Origin: an uncultured Caryophanales bacterium
GTDB lineage: Bacteria > Bacillota_I > Bacilli_A > Acholeplasmatales > Anaeroplasmataceae
Direction of reading: 5' to 3'
DNA: 64,000 bases
NCBI GenBank assembly: GCA_946405105.1
Contig: CAMJFY010000005.1
Coordinates: 1 to 64,000 of the forward strand
Part shown: piece by piece, positions 1 through 64,000 of the stretch
Layout: the number at the start of each line of letters is the position of its first letter
How positions within the stretch are numbered: position 1 is the stretch's first letter
The notes under the pieces: generated by a model
Databases searched by the model: none
Told to the model about the DNA's origin: nothing
The model's input: only the letters and a program-made list of their open reading frames with translations
Translations under genes and position numbers: made by a program

Positions 1-56
1 AAATTGGGATTGTCTCTTAAAACAGGGAAATCATTTCTCAATTTTAAAACATCCAT
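1..56 (-). CDS. sufS: Cysteine desulfurase SufS, N-terminal fragment (cut by window edge)
   Basis: Only the first 18 codons are in the window. They start at an ATG five bases after the sufD stop and read MDVLKLRNDFPVLRDNPN. An N-terminus of the form 'DFP-hydrophobic-L' followed by a few residues is typical of SufS, the PLP enzyme that takes sulfur from cysteine for Fe-S cluster assembly. The order sufC-sufD-sufS on the minus strand matches the SUF operons of Bacillota. The assignment rests on this short motif and on context. Confidence 0.72.
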   Translation of the reverse strand, partial: MDVLKLRNDFPVLRDNPN

Positions 57-61
57 TATTA

Positions 62-847
62 TCACTTCTCAATCATGTCGTTAATTCTTTTCATTGTATC
101 ATTCTTTAATTCTTCACTTGGAAGTCTATCTACAAATGGTTTAATAATACCACTTAAGATTAAAAAGAATGCTTCATTTTTAGTTAATCCTCTAGACATT
201 AAATAGAATAAATCTTCATCACTCATTTTACCAATAGTTGCTCCATGGCTGGCAAAACAATCATATTCATCTATTAATAAAATAGGCTTAGCTGTAACAG
301 ATGATTCATTATCCATTACAACACCCTTAGATAATTGTCTACAATTAGATTTTGGCATACCCTTTTTGATATATCCTGTTATATCAAAATTGATATTAGC
401 GCCATTCATACTAATTCCAATATTAGAAATATCAGAATATGTTTTAGAAACTTCATGATTTACTCTTTCTAAAACATATTGATCCATATTATCAGCAAAT
501 GCTAATAATTTTTTATTAACACTTGAATTTTCACCTAATAAGTTACAAGTGAATGATTCATTAGATTTTTCAAGTAATATCTCATTAATAATTAATTCAC
601 CATATACATCAAATACTCTCTTTGATGAATTGCTATTTAAAATAGTATATTCAACTGATGAATCTTTTCCACAATTAACATAAACTTCTTTATTAATTGT
701 ATTATCAATAATATAGGCTTTAATACCAGCCTTAATATTAATTTTTGAATTATCATTTATTTCATAAACATATTTATCATCATTGATTTGATAAATACCA
801 TCATTAGCTTGACCCAAAGCCTTGATGTCTTTAATAATTCTTTCCAT
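62..847 (-). CDS. sufD: Fe-S cluster assembly protein SufD (short form)
   Basis: SufD is a scaffold partner of SufB and SufC in the SUF Fe-S cluster machinery of the cytoplasm. The C-terminal part carries the SufB/SufD family hallmark SHGATIGKMSDEDLFYLMSRG (around residues 197-217), preceded by a run of right-handed beta-helix-like sequence. At 261 residues it is much shorter than usual SufD proteins (about 430), because most of the N-terminal region is absent; the core and C-terminal helical domain remain. It starts two bases after the sufC stop and is followed five bases later by sufS, so the three genes are one transcript. The stop is TGA. sufB and a sulfur carrier would be expected beyond the left edge. 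SufD rather than SufB is chosen from length and position. Confidence 0.88.
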   Translation of the reverse strand: MERIIKDIKALGQANDGIYQINDDKYVYEINDNSKINIKAGIKAYIIDNTINKEVYVNCGKDSSVEYTILNSNSSKRVFDVYGELIINEILLEKSNESFTCNLLGENSSVNKKLLAFADNMDQYVLERVNHEVSKTYSDISNIGISMNGANINFDITGYIKKGMPKSNCRQLSKGVVMDNESSVTAKPILLIDEYDCFASHGATIGKMSDEDLFYLMSRGLTKNEAFFLILSGIIKPFVDRLPSEELKNDTMKRINDMIEK

Positions 848-849
848 AA

Positions 850-1668
850 TTATTTTGTGTTAGGGTTATGAGCACATGAGCCAAGAATAGCATGGGTCTT
901 CTTTTCTTCTTCAGTATCAATTGAAATACCTAACTCACGTCTTACCCAATCATAACCTTCATTATCTATCTTTGTAATTAATTCTTTGCCGCCAGTCTTA
1001 ACAACCTTACCATTAATCATTACATGTACAAAATTAGGTTTAATATAATCTAATAATCTTTGGTAATGTGTTATTAATAAACAACCAAATGAATCATTTA
1101 CCATATCATAAACATTTTCACCAACAATTTTTAATGCATCAACATCAAGTCCAGAATCAATTTCATCTAGGATACCAAATTTAGGCTTTAGCATTTTCAT
1201 TTGAAGAATTTCATTTCTCTTCTTTTCTCCTCCTGAAAAGCCTTCATTTAAATATCTATGTGCTAAATCCTCTGGCATTTTTAATTGTTGTGTTGCCTTA
1301 TCGAATTCTTTAACAAATGTAAATAGTGATGGTGCCTTACCAGATGTAGACTTCATAGCTTGTCTAATGAAATCACTATTAGTAACGCCAGGTACCTCCA
1401 TAGGATATTGATATGCTAGGAAAATACCTAATCTAGCTCTTTCATCAACTGGCTTATCTAAAATAGATACGCCATTTAATAAAATATCACCACTAGTTAC
1501 TTGATATCTAGGTGAACCCATAATGATAGATGATAAAGTAGATTTACCAGTACCATTAGGACCCATGATAGCGTGAACCTCACCAGTTCTTATTGTTAAA
1601 TTAACTCCTTTAAGGATTTCCTTTTCTTCTACTCTCGCGTAAAGATCTTTAATTTCTAAAACATCCAT
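850..1668 (-). CDS. sufC: Fe-S cluster assembly ATPase SufC
   Basis: ABC-type ATPase of the SUF complex; it binds SufB/SufD and drives their rearrangement during Fe-S cluster assembly. Walker A is GPNGTGKST (about residues 37-45). The signature is the SufC-specific FSGGEKKRNEILQM, and Walker B runs into the D-loop as ILDEIDSGLDVDAL. The H-loop LLITHYQRLL is typical of SufC. The protein has 272 residues, with a tail of about 20 residues beyond the common end near 250. The start at 1668 has an AGAGG ribosome-binding site. This is the first gene of the visible suf operon; the 48-base gap from leuS is AT-rich and has a TATAAT-like box, so a promoter there is possible. Confidence 0.97.
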   Translation of the reverse strand: MDVLEIKDLYARVEEKEILKGVNLTIRTGEVHAIMGPNGTGKSTLSSIIMGSPRYQVTSGDILLNGVSILDKPVDERARLGIFLAYQYPMEVPGVTNSDFIRQAMKSTSGKAPSLFTFVKEFDKATQQLKMPEDLAHRYLNEGFSGGEKKRNEILQMKMLKPKFGILDEIDSGLDVDALKIVGENVYDMVNDSFGCLLITHYQRLLDYIKPNFVHVMINGKVVKTGGKELITKIDNEGYDWVRRELGISIDTEEEKKTHAILGSCAHNPNTK

Positions 1669-1716
1669 TATTTAGACCTCTTTTCATATTATATGAGTAA
1701 TAGAGTAATACATTTT

Positions 1717-4143
1717 TTATTTTATTACTATATTAACAATCTTCTTTGGAACTACAATTATTTTTACAATTTCTTTTCCATCTGTATAAGCCTTAATCTT
1801 TTCAGATGCCAAAGCTTGTTTTTCTACTTCCTTTGCATCTAGGTTTGCATCTAATAATAGCTTATCTCTTAATTTACCATTAACAGATACTGCATATGTT
1901 ACTTGGTCATCTTTACATTTAGCTTCATCATATGTAGGCCATGATTCATATGCGATTGTACTATTATGTCCTAGAGATTGCCACATTTCTTCACAAATAT
2001 GTGGGGCAACAGGAGATAATAATTTAATAAATCCTTCAATGAAGCCTAAATAAATCTTATCAGCCTTATATGCTTCATTGATAAATACCATCATTTGGCT
2101 TATTGCTGTATTAAATGCTAGAGACTCAAAATCCTCTGTAACCTTTTTAACTGTTTGGTTATAGATCTTTTCTAATGTCTTATCATATTCAGTAGTGAAT
2201 TTAGATTTGTAATCATTTAAGCATACTAATCTATAAACTCTATCTAAAAATCTTCTAGCACCTTCTACACCTTGATTACTCCAAGGCTTAGATGCCTCAA
2301 GTGGTCCCATAAACATTTCATATAAACGAAGTGTATCAGCACCATACTTTTCAACAATATCAGATGGATTAATTACGAATTCAGGGAATCTCTTACCCAT
2401 CTTAATTCCGTTAGAACCTAAGATCATACCTTGGTGAACTAACTTCTTGAATGGTTCTTTTGTTGGAGCGATACCTTTTTCGTAAAGATATCTATTCCAA
2501 ATTCTAGAATACATTAAATGTCCAACTGCGTGTTCTGGACCACCAATGTATAAATCAACTGGCATCCAATGCTTTAGCAACTCTTTATTTGCTAATTCAT
2601 CATTGTTCTTTGGATCAATGTATCTTAAGAAATACCAGCTTGATCCTGCAGAGCCTGGCATTGTTGATGTTTCTCTAACACCAACTACACCATTTTTGTT
2701 GTAATTCTTCCATTCTTCTGCGTTCTCTAATGGAGCTTTACCATTTCTTCCCTTATAATCATCTAGCTTAGGTAATACTAGAGGAAGCTCATCATCAGGT
2801 AATACATAGATACCATCCTTTGTATGAACAACAGGAACTGGTTCACCCCAATATCTTTGTCTAGCGAAAATCCATTCTCTAAATTTATAATTAACTGTTC
2901 TCTTAGCAATTCCCATCTTTTCTAGCTTAGATGTGATTGCTTCTTTAGCTTCTTCAACTGTTAAGCCGCTGAATTCTTCTGAATTAATTAGCTTACAGCC
3001 TTTTCCTAAATAATCTTGTTTTTCAAATGCACACTCAGATACATCTCTTCCATCGATTACTTGAATCATAGGAATGTTATGTGCAACTGCGTATTCGAAA
3101 TCTCTTTGGTCATGTGAAGGAACAGCCATAACTGCACCTGTACCATAATTAGCTAATACGAAATCACCTAAGAATAATGGTACCTCTTTTCCATTAACTG
3201 GGTTGATAGCCTTTAAGCCTTTTAATTCACAGCCTGTCTTACCCTTATTTAATTCTGTTCTATCTAAATCGCTCTTCTTTGATGTTTCAGCGATATATTC
3301 TTTAACCTCAGCTAGGTTTTCTACTCTATCTAATAAGCTATTAACGATTTCTCCATCTGGTGCTAATACCATAAATGTAATACCGTAAATAGTTTCAATA
3401 CATGTTGTGAAGATCTTAAATGAACCACCACCAACAATCTTGAATTCAACTTCAACACCAGTTGATTTACCAATCCAGTTTCTTTGCATTTCCTTTGTAG
3501 ATTCTGGCCAGTCAATTTCATTTAAGCCCTCTAACAGCTTTTCAGCAAATAATGGTTGATCAATAACCCATTGCTTCATATTCTTTCTTACAACTGGGAA
3601 GCCGCCTCTTTCACTCTTACCATCGATAACCTCATCGTTTGATAAAACTGTACCTAGCTCCTCACACCAGTTAACTGGCATATCAATGTATTTTGCATAT
3701 CCATCCTTATAAAGATTTTTGAAAATCCATTGTGTCCACTTATAATAGCTTGGGTCAGATGTTTGAATACATTTATCCCAATCATAATCAAAGCCTAATT
3801 CCTTTAATTGCTTAGTGAATGTCTTGATATTTTCATTTGTAAATCCCTCAGGATGGTTTCCTGTGTTAATTGCATATTGTTCTGCAGGTAAACCAAATGA
3901 ATCATATCCCATTGGGTGTAATACATTATATCCTTGCATTCTCTTCATTCTTGAAATTATATCAGTTGCTGTGTATCCTTCAGGGTGTCCTGCATGAAGA
4001 CCAACTCCAGATGGATATGGGAACATATCTAAGGCATAAAACTTAGGTTTTGAGAAATCCCATACATCAGTTTTGAATGTATGATTATCCTCCCAATATT
4101 TTTGCCATTTTGCTTCAATTATTTTGTGATTATATTCAGCCAT
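1717..4143 (-). CDS. leuS: Leucyl-tRNA synthetase
   Basis: Class I synthetase that charges tRNA-Leu. I start at ATG 4143, because GGAGG lies 11 bases upstream; upstream in-frame ATGs lack such a site. This gives 808 residues, normal for bacterial LeuRS. The HIGH motif is HAGH (residues 50-53) within FPYPSGVGLHAGHPEGY, and the leucine-pocket motif YDSFGLPAEQYA follows. The CP1 editing domain is present, with GTGAVMAVPSHDQRD. Two motifs depart from the textbook form: the KMSKS loop reads KMGKR (2389-2403), and the threonine-rich editing motif reads TTCIET (3400-3408 encodes TTC) in place of the usual TTRPDT. A second, degenerate LeuRS-like gene lies at 31533-33542; this one must be the functional enzyme. 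No T-box leader fits between its likely promoter and the start. Confidence 0.96.
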   Translation of the reverse strand: MAEYNHKIIEAKWQKYWEDNHTFKTDVWDFSKPKFYALDMFPYPSGVGLHAGHPEGYTATDIISRMKRMQGYNVLHPMGYDSFGLPAEQYAINTGNHPEGFTNENIKTFTKQLKELGFDYDWDKCIQTSDPSYYKWTQWIFKNLYKDGYAKYIDMPVNWCEELGTVLSNDEVIDGKSERGGFPVVRKNMKQWVIDQPLFAEKLLEGLNEIDWPESTKEMQRNWIGKSTGVEVEFKIVGGGSFKIFTTCIETIYGITFMVLAPDGEIVNSLLDRVENLAEVKEYIAETSKKSDLDRTELNKGKTGCELKGLKAINPVNGKEVPLFLGDFVLANYGTGAVMAVPSHDQRDFEYAVAHNIPMIQVIDGRDVSECAFEKQDYLGKGCKLINSEEFSGLTVEEAKEAITSKLEKMGIAKRTVNYKFREWIFARQRYWGEPVPVVHTKDGIYVLPDDELPLVLPKLDDYKGRNGKAPLENAEEWKNYNKNGVVGVRETSTMPGSAGSSWYFLRYIDPKNNDELANKELLKHWMPVDLYIGGPEHAVGHLMYSRIWNRYLYEKGIAPTKEPFKKLVHQGMILGSNGIKMGKRFPEFVINPSDIVEKYGADTLRLYEMFMGPLEASKPWSNQGVEGARRFLDRVYRLVCLNDYKSKFTTEYDKTLEKIYNQTVKKVTEDFESLAFNTAISQMMVFINEAYKADKIYLGFIEGFIKLLSPVAPHICEEMWQSLGHNSTIAYESWPTYDEAKCKDDQVTYAVSVNGKLRDKLLLDANLDAKEVEKQALASEKIKAYTDGKEIVKIIVVPKKIVNIVIK

Positions 4144-4181
4144 AAATAAATCAACCTCCATAAAAAAATAATACATAATGT

Positions 4182-4187
4182 ATTATA
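4182..4187 (-). promoter_or_regulatory. Candidate extended -10 box for leuS
   Basis: The minus strand reads TGATATAAT about 40 bases before the leuS start. TATAAT with an upstream TG is an extended -10, which explains the lack of a clear -35. A small palindrome, ATACAT-A-ATGTAT, lies just downstream (about 4171-4183). Confidence 0.45.
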
Positions 4188-4290
4188 TCATAAAGAAATG
4201 CAATTTTATAGCAAAAAAATTAATTAATATATTATCACATAAAAATAAAAACGATAATCGTTAAATTATCGTTAATTTTTCCGTAAAAAC

Positions 4291-4674
4291 CTAACTTTTT
4301 TGAGGTTCTTTTTTTAATATTAAAATGGCAAAAATAATCAAATCAATGGCTATTAAGCCACCCAAAATTGACCAGTAAATTAGCCAATTTTCTTCATATT
4401 TTTTGAACCATTCTATAACATAATACATGATTCCTGCGATGATTAAATATGATGCATGCATAACAGGAATTAGCTTATTAAATGTGTATTTTGTATCAGA
4501 TAATAAATGGATAATTAATATGATTAAATTACCTATTCCAATACCAATAATAAAGAATAATGTTACATAATAAAATGCATAATTAAACTTCATATTAATA
4601 CCTATGGCAACATCAATACCTATACATATTAATACAAATAATATGTTAGTGATTAAAAAAATTTTATTCTTCAA
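4291..4674 (-). CDS. Small four-helix membrane protein, unknown function
   Basis: I do not recognise the family. The 127-residue product has four predicted membrane segments (roughly residues 5-25, 33-55, 70-88 and 95-117) and a short lysine-rich C-terminal tail, with no signal peptide cleavage site. The frame is open up to 4686. I prefer the TTG at 4674, which gives an N-terminus of MKNKIFLIT and has GGTGA five bases upstream; GTG 4683 and TTG 4686 lack a sensible ribosome-binding site. The gene follows the pncC-type gene at once and probably shares its transcript. Confidence 0.6.
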   Translation of the reverse strand: MKNKIFLITNILFVLICIGIDVAIGINMKFNYAFYYVTLFFIIGIGIGNLIILIIHLLSDTKYTFNKLIPVMHASYLIIAGIMYYVIEWFKKYEENWLIYWSILGGLIAIDLIIFAILILKKEPQKS

Positions 4675-4687
4675 TATAATCACCAAC

Positions 4688-5158
4688 CTATTTCAATAAT
4701 TCTATTATTTCTTCAAATGCATAATTAGTTGCTTCAAATCTTACTTTATTTCTTCCTAAATTACCAAAATATTTAGTTTTTGTTACAACATCACCATTTA
4801 TATAGAATCCAAAACAAACCATACCTACAGGAGTTTTTTCAGTTCCACCAGTAGGTCCTGCAACTCCAGTTGTAGTTACTGCAATATTAGAATTAGCTGC
4901 CTTTGCAGCTCCTATAGCCATTTCTTTAGCTACCTCTTCTGATACTACACTATATTTATCTATAGTTTCTTTTTTAACATTTAAATATTTCATTTTAGCT
5001 TCATTTGAATAAGTTACAAATGATTCATTTAATACCATAGATGCGTTAGCAACATTTACTAGCTTTGCTGCAAGCATACCTGCAGTTAAAGATTCAGCAA
5101 ATGTAATATGATATTTTTTATCTATTAAATAATTTACAAGTACTTCTTCCTTATCCAT
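4688..5158 (-). CDS. pncC: Stand-alone CinA C-terminal domain, nicotinamide-nucleotide amidohydrolase (PncC type)
   Basis: A 156-residue protein matching only the C-terminal amidase domain of CinA. This family deamidates nicotinamide mononucleotide to nicotinate mononucleotide in NAD recycling. Visible motifs are FAESLTAGMLAA (catalytic Ser and Thr region; TAG replaces the common TGG), YSNEAK with the conserved Lys, and TTTGVAGPTGGT followed by PVGMV. The N-terminal molybdopterin-binding-like domain of full CinA is absent. ATG 5158 has AGGAG seven bases upstream. It is followed by the small membrane protein and preceded by an extended -10 promoter at 5195-5200. Confidence 0.87.
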   Translation of the reverse strand: MDKEEVLVNYLIDKKYHITFAESLTAGMLAAKLVNVANASMVLNESFVTYSNEAKMKYLNVKKETIDKYSVVSEEVAKEMAIGAAKAANSNIAVTTTGVAGPTGGTEKTPVGMVCFGFYINGDVVTKTKYFGNLGRNKVRFEATNYAFEEIIELLK

Positions 5159-5194
5159 AATAAGCTCCTTTTAATCATTTAAAATTACGATTTG

Positions 5195-5200
5195 ATTATA
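5195..5200 (-). promoter_or_regulatory. Candidate extended -10 box for pncC
   Basis: The minus strand reads TGATATAAT, 37 bases before the pncC start and just downstream of the uxaC terminator. There is no good -35, as is usual for extended -10 promoters. The same nonamer occurs upstream of leuS, walJ, the 57353 gene and the 45631 gene. Confidence 0.5.
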
Positions 5201-5220
5201 TCAAAATAGAATAAAAAAAT

Positions 5221-5242
5221 AAAGAGCCATCACTGGCTCTTT
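5221..5242 (-). terminator. Rho-independent terminator of the uxa operon
   Basis: Nine-base stem AAAGAGCCA/TGGCTCTTT with a four-base loop, seven bases after the uxaC stop. On the minus strand it is followed by a T-rich run. Confidence 0.85.
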
Positions 5243-5248
5243 AAATAA

Positions 5249-6682
5249 TTAGAATCCGAAATATTTCTTTGCGTTGTTATAGCAAATATCTTCTACAATC
5301 TTACCTAAAGTATCGATTTCAGATGCAGGATATTGACCTGATTCAACTAAGTTACCGAACTTTTCACATAAGATTCTTCTGTAGTATTCATGACGAGGAT
5401 ATGCTAAGAATGAACGAGAGTCTGTTAACATACCTACTGCTTCAGAAATTAATGCAACTTGCATCATTGTTTCCATATTTTGCTTCATACCATCTTGTTG
5501 ATCTAGGAACCACCAAGCTGTACCATTTTGTACTCTGTTTTGAATACCTTCCTTTTGGAAGCATCCTGCTAATACCATTAATGCATAGTTATCACGAGGA
5601 TTTAAGCAGTATAAAATAGTTTTTGGTAATGAATCTGATTCATCTAATTCACCAAGTAATGCAGATAATTTAGACATATAAACTTGGTCTTCGATTGCAT
5701 CGTAACCAGTATCTGGTCCAATCTTCTTTAGCATTGATTTAGAATTGTTTCTTAATGCACCAATGTGATATTGTTGAACCCAACCACGCTTATAATATTC
5801 TTTACCTAAGAATACTAATACATAACCCTTATATTGGTCTTGTTCGAAGTCAGATACAGCTTCACCCTTCATACCCTTTAAGAATACCTTATTAGCTTCT
5901 TCATAAGTAGCAGGTGCATAATGTAATACGTCTAATGCATGGTCAGCTAAACGAGAACCCATTTCATGGAAGAAATCAATTCTGTCTGCTAATGCTTTTT
6001 CTAAGTCCTTTAATGACTTAATTTCATAACCAACAACCTTAGCTAATTGGTTAACCCAATCCTTGAACCAAGATAATTCAACATTGATAGCCTTGTCAGG
6101 ACGGAATGCTGGTCTAACCTTAACCTTTAATGTCTTATCAGCATTCATTTGCTTATGCCAATGTAGGTCATCAACTGGATCGTCAGTTGTACATACTGTA
6201 TCTACATTGAACTTATATAACATTTCTCTTGCAGATAAAGTCTTTAGCTTTTCGTTAGCTTCATCCCAAATCTTCTTTGCATTATTCTTATTAATAATAT
6301 CATAGATACCGAAATATCTTCTTAATTCAAGATGACTCCAGTGATATAGTGGGTTACCAACGAAATAAGGCATAGATTCAACGAATTGTGAATATTTTTG
6401 ATAATCACTTTCCTCTAATGACTTACCAGGAACATTTCCAGAAATTGAATCCTCCATGTATCCTCTAGCACGTAGTGCTCTCCACTTGTAGTGGTCACCA
6501 TATCTATCTCCAGCACCTAACCAAGCTTCAGCTAAGTTTCTGAAATGCTTATCTTCTGCGATTTCCTTTGGTTGTAAATGGCAGTGATAATCAATGATAG
6601 GCATTTTTTCAGCATGCTCATGATATAGCTTTTTTGCTGTTTCAGTAGTTAACAAGAAATCCTTGTCCATAAATTCTTTCAT
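5249..6682 (-). CDS. uxaC: Glucuronate/galacturonate isomerase UxaC
   Basis: First enzyme of hexuronate catabolism: converts D-glucuronate to D-fructuronate and D-galacturonate to D-tagaturonate in the cytoplasm. The protein has 477 residues, the family's usual length, and begins with the amidohydrolase-type metal motif IIDYHCHLQPKEIAED. Further UxaC signatures are YKWRALRARGY, VDTVCTTDDPVDDLHWH and ILYCLNPRDNYAL. The start has AGGAG upstream. It is the last gene of the uxaB-uxaA-uxaC operon, 26 bases after uxaA, and ends at a strong terminator. Confidence 0.96.
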   Translation of the reverse strand: MKEFMDKDFLLTTETAKKLYHEHAEKMPIIDYHCHLQPKEIAEDKHFRNLAEAWLGAGDRYGDHYKWRALRARGYMEDSISGNVPGKSLEESDYQKYSQFVESMPYFVGNPLYHWSHLELRRYFGIYDIINKNNAKKIWDEANEKLKTLSAREMLYKFNVDTVCTTDDPVDDLHWHKQMNADKTLKVKVRPAFRPDKAINVELSWFKDWVNQLAKVVGYEIKSLKDLEKALADRIDFFHEMGSRLADHALDVLHYAPATYEEANKVFLKGMKGEAVSDFEQDQYKGYVLVFLGKEYYKRGWVQQYHIGALRNNSKSMLKKIGPDTGYDAIEDQVYMSKLSALLGELDESDSLPKTILYCLNPRDNYALMVLAGCFQKEGIQNRVQNGTAWWFLDQQDGMKQNMETMMQVALISEAVGMLTDSRSFLAYPRHEYYRRILCEKFGNLVESGQYPASEIDTLGKIVEDICYNNAKKYFGF

Positions 6683-6708
6683 ATTCTAATTCTCCTTTAT
6701 TGTTTTTA

Positions 6709-8187
6709 TTATAAAATAACGCCGTCTTTGAAAATTGAAATTTCTCTAAAGTCGTTAATTTCATTTTTAGCTTGCTTCTTACCTGATGCAACGTCACAAA
6801 TTAAATCAATGAATTTTTCTAATAATTCATCCATTGTATATTTATCTACTAAATCACCAGCATTGAAATCAATCCAATTTTGCTTCTTAGTAGCTAATGC
6901 AGTATTTGTAGCAATCTTTAATGTTGGAACGAATCCACCGAATGGTGTACCACGTCCAGTTGTGAATAATACCATTTGGCATCCAGCTGCAGCAATTGTA
7001 GTAACTGCACATAAGTCATTACCTGGTGTAGAAACTAGGTTTAAGCCCTTAGCTTTAATTCTTCCACCCATGTCGATAACGCCATTAACCTTAGAAGATC
7101 CACCCTTTTGAACGCATCCTAAAGATTTATCCTCTAATGTTGTGATTCCACCAGCCTTGTTTCCTGGAGATGGGTTATCATAAATAACTTGATTGTGGTT
7201 CTTGAAATATTTCTTGAAGTCATTGATTAATTCAACGATTTCATCAAAAGTCTTTTCATCCTTTGCACGAGCCATTAATAATTGCTCAGCACCAAACATT
7301 TCAGGTACTTCACCTAAAACTGTTGTTGCATCATTTAATGATAAGAAATCAGATAATCTACCTAATAAAGGATTTGCAGTGATACCTGACATACCATCAG
7401 ATCCACCACATTTAAGACCAATTCTTAAAACTGATAGAGGTTTTGTAACTCTCTTATCATCCTTCATCTTGTTGTATAATTCATCAAGTAATTTTACGCC
7501 TTCAGCAACCTCATCCTCTACCTCTTGAGATACAAGGAATCTAGTTCTGTCTTTATCATAATCACCTAATGTATCTTTGAATACATCACAACGATTTTCT
7601 TCACAGCCTAAGCTGAATACTAAAACTCCACCAGCATTTGGATGCTTAGTGATGTCTTGTAAGATTTTCTTTGTAAATTCAAGGTCTCCACCCATTTGAG
7701 AGCATCCAAAAGGATGTTGGAATGTAAACACTCCGTCAATCTTTGACATATCATGAGTTTTCTTGAATTCCTCAATAATCTTATCAGCCATTCCTGATAC
7801 GCAGCCTACAGTTTGAATTATCCATAGTTCATTTCTAATTCCATATTCTCCTGTAGATCTTTCGTATACATCAACTGTACGATCGCTCTTATATCCTAAT
7901 ACCTTTGGATAATTAGGTTGATATGTGTAAGTAATTACATCATCAAGATTTGTAGCAACGTTATGAGTATGAACATGCATACCAGCCTTGATATCTTCAG
8001 TTGCATGACCAATAGGGAAGCCATATTTGATAACATTCTCACCCTTCTTGATATCCTTTAATGCAACCTTATGTGCTTGTGGAATATCCATTAATAATGT
8101 TACACCTGCAACTACCTCACCCTTTTTGAAAGGTCTTAGTACTACGGCAACATTATCAATTTCATGGATTATAATAAATTCTTGCAT
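6709..8187 (-). CDS. uxaA: Altronate dehydratase UxaA
   Basis: Dehydrates D-altronate to 2-keto-3-deoxygluconate. The 492-residue protein has the N-terminal SAF domain (about residues 1-90, with the metal-ligand stretch HVHTHNV) followed by the galactarate dehydratase/altronate hydrolase core. Core signatures include GCSQMGGD, GLKCGGSDGMSGITANP, and VVLFTTGRGTPFGG in the form MVLFTTGRGTPFG. The ribosome-binding site is AAAGGTGA. It sits between uxaB and uxaC in pathway context. The later steps (kdgK, kdgA) are not in the window. Confidence 0.96.
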   Translation of the reverse strand: MQEFIIIHEIDNVAVVLRPFKKGEVVAGVTLLMDIPQAHKVALKDIKKGENVIKYGFPIGHATEDIKAGMHVHTHNVATNLDDVITYTYQPNYPKVLGYKSDRTVDVYERSTGEYGIRNELWIIQTVGCVSGMADKIIEEFKKTHDMSKIDGVFTFQHPFGCSQMGGDLEFTKKILQDITKHPNAGGVLVFSLGCEENRCDVFKDTLGDYDKDRTRFLVSQEVEDEVAEGVKLLDELYNKMKDDKRVTKPLSVLRIGLKCGGSDGMSGITANPLLGRLSDFLSLNDATTVLGEVPEMFGAEQLLMARAKDEKTFDEIVELINDFKKYFKNHNQVIYDNPSPGNKAGGITTLEDKSLGCVQKGGSSKVNGVIDMGGRIKAKGLNLVSTPGNDLCAVTTIAAAGCQMVLFTTGRGTPFGGFVPTLKIATNTALATKKQNWIDFNAGDLVDKYTMDELLEKFIDLICDVASGKKQAKNEINDFREISIFKDGVIL

Positions 8188-8229
8188 AAAATCACCTTTT
8201 AATATATTTTTTTAATGTTAATTTTTTTA

Positions 8230-9729
8230 TTACTTGATAATTGCTTTAATTGCATCTCTCATTGACATTGTTTGTTGAGCATATAATGCTTCAGTAACAA
8301 AATCAGTTACACCTGCAATCTTGTTAAGATCTTGACCCCAATGATCAGCCATGCCTAAAGTTGCAACAACAATCTTCTTAGCACCAGCCTTTGTTCCATC
8401 ATATGAAGCCCATTGATTCTTGAAGAATTCAATAAACTTAGGATCATCATTTAATGCGATTGGAGCGTTGTTATCAATAACTCTAACACCCTTGTAGAAT
8501 GAAATTAATGCAGCTAAGCTGAATAAACCATGTTGAGGTAATTTACCAGTTCTTTCAATATATTGTAATACTGTAGGTAAATCTCTTTCCTTGAACTTAG
8601 TTACAGAATTTAATGCGATTGACATTAATTCATGACGAACATATGGGTTCATATATCTTTCTAATACAGAATTTGAATATGCAACCATTTGATCATGTGG
8701 AATATCAATTGTTGGGATAACCTCATCAAAAATGAAGTCCTTAACATATTTTCCTAATTCAGGATCCTCAATAGTCTCTCTAACTGTATCAATACCAGCT
8801 AAATAAGAAACTGGAACTAATGCTGTATGAGAACCATTTAAAATCTTAACCTTTCTTTGCTTATATGGAACGATTGAATCAACGAATAATACATTTAATC
8901 CAGCCTTTTCAGTAGGTAATGCCTTCTTTAATTCTTCAAGGTTAGCCTTAGCCTCTTCCTTAGAATCAACAGATTGAGCATCAATACACCATAAGTGGAA
9001 AATTTCACCTACTACCATATTTTGATCTTGGTAGCCTAATGCTAATTGGAATGCTTCAGCATCATTTCTAGGGTAACCTGGAACGATTCTATCTACTAAT
9101 GTATTATAGAACTTGTTTTCAGTTTCAATCCACTTAATGAATTTAGCATCTAAATTGTTATGCTTAGCAAGCTTAACTAATACTTCCTTTAATGTAGCAC
9201 CATTGTGATCAATTAATTCACATGGAATAATGTATAAGCCCTTCTTGCCTGCTTCATATCTCTTCTTTAAGAATGCTAAAAGCTTTCCTGGATATGAATT
9301 TGGACACTTAGAAAAATCAGTGTCATTTGGATCAAAGGCAATACCAGCCTCTGTTGTATTTGAAATAATGAATTGTAAATCATCAGATAAAGCATAGTTT
9401 AGATACTTATCATATTCCTCGAATGGATTTAGGGCATCTTGAACACACTTAATTACTTCATTAATTCTTTGAGCCTTACCATCTTGTAAGCCTTGTAAAT
9501 ATAAAGTATATAAGCCATCTGCTTCATTTAATTCCTTTACACGACCAAAAGGCATTGGTTGTACAACTACAACACCTGCATCAAAATTAGTCTTCTTATT
9601 TGTTGAGTTAATAATCCAATCGATGAATGCACGTAAGAAATTTCCTTCACCAAATTGCATAATTTTAACTTTTTTAGGTTCTTTTTTATTTACCTCATTA
9701 ATCTTAGGTAACTCGTTAACTGTAGCCAT
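8230..9729 (-). CDS. uxaB: Tagaturonate reductase (altronate oxidoreductase) UxaB
   Basis: NAD-dependent reductase that turns D-tagaturonate into D-altronate. It belongs to the mannitol dehydrogenase family: a Rossmann domain begins at KIMQFGEGNFLRAFID, and the C-terminal domain holds KILNGSHTALVPVSYLAG, which fits UxaB better than the fructuronate reductase UxuB. I start at ATG 9729 (499 residues), since GGAGG lies eight bases upstream; an in-frame ATG at 9744 would place that same GGAGG inside the coding sequence. It is the first gene of the uxa operon, with a good promoter and a palindromic operator candidate before it. Confidence 0.93.
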   Translation of the reverse strand: MATVNELPKINEVNKKEPKKVKIMQFGEGNFLRAFIDWIINSTNKKTNFDAGVVVVQPMPFGRVKELNEADGLYTLYLQGLQDGKAQRINEVIKCVQDALNPFEEYDKYLNYALSDDLQFIISNTTEAGIAFDPNDTDFSKCPNSYPGKLLAFLKKRYEAGKKGLYIIPCELIDHNGATLKEVLVKLAKHNNLDAKFIKWIETENKFYNTLVDRIVPGYPRNDAEAFQLALGYQDQNMVVGEIFHLWCIDAQSVDSKEEAKANLEELKKALPTEKAGLNVLFVDSIVPYKQRKVKILNGSHTALVPVSYLAGIDTVRETIEDPELGKYVKDFIFDEVIPTIDIPHDQMVAYSNSVLERYMNPYVRHELMSIALNSVTKFKERDLPTVLQYIERTGKLPQHGLFSLAALISFYKGVRVIDNNAPIALNDDPKFIEFFKNQWASYDGTKAGAKKIVVATLGMADHWGQDLNKIAGVTDFVTEALYAQQTMSMRDAIKAIIK

Positions 9730-9748
9730 TTTTTCATCCTCCATTTTT

Positions 9749-9766
9749 ACGCAATTAACAATGCGT
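9749..9766 (-). promoter_or_regulatory. Candidate operator of the uxa operon
   Basis: Imperfect 18-base palindrome ACGCA-N8-TGCGT between the predicted transcription start and the ribosome-binding site of uxaB. The position would let a bound repressor block transcription. LacI- and GntR-family regulators commonly control hexuronate genes; no regulator gene is adjacent. Confidence 0.45.
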
Positions 9767-9780
9767 TATGACATAGCATA

Positions 9781-9809
9781 ATTTTAACACTTTAATATTT
9801 AATAGTCAA
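9781..9809 (-). promoter_or_regulatory. Promoter of the uxa operon
   Basis: Minus strand: -35 TTGACT, 17-base spacer, -10 TAAAAT. It lies about 50 bases before the uxaB start. Confidence 0.75.
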
Positions 9810-9840
9810 TTAATTAAATAATTTATTATTTAGTATAATA

Positions 9841-11214
9841 TCATTTTTCCTCTTGTATTTCATTTTTATAGCCAATTAGCACCTTCCATCTTCCTATTTT
9901 GTATGCACAAATAGAAATTGCCATACCTACTGCCCAGCCAATAGGCCATGATAAAAATATACCTATAAGCTTCATATCATTTGGTAATATATAACCAAAT
10001 AAATATGAAAGTCCTATTCTAATAAATAAATCCGCAAATGTGGCTATCATAAAGCTTCTCATATCTCCTGAGCCCTTTAAAACACCATCACAAGGAATCT
10101 TTATACATAAAAATAAATAAAATGGGGCAACACAATATATAAACTTTTTACCAACATCTACTACCTCACTGCTGGTATTCTTATTTCCAAATATATTTAA
10201 TAAAGGACCAGGAATTACTAAGAAAACTAATGTAGTAATTGCTGTAATGATTGCACAAATAGAAAGTCCAGATAAAAATCCTTTAGATATTCTATCGTAT
10301 TTAGCCGCACCTGCGTTTGTAGATGTATATGTAGATATCGCATTAGACATGACTGTATAAATATTTACAATAACATAAACTATTTTATAGGCAGCTCCAT
10401 ATCCAGCTGTAACTGATGATCCAAATGAATTAATTAATGATTGAATTATTACTCCACCAATTGAAATAATAGATCCTTGAATAATTGAAGGAATTGATAT
10501 AGATAAGATGATTTTTAATATCTTAAAATCAAATACTTTTCCATTCTCTTCTAATACCTTTTTTGAATAAATTAATAAGATAATTAATGAGATTATTGAT
10601 GCTAAAATTTGGGATATAAATGTCGCGATTGCAATACCAGAAATACCCATATTTAGCTTAACAAAAACTATATCTAAAACCAAATTTAAAACTATTGAAA
10701 ATATCAATAAATATAGAGGTATTTTTGAATTGCCTAAGCTTTGAAATAATGATGTTACAACATTATAAATAAATAAAAATAAAATACCAAAAGTATAGAA
10801 TAATAAATAGGTATATGAATCATCATAATATTCATTATTAACATTTAAAAATGTTAAAATAGGCTTTAAAAGTGCTAATCCTAGACCACATAATACCAAC
10901 GCTATAATCGCAATTGTTATTAAAGATGTATTGATTGCGGTTTTGGCATTTTTGTAGTTCTTTTCGCCTAAATATCTTGCAGTAATTATGTTTGCACCAA
11001 CACCAAATCCAACAGCAATTGCAAGATAAAAAACAGTTACTGGATAGGTTGATGAAACAGCTGAAAGTGCATTATCAGAAATAAGACGTCCTGCAATCAT
11101 GCTATCACATATATTATAAAATTGTTGTAATGTAACAGCTAATATCATTGGAAGTGAAAAAAGCAATAATGTTTTAAACGGATTTCCAGTGGTAAGCTTA
11201 TTCTTTTTATCCAT
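9841..11214 (-). CDS. MATE family multidrug efflux transporter
   Basis: Cation-coupled multidrug/toxin exporter of the inner membrane. The 457-residue sequence has twelve hydrophobic segments in two related halves. It begins with the MATE-typical stretch TGNPFKTLLLFSLPMIL followed by QQFYNICDSMIAGR (N-terminal half signature), then YLGEKNYKNAK. I start at ATG 11214, which has GGTGAC upstream, rather than ATG 11226, which has no ribosome-binding site. It forms its own transcript, with a promoter that contains a palindrome in its spacer. The substrate cannot be read from sequence. Confidence 0.9.
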   Translation of the reverse strand: MDKKNKLTTGNPFKTLLLFSLPMILAVTLQQFYNICDSMIAGRLISDNALSAVSSTYPVTVFYLAIAVGFGVGANIITARYLGEKNYKNAKTAINTSLITIAIIALVLCGLGLALLKPILTFLNVNNEYYDDSYTYLLFYTFGILFLFIYNVVTSLFQSLGNSKIPLYLLIFSIVLNLVLDIVFVKLNMGISGIAIATFISQILASIISLIILLIYSKKVLEENGKVFDFKILKIILSISIPSIIQGSIISIGGVIIQSLINSFGSSVTAGYGAAYKIVYVIVNIYTVMSNAISTYTSTNAGAAKYDRISKGFLSGLSICAIITAITTLVFLVIPGPLLNIFGNKNTSSEVVDVGKKFIYCVAPFYLFLCIKIPCDGVLKGSGDMRSFMIATFADLFIRIGLSYLFGYILPNDMKLIGIFLSWPIGWAVGMAISICAYKIGRWKVLIGYKNEIQEEK

Positions 11215-11231
11215 CTTTGTCACCATTAATT

Positions 11232-11260
11232 TTTATACAACTATAAGTTGTTATTTTCAA
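11232..11260 (-). promoter_or_regulatory. Promoter of the MATE gene with a palindrome in the spacer
   Basis: Minus strand: -35 TTGAAA, 17-base spacer, -10 TATAAA. The spacer holds the palindrome ACAACT-ATA-AGTTGT (11237-11251), an ideal site for a dimeric repressor of the MarR or TetR type. No such regulator is adjacent. Confidence 0.6.
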
Positions 11261-11288
11261 TGATAAAACGCTCTCTAAAAATAAAAAA

Positions 11289-11306
11289 GGAATCCTTTTA
11301 GATTCC
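11289..11306 (-). terminator. Terminator after rlmH
   Basis: Stem GGAATC/GATTCC with a six-base loop, followed on the minus strand by a run of T, a few bases after the rlmH stop. Confidence 0.75.
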
Positions 11307-11310
11307 ATTT

Positions 11311-11790
11311 CTACTTATGATAAACTTCATTATTATTTATTTTAAATGCACGATATATTTGTTCTAACAAAATAACTTGCATAAGCTGATGTGGAAATGT
11401 CATTTTTGAAAAGCATAAATGATAATCTGCTTGATTTAACACATTATCAGACAATCCAAGTGAACCACCAATGATGAATGAAATATTTGAATTTTGATAT
11501 GTAAAAATATCATTCATTTTAGAAGCTAATTCAGGTGATGTAAGCATCTCTCCTTTAAGGTCTAAAACTACCTTAAATGAGTTAGAAGGAATGATTTTTA
11601 ATAGCTTTTCTCCTTCTTTATTTTTAATGATTTCTTCATCTTTTTTTGATGGATTATCATTAATTGGCTCATCATTTATTGAGTAAAACTCAATCTTTGT
11701 ATATTTTGATAATCTTTTTGTATATTCAGCTATAGCGTCCTTTAAATATTTTTCTTTAATATTTCCTACGCTAATAATATTTATTTTCAT
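11311..11790 (-). CDS. rlmH: 23S rRNA pseudouridine-1915 N3-methyltransferase RlmH
   Basis: SPOUT methyltransferase that methylates pseudouridine 1915 in helix 69 of 23S rRNA. It has 159 residues, the standard length, and the diagnostic motifs FIIGGSLGLSDNV and FSKMTFPHQLMQVILLEQIYRAF, ending in the family's conserved C-terminal YHK. Its start overlaps the walJ stop by four bases, so the two genes are translationally coupled. In many Bacillota rlmH closes the walRK-walJ region; here htrA and the two-component genes are missing from this spot. Confidence 0.97.
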   Translation of the reverse strand: MKINIISVGNIKEKYLKDAIAEYTKRLSKYTKIEFYSINDEPINDNPSKKDEEIIKNKEGEKLLKIIPSNSFKVVLDLKGEMLTSPELASKMNDIFTYQNSNISFIIGGSLGLSDNVLNQADYHLCFSKMTFPHQLMQVILLEQIYRAFKINNNEVYHK

Positions 11791-12626
11791 ACATTATACT
11801 CCTTTGATGGATATGGATGTAATATTACAAATTCAATATTTGAATAATCTATTCCAAAACTATCAAATACCTTTTTTCTTGTTAGCTCTACAATTTGAGT
11901 TAAATTGCATTCCTGTGAAATATGGGCATGCATAACAAGCTTTGTAGATGGTCCAATAACGTTAGCTAACACTACCATTGAATCCTCATTTGATAGGTGC
12001 CCGTGGTCAGATAAAATTCTTATTTTTAGATTGTATGGTCTCGCTGAAGCCATTAATATTTCAGGGTCGTGATTTGATTCTAAAATATATGCCTCTGCGT
12101 TATTAATTACAGGCCAAATTGTTTCATGAACATAGCCTGTATCTGTAAGATAAACTAGCTTTTTCTCCTCTTCATGAATAACAAATCCGATAGGCTCTGA
12201 TGCATCATGAAATGCTGGTAAAACATCAATATTTACACCACCGATATTGAAGCTTTTATATAAGAATGAATTATCCTCATGAGGAAGGATTATTATTGAT
12301 CCATCATTAAATCTTTTATCGATTAATTCTACTAATTTTGTTTTACCTGAAGCCTTATATACATCATAAATTGAGCTTAGGGTTCCTCTAGAAATAAAAA
12401 TAGGCACTCCAATCTCCTTTAGCATTGTAGGTAATGCTTTAATATGATCTGTATGCTCATGCGTAATTAATATAGCATCTAAATCACAAATACCTAAGCC
12501 AACAGTTTCTAAATTTTCTACTATTTGCTTTCGAGTAATTCCTAAATCTATCAATATATTTTTGTTATTTGCTATAACAACAGTTGAATTACCGTCGCTA
12601 CCTGAAGAAAAAACTTTGATTTTCAT
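11787..12626 (-). CDS. walJ: WalJ/YycJ-type metallo-beta-lactamase-fold hydrolase
   Basis: Predicted metal-dependent phosphodiesterase/nuclease. The 279-residue sequence opens with the family motif VFSSGSDGNSTVV and carries the metal-binding HxHxDH motif as ITHEHTDHIKAL, followed by LTDTGYV, ESNHD and DHGHLSN. In Bacillota this gene is linked to the WalRK cell-wall regulatory system and to coordination of cell division with replication; that role is taken from the family. The stop is TGA, within the overlap with rlmH. The promoter carries an extended -10. Confidence 0.9.
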   Translation of the reverse strand: MKIKVFSSGSDGNSTVVIANNKNILIDLGITRKQIVENLETVGLGICDLDAILITHEHTDHIKALPTMLKEIGVPIFISRGTLSSIYDVYKASGKTKLVELIDKRFNDGSIIILPHEDNSFLYKSFNIGGVNIDVLPAFHDASEPIGFVIHEEEKKLVYLTDTGYVHETIWPVINNAEAYILESNHDPEILMASARPYNLKIRILSDHGHLSNEDSMVVLANVIGPSTKLVMHAHISQECNLTQIVELTRKKVFDSFGIDYSNIEFVILHPYPSKEYNV

Positions 12627-12645
12627 TTATACCACCAACGAGGTG

Positions 12646-12651
12646 ATTATA
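12646..12651 (-). promoter_or_regulatory. Extended -10 box for walJ-rlmH
   Basis: The minus strand reads TGATATAAT about 20 bases before the walJ start. It diverges from the plus-strand promoter at 12736-12764 in the 180-base intergenic region, where I see nothing else. Confidence 0.5.
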
Positions 12652-12735
12652 TCACAAAATGAGGCAAAATCTATATATATTAAAATATAATTTTAAATAA
12701 TCATTTTTTTATTACCTTGATATATAAGATTTTCA

Positions 12736-12764
12736 TTGCAATTTTAATCCATTAATGATATGAT
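12736..12764 (+). promoter_or_regulatory. Promoter of the tandem lipoprotein operon
   Basis: -35 TTGCAA, 17-base spacer, -10 TATGAT, 42 bases before the start at 12807. Confidence 0.75.
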
Positions 12765-12806
12765 ATTAAATGCTATAGTTTATTTTTTTTGTAAAGGAGT
12801 TTTTTT

Positions 12807-15800
12807 ATGAGCATTAATAATAAAAAGATGCGTAGACTATCAACTGCAATGGTAGCCTGTGCTTTAACTATAACTTTAGCATCTTGCTCTGCAGCAAATA
12901 ATAAATATGGTAATCTAGATAAAAATGCTACATATGCTTCTGTTGGTGATTACAAGATCACAAACGGCGAATTATGGGACACACTTCAATGGGATGCCAA
13001 AGATGTATTAGATTCTCAAATTTATAATGTTATTTTAGATGAACAAATAACAAGACTAAAGAATGTATTTAATACAAACGGTTCTTATTCTAAGCTTGAG
13101 GATAAAAAGATTATCCATGGTTCTAATGATGATATTACTGAAGAGGAATTCAACAAGCTATACGATAAGTATAAGAACAGAATTGCTGATTATGTTGTAC
13201 AAGATGTTTTTAATTTTGTTTATGACCAAGAGGAATATTGGGATAAACTTGATCAACTTGAAGATGTTGAACAACAAAAGCTAGTTAAGAAATACATTGA
13301 TGAAATGTATATAACATACCAAAAGTCTTCAATTGCAGATGGAAAGACTTATGAAGAAATATTATCTGATATCGGTGAAGATAATATTGATGGTCTATTT
13401 GAAATAGCTAAGGATTTAAGTGAATTATATTATCCTTTATATGCTAAAGAATTATTCACATATGACTCATTAAAGGACGATGTTAAAGAAGCATTCGATG
13501 ATGACGATGATGATGAAGATGAAAAGTATGGATATTATAAGAACAGTGAATATATTGACATGTTCAAAAAGAAATATACTAACCAATACAATGTCAATTT
13601 AATTAAGATTAAGTTCTCAAGTAGTACTGAATTCACTGATACACTAAGAGCATTCGGTCTATATCTATATAGTACTGATAGCAAATTCTACTATATCTAT
13701 GATGATAAAGATGATCAAACAGTAAAAACTGATTATACTTCTTACATCTCTCATTATAAGGACTTCACTTCTACTAACACTGCTAAAAACCTAAAGACAT
13801 TAGGTGCTGAAGAAGTTCCAAGTAGAGCAGTATTAGAAATCTATATCATGCTATATAACTATATGTATGGTGGATACCTAGATCAATTAGAATCAGCTTC
13901 TGGTGTTGATATTTCTTTTGATAACTTAAATGAATTAAGAGAACAAACATTAAAGCTAATTAATAAATATAAAACTGGAGATTCTAGAACTTTATATAAC
14001 AATACAGTTCAATTATTAAAAGATTTTGATGAAGCTAGAGATGAGGATGATAAGGTTCTTACTTTTACTCCTGATTTCTTAAAGGATACATATTCTGCTT
14101 CTTTCAAGACTTACTGTTATGAAACATTAAAGTTAAAAGATGATAATGATTATGATTCTTTTGATACAAGATATTCAACAAGCTTACAAAGCGCTGGTGA
14201 TTCTTCATTCATCGTTTACAAGTTCGATGATACATATGATGAAATCGATGATGCAAAAGCTAAAGAATATGAAGAATTCTATAAAGATAAAGATCATACT
14301 TCTCTAGATTATTTTGAATATTTAACTAAAGAAGAAAATAAACAATTATTTGATGATGTTCTAGATGCATTAATCTGGAATAATACATCTGAATCAATTA
14401 TTACAAATAAGATTAATGATGCTTTAGAAGATGTAAAAGTTAAGATTTACAATGAAGCAACTGAAATTGCATATGCTAAGGAGCATGAAAAATATTCAAA
14501 GGCTGTTGGTTCAGCTAAGAATAAAAATATCCTAGCAACAATTAAATATGATGGTAAAACATTCAATTTAAATATTAAAGCAAATGACAAAGATTCTAAG
14601 TCAATCAAAGTACCTGGTACTGATGAAGCATTTGGTGTTTATGATTACCTAGAAAGAAAATCAGGAGCTTCTACTGCAATCGACTTATTATCTAAGAAGA
14701 TTGTTAAGGATACACAACAATACAAAGATGCTTTAAAAGATAAAACTCAAAAAGAAATTTATAATACTTATTTAAAGAATGTATTATCTGCATTCGCAAA
14801 TGATGGCTATGCATCAAATGGATATCCATCAAGCTTAGGAAAATATAATTTCTTAATGTTATATTATCATACTGCAAATGTTAAAAAGATTATTAATGAT
14901 TATTTCATGGTTCAATATGTTTCATCTAAGCTATTAACTGATTACTCAAATGAATCATTAGCTGACTTCTTTAAATATTATTCTGATTTAGCATATGACA
15001 ACTACTTCTCACTATCTGGTAAGAGATTAGTTATCTACATGGATGCTGATGAGGATGGTAAAAAGGATGATGCTGTTGATTGGTTAGATGTAGAGGTTGA
15101 ATGGGATGGTGAAATTAGAACTAAGCGTTATATCGCTAGAGAATTAGCTTATACTATTTATAATAAATTAAGTGCTGCTGCTAATACATCACATGCTACA
15201 AGACTTGATGAATTAGTAGATGAAATTCAAAATTCAGCAAAGGCTGAATATAACGAAAACCCAGCTGCAGCTGAAAATGTTTGGGCAAAATATAAAAAGA
15301 TTGGTCTAAACGTTGAAGTTGAAGATATTTCAGCTACAAATTCTTCTACTGAAATTGATTTTGCATTAAAACAAAGATTATATGATTATGCAAAGAAGGT
15401 AGATGATCAAGGAAATTCTGTATATCAATATTTCAAGAATAGTCAAATTCCTACTGAATTTATTGAGCAAATTACTGTTTCTGCTATCAATAATGATGAA
15501 GAAAACCCATTTGTTACATCTAAGGATGGCGTTAATTTATTAATTGTTACTTCTGGTACTGATAATGCTTCTGCTGAATGGAAGAGCGAAGATTATTCTG
15601 ATACTCCATTAAAAGATATCATTATTAAATACAATGAAAAATATGTAAAGATTAGTGATATCTATAATGAAGATAAGCAATTAAATAAAAAACAAATAAT
15701 GTTATATATTCTTGATAATGCAGTAAATAATGGTTCTACATTATCTCCTGCTGATACTTCTGCTGCTCTATCAAGCTTCCTAGATCCTGTTTACAAGAGA

Positions 15801-16082
15801 TTTACAAGCTCAGAGACTCAAAGAATCGTATTATTATATTTCATGAAGACATACATTAAATCAAATGATAACATTTATGATATTGTTAAATTTGAAAATG
15901 AATCATATAATGGTTCAACTGGTTTCTTCAAGAGTCTAATTGAAATCAATCAAACAATTGCTGATGACTATAGTTATCTTGATAACGATACTACTGGTAC
16001 ATCAGATTTATATCCTGATTGGTGGGAAAAGATTGAAGAACAAATTAAAAATTTCTTAATAGATGTTAAGGAGGCAGAATAA
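12807..16082 (+). CDS. Very large PrsA/SurA-like lipoprotein (first of a tandem pair)
   Basis: Surface lipoprotein of 1091 residues. The signal peptide ends in the lipobox LASC, with Cys near residue 27. Next comes a stretch resembling the SurA/PrsA N-terminal chaperone domain: a conserved YG-L start, ATYASVGDYKITNGELWDTL and then helical, charged sequence. An acidic run of Asp/Glu lies near residue 235. Near the C-terminus, ENPFVTSKDGVNLLIVTSG resembles the last strand of a parvulin rotamase. No complete PPIase domain is evident, and the length is three to four times that of PrsA. I infer a membrane-anchored extracytoplasmic folding or holding factor. The ribosome-binding site is AAAGGAG. 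The second gene starts in a TAATG overlap preceded by AAGGAGG. Confidence 0.75.
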   Translation: MSINNKKMRRLSTAMVACALTITLASCSAANNKYGNLDKNATYASVGDYKITNGELWDTLQWDAKDVLDSQIYNVILDEQITRLKNVFNTNGSYSKLEDKKIIHGSNDDITEEEFNKLYDKYKNRIADYVVQDVFNFVYDQEEYWDKLDQLEDVEQQKLVKKYIDEMYITYQKSSIADGKTYEEILSDIGEDNIDGLFEIAKDLSELYYPLYAKELFTYDSLKDDVKEAFDDDDDDEDEKYGYYKNSEYIDMFKKKYTNQYNVNLIKIKFSSSTEFTDTLRAFGLYLYSTDSKFYYIYDDKDDQTVKTDYTSYISHYKDFTSTNTAKNLKTLGAEEVPSRAVLEIYIMLYNYMYGGYLDQLESASGVDISFDNLNELREQTLKLINKYKTGDSRTLYNNTVQLLKDFDEARDEDDKVLTFTPDFLKDTYSASFKTYCYETLKLKDDNDYDSFDTRYSTSLQSAGDSSFIVYKFDDTYDEIDDAKAKEYEEFYKDKDHTSLDYFEYLTKEENKQLFDDVLDALIWNNTSESIITNKINDALEDVKVKIYNEATEIAYAKEHEKYSKAVGSAKNKNILATIKYDGKTFNLNIKANDKDSKSIKVPGTDEAFGVYDYLERKSGASTAIDLLSKKIVKDTQQYKDALKDKTQKEIYNTYLKNVLSAFANDGYASNGYPSSLGKYNFLMLYYHTANVKKIINDYFMVQYVSSKLLTDYSNESLADFFKYYSDLAYDNYFSLSGKRLVIYMDADEDGKKDDAVDWLDVEVEWDGEIRTKRYIARELAYTIYNKLSAAANTSHATRLDELVDEIQNSAKAEYNENPAAAENVWAKYKKIGLNVEVEDISATNSSTEIDFALKQRLYDYAKKVDDQGNSVYQYFKNSQIPTEFIEQITVSAINNDEENPFVTSKDGVNLLIVTSGTDNASAEWKSEDYSDTPLKDIIIKYNEKYVKISDIYNEDKQLNKKQIMLYILDNAVNNGSTLSPADTSAALSSFLDPVYKRFTSSETQRIVLLYFMKTYIKSNDNIYDIVKFENESYNGSTGFFKSLIEINQTIADDYSYLDNDTTGTSDLYPDWWEKIEEQIKNFLIDVKEAE

Positions 16083-19000
16083 TGAAAATCAAGAAAATAT
16101 TATTAACTGCTTCTCTAGCAGCTTTAGCTTCTGTTACACTAGTATCTTGTAGTGGTAACAGCAAGACAAAAAGAAATACTGTTACTCCATATGGACAATT
16201 AAATTTAGATGAAACATTTGCTACTGCAGATGGAGATCTAAAGATGACAGTTGGACAATATTATAACCAATTAAGAAAGAATGGCTATAATGTTGTTACA
16301 AATGCAATTACTAAGCATTTATACGCTGAAGAGTTTGAAGTAGTTAAAGGCGTATTTGAAAATGAAACAAGAGCTGATTTTATCAGCAATCTTGGAAAAG
16401 AAAAATTAGCTAAGCTTGAATGTGTTGACTCAGGTGATGATTCAAAGACTGAGCAAGGTAAGCTATATGATTTAGTTACTGATTCAGCTGAAGCAAATGA
16501 AAAATATTTAGAAATCAGACGTAGAATAGTTAAAAATATTCATACTTCTATTGCTGGTGCTATCTACGGTAAAGCAAGCTCAAAAGAATATCTAAAGCTA
16601 AAAGATGATGAAATTAAAGAAGCTATTACTAGATACATTGATTCTGTAGCTTCTGAAGGAATCTTCATTTCTGATACTGATATTGAAACTCCAATTGTTA
16701 CTTCTGATACATCATATTTCACAAAGGATGAAGATATTATTCAAATTCCTGATTCTACATTAGCTAAACTTCAACAAAAGGTTGATGAATTACTTCTTAC
16801 ACAAGCTAAATACTTAGCTGCTAAGAAAGAATTATTCAAAATAGCTGATGAAGAATATGTTTATGATGAAGAAACAAAAGATGATATCAAGAATACAAGC
16901 TATTTATTCGAAGAAAAAACAATAAAGAAAAAATATGAAGATACATATAAGAATTATGGTACTTATAATGTTATAGTTATTCAATTCAATTCAAGAAGAG
17001 AAGCTATGAACGCAGTTGATGGACTTACATTTACTGATGAAAATGTTAAGCAACAATATATTAACTTATATAATTCATATTATTCTCATAAAACTCCTAT
17101 TACTGATTCTAGTGATGATGAATTCATGTATACAATTAATAAAGATAAGAATGATATCTCTAAATTGCCTTCAGGAATTCAATCATTAATTGAAGATACA
17201 TTAGAGGATGGAGAATACTTAACAATACCTAGAAATATTGATAACAAATATGTTATGGCATATCGTATATCTGCAACATATGATTACAATACAGGTGATG
17301 ATTCTAAACAAGCTGAATTCAATGACTTCACTGATGAAGAAAAAGAAAAGCTAGAAACAAAGTTAAAAGATGATATCTTAAATGATACTACTTCTTATAC
17401 TTCAACAGTAGATAAGCAAAGATATAAGGATGCTGATCTTGAAATCTATGATCCTTATTTCGAAAATAGCTTCTATACTACTTATTCAGATCAATATGAA
17501 TTAACTAAGACTAAGGTTACATCTACTACAAATGAAATCTTTAAGATTGGTGATTATTCATATACTGTAGAGGATTTCTATAATGATGCCTCTAAGAAAT
17601 ATTCATCTACAATTCTTACAAATTATTTTGAACAAGAATTCGCTAATTCTTATTATGATAAATTCGTTGAATTATATTTAATCGACGAAGATTATGAATC
17701 AGAAAGTAAGACAGCATTAAATGATGAAATTTCTAAATTTAAGAAAAACAAGAATACAACATACCAAAAAGAAATTGGTCTTGAAACATATTTATTAGCA
17801 ACTTATGGTTATACTAATAAGGATGATGTATTAAAGTATTACTATAAGGCATCTAAGGCTTTATCTATTTACAAGAGCATTAAGGTATATGACGCTTGGC
17901 GTTCTGCTGAAGCTGATGCTGATGGAAATTATTCAGTATCTAGTGAAGCAAGAAACGGATTCTTAAATAATATATTAAATGCAGGAAATGCAAAATATTC
18001 TGATCTATTCTCAATTAATCTAGATCATTTCTTAATTAATATTGATGAGGATGGAGATGGTACTCCAGATGATCCTGATACATTCTTACAGGATAAAACA
18101 CCTGAAGAAAAGGAAGACTTCGAAAATGCTGTTGTTCAATTAGCAAGAGCTATCTATACAGAATCAACTTATTCTGCATATGAAAATTCTTCTATTTTTG
18201 ATACATTAAAGTTTATCAAGACTCAATATGAAGAGGGTGCTACCCTATTATCAACTGGTGAATCTTGGGATACATATAAGACTTATAATGGTAAGACTTA
18301 TAACTTCTTATTAACTGTTGAGCAATTAGCTTCTTCAGGTAATATTACTCAATCATCAGTTAACAGCTTCGTTGAGCCATTCAAGAATTATGTTATTGAT
18401 TTATATAAGAGTGTTTCTACATTAGATACTGATCCATATAAAGAGGTAAGCACAAGCGATTCTTCTACATATGAATATGAAAATGGTAAATATTATTATG
18501 TAAATACTACAACTAAGGATGGCGGATTCATTGAATCTGAAAATGATATTACAACAAATACATTATGTAAGACTGCATTTGGTTACCATGTATTATTATT
18601 AAATTCTTATACATTATCAAATGATCTATCATATACAGCTGATGAGGCTTCTGAATATCAAAAGAATATTGAATTAATTCTAAGAAGCTATGTTGATAGT
18701 GATGAAAAGACTCAAAACATTAAGCTATTCATTAGTTCATTAAATGAACCTGCTGATGGTGAAGACAAGTGTACTACTGCTTCATTCGAGCAATTCTTCA
18801 TTTTCTATGTACAAAAGGCTAATGGAACTTCTACATCATTAACTTCATCAATTTATACATTAATGACTGCATTATTTGATGAAGCAATTTCAACATATAC
18901 TGGTTCAACATTCCAAGACTATTTATTATTATCAAAATTAAACATCACAATCGTTAAGAAAAATGAAGTATTAAATGATAAGATTATGCCAGCTTATATC

Positions 19001-19099
19001 AATAAGCTAAAGAATACAGTTATTGGATATGATGATGAATCTGATTATAAATCTTGGATTGATGGTTCATTAAACTGGGATACTCCAGAAATTAAGTAA
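16082..19099 (+). CDS. Very large PrsA/SurA-like lipoprotein with rotamase-like C-terminus (second of pair)
   Basis: Paralogue of the preceding gene, 1005 residues. The lipobox is LVSC, and the mature part again begins with YGQL, followed by a FATADGDLKMTVGQYYNQL segment corresponding to the SurA_N-like region. The C-terminal third has a parvulin-like pattern: GGFIESENDITTNTLC followed by KTAFGYHVLLLNSY, which corresponds to the PPIC ending T-x-FGYH-hydrophobic. An earlier stretch near residue 375, LEDGEYLTIPRN followed by KYVMAYRIS, has a similar shape. The gene is coupled to the first by a one-base stop/start overlap and ends at a strong GNRA-loop terminator. Both proteins are rich in Lys, Asp, Tyr and Ser, as is common for exported proteins of low-GC bacteria. 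A foldase role is inference. Confidence 0.75.
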   Translation: MKIKKILLTASLAALASVTLVSCSGNSKTKRNTVTPYGQLNLDETFATADGDLKMTVGQYYNQLRKNGYNVVTNAITKHLYAEEFEVVKGVFENETRADFISNLGKEKLAKLECVDSGDDSKTEQGKLYDLVTDSAEANEKYLEIRRRIVKNIHTSIAGAIYGKASSKEYLKLKDDEIKEAITRYIDSVASEGIFISDTDIETPIVTSDTSYFTKDEDIIQIPDSTLAKLQQKVDELLLTQAKYLAAKKELFKIADEEYVYDEETKDDIKNTSYLFEEKTIKKKYEDTYKNYGTYNVIVIQFNSRREAMNAVDGLTFTDENVKQQYINLYNSYYSHKTPITDSSDDEFMYTINKDKNDISKLPSGIQSLIEDTLEDGEYLTIPRNIDNKYVMAYRISATYDYNTGDDSKQAEFNDFTDEEKEKLETKLKDDILNDTTSYTSTVDKQRYKDADLEIYDPYFENSFYTTYSDQYELTKTKVTSTTNEIFKIGDYSYTVEDFYNDASKKYSSTILTNYFEQEFANSYYDKFVELYLIDEDYESESKTALNDEISKFKKNKNTTYQKEIGLETYLLATYGYTNKDDVLKYYYKASKALSIYKSIKVYDAWRSAEADADGNYSVSSEARNGFLNNILNAGNAKYSDLFSINLDHFLINIDEDGDGTPDDPDTFLQDKTPEEKEDFENAVVQLARAIYTESTYSAYENSSIFDTLKFIKTQYEEGATLLSTGESWDTYKTYNGKTYNFLLTVEQLASSGNITQSSVNSFVEPFKNYVIDLYKSVSTLDTDPYKEVSTSDSSTYEYENGKYYYVNTTTKDGGFIESENDITTNTLCKTAFGYHVLLLNSYTLSNDLSYTADEASEYQKNIELILRSYVDSDEKTQNIKLFISSLNEPADGEDKCTTASFEQFFIFYVQKANGTSTSLTSSIYTLMTALFDEAISTYTGSTFQDYLLLSKLNITIVKKNEVLNDKIMPAYINKLKNTVIGYDDESDYKSWIDGSLNWDTPEIK

Positions 19100-19113
19100 A
19101 AACTTAAAAATAA

Positions 19114-19137
19114 AAAAGGACACGCGAGTGTCCTTTT
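19114..19137. terminator. Bidirectional terminator between the lipoprotein operon and tex
   Basis: Stem AAAAGGACAC/GTGTCCTTTT closed by a GCGA tetraloop, with T runs on both strands. The tex stop codon overlaps its edge. Confidence 0.9.
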
Positions 19138-21313
19138 ATTTTTGTTTAACCATTGATAAAGCCATCTTATGCTTATTATAATCAATATCTATTACATAAA
19201 CATGAACTGAATCACCAACTCCAACTAAATCAGATGGGTGGTTAACTTTGTTTACTGACATTTTAGAAATATGAACTAAACCATCATATTTAACACCACA
19301 GTCAACGAATACACCAAAGTCTACTACATTTCTAACTGTTCCGTCTAGCTCATCACCAATTTTGATATCCTCAAAATGCATGATATCACTTCTTAGCTTT
19401 AATCCATCATATGTATCTCTAATATCTCTTAATGGAGCTACAAAGGCATCTAATATATCATCTAATGTATATTTATCAATATCAACCTTTTTAGCTAATT
19501 CATCCTTATTAATTCCTGCAAGCTTTTCTTTCATTAAATCAGTACCTAAGGCTGTTTCATCTAATTCTAATACATCTAATATTTTCTTAGCCTTATCATA
19601 GCTTTCAGGGTGAATTGATGTCATATCAAATTTATTTTTACCATCTAGAATTCTTAAGAATCCTACACATTGTTCATATGTTTTAGGTCCTAGCTTACTA
19701 ACCTTCTTTAATTCTTCTCTAGTATAGAATCTACCATTCTTTTCTCTATAATCTACAATGTTTTTAGATGTAGATTTAGAAAGACCTGATACATAGCTTA
19801 ATAATGAAACAGATGCGGTATTTAGATTAACACCAACATGGTTAACTGCATCCTCTACTACATCATCTAATGATTTAGATAGCTTACTTTCAGTAACGTC
19901 ATGTTGATATTGTCCTACACCAATTGATTTAGGATCTATTTTTACTAATTCAGCAAGTGGGTCTTGGATTCTTCTGGCAATTGAAATTGCGCTTCTCTTT
20001 TCTACTGTTAAATCAGGGAATTCCTCAATTGCTAATTCAGATGCTGAATATACTGAAGCACCTGCCTCACTTACTATTACATATTTTGTATCTAGGTTAT
20101 TTTCTTTAATAACCTCAGCTATAAAGCTTTCTGTTTCTCTTGATGCTGTACCATTACCAATTGCGATAATAGATACATTATATTTTTTAATTAATTCAAC
20201 TATTTTCTTCTTAGATTGAATAATTAGCTTAGGGTCAACTGTTTGTTCCTTCGCCTTCTCATTAGGGTAAATAACGCCAATTTCTAGCACATTAGATGAA
20301 GGTGAAATAACGGCAAGTTTACATCCTGTTCTAAATGCTGGGTCAACGCCTAATACAACCTTACCCTTCATAGGAGCTTGTAATAATAAATTCTTTAAAT
20401 TTAGAGAGAAAATATGGATTGCTTGATTTTCAGCCTCTTCATTTTTAATTCCTCTGATTTCTCTAGCAATTGAAGGTTGAATTAATCTCTTATATGAATC
20501 AGCAATTGCTTCATCTAATTCTTTTCTAAATAAAGAATCCTTTTTCCATGTTACCTTCCATGTTAAATAATCAATATCCCAAACAGGCTTTAATTCTATA
20601 TTTACTGTAATAACATCCTCATTTTCAGCTCTATTAATAGCTAATAATCTATGAGGCTTAATTCTAGCGATTGCCTCAGAACATTCATAATAATTTTTAT
20701 ATTTTTCTTCTGGGTCGTTATCGTTCTTTTTCTTTTTACAAATTATTGTTCCAAACTTTAAGGCATTATCTCTAATAGCACCTCTATATTCAGCATTATC
20801 ACTAATTCTTTCAGCTACTATATATTTAGCTCCTGTAAGTGCTGCCTCCTCAGTAGGTACCTTATCATTAATAAAAGGCTTAATGAATTCTTCTCTTGAG
20901 CCCTTTTGCCAATTTTTCATCATTATATCAGCAAGACCATCTAAGCCTAAGGCAATAGCTTCACTAGCCTTAGTCTTTTTCTTTTCCTTATAAGGTCTAT
21001 ATAAATCTTCAACCTCAATAAGCTTTGTAGATGAATTAATTTGATTTCTTAATTCATCAGTCATTAATCCCTTTTCTTCAATTAATCTAATTACATCTTC
21101 TTTTCTTTTAGCTAAATTAATACCATAATTATATGCATCACTAATAACTCTAATCTTTTCTTCATCTAAACCACCAGTTGCTTCCTTACGGTATCTAGCG
21201 ATAAACGCTACAGTCTTTTCATCCTCTAGCATTTCAAGTACGGCCTTAATTTGGCTATCCTTTATATTTTGTTCCTTTGATATTTGTAATAATACTTGTT
21301 CATTAATTTCCAT
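19136..21313 (-). CDS. tex: Tex family S1-domain RNA-binding protein
   Basis: Tex is a nucleic-acid-binding protein linked to transcription and RNA metabolism. Order of domains: N-terminal helical region with FIARYRKEATGGLDEEKIR; YqgF/RNase H-like domain with LGVDPAFRTGCKLAV and IAIGNGTASRETE; helix-hairpin-helix part with GLSKSTSKNIVDYREKNG and KLGPKTYEQCVGFLRI; C-terminal S1 domain with VVDFGVFVDCGVKYDGLVHIS. I start at ATG 21313 (725 residues), which has GGAGA nine bases upstream; the in-frame ATG 21328 lacks a ribosome-binding site. It is transcribed alone between two terminators. Confidence 0.96.
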   Translation of the reverse strand: MEINEQVLLQISKEQNIKDSQIKAVLEMLEDEKTVAFIARYRKEATGGLDEEKIRVISDAYNYGINLAKRKEDVIRLIEEKGLMTDELRNQINSSTKLIEVEDLYRPYKEKKKTKASEAIALGLDGLADIMMKNWQKGSREEFIKPFINDKVPTEEAALTGAKYIVAERISDNAEYRGAIRDNALKFGTIICKKKKNDNDPEEKYKNYYECSEAIARIKPHRLLAINRAENEDVITVNIELKPVWDIDYLTWKVTWKKDSLFRKELDEAIADSYKRLIQPSIAREIRGIKNEEAENQAIHIFSLNLKNLLLQAPMKGKVVLGVDPAFRTGCKLAVISPSSNVLEIGVIYPNEKAKEQTVDPKLIIQSKKKIVELIKKYNVSIIAIGNGTASRETESFIAEVIKENNLDTKYVIVSEAGASVYSASELAIEEFPDLTVEKRSAISIARRIQDPLAELVKIDPKSIGVGQYQHDVTESKLSKSLDDVVEDAVNHVGVNLNTASVSLLSYVSGLSKSTSKNIVDYREKNGRFYTREELKKVSKLGPKTYEQCVGFLRILDGKNKFDMTSIHPESYDKAKKILDVLELDETALGTDLMKEKLAGINKDELAKKVDIDKYTLDDILDAFVAPLRDIRDTYDGLKLRSDIMHFEDIKIGDELDGTVRNVVDFGVFVDCGVKYDGLVHISKMSVNKVNHPSDLVGVGDSVHVYVIDIDYNKHKMALSMVKQK

Positions 21314-21335
21314 TTTCTTTTTCTCCATTTAAAAA

Positions 21336-21358
21336 TATAAGGCCCATAAGGCCTTATA
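21336..21358 (-). terminator. Terminator after the 22133 gene
   Basis: Nine-base stem TATAAGGCC/GGCCTTATA with a five-base loop, followed on the minus strand by TTTTT, just before the tex ribosome-binding site. Confidence 0.85.
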
Positions 21359-21374
21359 ATTATCTATTTTAGTT

Positions 21375-22133
21375 TTATTCGTAATAAGAAATTTGATCAA
21401 AGTTCTTATTCTTAACTAAGTTGATTGCAACATTTACTGCTGAGAATATAGATGAAACATCATCTGATTCAGAGAAGCTTGTTGAATAAGCTGCTTTTCC
21501 ATCAACCTTTTCTACAATTCCATCTTCTCCAATAATTGTAAATAGAGGTCCTAAAGTCTCTGAAGATGTTTTAGCAACAAATTTTGAATCAGAATAAATA
21601 TTATAGCTTGTGTTTCCATCAACTTGATCTGAATTTACAATATATAAAGCAACCTTATATTCATCTTCTGCAGTTTCATTATATTTATCAATTACATATT
21701 GTAATTCTACTAGATTTCTAAATGCATTTTCATGTTGTATATTCTTTTCTTGAGTAACCTCATCATCATCATCTTTAATATCTTCTGGATAGAAAGTAGC
21801 TAAATCTGCAGCAAATACGAATGTGAAATAATTGAATAATTCACCTTCTTCAGGATTTGTATGTAAGCATACACCTTGATATGTCATCTTAGTGAAATTA
21901 ACATCAGTATCATGAATTCTTTGAGTTGTTCCAAAATAATCATCAACCTCAACAGTTGAATCTTTCTTCTTGTTGTTATTAGCAACAATAACACCAATTG
22001 TTATACCTGCAGCTGCAAGAACAACAATAATACTTATAACTATAATCCAAAATTTCTTTGAATGTAATAATCCGTTTCCTCTTTTTTGACCTTTAGTGGC
22101 CTTATTAGAGACCTTTCTAACTACACGAGCCAA
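21375..22133 (-). CDS. Membrane-anchored exported protein with possible thioredoxin-like fold, no CxxC
   Basis: I do not recognise a named family. The 252-residue product has a basic cytoplasmic head of about 27 residues, one membrane segment (about 28-50) and an extracytoplasmic domain. That domain has a strand-helix-strand pattern, YFTFVFAADLATFYP, then YKVALYIVNSD, then LFTIIGEDGIVEKVDG, recalling a thioredoxin fold but without any active-site cysteines. The start is TTG at 22133, supported by AGGAGA seven bases upstream. It is a single-gene transcript with its own terminator. The fold assignment is weak. Confidence 0.7.
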   Translation of the reverse strand: MARVVRKVSNKATKGQKRGNGLLHSKKFWIIVISIIVVLAAAGITIGVIVANNNKKKDSTVEVDDYFGTTQRIHDTDVNFTKMTYQGVCLHTNPEEGELFNYFTFVFAADLATFYPEDIKDDDDEVTQEKNIQHENAFRNLVELQYVIDKYNETAEDEYKVALYIVNSDQVDGNTSYNIYSDSKFVAKTSSETLGPLFTIIGEDGIVEKVDGKAAYSTSFSESDDVSSIFSAVNVAINLVKNKNFDQISYYE

Positions 22134-22208
22134 ATTATCATCTCCTTATTTGACTTTAAAAATAAACTAAGTTTATTTTATCATAATTTTTATGTTGAAG
22201 CAATAAAA

Positions 22209-22246
22209 TTAACTAATTATTATCTATACGATAATTATTTAATTAG
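22209..22246 (-). terminator. AT-rich hairpin after whiA, probable terminator
   Basis: Inverted repeat with core AATTATC/GATAATT around a five-base loop, extended by CTAATT/AATTAG with a bulge. It lies at the whiA stop and is followed by TTAATTTT on the minus strand. The stem is AT-rich and imperfect. Confidence 0.45.
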
Positions 22247-23169
22247 TCATCTAAATTTTTAAATTCTGTAGCTAATTCCTTTAATCTTCTAAATCTATGA
22301 TTTAGACCTGATTTAGTTAGCTTTTGATCATATTTTTCATGTATTATTTCTAATAAATCCATTAATGAATAATCAGGATAATCCTTTCTTACCTTCATTA
22401 CCATTAATAGCTTAGGATCCATATTTTGTAATGGATAATTATATTCTAAATATTGAATAATTTTTAATTGATCTTGAGCTGAAGCATTTGTCTTATCTTG
22501 ATTAGCAAGAGTAAGATTAATACTTCTTTTCGCATTAGTTTTTGCGGCTCTTGTTATTAGGGCATCCTGATAGCTTTCCATAATCTTTTTACATCCGATG
22601 TGATATAAAAAATCTGTGATAGCATCTCTTGCCTTTATATATAATACTAGATATGTTTTTCTTTTAGTTATTCTAGCATTTAGATCAAATTCATTCATTA
22701 TTCTTTGAAGGAATAATATTTCTTCCTCATTAGTTGATGATATTTCTAAGTGGTTACTTCTAGCATTAGGATCATTAACGCTTCCTCTTACTAAAAATGA
22801 ACCTCTTAAATATGCATTCATACCAGTAACATCCATATTTTTCTTATAGCTTGAGGCATCTCCAAATAGATTTAGATCACTAATAATAGCATCTGCCCCT
22901 GCTGTAATTTCAGCTGTATAATTTGTATGACTATCGAATCTATCAATTACTCTTTTTAAAATATTAGTATCAACCTTATAATATTTTTTAACTAAGCTTA
23001 GAAATCTTCTAATAATTCCACTATTATTTGAAGTTAATGATAGCTTAACAGGTAAAATACCAATTTCGCCTGATACTCTAATCATACTCTCAATTTCTAG
23101 CTTATCAGCAATTTCTTCTTTAGAATTATAATTCAATAAGTCAGTTTTAACATCTAGACTAAAGCTCAT
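22243..23169 (-). CDS. whiA: WhiA family DNA-binding protein
   Basis: WhiA has a degenerate LAGLIDADG homing-endonuclease-like N-terminal domain and a C-terminal helix-turn-helix. It acts in sporulation in Streptomyces and in cell division/chromosome segregation in Bacillus. Signatures seen: SFSLDVKTDLL at the N-terminus, YLRGSFLVRGSVNDP around residues 130-145, and YSLMDLLEIIHEK followed by LTKSGLNHRFRRLKELA at the C-terminal helix-turn-helix. I start at ATG 23169 (308 residues), which has AGGTGA upstream; a GTG at 23178 is also in frame. It follows the lgt fusion directly and belongs to the hprK-lgt-whiA operon, as in other Bacillota. Confidence 0.95.
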   Translation of the reverse strand: MSFSLDVKTDLLNYNSKEEIADKLEIESMIRVSGEIGILPVKLSLTSNNSGIIRRFLSLVKKYYKVDTNILKRVIDRFDSHTNYTAEITAGADAIISDLNLFGDASSYKKNMDVTGMNAYLRGSFLVRGSVNDPNARSNHLEISSTNEEEILFLQRIMNEFDLNARITKRKTYLVLYIKARDAITDFLYHIGCKKIMESYQDALITRAAKTNAKRSINLTLANQDKTNASAQDQLKIIQYLEYNYPLQNMDPKLLMVMKVRKDYPDYSLMDLLEIIHEKYDQKLTKSGLNHRFRRLKELATEFKNLDD

Positions 23170-23170
23170 A

Positions 23171-24754
23171 TTATTCACCTAATACTTTTAGTAATTCATT
23201 TAAATTACTAATAACATAGTCAGGCTTAGCCTCTAGCATGATTTCAGGATGCTTAATATATAAGCAACCAACAGCTTTCATCTTAGCGTTCTTTGCGGCT
23301 AAAATATCATTTAGAGTATCACCAACATATAATACATTCTTTCCATTTAGTTTTTCTTTAGCAAATAATAATGCATCAGGAGCTGGCTTATGATTTTTTA
23401 CATCATCAGCTCCTACAACAATATCAATGTATTCTAATAATCCAAAATGCTCAAGACCATGAGCTAATAAATTATTTTTCTTTGATGATACTACACCAAT
23501 CTTATATCCCTTTTTATGTAATTTCTTTAATAATTCTTTAGCGCCAGGGAATACCTTGGCAAAATTATCATGATTTGGCTCATTATATTCTCTATAATAT
23601 TTAATCATTTCTTGAGTTTCCTCTTCAGATTCTGCATACTTAGAGAATGTTTGATATAAAGTAGGTCCAAAGAATGAATCTAATTCTTCTTCAGATAATT
23701 TATAATCTGGTCTGAATTTTTCAAATGTATGAATGAAGCTTCTATCAATTAATGTTCTTGTATCTAATAATGTTCCATCATTATCGAATAAAATAGTATC
23801 AAATCTATTAGTAGCAATATTGTTAACTAATTCTACATAATAATCTTGAGGAATATTAGCTAATTCTTTAACAATTGGATTACTATTTTCTTTTTCTTTA
23901 ATAACCTTTGGTAATATTCTTTTCAATACTAAATATAAAATACCACCGATAATGAATAATATACTTGTTAAAATTGATACAGGAACTGGACCAGCCATTA
24001 GAGGTTCGCCTGTACCACTATTTAATCTTAATGTTTCAGTGAAAATTCTAACTGAGCCATACCAACATAAATAGAATCCAACAAGATCACCAGTTTTAAT
24101 AAATTTAAACTTTCTTCTACCAACTAGCATTAATACTAAACCAACTAGATTTAATGCTGATTCATATAAGAATACTGGATGACGATATGCTGTTATACCT
24201 GACGGATCAGTGATATACATCATATCTCCAAGGAATGGAATATTCTTTAAAAATACAGAATTTTCAATTGCTGGACCATATAATTCATGGTTGAAGAAAT
24301 TTCCCCATCTACCACAAATTTGACCAATTAAGAATCCAGGGGCAACTAAATCCATTACTCGTAAAAATGAAATCTTTTTAACTTTACAATAAACAAATAC
24401 CGCAATAATAGCAACTATTATACCACCTTGTATACCAAGTCCTGATAAACCCATAAACTCTCCGTCTTGGAATCCTAAGACAGCTAAGAAATCAGGGAAT
24501 TGATCTACATTGAATATTACATACCATAATCTAGCACCTATAATGGCAAGAGGTAATATAATAATTAATCCTAAATAAATATCATCTGAAGCAATACCTA
24601 GCTTTTTAGCTTCTCTTAAACCAAGCCATAAAGCAATAGCTACACCAATTAATATGCAAACTGCATATAAATGAATTGGAGTGTTAAATAAATATGTTGC
24701 TTCACCATCAGAATAACCACCACTATTTGCTAGAAAAGACAAAAAATTATACAT
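23171..24754 (-). CDS. lgt: Fusion: prolipoprotein diacylglyceryl transferase (Lgt) with a PpaX-like HAD phosphatase
   Basis: One continuous 527-residue frame. Residues about 1-280 are Lgt, the membrane enzyme that adds diacylglycerol to the lipobox cysteine: seven hydrophobic segments, with the signature GQICGRWGNFFNHELYG and FLYESALNL. After a charged linker, residues about 305-527 form a HAD phosphatase with all four motifs: DNDGTLLDT, VVSSKK, KNHKPAPDA and GDTLND. In Bacillus, hprK, lgt and ppaX are adjacent separate genes, and PpaX hydrolyses the pyrophosphate released by HPr-Ser-P phosphorolysis. The fusion partner here sits just after hprK, so PpaX function is likely. Because Lgt ends on the cytoplasmic side, the phosphatase would be membrane-tethered in the cytoplasm. 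The start overlaps the hprK stop in TAATG. Confidence 0.93.
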   Translation of the reverse strand: MYNFLSFLANSGGYSDGEATYLFNTPIHLYAVCILIGVAIALWLGLREAKKLGIASDDIYLGLIIILPLAIIGARLWYVIFNVDQFPDFLAVLGFQDGEFMGLSGLGIQGGIIVAIIAVFVYCKVKKISFLRVMDLVAPGFLIGQICGRWGNFFNHELYGPAIENSVFLKNIPFLGDMMYITDPSGITAYRHPVFLYESALNLVGLVLMLVGRRKFKFIKTGDLVGFYLCWYGSVRIFTETLRLNSGTGEPLMAGPVPVSILTSILFIIGGILYLVLKRILPKVIKEKENSNPIVKELANIPQDYYVELVNNIATNRFDTILFDNDGTLLDTRTLIDRSFIHTFEKFRPDYKLSEEELDSFFGPTLYQTFSKYAESEEETQEMIKYYREYNEPNHDNFAKVFPGAKELLKKLHKKGYKIGVVSSKKNNLLAHGLEHFGLLEYIDIVVGADDVKNHKPAPDALLFAKEKLNGKNVLYVGDTLNDILAAKNAKMKAVGCLYIKHPEIMLEAKPDYVISNLNELLKVLGE

Positions 24755-25677
24755 TATTCTTCACCTTTTGACGCTCTTGCATCAACCTTTTCTACAAATT
24801 CTTTGGCAGCATTATGACCTAATAGCTTTAGCTTTTCATTCATTGCTGCTGATTCTACTAATAATGATACAGTTCTACCAGGTAAAACTGGAATAATTAC
24901 TCTAGAGATTTCTGTATTAAAATATTTAATCTTTAATTCATCTAATCCTAATCTATCGTAATATTTATCTTCATCCCATGTTTGAAGCTCTACTACTAAT
25001 CTTATATTCTTTCTTTGTCTATAAGCACTAGCACCAAACATAGTAACAACATCAACGATACCAATACCTCTAATTTCCATATATCTCTTTAGTATTTCAG
25101 GAGATGTACCAATTAGATTTCCTGGTTCCTTTTCAATTATTTCAACTAAATCATCGGCTATTAGCTGATGACCTCTTTTAATTAAATCTAGAGCTGTTTC
25201 AGATTTACCTATTCCACTCTTACCAATGATAAGTGTTCCCATACCATTGATATCTAGTAAAGTACCATGAATTGATAATCTTTCAGCTAGCTTATCTTGA
25301 AGGTAAGAATAAAGCTTTGAAGATGTTTGTGTTGTTCTTAAATTAGATCTTAAAATAGCTATATTATATTTTTCAGCCATTTCATAGAAAATCTTATTAA
25401 CATTTACTCTTCCAGAGAAAACTAGACATGGTGGATTCTTTTTAAATATTTCTTCTACGTTCTTTCTAATAACATCAGAAGGTAATGTATCTAAAAATGT
25501 AGCATCCTTAGTACCAATTAATACTAATCTCTTATTATCGAAGAAATCAAAGAATCCTGTAAATTCTAGACCAGGTCTTGAGATTTCATCCTCATCTATT
25601 TGTGCATTTAAGCCTTCCTTACCAGCTAAAAGCTCTAAATTATTTTCTTCAGCTAAAGTTTTTACATATACTGACAT
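24754..25677 (-). CDS. hprK: HPr kinase/phosphorylase
   Basis: Bifunctional sensor enzyme that phosphorylates HPr on its regulatory serine and removes the phosphate by phosphorolysis, controlling carbon catabolite repression. It has 307 residues. The Walker A loop is IIGKSGIGKSETALDLIKRG, followed by the catalytic ADDLVEI. The second signature is MEIRGIGIVDVVTMFGASA. The His-containing LSIHGTLLDINGMG precedes Walker A as expected. The ribosome-binding site is AGGAGGG. The gene is followed, in a one-base overlap, by the lgt-HAD fusion. Its substrate gene, ptsH, is at 46908-47153. Confidence 0.97.
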   Translation of the reverse strand: MSVYVKTLAEENNLELLAGKEGLNAQIDEDEISRPGLEFTGFFDFFDNKRLVLIGTKDATFLDTLPSDVIRKNVEEIFKKNPPCLVFSGRVNVNKIFYEMAEKYNIAILRSNLRTTQTSSKLYSYLQDKLAERLSIHGTLLDINGMGTLIIGKSGIGKSETALDLIKRGHQLIADDLVEIIEKEPGNLIGTSPEILKRYMEIRGIGIVDVVTMFGASAYRQRKNIRLVVELQTWDEDKYYDRLGLDELKIKYFNTEISRVIIPVLPGRTVSLLVESAAMNEKLKLLGHNAAKEFVEKVDARASKGEE

Positions 25678-25686
25678 ATAGCCCTC

Positions 25687-26349
25687 CTAATATCTCCACC
25701 AGACTTTATGTATATTTCTACCTAAAATATTATGTAAGAACATACATAATGGAATATAAATCATCCATATAATTGATGATTCAAATATTTGATAAAATTC
25801 ATGATTAACAAACATTGTTATTATAACTAATATGATTATTAGCTTATATGATAAAAATGGATCATATATAAATGCCCTAATTGATTTAGATGGCATATCA
25901 CATAACATAAACAACAATGACATTGAAAGAGATAATAAAAATATATAATAAATTGGAACTACAATAAAGCTTGAAAATAAGCAAAATGTAATTACTGATA
26001 TAAAATAAAACGCAGTAAAGCGAGTTAACAATAACAATATATTTGATAAGAATAAAGGCATTCCTTTTGATTCATCAATAGATTCAAAATTAATTGTATC
26101 CTTTAGCTCATTCAATAAAAACTTATTATCACTATTTGTTTCTGCTTGAATTATCTTTTCAATTTCTTCTTTAAATAGCTTATTCTTTAGTAATGCGTCA
26201 GACTTATCCTTCATAGAATCAAAATCTTTAGAGAACTTCTTCCAATCAAGAGAAGGGTTCTCCTGCTTCTTGATATCAAATAATCTTTTTTTCATTGATT
26301 CTACTGCTTGTTCAATTTTCTTTAAAACATCTGACTTGTCATCATGCAT
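25687..26349 (-). CDS. Membrane protein with N-terminal coiled coil, unknown function
   Basis: Not recognised. I start at ATG 26349, which has AAAGGTGG nearby upstream; this gives 220 residues. The N-terminal 95 residues are charged and helical, probably a coiled coil, with no signal peptide. Four to five hydrophobic segments follow from about residue 97, and the protein ends in a short basic tail with WWRY. It is the first gene of the operon leading into hprK, lgt-HAD and whiA, nine bases before hprK. Position resembles the phage-shock-like or LiaI-type genes near hprK in some Bacillota, but sequence does not decide this. Confidence 0.65.
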   Translation of the reverse strand: MHDDKSDVLKKIEQAVESMKKRLFDIKKQENPSLDWKKFSKDFDSMKDKSDALLKNKLFKEEIEKIIQAETNSDNKFLLNELKDTINFESIDESKGMPLFLSNILLLLTRFTAFYFISVITFCLFSSFIVVPIYYIFLLSLSMSLLFMLCDMPSKSIRAFIYDPFLSYKLIIILVIITMFVNHEFYQIFESSIIWMIYIPLCMFLHNILGRNIHKVWWRY

Positions 26350-26418
26350 ACTAAGACCACCTTTTAAAGACAATTAACAACTAGATTATATAATAATCTA
26401 TTTCTTTTATCAACAAAT

Positions 26419-26446
26419 AATGACCTTACCAAGCGATAAGGTCATT
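26419..26446 (-). terminator. Terminator after the EAL-domain gene
   Basis: Ten-base perfect stem AATGACCTTA/TAAGGTCATT with an eight-base loop, right after the stop at 26452. The following T run on the minus strand is broken. Confidence 0.75.
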
Positions 26447-26451
26447 TATTG

Positions 26452-28620
26452 TTATAATATATTTTTTGAAACTATTAATTCTTTATTATAGATTCTATCT
26501 TCAAATTCTGATAATCTAAGTGGCTTACCAAATAGGTAGCCTTGTAATCTTCCACAGCCGATTTCTCTTAAATAATTAGATTCATCTTCTGTTTCAACAC
26601 CTTCAGTTAAGGTGTTCATACCTAATCTTTCAGCTAATGTAATAATACAATCTAAAATATCTTTTGTCTTTTCATTTGATTCAAAATTAGATAAGAATTT
26701 CATATCAATTTTGATAACATCAAATTTAAAATCCTTTAGGATATTTAAAGATGAATAGCCAGAACCGAAATCATCTAGCCATATTGAATAGCCATTTTCT
26801 CTTAGCTTTGATACTGTATTACTTAAAAGTAGGGTATTATCAGATAATGCACTTTCTGTAATTTCAACATGGATATAATTTTTGTCGATATTATATTTAG
26901 AAACACTAGTTTCTAATACTTCTATAACATCCATTAATTCAAAATCTAATCTAGAGAAATTAATTGATACAGGAACAACTGTTCTATTTTCATCAATTGC
27001 TCTTCTCATTTCTCTACATACATATTCAATAATAGCTTTATCAAGCTTATGAATTAATCTTGTTTCTTCTAATAATGGAATGAAATCAGCAGGTGATAAG
27101 AATCCATAAACTGGATCAATCCATCTAGCTAATGCTTCAGCACCACAAAGCTCCTTGTCGTTACTCCAAACAACTGGCTGATAATATGCCTTAACCCAGC
27201 CTTTTTCAATTGCTTCATCAAGGTGGTTAACAATATAATGGCTCTTCTCTAGCTTTTCATCCATTTGTTCGTCGTATTCATTGAATATAACATCAGATTT
27301 ATTTTTAATTCTACTACAAGCATATCTAGCTTTATCTACAGCAATATATGGCTCTTCTTTACCATGTGGCTTATATCCACCAACCTTTAATAATACGAAT
27401 AAGCCATCAGCTAAATCTTTAACATGCTCATTAAGGGTATTGATTCTATCCATAAATCCATTTTGGCTTGTAAATACAACAAAATGGTCATCTGATTGTC
27501 TAGCGATTAAATCATCAGGGAATGATAATTTAATGAAATGTACTAAATCCTTTAAGAATTTATTTCCTTCAGCAAAGCCTCTTTGATTATTAATCATTTT
27601 GAAATTAGCTATATTAATGAATAAGCAAATTCTTCCATAATAATAATTCATTCCGCTTTCAAATTTAGAATTAATTCTATCTACTGCATATTGTAGATTA
27701 TTTGCTTCAACTAGTGGATCGAATATAGCATCATGAATTAGCTTTTCGTCCTTCTTTGCTTCTGTAATACGCTGCTGGTAAATACTTATTGTAACCATTG
27801 TTAAGCTTATTAGGAAGGTAATATAATTGATTAAATCACCATCCAAAAATACTCTTTTACTAGCTTCAGTATTTTCAACATTCTTAAGCATTACAGCAAA
27901 TAATACAAATATAGATGTTAAGATGATAATTGAAATATATGGCTTCCAAATTAATAGACACGCAACGAATAATATCATTGTTAGGAAGCAAATAATCATC
28001 TTAGGTCTACTTGTAGAAATGAAATCTATATAACCAAATTTAACACCAAATGTTAAACATATTGCAGCAAAAGAAATAATTACTGCCATCGCGAATGTCG
28101 AATGGTTTTGATTTCTTAATTTTTTATAAATCGCATTGGCAATTATAGACACGCCTAAAATTGGCATTAATGCATATAAGATATATGTACTTGATACATA
28201 AATAGCTGTTTGTCCCTTTAATTTTTCTAAGAAAACTATAAAGAACCATGAAATACATATTGAGCCAGTTACTAAATTTATAATAAATTCAGATTTCTTA
28301 TAATGCTTATTCCTAAAATAAAATACCGCAAATAAGAACACAGCTATTCCTGTAACTATAAATAATGTGTAATAAGAATAATATTTAAATAAGAATTCGA
28401 ACGCAGACATTTTAACGCCTACATTTTCTTTCCAACCAGGAATAACATATTCAAATAATTGTCTAAATATCATCCATATTTCTAATACTACAACTATGAA
28501 TGACATATAGATACTACTTTTTATATTGGCATCATTTATATAATTCTTAATATAGTGTGAATTTATTCTAAATCCTAATAAATCACGAATAAAATTCCAG
28601 GCTTTCTTTACCCAAACCAC
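26452..28620 (-). CDS. Membrane-bound cyclic di-GMP phosphodiesterase (degenerate GGDEF + EAL)
   Basis: Predicted to hydrolyse c-di-GMP at the membrane. I start at GTG 28620 (722 residues), which has AGAGG upstream; the frame is open to 28683. About eight membrane segments fill the first 290 residues. Next comes a GGDEF-like domain whose signature site reads RQSDDHFVVF, so cyclase activity is lost. The EAL domain then shows GAEALARW, PVSINFSRLDF, VEITESAL, WLDDFGSGYSSL, DVIKIDMKFL, LTEGVET and LQGYLFGKP, all consistent with an active phosphodiesterase. It is a single gene with a terminator. With the HD-GYP protein at 61374-62630, two c-di-GMP-degrading proteins are seen but no intact cyclase. 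Confidence 0.9.
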   Translation of the reverse strand: MVWVKKAWNFIRDLLGFRINSHYIKNYINDANIKSSIYMSFIVVVLEIWMIFRQLFEYVIPGWKENVGVKMSAFEFLFKYYSYYTLFIVTGIAVFLFAVFYFRNKHYKKSEFIINLVTGSICISWFFIVFLEKLKGQTAIYVSSTYILYALMPILGVSIIANAIYKKLRNQNHSTFAMAVIISFAAICLTFGVKFGYIDFISTSRPKMIICFLTMILFVACLLIWKPYISIIILTSIFVLFAVMLKNVENTEASKRVFLDGDLINYITFLISLTMVTISIYQQRITEAKKDEKLIHDAIFDPLVEANNLQYAVDRINSKFESGMNYYYGRICLFINIANFKMINNQRGFAEGNKFLKDLVHFIKLSFPDDLIARQSDDHFVVFTSQNGFMDRINTLNEHVKDLADGLFVLLKVGGYKPHGKEEPYIAVDKARYACSRIKNKSDVIFNEYDEQMDEKLEKSHYIVNHLDEAIEKGWVKAYYQPVVWSNDKELCGAEALARWIDPVYGFLSPADFIPLLEETRLIHKLDKAIIEYVCREMRRAIDENRTVVPVSINFSRLDFELMDVIEVLETSVSKYNIDKNYIHVEITESALSDNTLLLSNTVSKLRENGYSIWLDDFGSGYSSLNILKDFKFDVIKIDMKFLSNFESNEKTKDILDCIITLAERLGMNTLTEGVETEDESNYLREIGCGRLQGYLFGKPLRLSEFEDRIYNKELIVSKNIL

Positions 28621-28709
28621 GAAAAACGCCTCTTTTCTATTTATAAAGAAATAAAACGAAATATAACAAGTAAATAATAGCACATTTTACATTAAATGTA
28701 AAACTAGTT

Positions 28710-31523
28710 CTATTTCATAAATAAAGGCTTCAAATACTTTCCAGTATACGAATTTTCATCATTAATAATATCTTCTGGTCTACCTGCGAATACGCACTCT
28801 CCACCACGGTTACCACCCTCAGGTCCCATATCAATAATATAATCAGCTAATTTTATAACATCTAAATTATGCTCGATAATTAATACTGTAGCCCCTTGGT
28901 CAGCAATTCTATTAATAACATTCATTAATCTATTAATATCATCAGTATGAAGTCCTGTAGTAGGCTCATCCATTATATATAATGTTGTTGATGAAATTTT
29001 AGAATTTAATTCAGTAGCTAGCTTAACTCTTTGAGCCTCACCACCAGATAATGTTGTTGATGATTGACCAAGCTTAATATAGCCAAGTCCTACATCATAT
29101 AATGTTTGAAGGTATCTTTTAATTTTTGGTACAGCATCAAAGAATTCAAGGGCATCCTCTACTGTCATTTCTAAGACATCATAAATAGATTTATCTTTAA
29201 ATTTTACCTCTAATGTTTCAGATGTAAATCTCTTACCATGACATACCTCGCATGGAACATAAACATCAGGTAAAAATTGCATTGATATTCTTTTAACACC
29301 ATCACCACCACAGGCTTCACATCTTCCACCCTTAACATTAAATGAGAATTTTGATTTATCATATCCTCTTATTTTTGCATCATTAGTTTCAGCAAAAATA
29401 GATCTAATTAAATCAAATACTCCTGTATATGTAGCTGGATTTGATCTTGGAGTTCTTCCTATTGGTGATTGAGAAATATGAATAATTCTATCAATATTTT
29501 CAAGACCTGTTATCTTATCACACTTACCTGGGATAATTCTTTTAGAGCCATATATTTTCATATATGCGTTCTTATATAAAACCTCATTAATTAATGAAGA
29601 TTTACCAGAACCTGAAACACCTGTAATACATGTTATTATTCCAAGTGGAATATCAACATTAATATTCTTTAAATTATTTTCTTTAGCTCCTTTAATCTTT
29701 ATCCATTTATTAGTAAGCTTTCTTCTTTGAGTAGGAATATTAATCTTCATTCTTCCTGATAAATAATTACCAGTTATACTATTTTTATTTTCCATTACCT
29801 CTTTTGGTGTTCCTGCGGCAACAATCTTTCCGCCATGAATACCAGCTCCAGGTCCAACATCGACTAAATAATCAGCTTCTAGCATTGTTTCTTCATCGTG
29901 TTCTACAACAATTAAGGTATTGCCTAAATCACGCATTTCCTTTAATGTTTTAATTAGCTTAGAATTATCTCTTTGATGAAGTCCAATAGATGGCTCATCT
30001 AAAACATATAATACTCCAGTTAATCTAGAACCAATTTGTGTGGCAAGTCTAATTCTTTGAGCTTCACCACCAGATAATGTATCAGCACTTCTAGCTAATG
30101 TTAAATATTCCAATCCAACATTAATTAAGAATTTTAATCTATCTAGTGTTTCTTTTATCGCAAGCTCAGCAATCTTTGCCTTTTCAGGTGAAAGCTTTAG
30201 CTCACTAAACCATTTATATAGCTCATCAATTGGCATTGAGCATACATCATTAATGTTCTTATCATTAATAAAGATATTTAATACACTCTCATTTAATCTC
30301 TTGCCATTACATGCTTGACATACACTTTCAACCATGTAGCCCTCAATCCAATCTCTAATCCAATCAGATGATGTTTCCTCATATCTTCTTTGGAATGTAT
30401 TAACAACACCTTCAAATGAATCAGTTTTATCATGAATTCTTCCTGATGTAGCCTTTAGCTTCATTGGAATAATATCATCAGAACCATAAAGAATTATATC
30501 TTGATGCTTCTTTGGAAGATCCTTAAAAGGCTTATCCATATCAATATCATAAAATTTACATACTGATTTTAAGATACCTTGATTTAGATTATCTCTTTCC
30601 TGATTCTTATAAGGTAAAATACAATTATCATTTAATGATTTATCATAATCAATTATTAATTCATTAGAAACAGTTAGCTTTTTACCTAAACCATTACATT
30701 GTGGACATGCACCTAAAGGTGAATTAAATGAGAATAATCTAGGCTCTAATGTAGCTAAACTATAGCCACAATGAGGACACGCATGAACTGTTGAATAGAA
30801 TTCTTCTTCGTTATTGTTATAAATTACACAATAGCCATCAGATTCATTAATTGCGCTATTTACTGCATCGAAAATTCTACTTCTAATGCCATCCTTCATT
30901 ACTAATCTTTCTAATACGATATAGATATTATGCTTTTTATTTTTTTCTAATACAATTTCTTCTTCAAGCTCTCTAAGCTCGCCATCAACAAAGGCTCTAA
31001 CATAGCCCTTCTTAAGGTATTTTTCAAATACGCCCTTGTGCTCACCCTTTTGTCTAAAAACAACAGGTGATGTGATATATAGCTTAGATCCATTTTCGTA
31101 TTTTAATATCTTATCTACTATTTCATCTACAGAAAGTGATGAAATAGGAATATGATGATTAGGACAATATGGAACACCTACTCTAGAAAATAATACTCTT
31201 AAATAATCATATATTTCCGTAACTGTTCCTACTGTAGATCTTGGATTATGAGATGCAGATTTTTGATCAATTGAAATTGCAGGTGATAATCCTTCAATTG
31301 AATCTACATCTGGCTTTTCATTATTTCCAATAAATTGTCTAACAAATGAAGATAATGATTCTACGAATCTTCTTTTACCCTCTTGGTAAATAATATCAAA
31401 AGCTAATGATGACTTACCAGAGCCAGATAATCCTGTCATAACTATTAATTTGTTTTTAGGAAGCTCTAAAGAAATATTTTTTAAATTATTCTCTCTAGCT
31501 CCTTTAATTATTATCTTATCCAT
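28710..31523 (-). CDS. uvrA: Excinuclease ABC subunit A
   Basis: ATPase that recognises damaged DNA and loads UvrB in nucleotide excision repair. It has 937 residues and two ABC modules. The first Walker A is TGLSGSGKSSLAFD and the second GVSGSGKSSLINE. Signatures are TLSGGEAQRIRLA and TLSGGEAQRVKLA, and the Walker B/D-loops are YVLDEPSIGLHQRD and YIMDEPTTGLHTDD. Zinc-binding cysteine pairs are CPHC and CPQC in the first module and CEAC and CEVC in the second. It follows the LeuRS-like gene by nine bases that contain its AGGAG site, so it is the last gene of the acpP transcript. uvrB is not in the window. Confidence 0.98.
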   Translation of the reverse strand: MDKIIIKGARENNLKNISLELPKNKLIVMTGLSGSGKSSLAFDIIYQEGKRRFVESLSSFVRQFIGNNEKPDVDSIEGLSPAISIDQKSASHNPRSTVGTVTEIYDYLRVLFSRVGVPYCPNHHIPISSLSVDEIVDKILKYENGSKLYITSPVVFRQKGEHKGVFEKYLKKGYVRAFVDGELRELEEEIVLEKNKKHNIYIVLERLVMKDGIRSRIFDAVNSAINESDGYCVIYNNNEEEFYSTVHACPHCGYSLATLEPRLFSFNSPLGACPQCNGLGKKLTVSNELIIDYDKSLNDNCILPYKNQERDNLNQGILKSVCKFYDIDMDKPFKDLPKKHQDIILYGSDDIIPMKLKATSGRIHDKTDSFEGVVNTFQRRYEETSSDWIRDWIEGYMVESVCQACNGKRLNESVLNIFINDKNINDVCSMPIDELYKWFSELKLSPEKAKIAELAIKETLDRLKFLINVGLEYLTLARSADTLSGGEAQRIRLATQIGSRLTGVLYVLDEPSIGLHQRDNSKLIKTLKEMRDLGNTLIVVEHDEETMLEADYLVDVGPGAGIHGGKIVAAGTPKEVMENKNSITGNYLSGRMKINIPTQRRKLTNKWIKIKGAKENNLKNINVDIPLGIITCITGVSGSGKSSLINEVLYKNAYMKIYGSKRIIPGKCDKITGLENIDRIIHISQSPIGRTPRSNPATYTGVFDLIRSIFAETNDAKIRGYDKSKFSFNVKGGRCEACGGDGVKRISMQFLPDVYVPCEVCHGKRFTSETLEVKFKDKSIYDVLEMTVEDALEFFDAVPKIKRYLQTLYDVGLGYIKLGQSSTTLSGGEAQRVKLATELNSKISSTTLYIMDEPTTGLHTDDINRLMNVINRIADQGATVLIIEHNLDVIKLADYIIDMGPEGGNRGGECVFAGRPEDIINDENSYTGKYLKPLFMK

Positions 31524-31532
31524 AATGACTCC

Positions 31533-33542
31533 TTATACGGGCCAGCCCTCATTAATTATTGAATACTTACCCTTAAATTGTTTTTCATATACCTCCTCAG
31601 CTAAATATGGCATAACTGAGAAAATAATTCTTATAAATGTTAATATATTATCTTTTGATGGGATATCTTTAATAATATATTTAATACTAAATTCTTTAAC
31701 TAAATTAATAAAATCTACTACTCTATGCTCACTAATTAAAATACTAGCTTTAGTAGCGAAATCAGAAAAATAATAATCTAAATTAGATGTATCATTATCA
31801 CTTTCTCTTAATAATGCATCTCTTAGATATTTTACATATTTATCTATATCTTCTAATTCATATTGATTAAACACAAATTTATTATTAATATCTTGAGATA
31901 AATAATATAATCTGATAGAATCTGCAAAGCATTTATCCATAAGCTTATTTAAATCAACTAAATTATTATTAATTTTTGAAATAGGACTTAATGAATTATC
32001 AAATACCTTAGGTGCGATAATTACCTTTTTAGCAAATTCATGTAAATCATATCCTAATTCTTTTTTCAAAATATTATGAATAATAATTGGCATTAAAAGC
32101 TCAGATGCTAAAGATGATTCATCTACAATTATAAAATCTAGAGGAAGCCATGTATTATATTCTTCCTTAGTTGTTTCTGATAACATTTGATAATCAGAAT
32201 TAAATTCATCATATAAAATAGCTATAAATGGTGCCATACCTTCACTAAATAAATTATTCATTGTTCCCTCTAATGGTTCACCTAATAAATCTACATTAGG
32301 TAATAGCTGAGGTCTAAATGCTTGATTAAAATTATATGGTAAGAAATTCTTTAATGGATTTATTACCATACCTTCCTTATCATATAAAAATGGGAATAAA
32401 GCACCGAATGGATCAAATGATGATAAATTGATCTCCTTCTTACCATAAACCACCTTTTTAGCGGCAATTCCGGCGTCTATGAAGGCATCTATTATAGTTT
32501 TCTTAGCTGTATTAACATCTAATCCATTTAAAAAATCAGAATTAATTAATACATCATCAGATAATACATTAATAATTTCAAATCCTGCGTTAGTGGCAAA
32601 AAGCTTATCTTCGTTATTTATCCCTGGCATACCTAAATAAAAATCTTTATTTTCGGCTGTAGAAACGAAAAGAGGTATCATAGCTCCTGTCAATGGATTT
32701 ATCGCATTAACGCCTGTATACGCAAATGGTTCATTACCATTTTCTAAATATTGTTCAACTGATGATATTTCATCATGGTCAGTATAATCTATTACATTAA
32801 TATATTCAGGATTCATTAAAATATATGATATTGATCCTAAATATTGTGGGTTTTCTAATTCTATTTCTATTGTCTTATCATTACTTAAGGAAAGATTTAG
32901 AGTTAAAACCTCCTTAGGCTCTAATAAATTAATTAGCTTGTTTTTGTATGTATCACTGATATTTAGCTTTTCAATATCAGCTACTACCTGCTTACTTAAA
33001 TTATCTATTTTTAAAACAAAGCATTTTTCTTTGATTCTTGGTAATTCTTTTTTATTATCTAGATTAAATGAATCATATATTTTATTTTTTGATTCATCAA
33101 AATATACAATTGTATTTTTATATTCAATATATCCTTTTTCATATAAATCGATGAATGCTGATTGCAAATTTGAAACATATTCATTATGTCTCATATTAAT
33201 CATTTTAGCTTCATTAATACCTACACCTAGCTCTTCTAGTGTTTCTTTATAAATATTAGGTATTTTATCATCTAAATAATTACTAGTCTTTTTACTTTCA
33301 TAAAAGCTTTTTGAGCATAATGTATTAAATCCAACTGGAAATAATACATTCATATCTCTCATTCTTAAAAAGCGTGAATAAAAATCGGCATAAATCTGTG
33401 GTCTTACATTAGCATCTAAAAAGCCATGCATATCACATCTAGGAAATGACGCAAATATATATTTTTTCTCTTTCAATCTATCATTTTCGATAATAAATGA
33501 ACGATTGTTTAACCATTTCTGGTACCAGTTTCCTCTGCCCAT
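31533..33542 (-). CDS. LeuRS-like protein with lost catalytic motifs (synthetase paralogue)
   Basis: A 669-residue class I synthetase relative that aligns with LeuRS over most of its length. From SFPRCDM (residue 32) onward it aligns without gaps for 52 residues with the functional LeuRS of this window, sharing FP, the RM, NVL-P and G landmarks. The HIGH position, however, reads LDAN (residues 42-45), and the leucine-pocket motif is replaced by NTLCSKSF. A CP1-like region (NPLTGAMIPLFVS), a PLDFIIVDES segment matching the LeuRS PVDLYIGGPEH segment, and a C-terminal helical domain with DSIRLYYLS are retained. No KMSKS loop is recognisable. Aminoacylation is therefore unlikely. A perfect AGGAGGTGA site and clean reading frame argue that it is expressed and selected. 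It lies between acpP and uvrA. Function unknown. Confidence 0.85.
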   Translation of the reverse strand: MGRGNWYQKWLNNRSFIIENDRLKEKKYIFASFPRCDMHGFLDANVRPQIYADFYSRFLRMRDMNVLFPVGFNTLCSKSFYESKKTSNYLDDKIPNIYKETLEELGVGINEAKMINMRHNEYVSNLQSAFIDLYEKGYIEYKNTIVYFDESKNKIYDSFNLDNKKELPRIKEKCFVLKIDNLSKQVVADIEKLNISDTYKNKLINLLEPKEVLTLNLSLSNDKTIEIELENPQYLGSISYILMNPEYINVIDYTDHDEISSVEQYLENGNEPFAYTGVNAINPLTGAMIPLFVSTAENKDFYLGMPGINNEDKLFATNAGFEIINVLSDDVLINSDFLNGLDVNTAKKTIIDAFIDAGIAAKKVVYGKKEINLSSFDPFGALFPFLYDKEGMVINPLKNFLPYNFNQAFRPQLLPNVDLLGEPLEGTMNNLFSEGMAPFIAILYDEFNSDYQMLSETTKEEYNTWLPLDFIIVDESSLASELLMPIIIHNILKKELGYDLHEFAKKVIIAPKVFDNSLSPISKINNNLVDLNKLMDKCFADSIRLYYLSQDINNKFVFNQYELEDIDKYVKYLRDALLRESDNDTSNLDYYFSDFATKASILISEHRVVDFINLVKEFSIKYIIKDIPSKDNILTFIRIIFSVMPYLAEEVYEKQFKGKYSIINEGWPV

Positions 33543-33571
33543 TTTTTCACCTCCTTTTTAAGATAATAAAA

Positions 33572-33591
33572 GGCTACGCCAAAGCGTAACC
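33572..33591 (-). terminator. Hairpin between acpP and the LeuRS-like gene, possible attenuator
   Basis: Minus strand: GGTTACGC, four-base loop, GCGTAGCC, then TTTTATTATC. It looks like an intrinsic terminator after acpP. Only about 30 bases separate it from the next start, with no room for a separate promoter, so downstream genes depend on read-through. Confidence 0.75.
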
Positions 33592-33606
33592 CCTATCTAA
33601 TCAAAA

Positions 33607-33843
33607 TTACTTAATTAATGTTTGTACATATTCAACAAGGTTGCCTACAGTTTGAATAGCTTCGGCATTATCTTCTTCAATTGTAACACCAAAAGTATCT
33701 TCAAGGTCCATAATAATTTGTACAGCATCAATACTGTCAGCGCCTAGGTCATCTTTTAATTTTGCTTCCATTGTAACCTTTTCAGGTGCACAATTTAATT
33801 CATCAATAATAATCTTTTTAACTTTTTCAAATATTTCTTGCAT
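33607..33843 (-). CDS. acpP: Acyl carrier protein
   Basis: Carrier of growing acyl chains in fatty acid synthesis, with a phosphopantetheine arm on the serine of DDLGADSIDAVQ (Ser about residue 36). It has 78 residues, is strongly acidic and has the usual four-helix pattern, ending VGNLVEYVQTLIK. AGGAGG lies nine bases before the ATG. It has its own promoter and is followed by a hairpin and then the LeuRS-like gene. It is not next to other fatty acid genes, so a specialised carrier role is possible. Confidence 0.94.
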   Translation of the reverse strand: MQEIFEKVKKIIIDELNCAPEKVTMEAKLKDDLGADSIDAVQIIMDLEDTFGVTIEEDNAEAIQTVGNLVEYVQTLIK

Positions 33844-33871
33844 ATCTGAATCCTCCTAATTTACGTATTTA

Positions 33872-33900
33872 ATTATAACAAATATGGTTGTTTTAATCAA
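33872..33900 (-). promoter_or_regulatory. Promoter of acpP and the LeuRS-like/uvrA transcript
   Basis: Minus strand: -35 TTGATT, 17-base spacer, -10 TATAAT with an upstream TG. It overlaps the end of the hom-like gene. Confidence 0.75.
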
Positions 33901-35005
33901 TAATTCTAGCATAAAATTCAATTTCATTTTTATGAATATTAAGCTCCTCGCCAAGAATTGGCTTAGTTAGAATTAATTTATCTAAATTTTTTTCTGTTAT
34001 TTCTTTGAAATAATCATTCATTATTTTAGTCTTTATTAGGTATCTTGCCTCATAATGTCTGTTACCATTACATATATGAGAATTCTTAGGCATAAACTTC
34101 TGTCTATAATCATTTAGGGCTAATTCTAAATCAAAAATAATCGCATTAGTTTTTGATTCAACTGAATTATTAGAAATAATAGATTGTTCTTTTATTTCTT
34201 TACCATAATATTTAATCAATATTTCATTATTAGATACATTTGATAATATATCTGTATTCTTAACTAATACAGGCTCTATCATCGCATTAATCATATAATT
34301 AGATAAATATGCTGAAGCTAAAAGCTTTACCTTGCATCCTAATAAATTAGCTATTAAAATTATATCTTCCTTTAAATCTTTAATATTACATTTATATATT
34401 TCATCAATATTAACTGTACTATTAAAAGCAATCATTGTTAAAATAGATAGCTTCTTTGCCTGTTGTTCACACGAAAAATCATAATATTTATTAGGCTCTA
34501 TTCCATCATTAAGGCTAATGTTATCATTTGTCATCCTAGTCAATATATCATTGATATTTTCATCTAGGATTGCCTCAATTTTATTAATGTCATTAAAGCT
34601 AGAATATTTTAATAATGAATTAATTATTAAACTTGATCCTCCTACTGTTGAATTAAATAATAGCTTAACATGCATATCTATAGCTAATGCCTCTAATTCA
34701 ACATAATGAAGTGATATAGCATCATATGATGATGTTATAACGTGCTTTGAATAATTTAACGCTCTTTTAATTAGATTAAATGATTCATTAGATTCATAAG
34801 TCTCAATGATTAAATTAATATCATTATCCTCAAGAATAATATTGTAATCAGTTGTAAATACTGGATTAAATGAATGAATATCTTCATCAATTAAAATATA
34901 TTTAATATTGATATCATAATCCCTAAAAATATTATTCTTTTTATTTTCTAATACATTATAGACATTCTTTCCTAAAGAATTGTAGCCCAATATAGCGATA
35001 TTCAT
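33893..35005 (-). CDS. Homoserine dehydrogenase-like protein with eroded active site
   Basis: 370 residues with the layout of homoserine dehydrogenase: an N-terminal Rossmann-type start MNIAILGYNSLGKNVYNVL, a middle HVITSSYDAISLHYVELEALA corresponding to the HVVTANKALVA region, and the FNSTVGGSSLIINSLL stretch corresponding to the VGGGIPII region. Key sites are altered. The glycine-rich loop reads GYNSLG. NGTTNYIL is replaced by DENINDIL. The DVxGxDAAxK segment is shortened to DFSCEQQAKK, keeping the lysine but not the catalytic Asp. It is the last gene of thrC-thrB-pheB, coupled by a TAATG overlap. It may be an inactive or altered dehydrogenase; a divergent active enzyme is not excluded. No aspartokinase domain is attached. 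Confidence 0.7.
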   Translation of the reverse strand: MNIAILGYNSLGKNVYNVLENKKNNIFRDYDINIKYILIDEDIHSFNPVFTTDYNIILEDNDINLIIETYESNESFNLIKRALNYSKHVITSSYDAISLHYVELEALAIDMHVKLLFNSTVGGSSLIINSLLKYSSFNDINKIEAILDENINDILTRMTNDNISLNDGIEPNKYYDFSCEQQAKKLSILTMIAFNSTVNIDEIYKCNIKDLKEDIILIANLLGCKVKLLASAYLSNYMINAMIEPVLVKNTDILSNVSNNEILIKYYGKEIKEQSIISNNSVESKTNAIIFDLELALNDYRQKFMPKNSHICNGNRHYEARYLIKTKIMNDYFKEITEKNLDKLILTKPILGEELNIHKNEIEFYARIID

Positions 35006-35433
35006 TATTCCACCGCTAATAATAATATATCAATTACATTCTTGCCCTTTTTAAGCTCAGCAATGAAATTTTGAATTGATATATCCATGTTGCCAATTGA
35101 AATTGTTAATGTAACAAACGCAATGTTATGAATTGGTACCTCTTGGTTAATTGCTAAAACATTGGCATTTTGTGCGGCAACATCATTTAATATATTAGAT
35201 AATACACCAGGCTCATCTACCAATTTTAATGATAAGATTATTCTTTTACCAAGCTTTGTTGAAGGTCTATTAACAAAATCCTTATATTTATAGAATGTTG
35301 ATCTTGATAGGCCAACTTGTTTACAAGCATCAGAAATATTAGTCCCTAAGCTAATGATTTCTTTGATTTGAATTACTTTTTCAAAATAATCTGGTAATAC
35401 CTTTTTATGAATTACATAATAATCGTCACTCAT
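35005..35433 (-). CDS. pheB: ACT domain protein of the PheB family
   Basis: 142 residues. The N-terminal third has a helix-turn-helix-like segment, ISDACKQVGLSRSTFYKYKDFV. The C-terminal part is an ACT domain, starting ILSLKLVDEPGVLSNILNDVA, a fold that binds amino acids. This is the UPF0735/PheB family found beside phenylalanine or threonine genes in Bacillota. I infer an amino-acid-responsive regulatory protein. It lies between thrB and the hom-like gene, one base from thrB and overlapping hom-like by one base. Confidence 0.85.
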   Translation of the reverse strand: MSDDYYVIHKKVLPDYFEKVIQIKEIISLGTNISDACKQVGLSRSTFYKYKDFVNRPSTKLGKRIILSLKLVDEPGVLSNILNDVAAQNANVLAINQEVPIHNIAFVTLTISIGNMDISIQNFIAELKKGKNVIDILLLAVE

Positions 35434-35434
35434 A

Positions 35435-36292
35435 TTATTCCTCCCAAATTTTTATTCCTTGTCCAACCTCTAAAACCTTTATATCGCAATTATAATTGCT
35501 TAATTTATTTAAAATATTTAAATCCTTTGTAATTAATAACATTGTTGAACCAGAGCCAGATATAGCAAAAGGAATTGAATTTTCACAACAAAGCTTCTTT
35601 AAAGAATCATATTCCTTAATTAGCTTTGATCTATAAGGCTCATGTAGCTTATCATTGAATAAATCTAATAATAAATTAATATCTCCATCCTTAAATGCCT
35701 TAGGAATATTAACAATTCTAGATGTATTGTTGATAATATCAGCATAAGATAATTCTTTTGGTAATACTTCTCTTGCAGCATGTGTTGAAAGCTGATAATT
35801 AGGAATTACAGCAATAAATTTTAAATCCTTATTTACATCATAGATAATTGGATTAAATTTATCATTTGCCTTATAGCTAGCAACAAGCTTTCCATAAATT
35901 GCAGGTGCTACATTATCTGGATGTCCCTCAATCTTTGCGCAAATGTCAAAGCATTCATCCTTAGATAAAGGATTACCTAAAATCTTGTTAGCAGCGAATA
36001 CTCCGGCAACAATTAGGCTAGATGATGAACCTAGTCCTCTTGAAACTGGAATATCACCCTTAAATCCAATTTCAACTGGTATTAATTTTTTATTTAGTAA
36101 TTCAAATACCTTAGCATATGATTCATATACTAAATTATTTTCTTTACATGCGAATTCATCCTCAAAACCAACGAATGAAAAATCATCCTTTTTTTCGAAG
36201 CTAAATTCATTATATAGGCTTAATGCTAAGCCAAGCACATCAAAGCCAACACAAACATTAGCTGATGTAGCTTCTACTCTTATTCGAAACAT
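35435..36292 (-). CDS. thrB: Homoserine kinase
   Basis: GHMP kinase that phosphorylates L-homoserine for threonine synthesis. It has 285 residues, with the ATP-binding motif PVSRGLGSSSSLIVAG (around residues 83-98), the N-terminal ATSANVCVGFDVLGLAL, and the C-terminal glycine-rich AISGSGSTML. It overlaps thrC by 13 bases, so the two are translationally coupled. The start at 36292 has no strong ribosome-binding site of its own, in keeping with coupling. Confidence 0.96.
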   Translation of the reverse strand: MFRIRVEATSANVCVGFDVLGLALSLYNEFSFEKKDDFSFVGFEDEFACKENNLVYESYAKVFELLNKKLIPVEIGFKGDIPVSRGLGSSSSLIVAGVFAANKILGNPLSKDECFDICAKIEGHPDNVAPAIYGKLVASYKANDKFNPIIYDVNKDLKFIAVIPNYQLSTHAAREVLPKELSYADIINNTSRIVNIPKAFKDGDINLLLDLFNDKLHEPYRSKLIKEYDSLKKLCCENSIPFAISGSGSTMLLITKDLNILNKLSNYNCDIKVLEVGQGIKIWEE

Positions 36293-37695
36293 TTTATCAC
36301 ATCCAAAACATATTTCTCTGAATCTTCTAAGCTAACTACTGTTCTATTTACCTTTGGATAATTTAATACCTTTGGAATTTCTAAGCTAAATTTCTTACTT
36401 AATACATTAATTGCTTCCATCGCATCATTTTCTTCTACACCGAAGGCAGATAATACTGCTTGTGGGAATTTATAAGGAGATGCTGTTGAAACAACTACTG
36501 TTGGGTTGTTATCATTAGTTTCCTTTACATATTCTTTATATGCATTGTAGGCAACTGCTGTATGTGGGTCAATAACATATTTATATTGATCATATACATT
36601 TTTAATTACCTCTAATGTCTTTTCTTCATTTGTAGAATATGCATAGAAATAATTGAATGGGTTCTTGAAATCATATTCTCCATTCTTAGATAGCTTTTCC
36701 ATTAATTCTTTAGTCTTAGCCTCACTATTAGTTCCATAATATAGGAATCTTTCTAGGTTAGATGAAATTAAAATATCCATTGAAGGTGAATTTGTTTTAA
36801 AGAATGGTCTCTTCTTATCATATTTTCCATTTAAGAAGAAATCAGTTAATACACTATTTTTATTTGATGCACAAATTAGGTTGTTAATTGGTAATCCTAA
36901 TGATTTTGCATAGAATCCTGCAAAGATATTGCCAAAGTTACCAGTTGGAACATCAAAATTAATCTTATCTCCATCCTTGATGATATTATTCTTAACTAAA
37001 TAAATATAGCTATAGAAATAATAAACAATTTGTGGTGCTAATCTAGCAATATTAATTGAGTTAGCACTAGATAAAGATAATTCCTTATGTTCACTAAAGA
37101 ATTTCTTTACGAAATTTTGGCAATCATCAAAATTACCTTGTAAAGCTAATACCTTAGCGTTCTTGTTAATAAATGAGCACATTTGTGCCTCTTGAACTGG
37201 AGATACTCCTCCATTAGGGTATAAAACAATAATTGAGATACCATCAATTGCTGAAAAGCCATTTAGGGCTGCACCACCAGTATCACCTGATGTTGCTGTT
37301 AAGATAGTAATATTTTTATTGTATCCTAGCTTTTGCTTAGATAACTTCATTAATCTTGGTAATACAACTAATGCTAAATCCTTGAACGCTAATGTAGGTC
37401 CATGGAATAATTCTAAGAAATATGAATTATCACACTTCTTTAAATTAACTACCTCTTTTATATCAAAAGATGAATATGCATCATCTATTTCTCTTTTTAC
37501 ATCATCATAGCTAAATTCTGGGAAAAATGCATTTAGAATTTTAGCTGCCATTGTTTGATAATCATCATTCATTAAATCCTTATAATTAATGCTTGGTAAT
37601 TGATCAATTACATATAATCCACCATCATCAGCTAAACCATTTAAAATAGCCTCAGGTGAAGAAACTAATTTATTTCCTCTAGTACTATGAAACAT
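36280..37695 (-). CDS. thrC: Threonine synthase
   Basis: PLP enzyme that converts O-phosphohomoserine to threonine. The 471-residue length and the N-terminal FHSTRG, then LFHGPTLAFKDLAL with the PLP lysine, mark the long form of threonine synthase. The phosphate-binding TATSGDTGGAALNGF and FDVPTGNFGNIFAG are also present. AGGAGG precedes the start, and a consensus-like promoter lies 33 bases upstream. It is the first gene of the thr operon. The leader is too short for a T-box or peptide attenuator. Confidence 0.97.
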   Translation of the reverse strand: MFHSTRGNKLVSSPEAILNGLADDGGLYVIDQLPSINYKDLMNDDYQTMAAKILNAFFPEFSYDDVKREIDDAYSSFDIKEVVNLKKCDNSYFLELFHGPTLAFKDLALVVLPRLMKLSKQKLGYNKNITILTATSGDTGGAALNGFSAIDGISIIVLYPNGGVSPVQEAQMCSFINKNAKVLALQGNFDDCQNFVKKFFSEHKELSLSSANSINIARLAPQIVYYFYSYIYLVKNNIIKDGDKINFDVPTGNFGNIFAGFYAKSLGLPINNLICASNKNSVLTDFFLNGKYDKKRPFFKTNSPSMDILISSNLERFLYYGTNSEAKTKELMEKLSKNGEYDFKNPFNYFYAYSTNEEKTLEVIKNVYDQYKYVIDPHTAVAYNAYKEYVKETNDNNPTVVVSTASPYKFPQAVLSAFGVEENDAMEAINVLSKKFSLEIPKVLNYPKVNRTVVSLEDSEKYVLDVIKCFE

Positions 37696-37727
37696 AATAA
37701 TTACCTCCTAAAAAATAAATTAATGTT

Positions 37728-37756
37728 ATTATATTATGTTTTCGATTTTAATACAA
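37728..37756 (-). promoter_or_regulatory. Promoter of the thr operon
   Basis: Minus strand: -35 TTGTAT, 17-base spacer, -10 TATAAT. Confidence 0.7.
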
Positions 37757-37805
37757 GTGTTTTTTAGTTAAAAACAAAATTAATTCTTTATATTATAAAT
37801 ATAAA

Positions 37806-37830
37806 AAATAGTGGCGATTTGCCACTATTT
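37806..37830 (-). terminator. Terminator after the 37830 lipoprotein
   Basis: Ten-base stem AAATAGTGGC/GCCACTATTT with a five-base loop, followed by TTTTTT on the minus strand. Confidence 0.9.
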
Positions 37831-38360
37831 TACTTAACTGGATAATATTCAATAACGTATTCTAATACTGCAATAATACTGATTTCTTCATCAATCTTGA
37901 ACTTCTTAACTTCATCTGAATCCTTCTTGCTAGTATTGAATTCAACCTTACCTTTTTCAAATAAAACACATTGAACGCTTGCGTCCATATCAGAAATATC
38001 AACTTTAATCTTTTCTTTGATTTCTTTCATTTTTGATTGTGTCTTTAATTTTGTTGTTGTAAGGAAATAAACTTTACCTTCATAATTCTTTACATCTGCA
38101 GTATATTGCATTGCTGAAACATCTTTAACAGATTGACTATCATTTGATGAACCAAAGAATACAGCGAATGATTCTTCCTTGTTTCCAAGCTTTGATTCAA
38201 TCTCATCAACAGTAATCGTTTCAAACATATTATCTTTTTCAATGTTAGCTCCAGCCTTATTCCATTCAGAATAGAATGACTTTTTACTACAAGATGATAA
38301 AGATAATGTACCTACTATTATTAAGATAAACGCAGATAAATATGCGACAATTTTCTTCAT
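37830..38360 (-). CDS. Lipoprotein with thioredoxin-like pattern but no CxxC
   Basis: 176 residues. The signal peptide ends in lipobox LSSC (Cys about residue 24). The mature domain has a strand ESFAVFFGSSNDSQSVKDVSA, then KVYFLTTTK, then VQCVLFEKGKVEF, in the order expected of a thioredoxin-fold protein. The active-site position carries SSNDSQS in place of WCxxC. One Cys remains, in VQCVLF. A redox role is therefore unlikely; binding or structural roles are possible. AGGAGG precedes the start, the promoter is at 38389-38417 and a strong terminator follows. It is a single-gene unit. Confidence 0.72.
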   Translation of the reverse strand: MKKIVAYLSAFILIIVGTLSLSSCSKKSFYSEWNKAGANIEKDNMFETITVDEIESKLGNKEESFAVFFGSSNDSQSVKDVSAMQYTADVKNYEGKVYFLTTTKLKTQSKMKEIKEKIKVDISDMDASVQCVLFEKGKVEFNTSKKDSDEVKKFKIDEEISIIAVLEYVIEYYPVK

Positions 38361-38388
38361 ATAAATCCTCCTAAAAAAGACAATATAA

Positions 38389-38417
38389 ATTATATACGAA
38401 TATCGTTATTTTTTCAA
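38389..38417 (-). promoter_or_regulatory. Promoter of the thioredoxin-like lipoprotein gene
   Basis: Minus strand: -35 TTGAAA, 17-base spacer, -10 TATAAT. Confidence 0.75.
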
Positions 38418-38419
38418 GA

Positions 38420-40378
38420 TTAATCTTCTTTTGGGATTAAATATTCTCCCCTATAATTTGAAAAAGCATTATCAGGATATTTTTCATATTTTTTACCCAC
38501 ACTAAATTTTTCTGCCTTATAGAACCACATTGAATTTAAATCCCAACAAATAATCTCATCTATTCCATCATTATCAATATCAAATACCTCTTGGCATAAT
38601 ATTGGATGGCCATCATCAGGAAATTCTACTACTGTATCTAGGTCATAATCGATTAGACCTCCGTCCATTCCTGCATGAGTTAAGGCAAAAACATGATATC
38701 CATCATAATTAATTGGTGCTAATACTGCCCCAACGCTTTCCATTTCCATTATTTTATGTAGCTCACCCTTAGAATCATAGCTACCAACAATTCCAAAGCT
38801 TCCCCAGAATGCTGAAGCTATAATTGATAAATCCTTTGTGTTTGGATTATATGGGGCAACTGATATTCTTTGAGCATGACCTATTTCATTATGCTTAAAG
38901 ATAGTTCCATCATTATTAATGATATTTAATCCTTCATTTCCAGATGCTAAAACAAATTTATAGCCATCTTCTTCATTTAGCTTTGCATAAATGATTTCAT
39001 CTGTATGATCACTATCCATTGGTAAATCAAATATAATATTACCATTTGAATCAACTAAATCATATCCAACAAACATTTCATCCTTACCATCATTATTATA
39101 ATCAAATATATAAGGGAAATGTCCTGTATTCTTATTATGATATCTCCACATTAGCTCCATATCTTTGTTATAAGCCCAAACATTTTGATATCTATCCTTA
39201 ATGATAAAATCACCTTTATATCCTAATCCCTCAAAATCAGCAACTCTAATTGCGTCAACATTTAATCTATAGAAAGGCTCATCTTTAACTAATGGATCTC
39301 CTTTAATTATTGGAGTTGGCATACTCTTAATTAGCTTTGCGGTAAGCAAATCAATTATCCTAACCTCAAAATCCATTGAATAAATAACTTCTAGCTTTCC
39401 ATCATTATTTATATCAGCAATTTGGAAAGGTAGATCACAAGATATTAATGTATTATCAGGATTATTACATGGTTTTCCAATTGTCCATAAAACATCACCA
39501 TTATAATTAAATGCTGTTAAAGATGATATTCTTGCGAATGAATCTCTAACATATCTTTTTTGATGCTGTGCTAGGATAAATATTGGTCCATTTTCTGTCA
39601 TTGCTATTCTTAGCTGTCTTCCAGAACCAAAATCTTTTAAATCTATTTTGTTAATACATTTTAATTTAGGTAAGAATTTCTTCTTATTTTCTAATGCTTT
39701 ATCTAATATCTTTTGTTCCTTTAAATGCTCTTTATATTCAAAATCAGTCATATATACCTTAACATTTGAATATCTAGCTAGACATTTAGAAACTAAAGCT
39801 ATTTTAGATGGTATTACAAATTTAATTTTAGCTTTAATAATTACTTTATTATCTAGATAAACATATAATGAATCTCCAACAGAAATCTTAAAATTATATG
39901 TTTTTAAATCAGAAATTTCCATATCATATTTTTCAATGATTTCTATATCCTCATTATCTCTTTTAAATACGGCAACACCATTTTCGTTTATACCAATACC
40001 ATAATATTTTCTTGATGTAATATAAGATACGGCAACACCGGCATAATGCTCATTTATTTCAAATAATCTAATTGAAAAATCTAATCCATATGTTGTATAT
40101 AGCTTTTCTTTATTAGCTAGAGTAGCATATACATTTTTAAACGCACCACTTCCAGCTCCACCTCTATTTTGTTCCATATAATATCCATTCTCATCATATG
40201 TAACAAGCCAGCTTCCATCCATAGTTCTCCATTGATGAATATCAATTGGGTCATACCAATTTCCAAAATATCCATCATGAACAATATGGTGGTATTCACC
40301 TAAGGCAGTATGAAATTTATCATATGGTAATTCACCGATAGGAAACCTATCGAATGATTCATCAATTAAATATTTCAT
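38420..40378 (-). CDS. Cytoplasmic FG-GAP/VCBS-repeat beta-propeller protein, unknown function
   Basis: 652 residues, started at ATG 40378 because GGAG lies seven bases upstream; TTG 40381 is also in frame. There is no signal peptide or membrane segment. The first 210 residues look like a concanavalin-type beta-sandwich. Residues about 240-640 form repeated blades, three with calcium-loop motifs of FG-GAP type: ADINNDGKLEV, FDYNNDGKDEM and FDIDNDGIDEI. This layout recalls rhamnogalacturonan lyases of family PL11 and other sugar-binding propellers, but I cannot identify catalytic residues. It is the last gene of the WYL regulator-HAD-propeller operon and overlaps the HAD gene. A role in handling plant-derived glycans is possible, given the hexuronate operon nearby. 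Confidence 0.65.
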   Translation of the reverse strand: MKYLIDESFDRFPIGELPYDKFHTALGEYHHIVHDGYFGNWYDPIDIHQWRTMDGSWLVTYDENGYYMEQNRGGAGSGAFKNVYATLANKEKLYTTYGLDFSIRLFEINEHYAGVAVSYITSRKYYGIGINENGVAVFKRDNEDIEIIEKYDMEISDLKTYNFKISVGDSLYVYLDNKVIIKAKIKFVIPSKIALVSKCLARYSNVKVYMTDFEYKEHLKEQKILDKALENKKKFLPKLKCINKIDLKDFGSGRQLRIAMTENGPIFILAQHQKRYVRDSFARISSLTAFNYNGDVLWTIGKPCNNPDNTLISCDLPFQIADINNDGKLEVIYSMDFEVRIIDLLTAKLIKSMPTPIIKGDPLVKDEPFYRLNVDAIRVADFEGLGYKGDFIIKDRYQNVWAYNKDMELMWRYHNKNTGHFPYIFDYNNDGKDEMFVGYDLVDSNGNIIFDLPMDSDHTDEIIYAKLNEEDGYKFVLASGNEGLNIINNDGTIFKHNEIGHAQRISVAPYNPNTKDLSIIASAFWGSFGIVGSYDSKGELHKIMEMESVGAVLAPINYDGYHVFALTHAGMDGGLIDYDLDTVVEFPDDGHPILCQEVFDIDNDGIDEIICWDLNSMWFYKAEKFSVGKKYEKYPDNAFSNYRGEYLIPKED

Positions 40379-41009
40379 CAAAGTTCTCCTTTAACTCGTT
40401 TAAATCCTTCAAAATGGTCGTATTTGCGGCTTTTAGCACATTATGGGATTGATGACCGGATTCAACTAAAATACAGTTAATTCCTACCGCTTTCGCAACC
40501 TCATAGTCATGAAGCGTATCCCCAATAAATATTGCCTCTTGCTTATCAATATTAGAGCTATCAATAAATTCCATAGCTACATCTTCTTTTGAATTTGCAT
40601 AAATAGTTTTAATGCCTATTATCTTATCAAAATGTCTAGTTAAATTAAAATATCTACATTGCTCATCTAAAATGCTTTGTTTAGATGCTGATAAAATATA
40701 TAAATTAATTCCTTCTGATTTTAAGAAATCTAAGGTATCAATAATTCCATCATATAGCTTACATTTTTTATATTCAATTACGTATTCATCCATAAATTTC
40801 TTTGCTAAAGATTCAAAAGGCTCAATATTAAAATCTATTCCTGCATCTACATAATAATCTTTTACAGGAAATTTAAATATTTCTTTATATTTTTTAATAT
40901 CTACTAATTCCTTATTTTGATCCTTTAACATTCTATTTAATAGATCAAGACATAGGTCAACATCATCTAATAATGTTCCATTAAAATCAATAAAAACATG
41001 TTTAATCAT
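40362..41009 (-). CDS. HAD superfamily hydrolase, phosphoglycolate phosphatase-like
   Basis: 215 residues from ATG 41009. Motif I is DFNGTLLDD, with Asn where most phosphatases of the family have Asp. Motif II is YILSASK, and motif IV is IFIGDTLHDYEVAKAVG. A helical cap lies between motifs I and II, so it is of subclass I. The substrate is unknown. The start overlaps the end of the WYL regulator gene by eight bases, and its end overlaps the propeller gene by 17 bases, so the three are tightly coupled. Confidence 0.85.
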   Translation of the reverse strand: MIKHVFIDFNGTLLDDVDLCLDLLNRMLKDQNKELVDIKKYKEIFKFPVKDYYVDAGIDFNIEPFESLAKKFMDEYVIEYKKCKLYDGIIDTLDFLKSEGINLYILSASKQSILDEQCRYFNLTRHFDKIIGIKTIYANSKEDVAMEFIDSSNIDKQEAIFIGDTLHDYEVAKAVGINCILVESGHQSHNVLKAANTTILKDLNELKENFDEIFN

Positions 41010-41940
41010 ATAATTCAATCATCTTCAACAATTCGTTTGAAACTTCTTCCTTTAGCCAATCTGGGGCTAATACCTTACAATTAGATTTAAATGATAATAC
41101 AAATGAAACAATCATATCCTTATTTTGCATATCACATGATAATTTAATATGATTATCATCAATTATTTCTAATTCTTGGTTTTTACCATATACTCTTTCT
41201 TCTATATAAACATTTAGATTAGAGAATTCTAATTCAACATGATAATATTCTCCATTCTTCTTCATTCCGAATTCATCTAAATATTCATTCTCATCAAATT
41301 CCATTTTTGTAAAATGGCTTTTCTTTTTATAAATAGATTCCATTCTATTTAATTTAAAATAAGAAAAATCATTTACATCCTCATCATATGCTAAAACAAA
41401 CCACCCAGAATTATAATTAAAAAGCTTATATGGATGGATAGTATGTCTTTTAACAATATTTTTAGAATTCTTATAATGCATATCGCATTTATATTGATCC
41501 TCAATAGCATCAGCTACTGTTTGATATCTATCCATTAATTCCTTCTTAGGAATTGAAAGTGGGAATTTATCATAAATAACCTCAGGTGATAAATCATCCT
41601 TGTAATTAACTGATGATAAAAACTTAGAAACTGCGTTATTATATTCATTAATAGATTCAAAATTATTATCCTTTAAAAAGTCAGCAGAATCCTTTAATGC
41701 GTTAATTTCTTCATCTGTTAAAGAGGTTGCAGGAAGTGTAGAACGATTTAAAATTCTATAGCCACCAGTAAGTCCTCTTTTAGATTCAACAAAATAACCA
41801 GCTTCTTCAATTTCTTGGACATATTCACGTATGTTTCTTTTGTTTGTTTCTAGCATTTCAGCTAATTCATCTGTAGATATAAAATCTTTTTTTGCGGTTA
41901 ATATTTGAATTAGCTTTATCGAAGCAGAAGTTTTTCCCAT
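41002..41940 (-). CDS. WYL-domain transcriptional regulator
   Basis: 312 residues from ATG 41940, which has GGGTG five bases upstream; longer in-frame starts have no such site. The N-terminal winged helix-turn-helix is SIKLIQILTAKKDFISTDELAEML followed by NKRNIREYVQEIEEAGYFVES (DeoR-like). The C-terminal half has the WYL pattern, HPYKLFNYNSGWFVLAYDED, then a WCX-type C-terminal extension. WYL proteins bind ligands, often nucleotides or sugars, and control adjacent genes. It heads the operon with the HAD and propeller genes. A perfect inverted repeat just upstream of its promoter is a candidate autoregulatory site. Confidence 0.88.
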   Translation of the reverse strand: MGKTSASIKLIQILTAKKDFISTDELAEMLETNKRNIREYVQEIEEAGYFVESKRGLTGGYRILNRSTLPATSLTDEEINALKDSADFLKDNNFESINEYNNAVSKFLSSVNYKDDLSPEVIYDKFPLSIPKKELMDRYQTVADAIEDQYKCDMHYKNSKNIVKRHTIHPYKLFNYNSGWFVLAYDEDVNDFSYFKLNRMESIYKKKSHFTKMEFDENEYLDEFGMKKNGEYYHVELEFSNLNVYIEERVYGKNQELEIIDDNHIKLSCDMQNKDMIVSFVLSFKSNCKVLAPDWLKEEVSNELLKMIELYD

Positions 41941-41962
41941 CGTAACACCCCACACATTTTTT

Positions 41963-41991
41963 ATTTTAACATTTATTTTAAAGTGTTTCAA
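41963..41991 (-). promoter_or_regulatory. Promoter of the WYL-HAD-propeller operon
   Basis: Minus strand: -35 TTGAAA, 17-base spacer, -10 TAAAAT. Confidence 0.75.
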
Positions 41992-41996
41992 TAATG

Positions 41997-42019
41997 ATAT
42001 GTTATATGAAATAACATAT
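41997..42019. promoter_or_regulatory. 23-base inverted repeat, candidate operator
   Basis: Perfect nine-base arms ATATGTTAT/ATAACATAT around a five-base spacer, ending six bases upstream of the -35 of the WYL gene. Confidence 0.5.
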
Positions 42020-42030
42020 AAAAAGAAAAA

Positions 42031-42055
42031 AATAAACGGGAAATTTCCGTTTATT
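42031..42055 (-). terminator. Terminator after the 42051 gene
   Basis: Nine-base stem AATAAACGG/CCGTTTATT with a seven-base loop, followed by TTTTTTTC on the minus strand. It overlaps the stop codon. Confidence 0.88.
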
Positions 42056-43361
42056 CTTCTACCTTATTTTCTTCATTTGAGTCTGTTTTTGGAGTCTCAA
42101 TTTCTTCTGTCTTTTCTTCCTTAACCTCAGTTGGCTTAGCATTAATTACTGTACCAGATTGGTTATAATTAAATTTAGCCTTTTGTTGTTCATTTGGTTC
42201 AACATTTTGTACCTTTGGTCTAATAGGAGTTCTTCTATCATTTCTAAAGATGAAATTTCTTAATTGTTGGAAATGGAATAATAGAATATAAATAACAGCG
42301 ATTACTAATAATACTAATGCCTCAATACCAATTGTTCTCCATACAGCTTTAGCAATTACTGTATTTGTAATAATATCTGATTCAGATTTAGAAATCTTAA
42401 TATTTGAATCATAACCATTATTAGCTTTTACATCATCGATGAATTTTAAAACATCATTATTGAATTTTTCATTCTTCTCAGCAAATACATCCTTTGAATT
42501 ATATTCAGCAACATAATTATCTATAACATATTTCTTATTATTAATCTTATATGAATCATAATATGGAATATAATCGTTATAAATCTTTTCAACTACGCCA
42601 GCTTCCTTTGAACCATCGTTTTCTAATTTGAAGAATGATTCTTCAAAATCAAATCCGAAATCGAAATCTGAGCTAAATACATCCTTATTTGAGCTATCTG
42701 TAATATTAAATCCAATTACATTTCCACCAGTTTCGTTTTCAACTGCTTCAATTGTGTTTGAATTAATAGTGAAATTATAGAATCCATATTTTGTTTGATC
42801 TGATACGAAATCTCTCTTACGATTTAATTCATAATCATATACTGATTCAGATACTTCGTATGTCTTAGTTGTATTAACTGTTGCCGAAATAGTGAAATAA
42901 TATTTGTAAGTAATATTCTTTCCTTCATCATCTAGCTTATCAGTAATAAACTTAATTCCTGTATCATTGATATATTGACCCTTAACATTTCTTGTTGTTG
43001 TAGTAAAGTTAGAATTGAAAATAAAGAATGAATATGATTTTAAGAATTTATGATAATAATGAGTTTGAACCTTACCATCATTTTCTACTTCATATGTAAC
43101 TGTCTTCTCAACATATGATGGGTTAACGATTAAATCAATTTCATCATCATTGTCAACTACTACTGGCTTTTCACAATATATACCTGCATACATTGATAAA
43201 ATTTCATTATAATTCTTCTCTTTTAATGCAGTATTTGTTAAGTTAATGATATGATCTCCCTTAGCAGTATTAAATAATACTATTGAAGAGAAAAACATAA
43301 TAATTAATGCAAAAGCCAAATATATTACTTTTATAATTAATCTACCTGTTTTATCTTTCAT
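42051..43361 (-). CDS. Two-helix membrane protein with large extracytoplasmic domain, unknown function
   Basis: 436 residues from ATG 43361, with GGAAGG upstream. One membrane segment lies near residues 9-30 and a second near 335-357. Between them is a 300-residue Tyr/Asn/Lys-rich domain predicted outside the cell. The cytoplasmic C-terminal tail has a basic stretch RNDRRTPIRPK and then a Glu/Lys/Thr-rich low-complexity end. No known family is recognised. It is a single-gene unit; its start is divergent from tRNA-His. Confidence 0.7.
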   Translation of the reverse strand: MKDKTGRLIIKVIYLAFALIIMFFSSIVLFNTAKGDHIINLTNTALKEKNYNEILSMYAGIYCEKPVVVDNDDEIDLIVNPSYVEKTVTYEVENDGKVQTHYYHKFLKSYSFFIFNSNFTTTTRNVKGQYINDTGIKFITDKLDDEGKNITYKYYFTISATVNTTKTYEVSESVYDYELNRKRDFVSDQTKYGFYNFTINSNTIEAVENETGGNVIGFNITDSSNKDVFSSDFDFGFDFEESFFKLENDGSKEAGVVEKIYNDYIPYYDSYKINNKKYVIDNYVAEYNSKDVFAEKNEKFNNDVLKFIDDVKANNGYDSNIKISKSESDIITNTVIAKAVWRTIGIEALVLLVIAVIYILLFHFQQLRNFIFRNDRRTPIRPKVQNVEPNEQQKAKFNYNQSGTVINAKPTEVKEEKTEEIETPKTDSNEENKVEE

Positions 43362-43435
43362 AATAGTTTCCTTCCAAATAAAAAATACTAACAAACTAAT
43401 TGTATCATTTTTTGCTTAAAATTCAACCTTTTCAC

Positions 43436-43463
43436 TTTACAAATAAGAAAAAAAGTGTATAAT
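43436..43463 (+). promoter_or_regulatory. Promoter of tRNA-His
   Basis: -35 TTTACA, 16-base spacer, -10 TATAAT, 23 bases before the tRNA. Confidence 0.75.
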
Positions 43464-43485
43464 ACTAATTGCATCTATTACATAT

Positions 43486-43562
43486 GGCGCATATGGTGAA
43501 GTGGTTAACACGGCGGATTGTGGCTCCGTTATGCGCAGGTTCGATCCCTGTTATGCGCCCCA
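43486..43562 (+). tRNA. tRNA-His (anticodon GTG)
   Basis: Full cloverleaf: acceptor stem GCGCATA/TATGCGC preceded by an encoded G at position -1 opposite C73, which is the histidine identity feature. The anticodon loop TTGTGGC has GTG at 43520-43522, and the T loop is TTCGATC. The CCA end is encoded (43560-43562). Confidence 0.97.
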
Positions 43563-43575
43563 GCTTATGAAAAAT

Positions 43576-43600
43576 GCCTTGATGAGAATCAAGGCTTTTT
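43576..43600 (+). terminator. Terminator after tRNA-His
   Basis: Eight-base stem GCCTTGAT/ATCAAGGC with a GAGA tetraloop, then TTTTT. Confidence 0.92.
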
Positions 43601-43639
43601 ATTTTATATAAATATATAAATGTCGGATAAAAAGAAAAA

Positions 43640-43736
43640 AGTTCCTTAATCATAAGGAACAAGAAAAAGAAATGAAAATTTTGAAAGCATGGATAAACCA
43701 TATATTCTTAAAAATTGCGTTCGCTTTCCTTAACGC
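43640..43736 (-). ncRNA. Candidate small RNA opposite to the tRNAs
   Basis: The 313-base stretch between the two tRNA genes has no gene. On the minus strand it has a promoter-like pair (-35 TTGATT 43765-43770, 16-base spacer, -10 TAAAAT 43743-43748). A hairpin TGCGTT/AACGCA (43716-43737) follows at the predicted 5' end. About 75 bases further comes an intrinsic terminator, GTTCCTTA/TAAGGAAC with loop ATCA and T6 on the minus strand (43641-43660). Together these predict a transcript of about 95 bases without a convincing reading frame. I recognise no known RNA family. Confidence 0.35.
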
Positions 43737-43829
43737 ACTTATATTTTAATCTATTTTTATAGATAATCAAGTATGATAGCGTTAACAATATTTTATGAAA
43801 ACATTTACAACTATTTCACTTATTTTTTC

Positions 43830-43858
43830 TTGATTAAAAACCACACTTGTGATATACT
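43830..43858 (+). promoter_or_regulatory. Promoter of tRNA-Trp
   Basis: -35 TTGATT, 17-base spacer, -10 TATACT with an upstream TG, 17 bases before the tRNA. Confidence 0.75.
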
Positions 43859-43875
43859 TACACTTGTTAGGTCAT

Positions 43876-43950
43876 AGGGGCATATTGTCAATGGTAGCAA
43901 GCCGGTCTCCAAAACCGTTAGTGAGGGTTCGAATCCTTCTGCCCCTGCCA
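43876..43950 (+). tRNA. tRNA-Trp (anticodon CCA)
   Basis: Acceptor stem AGGGGCA/TGCCCCT, anticodon loop CTCCAAA with CCA at 43909-43911, T arm with TTCGAAT, discriminator G, and encoded CCA end. The CCA anticodon reads only TGG, in keeping with TGA being a stop codon here. Confidence 0.97.
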
Positions 43951-43964
43951 TTTAAAGAAAAATA

Positions 43965-43988
43965 AAGCTAAGTCAATCGACTTAGCTT
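43965..43988. terminator. Terminator after tRNA-Trp, also serving the 43996 lipoprotein
   Basis: Ten-base stem AAGCTAAGTC/GACTTAGCTT with loop AATC, followed by CTTTTTTTTT on the plus strand and a T-rich run on the minus strand. Confidence 0.92.
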
Positions 43989-43995
43989 CTTTTTT

Positions 43996-44670
43996 TTATG
44001 CTGGTCCAATCATGCTTGGAAGATTAACAGTAGTTTTATTATAATCTGTAACTTCAATAACTTCATAATAAACTTTTTCAGGATTTGAAGTAGATGTATA
44101 TGTATATGATATATAAGAAACATTACCATTTATAAATTTCACTTTTACTTCACTATAAACATAATATAGACTTATTGTTTTACTTTCAGCTATTTGTTCA
44201 TAAAAATTTGTATCAGGATTATATTGAAGCTCATCATAGCTTACAATAAATCCAATATCTGGTAAAAATATATCATCAGGCATTGTTTCATTTTCATAAA
44301 AAGTTTTTGTCATTACACCGTCATCTTCAAAATATCCATCAAATGACCATGTTTGATTATCAGCATTATATGTTCCTTCTTTAAAATCACAATAAAAATC
44401 TCCATAGCTAACGATAGATTTTATTTTTCCATTATCAAATTTAGTAATATAATTTTTAGTATTGCCATTAAGTGTTTCACTATATGTAACTGTAAAATTT
44501 AAAGAAGTTAATCTTGGAATATAAGAACTATAAAAACAATTTTGATCATATTCTTCTTTTGTAACGGTATAATAATCTTCTTCAGATTCTTTATTTGAAT
44601 TATTAGTATTTTTACAACCAACTAAAAATGCAAGTGATAATGCAAATGTAAAAATGATTCCTTTTCTCAT
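43996..44670 (-). CDS. Small lipoprotein, unknown function
   Basis: 224 residues. The signal peptide ends in lipobox LVGC (Cys about residue 19), followed by an Asn/Ser/Glu-rich linker. The mature part is mostly beta-strand with repeated aromatic positions (NFTVTYSETLNG, YITKFDNGKIKSI, VKVKFINGNVSYISYTY), which suggests a beta-barrel or sandwich lipoprotein. No family is recognised. AGGAG precedes the start. It is probably a single-gene unit between the tRNA-Trp terminator and the XRE gene. Confidence 0.72.
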   Translation of the reverse strand: MRKGIIFTFALSLAFLVGCKNTNNSNKESEEDYYTVTKEEYDQNCFYSSYIPRLTSLNFTVTYSETLNGNTKNYITKFDNGKIKSIVSYGDFYCDFKEGTYNADNQTWSFDGYFEDDGVMTKTFYENETMPDDIFLPDIGFIVSYDELQYNPDTNFYEQIAESKTISLYYVYSEVKVKFINGNVSYISYTYTSTSNPEKVYYEVIEVTDYNKTTVNLPSMIGPA

Positions 44671-44791
44671 AACAATCTCCTCTATTTTTTAATATATATT
44701 TTTATTATAACTTATAGATAAAAATTAATATATACTTTTTTAAAAAGATAGTTTAAGATAATGCAATTATATGATTTATTATAGTATTTAA

Positions 44792-45298
44792 TTATTTATT
44801 ATGCATATGATTATATTTAGCCATTGCAAATTTATCAAATATACCTGTTATATATAAAATAGCTATAATCATAGTTGCGAAAGATGAACCATAAGTTACT
44901 CCTCTGATAAATCCATTAATATGATCATAAGGTATATCTATAAATTCAAAAATAAAACCTATTACTACCATAGTCATACTAAATATTAACAAAACTAATG
45001 TTATAATAGATGTTCTCTTTAATCTTGCCTTTGTGTATTCTGATACATCCTTTGATAATTCTTTTTCTTCATAATTCATATTATTATCCTTCCTTTTTCC
45101 ATTTAATATTTCACGAAGATCAACATTAAAATAGTCAGCAAGTTCAATTAAAACATCTATATCAGGTAGATTGGATCCAGTTTCCCACCTTGATACCGTT
45201 CTTCTTGAAACATAAAATTTTTCTGATAACTCCTCTTGAGTTATATTTTTTTCTTTCCTTAATTCCTTAATAAAATTTCCTACATTGACTAAATCCAT
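44792..45298 (-). CDS. XRE-family regulator with C-terminal membrane segments
   Basis: 168 residues from ATG 45298, which has GGAGG eight bases upstream (an in-frame ATG at 45313 would include that site). Residues 6-62 are a Cro/C1-type helix-turn-helix: FIKELRKEKNITQEELSEK then VSRRTVSRWETGSNLPD. A linker with Asn-Met repeats follows, then two membrane segments (about 100-120 and 132-155). Such membrane-tied regulators are common in Bacillota. Two copies of AGACA-N5-TGTC-type palindromes lie upstream, so it probably regulates itself. Confidence 0.85.
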   Translation of the reverse strand: MDLVNVGNFIKELRKEKNITQEELSEKFYVSRRTVSRWETGSNLPDIDVLIELADYFNVDLREILNGKRKDNNMNYEEKELSKDVSEYTKARLKRTSIITLVLLIFSMTMVVIGFIFEFIDIPYDHINGFIRGVTYGSSFATMIIAILYITGIFDKFAMAKYNHMHNK

Positions 45299-45351
45299 GT
45301 TCTTTACCTCCATGCAATTACATATTAAATAAAAATATTAATTTATTAAAG

Positions 45352-45364
45352 GACACATTATGTC
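45352..45364. promoter_or_regulatory. Candidate XRE operator, proximal copy
   Basis: GACA-CATTA-TGTC, 54 bases before the XRE start. Its centre is 37 bases from the second copy. Confidence 0.45.
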
Positions 45365-45388
45365 TCATAATAGTTTTTTAATTAGTGA

Positions 45389-45401
45389 GACAATATTTGT
45401 C
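45389..45401. promoter_or_regulatory. Candidate XRE operator, distal copy
   Basis: GACA-ATATT-TGTC, extended to the perfect arms AGACA/TGTCT. On the minus strand its right half, TTGTCT, could serve as a -35 element. Confidence 0.5.
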
Positions 45402-45512
45402 TTATGAACTAATACTATTTTATAAAAATATACAACAAAAAAATAATAATAAATTATATTATACGATTCGAAAAATCTTAATTATATTATATCATTAATA
45501 TAAGTTAATTAT

Positions 45513-45539
45513 AACTAAGCTTAAGTGCTAAGTTTTTTT
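45513..45539 (+). terminator. Terminator-like hairpin in the 45299-45630 intergenic region
   Basis: AACTAAGC, six-base loop, GCTAAGTT (one mismatch), then TTTTTTT on the plus strand. No gene precedes it on this strand, so it may end a short leader or be chance. Apart from this and the two operators, the region is very AT-rich with nothing else that I can support. Confidence 0.35.
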
Positions 45540-45599
45540 ATTACAAAAATGAAAATTATGAAAATAATATTGCTAGATTTAAATTATTAATTATTATGA

Positions 45600-45605
45600 T
45601 ATAAT
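45600..45605 (+). promoter_or_regulatory. Extended -10 box of the 45631 gene
   Basis: TGATATAAT ending 25 bases before the start codon, the same nonamer as at several other genes in the window. Confidence 0.5.
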
Positions 45606-45630
45606 AAAGTTAATTATGGAGGAGTTAAAT

Positions 45631-46071
45631 ATGGCAGAGAAAAAGAATGTTGAAATTAATGAGGAAGATCTTTTAACTAGAAGTGAAGAGATTGAATACA
45701 ATTTACAAGAAATTAAAAAAGCTACACAAAAGCTTAATGAACAAAAAATTGAGTTTGCAAAGCAAGTAAAAGAATATAATGAAGAAAGAAAAAAGATGAT
45801 TGCTTTATTAAAGGAATTACCAAAGAATGAAGATGATGATGACTTTGATCCAGAGCAAATGTCTTTATTTGATGATGAAGATGAATTATTAGATACTGAT
45901 TTTGATAATTGTATTTATGATTATGAATTCATTAAGGACTTAAAGGTTGCATTATATGAATTAAATCAAGTAATTGATAATACTGATTCAAAAGTAAAAA
46001 TTAAAACTGCTGTTAATAGAGTAAACAAGATACTTTATGAATATGAAAACAGCAATGATATTGAATTATAA
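45631..46071 (+). CDS. Acidic coiled-coil protein, unknown function
   Basis: 146 residues from ATG 45631, which has GGAGG eight bases upstream; an in-frame ATG at 45616 would place that site within the gene. The first 65 residues are a charged coiled coil (IEYNLQEIKKATQKLNEQKI and on). A strongly acidic middle, NEDDDDFDPEQM then FDDEDELLDTDFD, follows, and the end is again helical. No membrane segment or known domain is seen. It is a single gene convergent with tpiA, sharing its terminator. Confidence 0.7.
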   Translation: MAEKKNVEINEEDLLTRSEEIEYNLQEIKKATQKLNEQKIEFAKQVKEYNEERKKMIALLKELPKNEDDDDFDPEQMSLFDDEDELLDTDFDNCIYDYEFIKDLKVALYELNQVIDNTDSKVKIKTAVNRVNKILYEYENSNDIEL

Positions 46072-46081
46072 GAAAACTAAA

Positions 46082-46101
46082 AGGGCACTTCAAAGTGCCC
46101 T
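46082..46101. terminator. Bidirectional terminator between the coiled-coil gene and tpiA
   Basis: Stem AGGGCACT/AGTGCCCT with loop TCAA; TATTTTTTA on the plus strand and TTTTAGTTTTC on the minus strand. Confidence 0.92.
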
Positions 46102-46106
46102 ATTTT

Positions 46107-46853
46107 TTATATTGCTTTTTGACAAAGCTGAACAAAGCTTTCTGGCTCTAATGATGCACCACCAACTAGTCCACCATCGATATCAGGCTTCTTCATCAAT
46201 TCTTCAATATTTGATAAAGAAACTGAACCACCATAAAGGATTCTAATTTGTTCTGATATATCTTTTGAATATATCTTTTCTAATACTTTTCTAATAAAAC
46301 CACAAGCAGCCTCTGCTGTATCAGCATCAGCACTCTTACCTGTACCAATAGCCCAAATTGGTTCATAAGCAATGATTATATTCTTAGGGTCGTCAATAAC
46401 AACACCTTCGAAATCCTTAGTAATCTGGCTTTCTAATAATTCATTAGTTTTACCAGCTTCTCTAACATCAAGTTTTTCACCAACGCAAAGTATTGGCTTT
46501 AAATCTAATTCCAATGCTTTTTTTATCTTTAAATTAATCTTTTCGTCTGTCTCGTTGAAATATTCTCTTCTTTCGCTATGACCTAAGATAACATATTCAA
46601 CTCCAGTATCTTTTAGCATTAATGGTGATATTTCACCAGTATATGCTCCAAAATCCTTTTCATGCATATTTTGAGCACCTACATGAAGATGATCTGGACT
46701 TCTTTTTACTAGATCTCTTAAATAGATATATGGTGCACAAACAATGCATTCTACAGAATCAGGAATTCTATTTGTAACAAATAGTGAAAAATGAATGATT
46801 TCATCTCTTGTCTTATTCATTTTCCAGTTCCCAGCTAAAATTGGTTTTCTCAT
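46107..46853 (-). CDS. tpiA: Triosephosphate isomerase
   Basis: Interconverts dihydroxyacetone phosphate and glyceraldehyde 3-phosphate. 248 residues. The N-terminal AGNWKMNKT carries Asn and Lys of the active site, VILGHSERREYF carries the electrophilic His, and the catalytic Glu is in AYEPIWAIGTGKSA. The phosphate-binding end is LYGGSVSLSN and GGLVGGASLEP. It is the last gene of pgk-ptsH-tpiA. AGGAG precedes the start. Confidence 0.98.
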   Translation of the reverse strand: MRKPILAGNWKMNKTRDEIIHFSLFVTNRIPDSVECIVCAPYIYLRDLVKRSPDHLHVGAQNMHEKDFGAYTGEISPLMLKDTGVEYVILGHSERREYFNETDEKINLKIKKALELDLKPILCVGEKLDVREAGKTNELLESQITKDFEGVVIDDPKNIIIAYEPIWAIGTGKSADADTAEAACGFIRKVLEKIYSKDISEQIRILYGGSVSLSNIEELMKKPDIDGGLVGGASLEPESFVQLCQKAI

Positions 46854-46907
46854 AAATTTTACTCCTCTTAAACTTATAAAAATTTAGAAAAGTACACAAG
46901 GATTAAA

Positions 46908-47153
46908 TTATTCTAAAATAGATGCTATATCAGCAATAGCAGCTTCTGCTTGCTCGCCATTTGCTTCAATAATTACATTCTCTCCACTAGGAATCGCTAA
47001 AGACATTAAGCCTAAAATAGATTTTACATCAATAGTCTTTGTCTTGTAGTGTAGATAAATATCTACTGCATATTTTGAAGCAGCTTGTACAACTTTAGCT
47101 GCTAGGCTAGCATGTAATCCTACAGTACTTTTTACAACAATTGTCTTCTCCAT
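46908..47153 (-). CDS. ptsH: HPr-like phosphocarrier protein with altered active-site motif
   Basis: 81 residues from ATG 47153, which has GGAGGG upstream; the frame is open to 47180. The overall pattern is HPr: phosphorylatable His14 in VGLHASLAAKVVQ and the regulatory serine in DVKSILGLMSL (Ser45, equivalent to Ser46), the target of HPr kinase. The usual HARPA reads HASLA: the conserved arginine that stabilises the phosphohistidine is Ser16, and proline is Leu17. PTS phosphotransfer may thus be weak, and a regulatory, Crh-like role is possible. It lies between pgk and tpiA with no PTS gene in the window. Confidence 0.9.
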   Translation of the reverse strand: MEKTIVVKSTVGLHASLAAKVVQAASKYAVDIYLHYKTKTIDVKSILGLMSLAIPSGENVIIEANGEQAEAAIADIASILE

Positions 47154-47183
47154 AAATATTCCCTCCAAAAATAAAAGCAAAAA

Positions 47184-48401
47184 TTATTTCTCGTCTACGC
47201 AAGCAATACCAGGTAATTCCTTACCTTCAAGATATTCTAATGATGCTCCACCACCAGTAGAAATGTGAGATACCTTAGAAGCGTATCCTAATTGTTCTGC
47301 AGCTGCAGCTGAATCACCACCACCGATAATTGTAGCAGCGCCTTCCTTAGTTAACTTAGCTAATAGGTCACATACACCAACTGTACCAGCAGCATAATTC
47401 TTCATTTCGAATACACCCATAGGTCCATTCCATACAACAGTCTTTGCACCGTTTAATTCTTTTGCGAATAATTCTAAAGTCTTAGGTCCGATATCTAAGC
47501 CCATATCATCTGCTGCAAATGCGTTAACATCTTTTGCAACACCCTTAGTATCTTCAAATGCCTTATTAACTACTGCATCAACTGGTAAAATGATCTTACC
47601 GTTTGCCTTAGCTAATAGGTTCTTTGCTAAATCAACGAATTCTTGCTCCTCACAACGAGATGCACCTACGTTATAACCTTGAGCCTTTAAGAATGTAAAC
47701 ATCATAGCACCACCAACTAAAACCTTATCAGCTTTAGCGATTAATGCTTCAATAACACCAATCTTATCAGATACTTTTGAACCACCTAGGATTGCAACAT
47801 ATGGTCTCTTAGGATTGTCAACTGCACCACCGATAAAATTAATTTCCTTCTCTAGTAGGAAGCCTGCTGCAGTTTCAGAAACGTTTGAAGCGATACCTAC
47901 ATTAGATGCTGCTGCACGGTGAGCAGTACCGAATGCATCGTTTACAAATACATCTCCAAGTGATGCCCAATACTTACCTAATTCAGCATCATTCTTTGAT
48001 TCTTTCTTAGTTTCTTTGTTTGCTGCAACATCGAAATCCTCATAACGAGTATTTTGGAACATTAAGATTTCACCATCTTTTAATTCCTTTGCTGCTGCTT
48101 CTAATTCAGCACCCTTTGTAGCATTAACGAACTTAACTGACTTACCAATTAATTCTTCTAAACGCTTAGCAACTGGAGCAATATCATTCTTAGCGATATC
48201 TTCAGCACTCTTTACTCTTCCTAAGTGAGAGAATACGATTGCCTTTCCACCATTATCAATAACATATTTGATAGTAGGTAGGGCAGCTTTTACTCTAGTG
48301 TCATCAGTAATAACACCATTTTTCATTGGAACGTTAAAGTCAACACGAATTAAAACTTTTTTGCCTTTAACATTTAAATCACTAACAATTTTCTTAGCCA
48401 T
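47184..48401 (-). CDS. pgk: Phosphoglycerate kinase
   Basis: Glycolytic ATP-forming enzyme. 405 residues from ATG 48401 (GGAGG ten bases upstream). Signatures: [16 protein letters not shown] near the N-terminus, [46 protein letters not shown], and the C-terminal [15 protein letters not shown] and [20 protein letters not shown]. It is the first gene of the pgk-ptsH-tpiA operon, with a promoter and cre-like palindrome upstream. gap is not adjacent, unlike many Bacillota. Confidence 0.98.
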
Positions 48402-48443
48402 GTTCAATAATCCTCCGTTTTTTATAGCTATTTATTTAATTAA

Positions 48444-48473
48444 ATTATAACATATTTGAAAAAAACTTATCAA
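48444..48473 (-). promoter_or_regulatory. Promoter of pgk-ptsH-tpiA
   Basis: Minus strand: -35 TTGATA, 18-base spacer, -10 TATAAT with an upstream TG. Confidence 0.7.
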
Positions 48474-48482
48474 TGATAATAA

Positions 48483-48505
48483 GTTATGTGAAACGTTTAC
48501 ATAAC
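48483..48505. promoter_or_regulatory. Cre-like palindrome between pgk and the HAD gene
   Basis: Arms GTTATGT/ACATAAC flank GAAACGTTT. The right half, CGTTTACA, fits the CcpA cre consensus fully, and the left half, TGTGAAACG, is offset by one base. It lies ten bases upstream of the pgk -35, a place where CcpA usually activates. LacI-family binding is likely; CcpA itself is inference. Confidence 0.5.
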
Positions 48506-48539
48506 AAATAATGTATTATTCCTTACAAATTAATTTTTT

Positions 48540-48568
48540 TTGACAAATAATGAAGTATATATTATAAT
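48540..48568 (+). promoter_or_regulatory. Consensus promoter of the 48631 HAD gene
   Basis: TTGACA, 17-base spacer, TATAAT: a full consensus. The leader to the start is about 55 bases. Confidence 0.9.
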
Positions 48569-48630
48569 TATTATTAAAGAAGTCTATTACAATCGAATAT
48601 TTATAATGCGGTTAAAGGGGGTTTTACTTT

Positions 48631-49296
48631 ATGGACGCAAAATTCAAAAAATTTTTAGGAGATAAGAGAGCATATATTTTCGACTTAGATGGTACAATCG
48701 CTGATACAGAAAGAATTCACTGGGAAGCACATAACATGGTTCTTAAGAAAAGATTTGGTATCGAAGTTGATTTACCACATATTTATTCATATTTAGGAAC
48801 ACCAGAAAGTGTATTCTTAAAACAAATCGAAAAAGATTATAACATTGATATCGGTGGACCTAAGGGTAAAGGATATGAAAAATATATCAAAGAAAGAAAT
48901 AAAACTGCTGAAAAATTAATTCTAAAAACAGCAAAACCTTTCCCTTTCATGAAAGAATTATTAGACGATACATTTGGTATTTCTATTTTCCTAGTATCAG
49001 CTCAAAATAGAAGCTTAATTCATAAGATGCTAGGTTCATGGGATTTATTAGGTACGTTTACTGACGTAAATACTTTTATCGTTGAAGGCGATAAAACTAA
49101 ACCATATTATTATGATTTCATTTTCCAAAAGATTTTAAAGAACGCAAAGCCTGAAGAGGTTGTATTATTCGAGGATGTTAACAAATATCTTGAAGAAGGT
49201 AAAAAACGTGGATTTGTTACTGTAGGTATTGTTAATGGATTCGGTAAAGAGGAAGTTAAGAGTGACTTCACAATCGATGCTACTAAAATGCAATAA
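48631..49296 (+). CDS. HAD superfamily phosphatase/phosphomutase-like protein
   Basis: 221 residues with motif I FDLDGTIADTE, a helical cap (subclass I), motif II FLVSAQN, a Lys in EGDKTKPYYYD, and motif IV VVLFEDVNKYLEEGK. This layout resembles beta-phosphoglucomutase/phosphatase relatives; the substrate is unknown. It is driven by a full consensus promoter, suggesting strong expression. It is a single gene with a bidirectional terminator shared with the metal ATPase. Confidence 0.88.
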   Translation: MDAKFKKFLGDKRAYIFDLDGTIADTERIHWEAHNMVLKKRFGIEVDLPHIYSYLGTPESVFLKQIEKDYNIDIGGPKGKGYEKYIKERNKTAEKLILKTAKPFPFMKELLDDTFGISIFLVSAQNRSLIHKMLGSWDLLGTFTDVNTFIVEGDKTKPYYYDFIFQKILKNAKPEEVVLFEDVNKYLEEGKKRGFVTVGIVNGFGKEEVKSDFTIDATKMQ

Positions 49297-49324
49297 TAAT
49301 TACTTCTTCCATAAATAAAAAAGG

Positions 49325-49352
49325 AAAGAGTGACTTATAAGAGTCACTCTTT
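49325..49352. terminator. Bidirectional terminator between the HAD gene and the metal ATPase
   Basis: Eleven-base stem AAAGAGTGACT/AGTCACTCTTT with a six-base loop and T runs on both strands. Confidence 0.92.
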
Positions 49353-51257
49353 TCTTTTTACTATCATTGCTCTTAAGGCATTTAATATACAAATTACTAA
49401 TACTCCTACATCTCCAAAGATGGCAAACCACATTGGCATCTTAAATCCATTCATAAATGGTAAATTAGATATTATTGCCATAATAAGGATAATTACCTTA
49501 ATACCAATAGAAATAATTATATTTTCATATACTATTCTTTTAGTTTTCTTAACTATTCTTAACATTTTAGGAAGTGATCTTAAATCATCATTTAAGAATA
49601 CTACATCTGACGCTTCTATTGCTGCATCACTTCCGATTTGTCCCATTGATATACCTGCATCTGCTAAAGCTAATACAGGGGCATCGTTAATACCATCACC
49701 AACGAATGCAACCTTCTTTTTGCTAGAATCAATGATATTTTGAAGCTTATCTATTTTATCATTTGGTAATAATTCACCATAATATTCTTTAATATTTAGC
49801 TTTTTAGCTACTGCTTCTACAGTTTTATTATTATCTCCAGATAAAATAACAACTCTTTTATTCATTTCATATAATGAATTTATTGCCTTATAGGCATCAT
49901 CTTTAATGATGTCTTCTAGAACTATTGCTCCTAAATATATATTATTTTTAACTATATATAAGATAGTTCCATAATCATCAAATGTAGGAACATTTATATT
50001 TTCTTTTGTCATTAACTTTAAAGATCCAATTAGATAATTATCATTATCCTTTTTACCTAAGATACCATATCCAATTATTTCTTCTATTTCTAAATCAATA
50101 ACATTATCATATGGATAATTATTAATAGCTAATGCTAATGGATGTGTTGAATTCTTCTCTAATCCTTTAGCAATTCCCATTATTTCATTATCACCATATA
50201 TTTTAGTTACCTCAAATGATGCTTTAGTTAATGTACCTGTTTTATCCATAACTATTGTATCAACATTTGCTAAAGTATCTAGGTATGTTGCACCCTTAAT
50301 AATTATCTTTTCTTTAGCATTTGCTCCAATACCTGCAAAGAATGTTAAAGGAACAGATACAACCAATGCACATGGACAAGAAACTACTAAGCATAATAAT
50401 GCTACATATAAATAATCTTTAAATACATTAGTACTAAATCCATTAATTAGTCCAATAATAACTGGTGGAATTATTGCTAAAGCTAACGCTAATCCAACTA
50501 CTATTGGTGTATAAATATGAGCAAATTTAGAAATGATCTTTTCACTCTTTGATTTTCTCATTGTTGCATTTTCAACCATATCTAATATCTTAGTTGCAGT
50601 TGAATCATTATATTTTTTCTTAACTATAAGCTCTAAAGGCTTATTTTTATTTAGAGATCCAGATAATACTGGTTCTCCCTTTAAAACCATAATATCTAAT
50701 GGCTCACCTGTTAATGATGCTTGATTAATAATTCCTTCAGAATTAGCTATTGAATCAACAGGTACCATTTCACCCGGCTTAACAATTATATGATCATCTA
50801 TATTAAGATCATCAGGATCAATATCCTCACCACTTAATAAATGACATTTAGTTACCTTTAAGCCTATTGTATTAATAATTGTATTCTTGCTTCTTTCTAC
50901 AGCAATTCCTTCAAATAGCTCACCTATTTGATAAAAGATTATTACCGCAACAGCTTCAGGATATTCCCTTTGTCCTAAAAATCTTATACAAAAAGCTCCG
51001 ATTGAGGCTATAGCCATTAAAAAATTTTCATCTAATAGCTTTCCGGAGAATAAATTCTTAATAGCTCTTAATAATATTTCATATCCAGCAATTAAATAAG
51101 AAATAATAAATATAGATAATAATATTATTTCATTATTATTAAAGCCAGCATTTTCCTCGGGTAATTCTAAATTATATGTAAGAACAATACCTAAGATCCA
51201 TAGTATAATTGCTATTATTAATCTAACAATTAATATTTTTTCTCTTTTGTTAATCAC
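49344..51257 (-). CDS. zntA: P1B-type heavy-metal ATPase, Zn/Cd/Pb exporter type
   Basis: 637-residue membrane pump. The start is GTG 51257 in a GTGA overlap with the preceding HMA gene. Eight membrane segments are expected. Motifs: TGEPLD (actuator), VVSCPCALVVSVPL with the metal-binding CPC, phosphorylation site MDKTGTLTK, and GDGINDAPVLALADAGISMG. In the last membrane pair, FGDVGVLVICILNALR carries the Asp typical of the zinc/cadmium subgroup P1B-2. The metal-binding HMA domain usually fused at the N-terminus is a separate gene here. The SmtB-type operator upstream supports zinc or cadmium as substrate. Confidence 0.93.
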   Translation of the reverse strand: MINKREKILIVRLIIAIILWILGIVLTYNLELPEENAGFNNNEIILLSIFIISYLIAGYEILLRAIKNLFSGKLLDENFLMAIASIGAFCIRFLGQREYPEAVAVIIFYQIGELFEGIAVERSKNTIINTIGLKVTKCHLLSGEDIDPDDLNIDDHIIVKPGEMVPVDSIANSEGIINQASLTGEPLDIMVLKGEPVLSGSLNKNKPLELIVKKKYNDSTATKILDMVENATMRKSKSEKIISKFAHIYTPIVVGLALALAIIPPVIIGLINGFSTNVFKDYLYVALLCLVVSCPCALVVSVPLTFFAGIGANAKEKIIIKGATYLDTLANVDTIVMDKTGTLTKASFEVTKIYGDNEIMGIAKGLEKNSTHPLALAINNYPYDNVIDLEIEEIIGYGILGKKDNDNYLIGSLKLMTKENINVPTFDDYGTILYIVKNNIYLGAIVLEDIIKDDAYKAINSLYEMNKRVVILSGDNNKTVEAVAKKLNIKEYYGELLPNDKIDKLQNIIDSSKKKVAFVGDGINDAPVLALADAGISMGQIGSDAAIEASDVVFLNDDLRSLPKMLRIVKKTKRIVYENIIISIGIKVIILIMAIISNLPFMNGFKMPMWFAIFGDVGVLVICILNALRAMIVKRKE

Positions 51258-51460
51258 ATTAAAAACTCCATTTCTGGCTCTTCTTTCTTACATAATGCAA
51301 TTACATCATCTAATAATTTTTCATCATCTAGCTCTAATAGCATTTTGCCAGCTACATATGAAATTGTCGCGTTAACTCCTTTAATCTTATTAAGTTTCTT
51401 CTCTATTTTAGCTGCACAATTAGCACAGCATAAGCCTTTAAATTTTATAATCTTTTCCAT
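51254..51460 (-). CDS. Stand-alone heavy-metal-associated (HMA) metal-binding protein
   Basis: 68 residues with the HMA beta-alpha-beta-beta-alpha-beta pattern and metal site GLCCANCAAKIE near the N-terminus, a CCxxC variant of the common MxCxxC. It either hands metal to the ATPase or acts as its detached N-terminal domain. It overlaps the ATPase gene by four bases, so the two are coupled. GAGGTG precedes the start. Confidence 0.9.
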   Translation of the reverse strand: MEKIIKFKGLCCANCAAKIEKKLNKIKGVNATISYVAGKMLLELDDEKLLDDVIALCKKEEPEMEFLM

Positions 51461-51476
51461 ATTTCACCTCACAACA

Positions 51477-51494
51477 GTTGAATAACTGTTCAAC
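51477..51494. promoter_or_regulatory. SmtB/ArsR-type zinc operator
   Basis: Palindrome GTTGAA-N6-TTCAAC. On the minus strand its core reads TGAACAGTTATTCA, the core known from SmtB/CzrA-family 12-2-12 operators. It covers the predicted transcription start of the HMA-ATPase operon. Confidence 0.75.
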
Positions 51495-51497
51495 TAT

Positions 51498-51525
51498 ATT
51501 ATATACCTATAATAATATTTGTCAA
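51498..51525 (-). promoter_or_regulatory. Promoter of the HMA-ATPase operon
   Basis: Minus strand: -35 TTGACA, 16-base spacer, -10 TATAAT, immediately upstream of the operator. Confidence 0.8.
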
Positions 51526-51530
51526 TAAAA

Positions 51531-51573
51531 AAAGCATATCATTTTATCTTTTTTTAATAAAACAATATGCTTT
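51531..51573 (-). terminator. Terminator after guaB
   Basis: Arms AAAGCATAT/ATATGCTTT enclose a further TTTTAT/ATAAAA stem, followed by TTTTATT on the minus strand. Confidence 0.7.
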
Positions 51574-51579
51574 AAATTA

Positions 51580-53082
51580 TTAATTATTTGTATTTCTATC
51601 CTTAACAACAACATCATGTGCTCCACCTTCAACGATAGATACACTTGATACTAATGTTAATTTAGCATTCTTTTGTAATTCTGGAATAGATAAAACGCCA
51701 CAATTACAGAATGTATGCTTAATCTTAGATAGTGTTACTTGAATGTTATCATGTAATGGACCTGCATAAGGAACATATGAATCAACACCTTCAACGAATG
51801 AAAGCTTTGTTGCTCCACCTAGGTCATATCTTTGCCAGTTTCTAGCTCTTGCAGAACCTTCACCCCAGTATTCCTTCATGTAGCTACCATTTACTAATAC
51901 CTTATTTGTAGGAGATTCATCGAATCTAGCGAAATATCTACCTAACATACAGAAATCAGCACCCATAGCTAATGCTAAAGTAATATGATAATCATGAACG
52001 ATACCACCATCTGAACAGATTGGAACGTATACGCCAGTTTCCTTATAATATTCGTCTCTAGCCTTTGCAACCTCAATTACAGCTGTTGCTTGACCACGAC
52101 CGATACCCTTTGTTTCACGAGTGATACAAATTGATCCTCCACCGATACCAATCTTAATGAAGTCAGCACCTGCATCTGCTAAGAATCTAAATCCTTCAGC
52201 ATCAACAACGTTACCAGCACCAATCTTTACTGTATCACCATATTTTTCTCTTACGAACTTAATAGTTCTTGCTTGCCAAGCTGTATATCCTTCACTTGAG
52301 TCAATACATAAAACATCAGCACCTGCTTCAACTAATGCAGGAATTCTTGTTTCATAATCTCTTGTGTTAATACCAGCTCCAACAATATATCTCTTGTTTG
52401 AATCTAATAATTCATCTGGATTATCCTTATGAGATGAATAATCCTTTCTGAATACGAATGCAACTAATTTTCCAGATTTATCAACAATTGGAAGGCTATT
52501 TAATTTGTGTTCCCAAATAATGTCATTTGCTTCTTTTAGGCTTGTTCCCTCAGGGGCAGTAATTAATTTATCTAAAGGTGTCATGAATGTTGAAACCTTT
52601 GTATTTAAATCCATTCTAGAAACTCTATAATCTCTAGATGAAACAATACCAACTAATTTTCCTGATGGAGTACCATCTGATGTTACTGCAACAGTTGAAT
52701 GTCCAGTTCTATCTTTTAATTCTAATACATCAGATAATGTATTTTCAGGTGATAAATTTGAATCACTTATTACAAAACCAGCCTTATAGCTCTTAACTCT
52801 TCTTACCATTTCAGCTTGATTTTCAATAGTTTGAGATCCGAAAATGAATGAAACTCCACCTTCCTTAGCTAAAGCAATTGCTAGAGTATCATTAGATACA
52901 GATTGCATGATTGCTGAAATAAGTGGGATATTCATTGTAATTGCAGGCTTCTCACCCTTCTTAAATTTAACTAATGGTGTTTGTAAAGAAACTTTTGCTG
53001 GAACACAGTTTTCATCTGTATAACCAGGAACTAATAAATATTCACTAAATGTATGTGATGGTTCATCATAATAAAATGCCAT
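51580..53082 (-). CDS. guaB: Inosine-5'-monophosphate dehydrogenase, Tritrichomonas-like type
   Basis: NAD-dependent enzyme that converts IMP to XMP, the committed step of guanine nucleotide synthesis. 500 residues. A CBS pair (about residues 100-220) is inserted in the barrel. The catalytic Cys is in [13 protein letters not shown], the flap Arg-Tyr pair in NWQRYDLGG, and substrate loops are [11 protein letters not shown] and [12 protein letters not shown]. From memory, the full sequence resembles the IMPDH of the protozoan Tritrichomonas foetus far more than the B. subtilis GuaB, including the N-terminal [11 protein letters not shown] and the C-terminal [21 protein letters not shown] precedes the start. 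It is a single gene; no purine riboswitch is seen in the short leader. Confidence 0.96.
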
Positions 53083-53114
53083 AAAATAGTCCTCCTAAAA
53101 ATATACTTTTGTTT

Positions 53115-53143
53115 ATTTTATCATTATGAGAATAATATTTCAA
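53115..53143 (-). promoter_or_regulatory. Promoter of guaB
   Basis: Minus strand: -35 TTGAAA, 17-base spacer, -10 TAAAAT. Confidence 0.75.
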
Positions 53144-53174
53144 GTGTTATTTTCATTCTTTTTCATAAAATGAA

Positions 53175-53200
53175 AAATAGAAGATTTTACTCTTCTATTT
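53175..53200 (-). terminator. Terminator after the 53199 gene
   Basis: Ten-base stem AAATAGAAGA/TCTTCTATTT with a six-base loop and a T-rich tail on the minus strand. Confidence 0.8.
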
Positions 53201-53798
53201 AATGCTTATATGGTAATTCTGTTGTTATGATTTCATTATTGCTGTTAATATATGTTAATATTAACATTTTATTTTCTTCAATATAATAAAGACTCTCAGT
53301 ACCAACAATATCTTTCTTTAAGATAATATTATCATTAGATAATCTATAATTAACTAAATCTATTTCACCAATCTTATCATAAAATCCCCAAAATAGATTT
53401 TCATAAATGATATATTTCATATCATCTTTCTTCTTATTTCCATAGCCCATAATAAGTAGCTTCTTTTTAGATTCTGTCTTATATGTAAAAGAATAATTAT
53501 TATTCATTCCTTCAACTATTAGGAAGAAAAAAGGTAACATAAATATCATAAAATATAATAATATTGTTAAGATAATACCTTTTCTAGTTAATATTTGTCT
53601 AATTAGAAAATATGTACCAATAATAAATAATATTATACCTACAATTATATAAATAACAAAATTATTACTATTGCCTATTTTTAATGAACCAAATTTAAAA
53701 TATATTTGATATCCATAATTTAAATATAGTGCCATTATTAATAAAAGTGCTATGGCAGATAATAAGGCAATTATAAATATTCTTCTAACTATTTTCAT
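53199..53798 (-). CDS. Membrane protein with three helices, unknown function
   Basis: 199 residues: three hydrophobic segments (about 7-27, 48-68 and 74-96), then a 100-residue beta-rich domain likely outside the cell, with YKTESKKKLLIMGYGNKKKDD at its start. The family is not recognised. Its start overlaps the exoA stop by four bases (ATGA), so it is co-translated with exoA, which may be only a matter of compact packing. Confidence 0.65.
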   Translation of the reverse strand: MKIVRRIFIIALLSAIALLLIMALYLNYGYQIYFKFGSLKIGNSNNFVIYIIVGIILFIIGTYFLIRQILTRKGIILTILLYFMIFMLPFFFLIVEGMNNNYSFTYKTESKKKLLIMGYGNKKKDDMKYIIYENLFWGFYDKIGEIDLVNYRLSNDNIILKKDIVGTESLYYIEENKMLILTYINSNNEIITTELPYKH

Positions 53799-54544
53799 AT
53801 TTCTATTGTCATCTCAACTGGACAATGATCACTTCCGTAAATATCATTTCTAATAACAACATCCTTGATGTTATCTTTAATTCTATTAGATACAATAAAG
53901 TAGTCAATTCTCCATCCTGCGTTATTAGCTCTAGCATTAAATCTATAGCTCCACCATGAATATTCAACCTTTGTAGGATATAGATTTCTATATGTATCAG
54001 TAAATCCAGCATTTAATAATAAAGTCATTTTATCTCTTTCTTCATTAGTAAATCCAGGGTTTCTTGTGTTTGAATCAGGGTTCTTTAAATCTATTCTTTC
54101 ATGTGCTACATTTAAATCTCCACAATAGATTACAGGCTTTTTCTTATCTAAGCTAACTAAATATTCTCTTAAATTATCTTCATAAATCATACGATAATCT
54201 AATCTTTTTAATTCTTCTTTAGAATTAGGAACATATGCATTTACTAAATAAAAGTTATCATATTCTAATGTGATTACTCTTCCTTCATCATTATATAAGC
54301 CATTTATTCCATAAACGACATTTAGTGGCTCTTTCTTAGCATAAATAATAGTTCCACTATAGCCCTTTTTCTCGGCACTAGACATGAATCTATGATATCC
54401 TTCAATATCAATATCAGCTTGTCCCTCTTGCATTTTTGATTCCTGAATGGAAAAGAAATCAGCATTAGATGCATTAAAATAATCATTAAAGCCCTTAGTT
54501 ATACAAGCTCTTAATCCATTTACATTCCATGTAACAAACTTCAT
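53795..54544 (-). CDS. exoA: Exodeoxyribonuclease III / AP endonuclease
   Basis: Cuts DNA at abasic sites and removes 3' blocks in base excision repair. 249 residues of the EEP family. Motifs: FVTWNVNGLRA, IQESKM with the metal-binding Glu, VNAYVPNS, YCGDLNVAHERIDL, WWSYRFNARANNAGWRIDYF and the C-terminal SDHCPVEM. AGGAGG precedes the start. It follows the transketolase terminator. Confidence 0.97.
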   Translation of the reverse strand: MKFVTWNVNGLRACITKGFNDYFNASNADFFSIQESKMQEGQADIDIEGYHRFMSSAEKKGYSGTIIYAKKEPLNVVYGINGLYNDEGRVITLEYDNFYLVNAYVPNSKEELKRLDYRMIYEDNLREYLVSLDKKKPVIYCGDLNVAHERIDLKNPDSNTRNPGFTNEERDKMTLLLNAGFTDTYRNLYPTKVEYSWWSYRFNARANNAGWRIDYFIVSNRIKDNIKDVVIRNDIYGSDHCPVEMTIEI

Positions 54545-54572
54545 TTAAAGTCCTCCTTTTATTAAAATTAAA

Positions 54573-54590
54573 GCAGATATTACTATCTGC
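54573..54590 (-). terminator. Terminator after transketolase
   Basis: Seven-base stem GCAGATA/TATCTGC with a four-base loop, followed by TTTAATTTT on the minus strand. Confidence 0.78.
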
Positions 54591-54598
54591 CTTAAAAA

Positions 54599-56566
54599 TT
54601 ATTTATTTAAAGATTCTTTTACCATTGCTGCAATGTCTTCAGCTCTGAATTTATATGTTTCATGGATATATTTGATTGGCATAGATGCACCAAATTCATC
54701 TAATCCATAAACTTCATCTGCATATTTATACCAAGGCATAGTTGCACCTAATTCTACTGCAATCTTAAGATTCTTCTTAGGTAAAACTTCTTCCTTATAT
54801 TCAGCAGATTGCTTATCAAATAAGAACATTGATGGCATTGAAACAACATTACAATAAATCTTTTCAGCCTCAAGAAGCTTTACAGCATCTAGAGTAATTG
54901 ATAATTCAGATCCACAAGAAATTAAAGTAACCTTTGCATTCTTATTAGATTTATAAACTACATAAGCACCCTTCTTAACACCTTCTGCTGAAGTATCAGC
55001 TAGGTTAGGTAATGCTTGACGTGAAGATGTAACAACAGTTGGGTATGTATTATTGTCAAATGCAAGTAGCATAGCTTCTGCCATTTCTGTTGCGTCAGCT
55101 GGTCTAATTAAATTTGTATTTGGCATACTTCTAAACATTGTTAATTGCTCAACAGGTTGATGTGTAGGACCATCCTCACCAACACAAATTGTATCATGTG
55201 AGAATAAGAATACAGATGGGATTTGCATAATAGCTGCAAGTCTTACTGCTGGCTTTAAATAATCACTGAATACGAAGAATCCAGCACAGAATCCTCTTAA
55301 GCCACCATGTAATGTAATACCATTAACGATAGCTGCCATTGCGTGCTCACGAACACCAAACTTAATATTTCTTCCAAGTGGATTTGATGGACCATAAATT
55401 CCATCAGCACCCTTTACCATTGTAGATGAAGATAGGTCTGCTGAACCACCGATAATATTAGGAAGTTGTGTAGATAAGTAATCAATGAACTTACCCATTT
55501 CCTTTCTTGTTGATTCAGATGAACCAACCTCATATTTAGGCATTTCTGAGAAATCAGGAAGCTTAAAGTCATTGTACATAAACTTTAATAATTCTTCATA
55601 ATCCTCTTTGAAATCTTGGCTATAATCAATTAATGAATCATTCCATTCAGTAGCTGCTTCGCTACCTCTTTCAATAACATTTTCCTTATAGAAATTAATT
55701 ACTGCTTCAGGATATTCTAATACTGGTCCAGAATATTCTAAATTCTTTCTTAATGCTTTAATATCCTCTTCTGGCATTGGCTTACCATGAACTGATGATT
55801 CACCACTATTTGGAGCACCAAAGCCGATTACTGTCTTAACTTCGATGATTGTTGGCTTGCTTGATTGCTTAGCCTTTTTAATAGCTGCATCAATTTCATC
55901 ACAATCATTTCCATCTTTAACTAATAAATAATTCCAATTCATTGATTCAAACTTTTGTTTAGTATTTTCTGAATTTGTTTGATTAACATCTCCATCTAAT
56001 TGAACATCATTTGAATCATATAAAACGATTAGCTTCTTTAAATTTAAATGACCTGCAAGAGATGCTGCTTCCATAGAAATACCCTCTTGTAAATCACCAT
56101 CACCACATAATACATATGTATAGTGATCAATTACGTTAATATTTGATTTATTAAATCTTGCTGCTAAATAATTTTCAGCAAGGGCAAAGCCTACAGATGA
56201 GGCAATACCTTGACCTAGAGGTCCTGTAGTAATTTCAACACCTTGAACATGACCATATTCTGGATGTCCTGGAGTTTTACTTCCCTTTTGACGGAAATTC
56301 TTTAAATCATCTAATGAAACATTAAATCCAGATAAATGTAACATTTCATATAATAATGTTGAACCATGTCCTGCAGATAAAATGAATCTATCTCTATTAA
56401 ACCATTTATCATCCTCAGGATTAATATTGATGTGTCTTGTAAATAATGTATGAGCTATTGGGGCAGCACCTAGAACAATACCAGGATGTCCACTTTTAGC
56501 CTTTGTTATCATTTCAGCACCAACAACTCTTAATGCATTTACACATAAATTATCAATTGAATTCAT
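54599..56566 (-). CDS. tkt: Transketolase
   Basis: Thiamine-diphosphate enzyme that moves two-carbon units in the pentose phosphate pathway. 655 residues. Motifs: AKSGHPGIVLGAAPIAHTLF, DRFILSAGHGSTLLY, the ThDP site YVLCGDGDLQEGISMEAASLAGHL ending in LYDSN, VKTVIGFGAPNSG, FGVREHAMAAIVNG with the catalytic Glu, and HDTICVGEDGPTHQPVEQL. It follows the 57353 gene by 13 bases containing an AGAGG site, so they are co-transcribed. Confidence 0.98.
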   Translation of the reverse strand: MNSIDNLCVNALRVVGAEMITKAKSGHPGIVLGAAPIAHTLFTRHININPEDDKWFNRDRFILSAGHGSTLLYEMLHLSGFNVSLDDLKNFRQKGSKTPGHPEYGHVQGVEITTGPLGQGIASSVGFALAENYLAARFNKSNINVIDHYTYVLCGDGDLQEGISMEAASLAGHLNLKKLIVLYDSNDVQLDGDVNQTNSENTKQKFESMNWNYLLVKDGNDCDEIDAAIKKAKQSSKPTIIEVKTVIGFGAPNSGESSVHGKPMPEEDIKALRKNLEYSGPVLEYPEAVINFYKENVIERGSEAATEWNDSLIDYSQDFKEDYEELLKFMYNDFKLPDFSEMPKYEVGSSESTRKEMGKFIDYLSTQLPNIIGGSADLSSSTMVKGADGIYGPSNPLGRNIKFGVREHAMAAIVNGITLHGGLRGFCAGFFVFSDYLKPAVRLAAIMQIPSVFLFSHDTICVGEDGPTHQPVEQLTMFRSMPNTNLIRPADATEMAEAMLLAFDNNTYPTVVTSSRQALPNLADTSAEGVKKGAYVVYKSNKNAKVTLISCGSELSITLDAVKLLEAEKIYCNVVSMPSMFLFDKQSAEYKEEVLPKKNLKIAVELGATMPWYKYADEVYGLDEFGASMPIKYIHETYKFRAEDIAAMVKESLNK

Positions 56567-56579
56567 ATAAAACCTCTAA

Positions 56580-57353
56580 TTATTCTTCCTTAGTGTCAGT
56601 ATCATTTGATTCTTCTTTAGTCTCATCAGCTAAAGGAGCCTCATTATCATTTGTAGTTTCAGTTTGTTCTTCTTTAGCTTCTGCTTCAGTATTATTTTCT
56701 GTTGCTTCAGCTACTTCTTTATTTTCTTCTGTATTTTCTACAGCTTGATTATCAGCATCTTCTTCATTCTTTGGATATAAATTTTCATAATATTCATCCA
56801 TATATGATTTTTGTGCTTCGATTAATGCATCAAACTTGCTTTCACCTAGATAGTCAATAATTTCTTGTCTAGCCTTAGTGTTTTCGTTTAATACAACCTT
56901 CTTAATTCTCATGTTAACGAAAATCATAGCAATGAACATTACTGCTAATACACCAATGATTACCCAGCTTGTCCAACTAGGCATATATTTTGATAAGAAA
57001 ATAGATAATACGCAGGCAAGTACTGCAATACCCATAAGTGGGTATACAAAATAATTAGAGAACTTCTTAGATATAGCATCTGTAGTATCATAGAAATTTA
57101 CCCAAGTTCTATTTACCTTTGCGCTATATAATTCAGCAACTCTCTTTTGGTAGCCATCTTCTAGGAATAATCTATAATTTACTCCATCAACGCTTGACCA
57201 CACTGCGAATTGTCCTTTTTTCATTACAAATTCTTCTTTTATTCCTTCAAATTGATCCATTGAATATATTTCGATTTTTCTTTCATCGAACTCTTGAACT
57301 TCAATTGGCTCAAGTCCATCTGCGACCGCAAAAAGTTTAGGATTTATTTTCAT
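56580..57353 (-). CDS. Two-helix membrane protein with acidic tail, unknown function
   Basis: 257 residues from ATG 57353 (AAAGG nine bases upstream); the frame is open to 57437 but has no site there. The first 115 residues are a soluble domain ([47 protein letters not shown]). Two membrane segments follow (about 117-137 and 143-163), then a helical part and a low-complexity Glu/Asn/Thr tail of about 50 residues. No known family is recognised. It is followed by tkt on the same transcript and has its own extended -10 promoter. Confidence 0.7.
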
Positions 57354-57393
57354 AAAAAACAACCTTTCTGTGCTTCCAAAAAAACACAAAAGT

Positions 57394-57399
57394 ATTATA
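57394..57399 (-). promoter_or_regulatory. Extended -10 box of the 57353-tkt operon
   Basis: The minus strand reads TGATATAAT, about 45 bases before the start, with a weak TTTCAT/TTTTCA at -35 spacing. Confidence 0.5.
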
Positions 57400-57421
57400 T
57401 CATAACATAATAAAAATGAAA

Positions 57422-57438
57422 AGTGGCAAAATGCCACC
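57422..57438 (-). terminator. Terminator after the cvpA-like gene
   Basis: GGTGGCA, three-base loop, TGCCACT (one G-T pair) on the minus strand, then TTTCATTTTT. Confidence 0.78.
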
Positions 57439-57464
57439 TTTCATAATTTTACATAATTAAATAT

Positions 57465-58166
57465 TTATTTTATAAATATATTTATCAGCATTGCTAAATA
57501 ATTGTTGACTAAAAGGTTCTTTCCAATTCTAAATTGATTAGAATTTAATGCGAGGTCAACCTCTAGCCAATGATTGAAATCCTCTAGTCCTCCATATTTA
57601 TAAACTAAGTCTAGGACAAAGAATATCAAAATTAGAGTAATCGCATATAAAACCAGATATAAAAATATACCAAATATACCATCAATCTTTCTAAATGCTT
57701 CTTTTTGTCTAAGCTTATCAGCAAAAATTTTAACTACTAATAATCCAATTGATAAGATTACAAAAATAATTAAAAATGAAATAATAACTGTTGATTTAAA
57801 TGCTAAAACATCAGCAGTTTCTTCAACTGTCATATTTTTTGCAGGATTTCCAAAAACAAAGGCTATAATAGTTGCGATTGCTGGGTGAATATTAAATGCT
57901 TTTTCTACCGTTACCGCAAACCTAACCTCGAGGTGTCCATCTACTTTCTTTGCCATTTGACTATATAATCCATCATAAATCCATCCTGTGGATTTGAAAA
58001 ATCCGGCAAGCTGAGTACAAAAGAAAATTGAGAACGCAAAAATAACAACTAATCCAACAATCGAAATAGCCTTATTCATAAATCCTCTTAGGTAGCCAAC
58101 CACCATCACAAGTAGTCCGACTACAATTATTAAAATGTCTATTAATCCAGTGATTCCAAAATCCAT
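57465..58166 (-). CDS. cvpA: CvpA family membrane protein
   Basis: 233 residues with four membrane segments. The N-terminal segment is DILIIVVGLLVMVVGYLRGFMNKAISIVG, shown here only in its key pattern: a D, a hydrophobic helix, then GYLRGF, which marks the CvpA/colicin V production family. A non-membrane loop lies between segments 2 and 3. The cellular function of CvpA is not well settled; in enterobacteria it is tied to envelope stress and purine operons. AGGAG precedes the start. It diverges from the aminopeptidase gene. Confidence 0.8.
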   Translation of the reverse strand: MDFGITGLIDILIIVVGLLVMVVGYLRGFMNKAISIVGLVVIFAFSIFFCTQLAGFFKSTGWIYDGLYSQMAKKVDGHLEVRFAVTVEKAFNIHPAIATIIAFVFGNPAKNMTVEETADVLAFKSTVIISFLIIFVILSIGLLVVKIFADKLRQKEAFRKIDGIFGIFLYLVLYAITLILIFFVLDLVYKYGGLEDFNHWLEVDLALNSNQFRIGKNLLVNNYLAMLINIFIK

Positions 58167-58252
58167 AGCCAGACTCCTTTCTTCTACCTAAATTATATAA
58201 TAAATATTAATTATTAACAATTAATATTCTTCTATTATTTCAAAAAATATTA

Positions 58253-58258
58253 TATAAT
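58253..58258 (+). promoter_or_regulatory. -10 box of the aminopeptidase gene
   Basis: TATAAT 16 bases before the start codon used. The leader would be only about 10 bases, so the ribosome-binding site GGTGA lies at the very 5' end. No clear -35. Confidence 0.4.
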
Positions 58259-58274
58259 AAGTATGGTGATTTTT

Positions 58275-60056
58275 ATGGATGAAATTAATCTATTTCAAAA
58301 GAAAATGAGTGACAATTTAATCGATGCTTATATAATTACTTCAAATGATCCTCATTTAAGTGAATATATTAGTGATTATTTTAAAGCTATACAGTTTTTA
58401 ACAGGATTTACAGGTGATGAAGGAACATTAATTATTACAAAGGAAAGAGCCTATTTATGGGTTGAATCAAAATTCTATTTACAAGCTGAAATCCAAACTG
58501 AAAATGCTAAAGTTGATATTATGAAATCTGGCCATGCAGGAGTTCCTACTCCTATGGAGCTATTGAAAGATTATTTCAGTAAAGATAATAATAAAACATT
58601 AGGATTTGATAGTAAATTAGTTTCAACAGAAAAGGTTAAAAAATTATTTGAAGAGCTACCTAATGTTATCATTAATAAAAACACTGATATTATTAATGTT
58701 ATTTGGGATAAAAGACCTAATCTTCCTTTCTCATTAGTATATAAGCTTTCTGAATTTTTCTCAGGAAGAAAATATAAAGATAAATTAAATGATATCTTAG
58801 AACAAATGAAAGATGATTTAATTGATATGCATATTATTACTTCTCTTGAGGATCAAGCATGGCTATATAACTTAAGAGGAAATGATATCAATCATAATCC
58901 AGTTTTCTTAAGCTATACAGTTATAACACCTGAAGAAACTACATTATTCATTAACACAAAGAAAATTGATAATACAATTGATAAATATTTAAAGGCTGAA
59001 AACATCAAGGTTAGAGAATATTCTGAATTTTATGAATATTTAAAATATGTAAAGAATAAAAAGATTTTAATTGATTTAGATAGAACTAATTATGAAATTT
59101 TCGAAACATTAAATTTAAGACAAAATGTATTAGTTAATAAGCCTAATCCTTCTACTTTACTAAAAGCAATTAAAAATAAGGCGGAAATAAAGAATTTAAA
59201 AATAGCTCATCAAAAGGATGGAGTTGCGTTAACTAAGCTAATGTATTACTTTAAGAAAAACCTTAGCAAAGGTGAATTAACTGAAATGTCAGTAGCTGAA
59301 CAGCTAGAGGAATACAAAAAGAAAATTAAAGGATATATTGATTCATCATTTGAAACAATATCAGCATTTAATGGTCATGCATCTATGATTCATTATTCTC
59401 CTACTAATGAAACAAATTCAAAAATAACAGGTAATGGATTATTATTACTAGATAGTGGTTCTCATTATATGGAAGGTACAACAGATGTAACAAGAACATT
59501 TGTTGTTGGAAAGCTTAACGATAAAATGAAAACCCAATTCACTACAGTATTAAAAGCTATGATAGCCTTGAATCGAGCAATATTCCTAAAAGGAACAACC
59601 GGATTAAACCTAGATATTTTAGCTAGAGAGCCAATTTGGAGTATTGGAATGGATTATAAATGTAAAACCGGACATGGAGTCGGATATTTATTATCAATCC
59701 ATGAGGGACCTAACAACTTCTATTGGAAACAAGATGATAAATATAGAGCTCAAGAGATATTACCTGGTATGGTAACAACAAACGAGCCTGGTATTTATGT
59801 TGATGGAAGCTATGGTATCAGAATAGAAAATGAATTATTATGTGTAGAAAAGAATAAAACTGAATTTGGTGAATTCTATGGATTTGAAACATTAACATTA
59901 TGTCCTATTGATTTAGACGCTATTAAGGTTTCAATTTTAACCAAGGAAGAAAAAGAATGGTTAAATGATTATCATCAAAGAGTTTATGATGAAATTTCTC
60001 CTTCTTTAAATGAAGAAGAAAAAGAATGGCTACAAGAATATACAAAAAAAATCTAA
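58275..60056 (+). CDS. pepP: Xaa-Pro aminopeptidase (three-domain aminopeptidase P)
   Basis: Metalloprotease that removes an N-terminal residue before proline. I start at ATG 58275 (593 residues), which has GGTGA upstream. Two creatinase-like N-terminal domains (about 1-130 and 140-290) precede the pita-bread catalytic domain. Metal ligands are all present: Asp in LLLDSGSHY, Asp in GTTDVTRTF, His in KTGHGVGYLLSIHEGP, Glu in TTNEPGIYVDG, and Glu in RIENELL. The three-domain size matches the eukaryotic XPNPEP1-like type also found in Bacteroidetes and Bacillota. It is cytoplasmic (no signal peptide). A terminator follows. Confidence 0.95.
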   Translation: MDEINLFQKKMSDNLIDAYIITSNDPHLSEYISDYFKAIQFLTGFTGDEGTLIITKERAYLWVESKFYLQAEIQTENAKVDIMKSGHAGVPTPMELLKDYFSKDNNKTLGFDSKLVSTEKVKKLFEELPNVIINKNTDIINVIWDKRPNLPFSLVYKLSEFFSGRKYKDKLNDILEQMKDDLIDMHIITSLEDQAWLYNLRGNDINHNPVFLSYTVITPEETTLFINTKKIDNTIDKYLKAENIKVREYSEFYEYLKYVKNKKILIDLDRTNYEIFETLNLRQNVLVNKPNPSTLLKAIKNKAEIKNLKIAHQKDGVALTKLMYYFKKNLSKGELTEMSVAEQLEEYKKKIKGYIDSSFETISAFNGHASMIHYSPTNETNSKITGNGLLLLDSGSHYMEGTTDVTRTFVVGKLNDKMKTQFTTVLKAMIALNRAIFLKGTTGLNLDILAREPIWSIGMDYKCKTGHGVGYLLSIHEGPNNFYWKQDDKYRAQEILPGMVTTNEPGIYVDGSYGIRIENELLCVEKNKTEFGEFYGFETLTLCPIDLDAIKVSILTKEEKEWLNDYHQRVYDEISPSLNEEEKEWLQEYTKKI

Positions 60057-60076
60057 CCATTTGGTTAGACTTTTTT
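60052..60076. terminator. Bidirectional terminator after pepP
   Basis: Stem TCTAACC/GGTTAGA with loop ATTT, followed by CTTTTTTTA on the plus strand and a T run on the minus strand. Confidence 0.85.
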
Positions 60077-61377
60077 TATGCTTCATACATTGTAATCTTA
60101 CTAAATATATTATTCTTCTTACATTTTTTAGCCATATTTTTAATTTTATTTTTATATGAGCTATTATTTAATGCTACTTCTGTTTTTCTATATGATTTAT
60201 AAGTAGTATTTGATCCTATTCCTATTAAGCTTGCGGCAAGCTCATTATTTATATCTGGATAATAATAATTAATATATCTAGCATCATATATTATCTTTTT
60301 ATTAATATTATTAGCTTCTACTTCTTTATAATATCCATAAGCTAGCTTTTTTACTGATTCATCACTAATATCATATGGGATTGTATAATCAATCCATATT
60401 TGGGTTTCACTATATGTTTTTGTATAACATTCTTCACTTAAATATTTAAGCTTTTTAACAACCTCTGCAGTTTCAAAGAATGATTTACCAGTTTCTAGTG
60501 ATAGCTGATTTATAGCATCTTCTAGCATATAGCTTGTATATTTTGATTTAACATTTAAAATAATATATTTATCTGTTAATTCAAAGCTATTATCATATAG
60601 CTCTTTATAATCTTCATTATAGAATGTATTAGGAATATTATAATCAAAAATATAAGATGTATTTACAAATGTTGATAAAGAATATGAATATCTCTTTCCA
60701 TTTGAATCATATCCATAATATGTTTTATCTATATCATCATTATTAGCTTTTTGATCAACATATTGATAAATTTTTGAATTTGATGATGTAGAATTTTTTA
60801 TAGTTTTATCATTTATTTTTTCTTTTTCTTTTTTTATTGTATATCTTCCTGATGCTGTAGAATAATCAACATTTGAAGAATATTCTTCTCCTGCAAAACC
60901 AGTCTCATTATATGAATAATTATCTTTATTATAAGAATCATATGAAACAGATGATTTTGTTGAATAAATACCTTTATAATAAAAATCAATATTAGATCCT
61001 TTTATTTCTCCACTTTCTCGTTTGAAATAAGAATCATATGATTCATCTTTAGAATGAGTTTCATTATAATTTTTAAATAATTGATTATTATATACAAAAT
61101 TATTTCCTTTAAATGATGCTTTAGAATTAATTATTTTTTTATAACCAAATTCATTATTAGATGCTAATTCTAGATAAGTGAATTGTAGCTTATTAAATAC
61201 ATCATCAAAGGAATCAGATTTATTAATCTCTATATTTTCTACAATCTTGTTAGGATTCATATATTTGAAATTAACGTTATCAACAGATTTACCCTTTGAA
61301 GGTGCTTTAATTCCACTAGCACATGAAGTAATTAAAAGGATTGAAGAAATACCAATAATATTTAATATCTTTTTCAT
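60076..61377 (-). CDS. Lipoprotein, unknown function
   Basis: 433 residues. The signal peptide ends in lipobox LITSC (Cys about residue 19). The mature protein is rich in Tyr, Ser, Asn and Lys, with many short beta-like strands (GSNIDFYYKGIYSTKSSVSY and similar) and a C-terminal stretch of helical, basic sequence (SSYKNKIKNMAKKCKKNN). No family is recognised. The start overlaps the HD-GYP stop by four bases (ATGA), so the two are coupled. AAAGGAG precedes the start. Confidence 0.7.
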   Translation of the reverse strand: MKKILNIIGISSILLITSCASGIKAPSKGKSVDNVNFKYMNPNKIVENIEINKSDSFDDVFNKLQFTYLELASNNEFGYKKIINSKASFKGNNFVYNNQLFKNYNETHSKDESYDSYFKRESGEIKGSNIDFYYKGIYSTKSSVSYDSYNKDNYSYNETGFAGEEYSSNVDYSTASGRYTIKKEKEKINDKTIKNSTSSNSKIYQYVDQKANNDDIDKTYYGYDSNGKRYSYSLSTFVNTSYIFDYNIPNTFYNEDYKELYDNSFELTDKYIILNVKSKYTSYMLEDAINQLSLETGKSFFETAEVVKKLKYLSEECYTKTYSETQIWIDYTIPYDISDESVKKLAYGYYKEVEANNINKKIIYDARYINYYYPDINNELAASLIGIGSNTTYKSYRKTEVALNNSSYKNKIKNMAKKCKKNNIFSKITMYEA

Positions 61378-62630
61378 ATTTCTTCTCCTTTGTTAAAGCA
61401 TTTATCAATATCATCTACTATTTTCGCATCTATTTTATTATTTCTAGCCATTTCCTTCATGATATCAATTGAATCATCATGTAAAAATTTATCCTTATAG
61501 CTTCTTTTTTCTGTTAATGCTTGATAAATATCTACACATGCTAATAATCTATCCTCGAAACATAAATCATCAGCAAATAATGATTTATTATAGCCTGATC
61601 CATCTAGCTTCTCATGATGCTTTCCTGCCCAGCCTGCAATATCTTCAATTCCTTCTATTTGAATTAATATATTTTCTGTAGCCTTGGCGTGATTTTTAAT
61701 ATTTTCAAATTCATCTACTGTAAGCTTTCCTGGTTTTTCTAATATGTCGTTATTAATAATTAATTTACCAATATCATGGAAAGCTCCTGCAAAATAAAAT
61801 CTTAATGCCTTATCATCATCAAATTCATAATATTTAGCCATTCTCATACATTTTTCAGCTACGCCTAGAGAATGGTTTTTAGTTACAGATGATTTATAAT
61901 CTATTATTCTTGCGAAGAAAAGACATAAGCCCTTTATTTGTTTTTCATTATATTCTCTAACCTCAGATTTTAATTCTCTCTTTAAATAAGGAATTACACC
62001 TTCAGTTTGTAGATGTTTTAAATCATTATAAGTAAATGAATTAATTAATGTATCAACCATTTTCTTAGAAAAAAGCTTGCTTTCTAGTTTTTTTATTTTG
62101 ATTATAGCTTCATCAAATTGTTTTTCAGTTAAAGTCTTTAAATCAAATAAAACATCCATCATATCAGCGATATGAATGATTTGTGCCATTTCATTAACCT
62201 CATAATCGTGCTTTTTCAGTGGACCAGAACCATCAGCATTTTCATGATGATATAAAATGACATTCTTTACATCCGTTCTAAATGGGATTAATCTAATAGC
62301 CTCTTCACCAACTACATTGTGTCTTGGAAGGCTTAAGAATCCATTTCTTAGCTTATCTATTTCCTTTGTATTTACTAAATCATCATAATCTAATAATTCG
62401 CCATTATTATATTCTTCTCTTACATATTCAGTAAACGCATTATCATGTAGAATAGCTAAGCCAACTAAATCATTTAATTTATCGTTATCATAATTTAAAT
62501 ATTTGCCCATAAAATATGAAATAAACGCAACATTCTTTCCATGCTGATTAGATATGCCACCCATTTCATATTGAACTGTATCTAAGGCAAAAGATAGGGC
62601 ATATAGTGTATCTGTTAAATTAAGTTTCAT
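61374..62630 (-). CDS. HD-GYP domain protein, probable cyclic-di-nucleotide phosphodiesterase
   Basis: 418 residues with two HD-type domains and no membrane segment. The first (about 20-200) has ILHDNAFTEY and LYHHENADGSGPL, with a shortened GYP site. The second (about 240-410) has HSLGVAEKCMRMA, FHDIGKLIINNDILEKPGKL and HHEKLDGSGYN, then ILACVDIYQALTEKRSY in the form LLACVDIYQALTEKRSY. The second domain has the full HD-GYP metal-site pattern, with GYN for GYP. c-di-GMP hydrolysis is inferred from the family. It lies 23 bases after ligA and overlaps the lipoprotein gene. Confidence 0.88.
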   Translation of the reverse strand: MKLNLTDTLYALSFALDTVQYEMGGISNQHGKNVAFISYFMGKYLNYDNDKLNDLVGLAILHDNAFTEYVREEYNNGELLDYDDLVNTKEIDKLRNGFLSLPRHNVVGEEAIRLIPFRTDVKNVILYHHENADGSGPLKKHDYEVNEMAQIIHIADMMDVLFDLKTLTEKQFDEAIIKIKKLESKLFSKKMVDTLINSFTYNDLKHLQTEGVIPYLKRELKSEVREYNEKQIKGLCLFFARIIDYKSSVTKNHSLGVAEKCMRMAKYYEFDDDKALRFYFAGAFHDIGKLIINNDILEKPGKLTVDEFENIKNHAKATENILIQIEGIEDIAGWAGKHHEKLDGSGYNKSLFADDLCFEDRLLACVDIYQALTEKRSYKDKFLHDDSIDIMKEMARNNKIDAKIVDDIDKCFNKGEEI

Positions 62631-62653
62631 AATATCCCCATCCTTTCTTTGTT

Positions 62654-64000
<1,347 letters not shown>

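Follow-up and report, generated by a model that had tools for sequence, protein, structure and literature searches.

The gene at positions 31533 to 33542 on the minus strand of the window (the whole stretch of 64,000 nucleotides analyzed here, from contig CAMJFY010000005.1 of an uncultured member of the Anaeroplasmataceae) encodes a 669-residue protein with the fold of leucyl-tRNA synthetase (LeuRS), without its catalytic motifs and without its C-terminal tRNA-binding domain. This pseudo-synthetase is probably the native LeuRS of the Acholeplasmatales, displaced from translation and then retained directly behind the acyl carrier protein (ACP) gene acpP. The best overall explanation combines displacement, loss, retention, and a role as a partner of the ACP, and we give this combination a blended probability of roughly 0.6. 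Its parts differ in strength. From sequence evidence, the origin, the loss of synthetase function, and the retention are together very probable, and the ACP-partner step is tentative.

A LeuRS fold without catalytic motifs

The 669-residue frame is intact and starts with ATG behind a strong Shine-Dalgarno sequence (AAGGAGG), in agreement with an earlier sequence-only reading of this DNA, which had given the same coordinates and length and a perfect ribosome-binding site. Pfam profiles of the class I synthetase, LeuRS editing, and anticodon domains match the protein at low scores. The NCBIfam model leuS_bact matches it with an E value of 2.8e-33 and 115 bits, below the cutoff of 548 bits; the true LeuRS of the window (1717 to 4176, minus strand) scores 988 bits. 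The LeuRS domain architecture, including the CP1 insert, is present in an AF2 model calculated from an alignment of 22 orthologues (pLDDT, 88.6; pTM, 0.87), and every one of the best 49 matches of this model in the PDB is a LeuRS, with TM scores of approximately 0.65 to 0.70, almost full-length coverage, and 16 to 20% identity. Profile search and structure prediction thus support the LeuRS ancestry and the retained fold proposed in the sequence-only reading. They also carry a warning for annotation, as the protein scores as leuS at an E value near 1e-33 yet is very probably not a LeuRS.

Motif retention was counted in an alignment of 46 distinct degenerate copies from Anaeroplasmataceae and 13 native LeuRS from sister families. 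The first His of HIGH is found in none of the degenerate copies and the last His in one; the position reads LDAN in the window copy and more commonly Q-x-G-x across the family. Neither the Pro and Glu of the leucine-pocket motif FGLPxE nor the His of the EH motif is retained in any copy. The same is true of the Arg positions and the Trp of RQRYWG, of which Gly alone remains, and the second Arg (R424) is replaced by Asp in 41 of 46 copies. The KMSKS loop is degenerate rather than deleted, reading PISKI in the window copy and IKRSNNN in others. Its first lysine is present in 6 and its second in 7 of the 46 copies, with Arg in place of the second in 32 and NN within the loop in 37; the copies of family f2 likewise lack the KMSKS lysines. 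The CP1 editing fold is kept with its threonine motif lost (T252 equivalent, 0/46) and with an invariant Asp (E. coli D345 equivalent, 46/46). The reported loss of HIGH and FGLPxE therefore holds throughout the family, and none of the 46 homologues has an intact HIGH/KMSKS pair; the report that KMSKS was absent is accurate for most of the catalytic lysines but not for the loop, which persists in degenerate form.

The C-terminal tRNA-binding domain, which makes up the approximately 75 residues past the WP motif in native LeuRS, is missing in all 46 copies, each of which ends 0 to 2 residues past that motif. The truncation point, at position 105 of 148 in the Anticodon_1 profile, is common to all three families that carry the gene, f2 and f4 included. 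The median pI is 4.8 in the degenerate copies versus 5.6 in native LeuRS. As the motifs and the C-terminal domain are lost in sequence, we infer that the pseudo-synthetase no longer charges tRNA. The HIGH variant Q-x-G-N bears some resemblance to the variant motif found in TrpRS, and altered chemistry is therefore conceivable.

Probable origin as a displaced native LeuRS

Twelve genomes were checked in f3 and f5, the families without a degenerate copy (f3, judging by its small-genome genus, probably comprises the Acholeplasmataceae with the phytoplasmas). The single ACP gene adjoins functional leuS in 7 of the 12 and lies within 3 kb of it in 3 more. Among 30 LeuRS loci of other Bacilli, acpP was never found beside leuS. 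As the sister families have the pair and the other Bacilli loci do not, the acpP-leuS order is very probably ancestral, and the degenerate copy then occupies the native leuS locus. The native LeuRS of the sister families share this locus order and are the nearest relatives of the pseudo-synthetase in trees and profile scores; they differ from it in being catalytically complete (HVGH, KMSKS), approximately 140 residues longer, and preceded in most loci by a promoter-like site of their own.

Phylogenetic analysis placed the degenerate copies and the native LeuRS in one clade (support, 99 to 100) and the functional LeuRS of f1 and f2 in another, nested among other Bacilli. A grouping of native LeuRS with the working LeuRS of Anaeroplasmataceae was rejected in two tests (p = 0.0046 and p = 0.0002), as was a constraint uniting the slowly evolving f2 degenerate copies with functional LeuRS (p = 0.0035). 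The corresponding constraint on all degenerate copies, long branches included, was not significant in the AU test (p = 0.128). The best BLAST match fell in the native group for 15 of 16 degenerate copies, and the native-group HMM scored highest for all 16. An origin by duplication of the genome's own LeuRS was rejected on the basis of the tree, the profile scores, and the f2 constraint. The description of the gene as a LeuRS paralogue is thus misleading, as the trees and HMM scores indicate that this gene encodes the native enzyme, since displaced, and that the working LeuRS (819 residues, of other-Bacilli descent, with KMGKR for KMSKS) is the newcomer.

Because the ancestral acpP-leuS locus, the trees, and the HMM scores agree, xenologous replacement followed by loss of function in place is the very probable history. 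The ancestor would have had a native Acholeplasmatales LeuRS within an acpP-leuS gene pair, and a LeuRS from other Bacilli would have taken over translation in the ancestor of the Anaeroplasmataceae. The native copy would then have lost its adenylation motifs, its editing threonines, and its C-terminal tRNA-binding domain; it persists immediately after acpP as an intact gene under selection. The surviving forms make up a graded series, from active acpP-leuS pairs through f2 copies that are close to LeuRS but have dead motifs to the fully re-tooled copies of Anaeroplasma.

The single f4 genome (L051, G026:C15) carries a third, divergent kind of functional LeuRS (SGHGLHCGHIRA) and a 517-residue degenerate copy elsewhere, which suggests that LeuRS was replaced a second time, independently, within the order. 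This copy yields a poor fold model (pLDDT, 51.7) and was assigned by Pfam CP1 and anticodon matches together with locus order, its tree position being unreliable. When the whole class was searched, no further member of this type turned up outside the order, at a sensitivity at which copies as divergent as those of f2 and f4 could escape detection.

The working LeuRS of the window is itself unusual in that KMSKS is replaced by KMGKRFPE with a one-residue insertion and the editing motif TTRPDT by TTCIET. This form occurs in seven Anaeroplasma genomes that make up one long-stemmed clade; other Anaeroplasma do not have it.

Retention under selection

Relatives of the pseudo-synthetase were found by an alignment-based contig scan; a single-sequence scan gave none. 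Of 27 sampled Anaeroplasma genomes, 25 carry an intact copy, and the open frame is full length in nearly all 55 genomes of the family. Among the carriers is an isolate, Anaeroplasma bactoclasticum ATCC 27112 (locus L088), which belongs to the genus of the window genome. The genomes without a copy are drafts in which the acpP of the locus is absent too or the contig ends directly past it. The contig of G152 ends approximately 90 bp past acpP, G130 lacks both genes, and searches of G004 and G022 found neither the degenerate gene nor the acpP of the locus.

Pairwise dN/dS values (NG86) of representative close pairs ranged from 0.04 to 0.28 (0.013/0.30, 0.083/0.80, 0.095/0.63, and 0.169/0.594). 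The protein evolves at approximately four times the rate of UvrA (median distance, 1.06 versus 0.27 for uvrA), as might be expected of a decaying pseudogene or a binning artifact, but with intact copies in approximately 50 genomes, the A. bactoclasticum isolate included, and low dN/dS, the probability of either is close to nil. The pseudogene reading was rejected on the open frames across the family and the low dN/dS, and the earlier view that the gene is not decaying is borne out by sister genomes. Former catalytic positions are better conserved than other Rossmann positions (0.503 versus 0.447; permutation p = 0.0096). As these positions are better conserved and their new residues are shared, the sequences suggest that the former active site has been re-tooled rather than left to decay.

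The acpP locus and expression

Upstream of the pseudo-synthetase gene lies acpP (33607 to 33843, minus strand), which encodes a 78-residue ACP with a phosphopantetheine serine (DSI) and is the conserved upstream partner, outside the type II fatty acid synthesis (FAS-II) cluster. Distinct loci from three families with otherwise differing neighbors were compared, and in 47 of the 49 it lies directly ahead of the degenerate gene; of the two exceptions, one is a contig end and one is a true break (G127, with acpP elsewhere). Downstream, uvrA (28710 to 31523, minus strand) follows after 9 bp and lies outside the unit. The sequence-only reading had placed the gene between acpP and uvrA next to the threonine operon. 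A survey of this gene order confirmed the acpP link; uvrA adjacency was found in this window only, and the threonine operon is shared by Anaeroplasma genomes only. Both were rejected as conserved context.

The FAS-II cluster of the window genome has separate ACP genes, and the acpP of the locus is thus an additional ACP. In f2 and f4 genomes, the acpP/degenerate-gene pair was present and no ketoacyl synthase match was found. The FAS-II and acetyl coenzyme A carboxylase cluster at L228 (G000:C6:50000-66000) has its own pair of ACP genes, and an 810-residue frame in it matches ketoacyl synthase twice. Several Anaeroplasma genomes (G011:C14, G008:C11, and G001:C20) have open frames of 2,400 to 2,970 residues that contain two or three carrier-protein domains and may encode modular synthases.

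A terminator-like hairpin with a T-run occupies the gap between acpP and the pseudo-synthetase gene (33569 to 33594, minus strand), and a similar hairpin is found in 41 of 47 homologous loci. The median distance from hairpin to start codon is 26 nt, so that a separate promoter would hardly fit, if at all. In the interval between acpP and the gene, TATAAT is found in 3 of 47 degenerate loci versus 6 of 10 native loci. Apparently, therefore, the degenerate gene no longer has a promoter of its own and depends on read-through of the acpP terminator. A promoter-like site upstream of acpP, recognized purely by its match to the consensus (TTGATT-17-TATAAT with TG; 33872 to 33900, minus strand), is proposed to serve both genes, and read-through from it past the terminator would yield the pseudo-synthetase at a low level.

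Beside acpP, a homoserine dehydrogenase-like gene (33893 to 35005, minus strand) is a second degenerate paralogue, in which GxGxxG reads GYNSLG and NGTTN reads DENIN; an intact hom is present at G000:C9. Its relatives are also graded, with motifs kept at L025 and L027 and partly degenerate at L081, L082, and L024. A GGDEF-EAL protein (26452 to 28683, minus strand), which resembles c-di-GMP phosphodiesterases and has an N-terminal segment that is hydrophobic by eye, is encoded here in a relative of the mollicutes.

Candidate role of the pseudo-synthetase

At the gene level, the pseudo-synthetase is coupled to a carrier protein by both the 47 of 49 loci and the covariation of evolutionary distances. 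The distances of acpP and the degenerate gene were correlated when uvrA was taken into account (partial r = 0.61; p = 0.0002; 14 genomes) and beyond thrB/thrC (0.61; p = 0.0005). With thrC alone, in another gene set, the value fell to 0.47, above the 0.18 to 0.26 of neighbor-gene controls. Such mirror-tree covariation, which can stem from linkage or rate variation, is suggestive of a link. The pseudo-synthetase may therefore be viewed as a putative binding or regulatory protein whose re-tooled former active site and LeuRS-shaped body would recognize a new partner, most likely the cotranscribed non-FAS ACP or a cargo carried on it.

This last step is a tentative one. The acpP-leuS order is older than the loss of catalysis, and the adjacency could therefore be inertia. 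A neofunctionalized protein with a role unrelated to the ACP, in which the adjacency is a relic kept by dependence on the acpP promoter, is about as likely, short of an even chance. The presence of the gene order before the loss speaks for it, as do the split of the pair in one genome (G127) and the fact that loss of its own promoter would be enough to keep the two genes side by side. It does not predict the excess covariation with acpP, and adjacency is stricter in degenerate copies (47/49) than in active leuS genes (7/12 directly adjacent). A bolder version of the ACP-partner reading, in which the Acholeplasmatales LeuRS had a prior ACP-linked second job that became its sole job after displacement, with a pocket that possibly binds phosphopantetheine cargo, is rather unlikely; if true, the pseudo-synthetase would expose a hidden partnership between class I synthetases and carrier proteins.

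The other readings are less probable still. An enzyme whose altered chemistry charges the carrier protein with an amino acid or an acyl group would explain the ACP adjacency and the conservation of former active-site positions in a new form (Asp for R424 in 41/46, NN in 37/46), and the class II amino acid:[carrier protein] ligases offer a precedent (PMC9437257). Those ligases, however, retain adenylation activity, and here the canonical ATP-site residues are gone (HIGH, EH, and, in most copies, both KMSKS lysines), which makes such an enzyme improbable. Marginally lower is the probability of a tRNA-Leu- or leucine-dependent regulator, such as a leucine sensor or a tRNA chaperone. The LeuRS fold is retained, and the Sulfolobaceae LeuRS-I binds tRNA-Leu without aminoacylating it (PMC9437257); against this stand the missing C-terminal domain (46/46), the anticodon domain cut at position 105 of 148, the acidic shift in median pI (4.8 versus 5.6), and the loss of the leucine-pocket Pro and Glu in all 46 copies. 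A role in trans-editing, or as a partner subunit to the working LeuRS, would fit the kept CP1 fold with its invariant D345 equivalent (46/46) and the unusual TTCIET motif of the window LeuRS. The T252 equivalent is lost in all 46 copies, however, and degenerate copies are equally present where the editing motif of the working LeuRS is normal, so that this reading is very improbable. Overall, the lost domains and residues speak against tRNA binding, leucine sensing, and trans-editing. The sequence-only reading had offered three guesses, among which a carrier-protein partner fares best, on circumstantial grounds (47/49 loci and covariation); an amino acid sensor is disfavored by the lost leucine pocket, and a tRNA-binding factor by the lost C-terminal tRNA domain and the more acidic protein.

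Relation to known systems

The SerRS-like class II amino acid:[carrier protein] ligases were reportedly described by Mocibob et al. in 2010. Like the pseudo-synthetase, they are derived from a synthetase, have no tRNA-binding domain, and are coupled to a phosphopantetheine carrier (here at the gene level). In contrast, they have a class II fold and an active adenylation site, whereas the pseudo-synthetase has a class I LeuRS fold and has lost its catalytic residues. HisZ is likewise a synthetase-derived pseudoenzyme and serves as the regulatory subunit of a partner enzyme, ATP-phosphoribosyltransferase, a parallel to the regulatory role proposed here; it differs in being class II, in sensing histidine, and in working with HisG.

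A review of duplicated synthetases lists these two systems together with LeuRS-I of Sulfolobaceae and LeuRS2 of Halobacteria (PMC9437257). According to the summary given there, Weitzel et al. (2020) showed that LeuRS-I binds tRNA-Leu and forms leucyl-adenylate and does not charge the tRNA. In that account, LeuRS-I resembles the pseudo-synthetase as a second, noncharging LeuRS in the genome, with its CP1 disrupted and its C-terminal domain divergent and acidic, and is needed for optimal growth. It differs in being archaeal and in its tRNA-Leu binding and leucyl-adenylate synthesis; both activities are argued against in the pseudo-synthetase by the sequence, which has neither the adenylation motifs nor the C-terminal domain. 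The pseudo-synthetase thus shares features with each of these systems and fits the definition of none.

The literature that was searched contained no report of the pseudo-synthetase gene or of an acpP-leuS link. As a repurposed synthetase, it would be unusual both as a displaced native enzyme and in its gene-level coupling to a carrier protein. Nontranslational relatives of synthetases are usually accounted for as changed duplicates, and the present case points the opposite way, to an essential native enzyme whose place was taken by a transferred homologue and which lost its catalysis before being conserved throughout a bacterial family. With the graded series, one can explore what use a LeuRS body still has after translation has come to rely on another enzyme, and the candidate link between a class I synthetase and a carrier protein comes with a cultured host, A. 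bactoclasticum.
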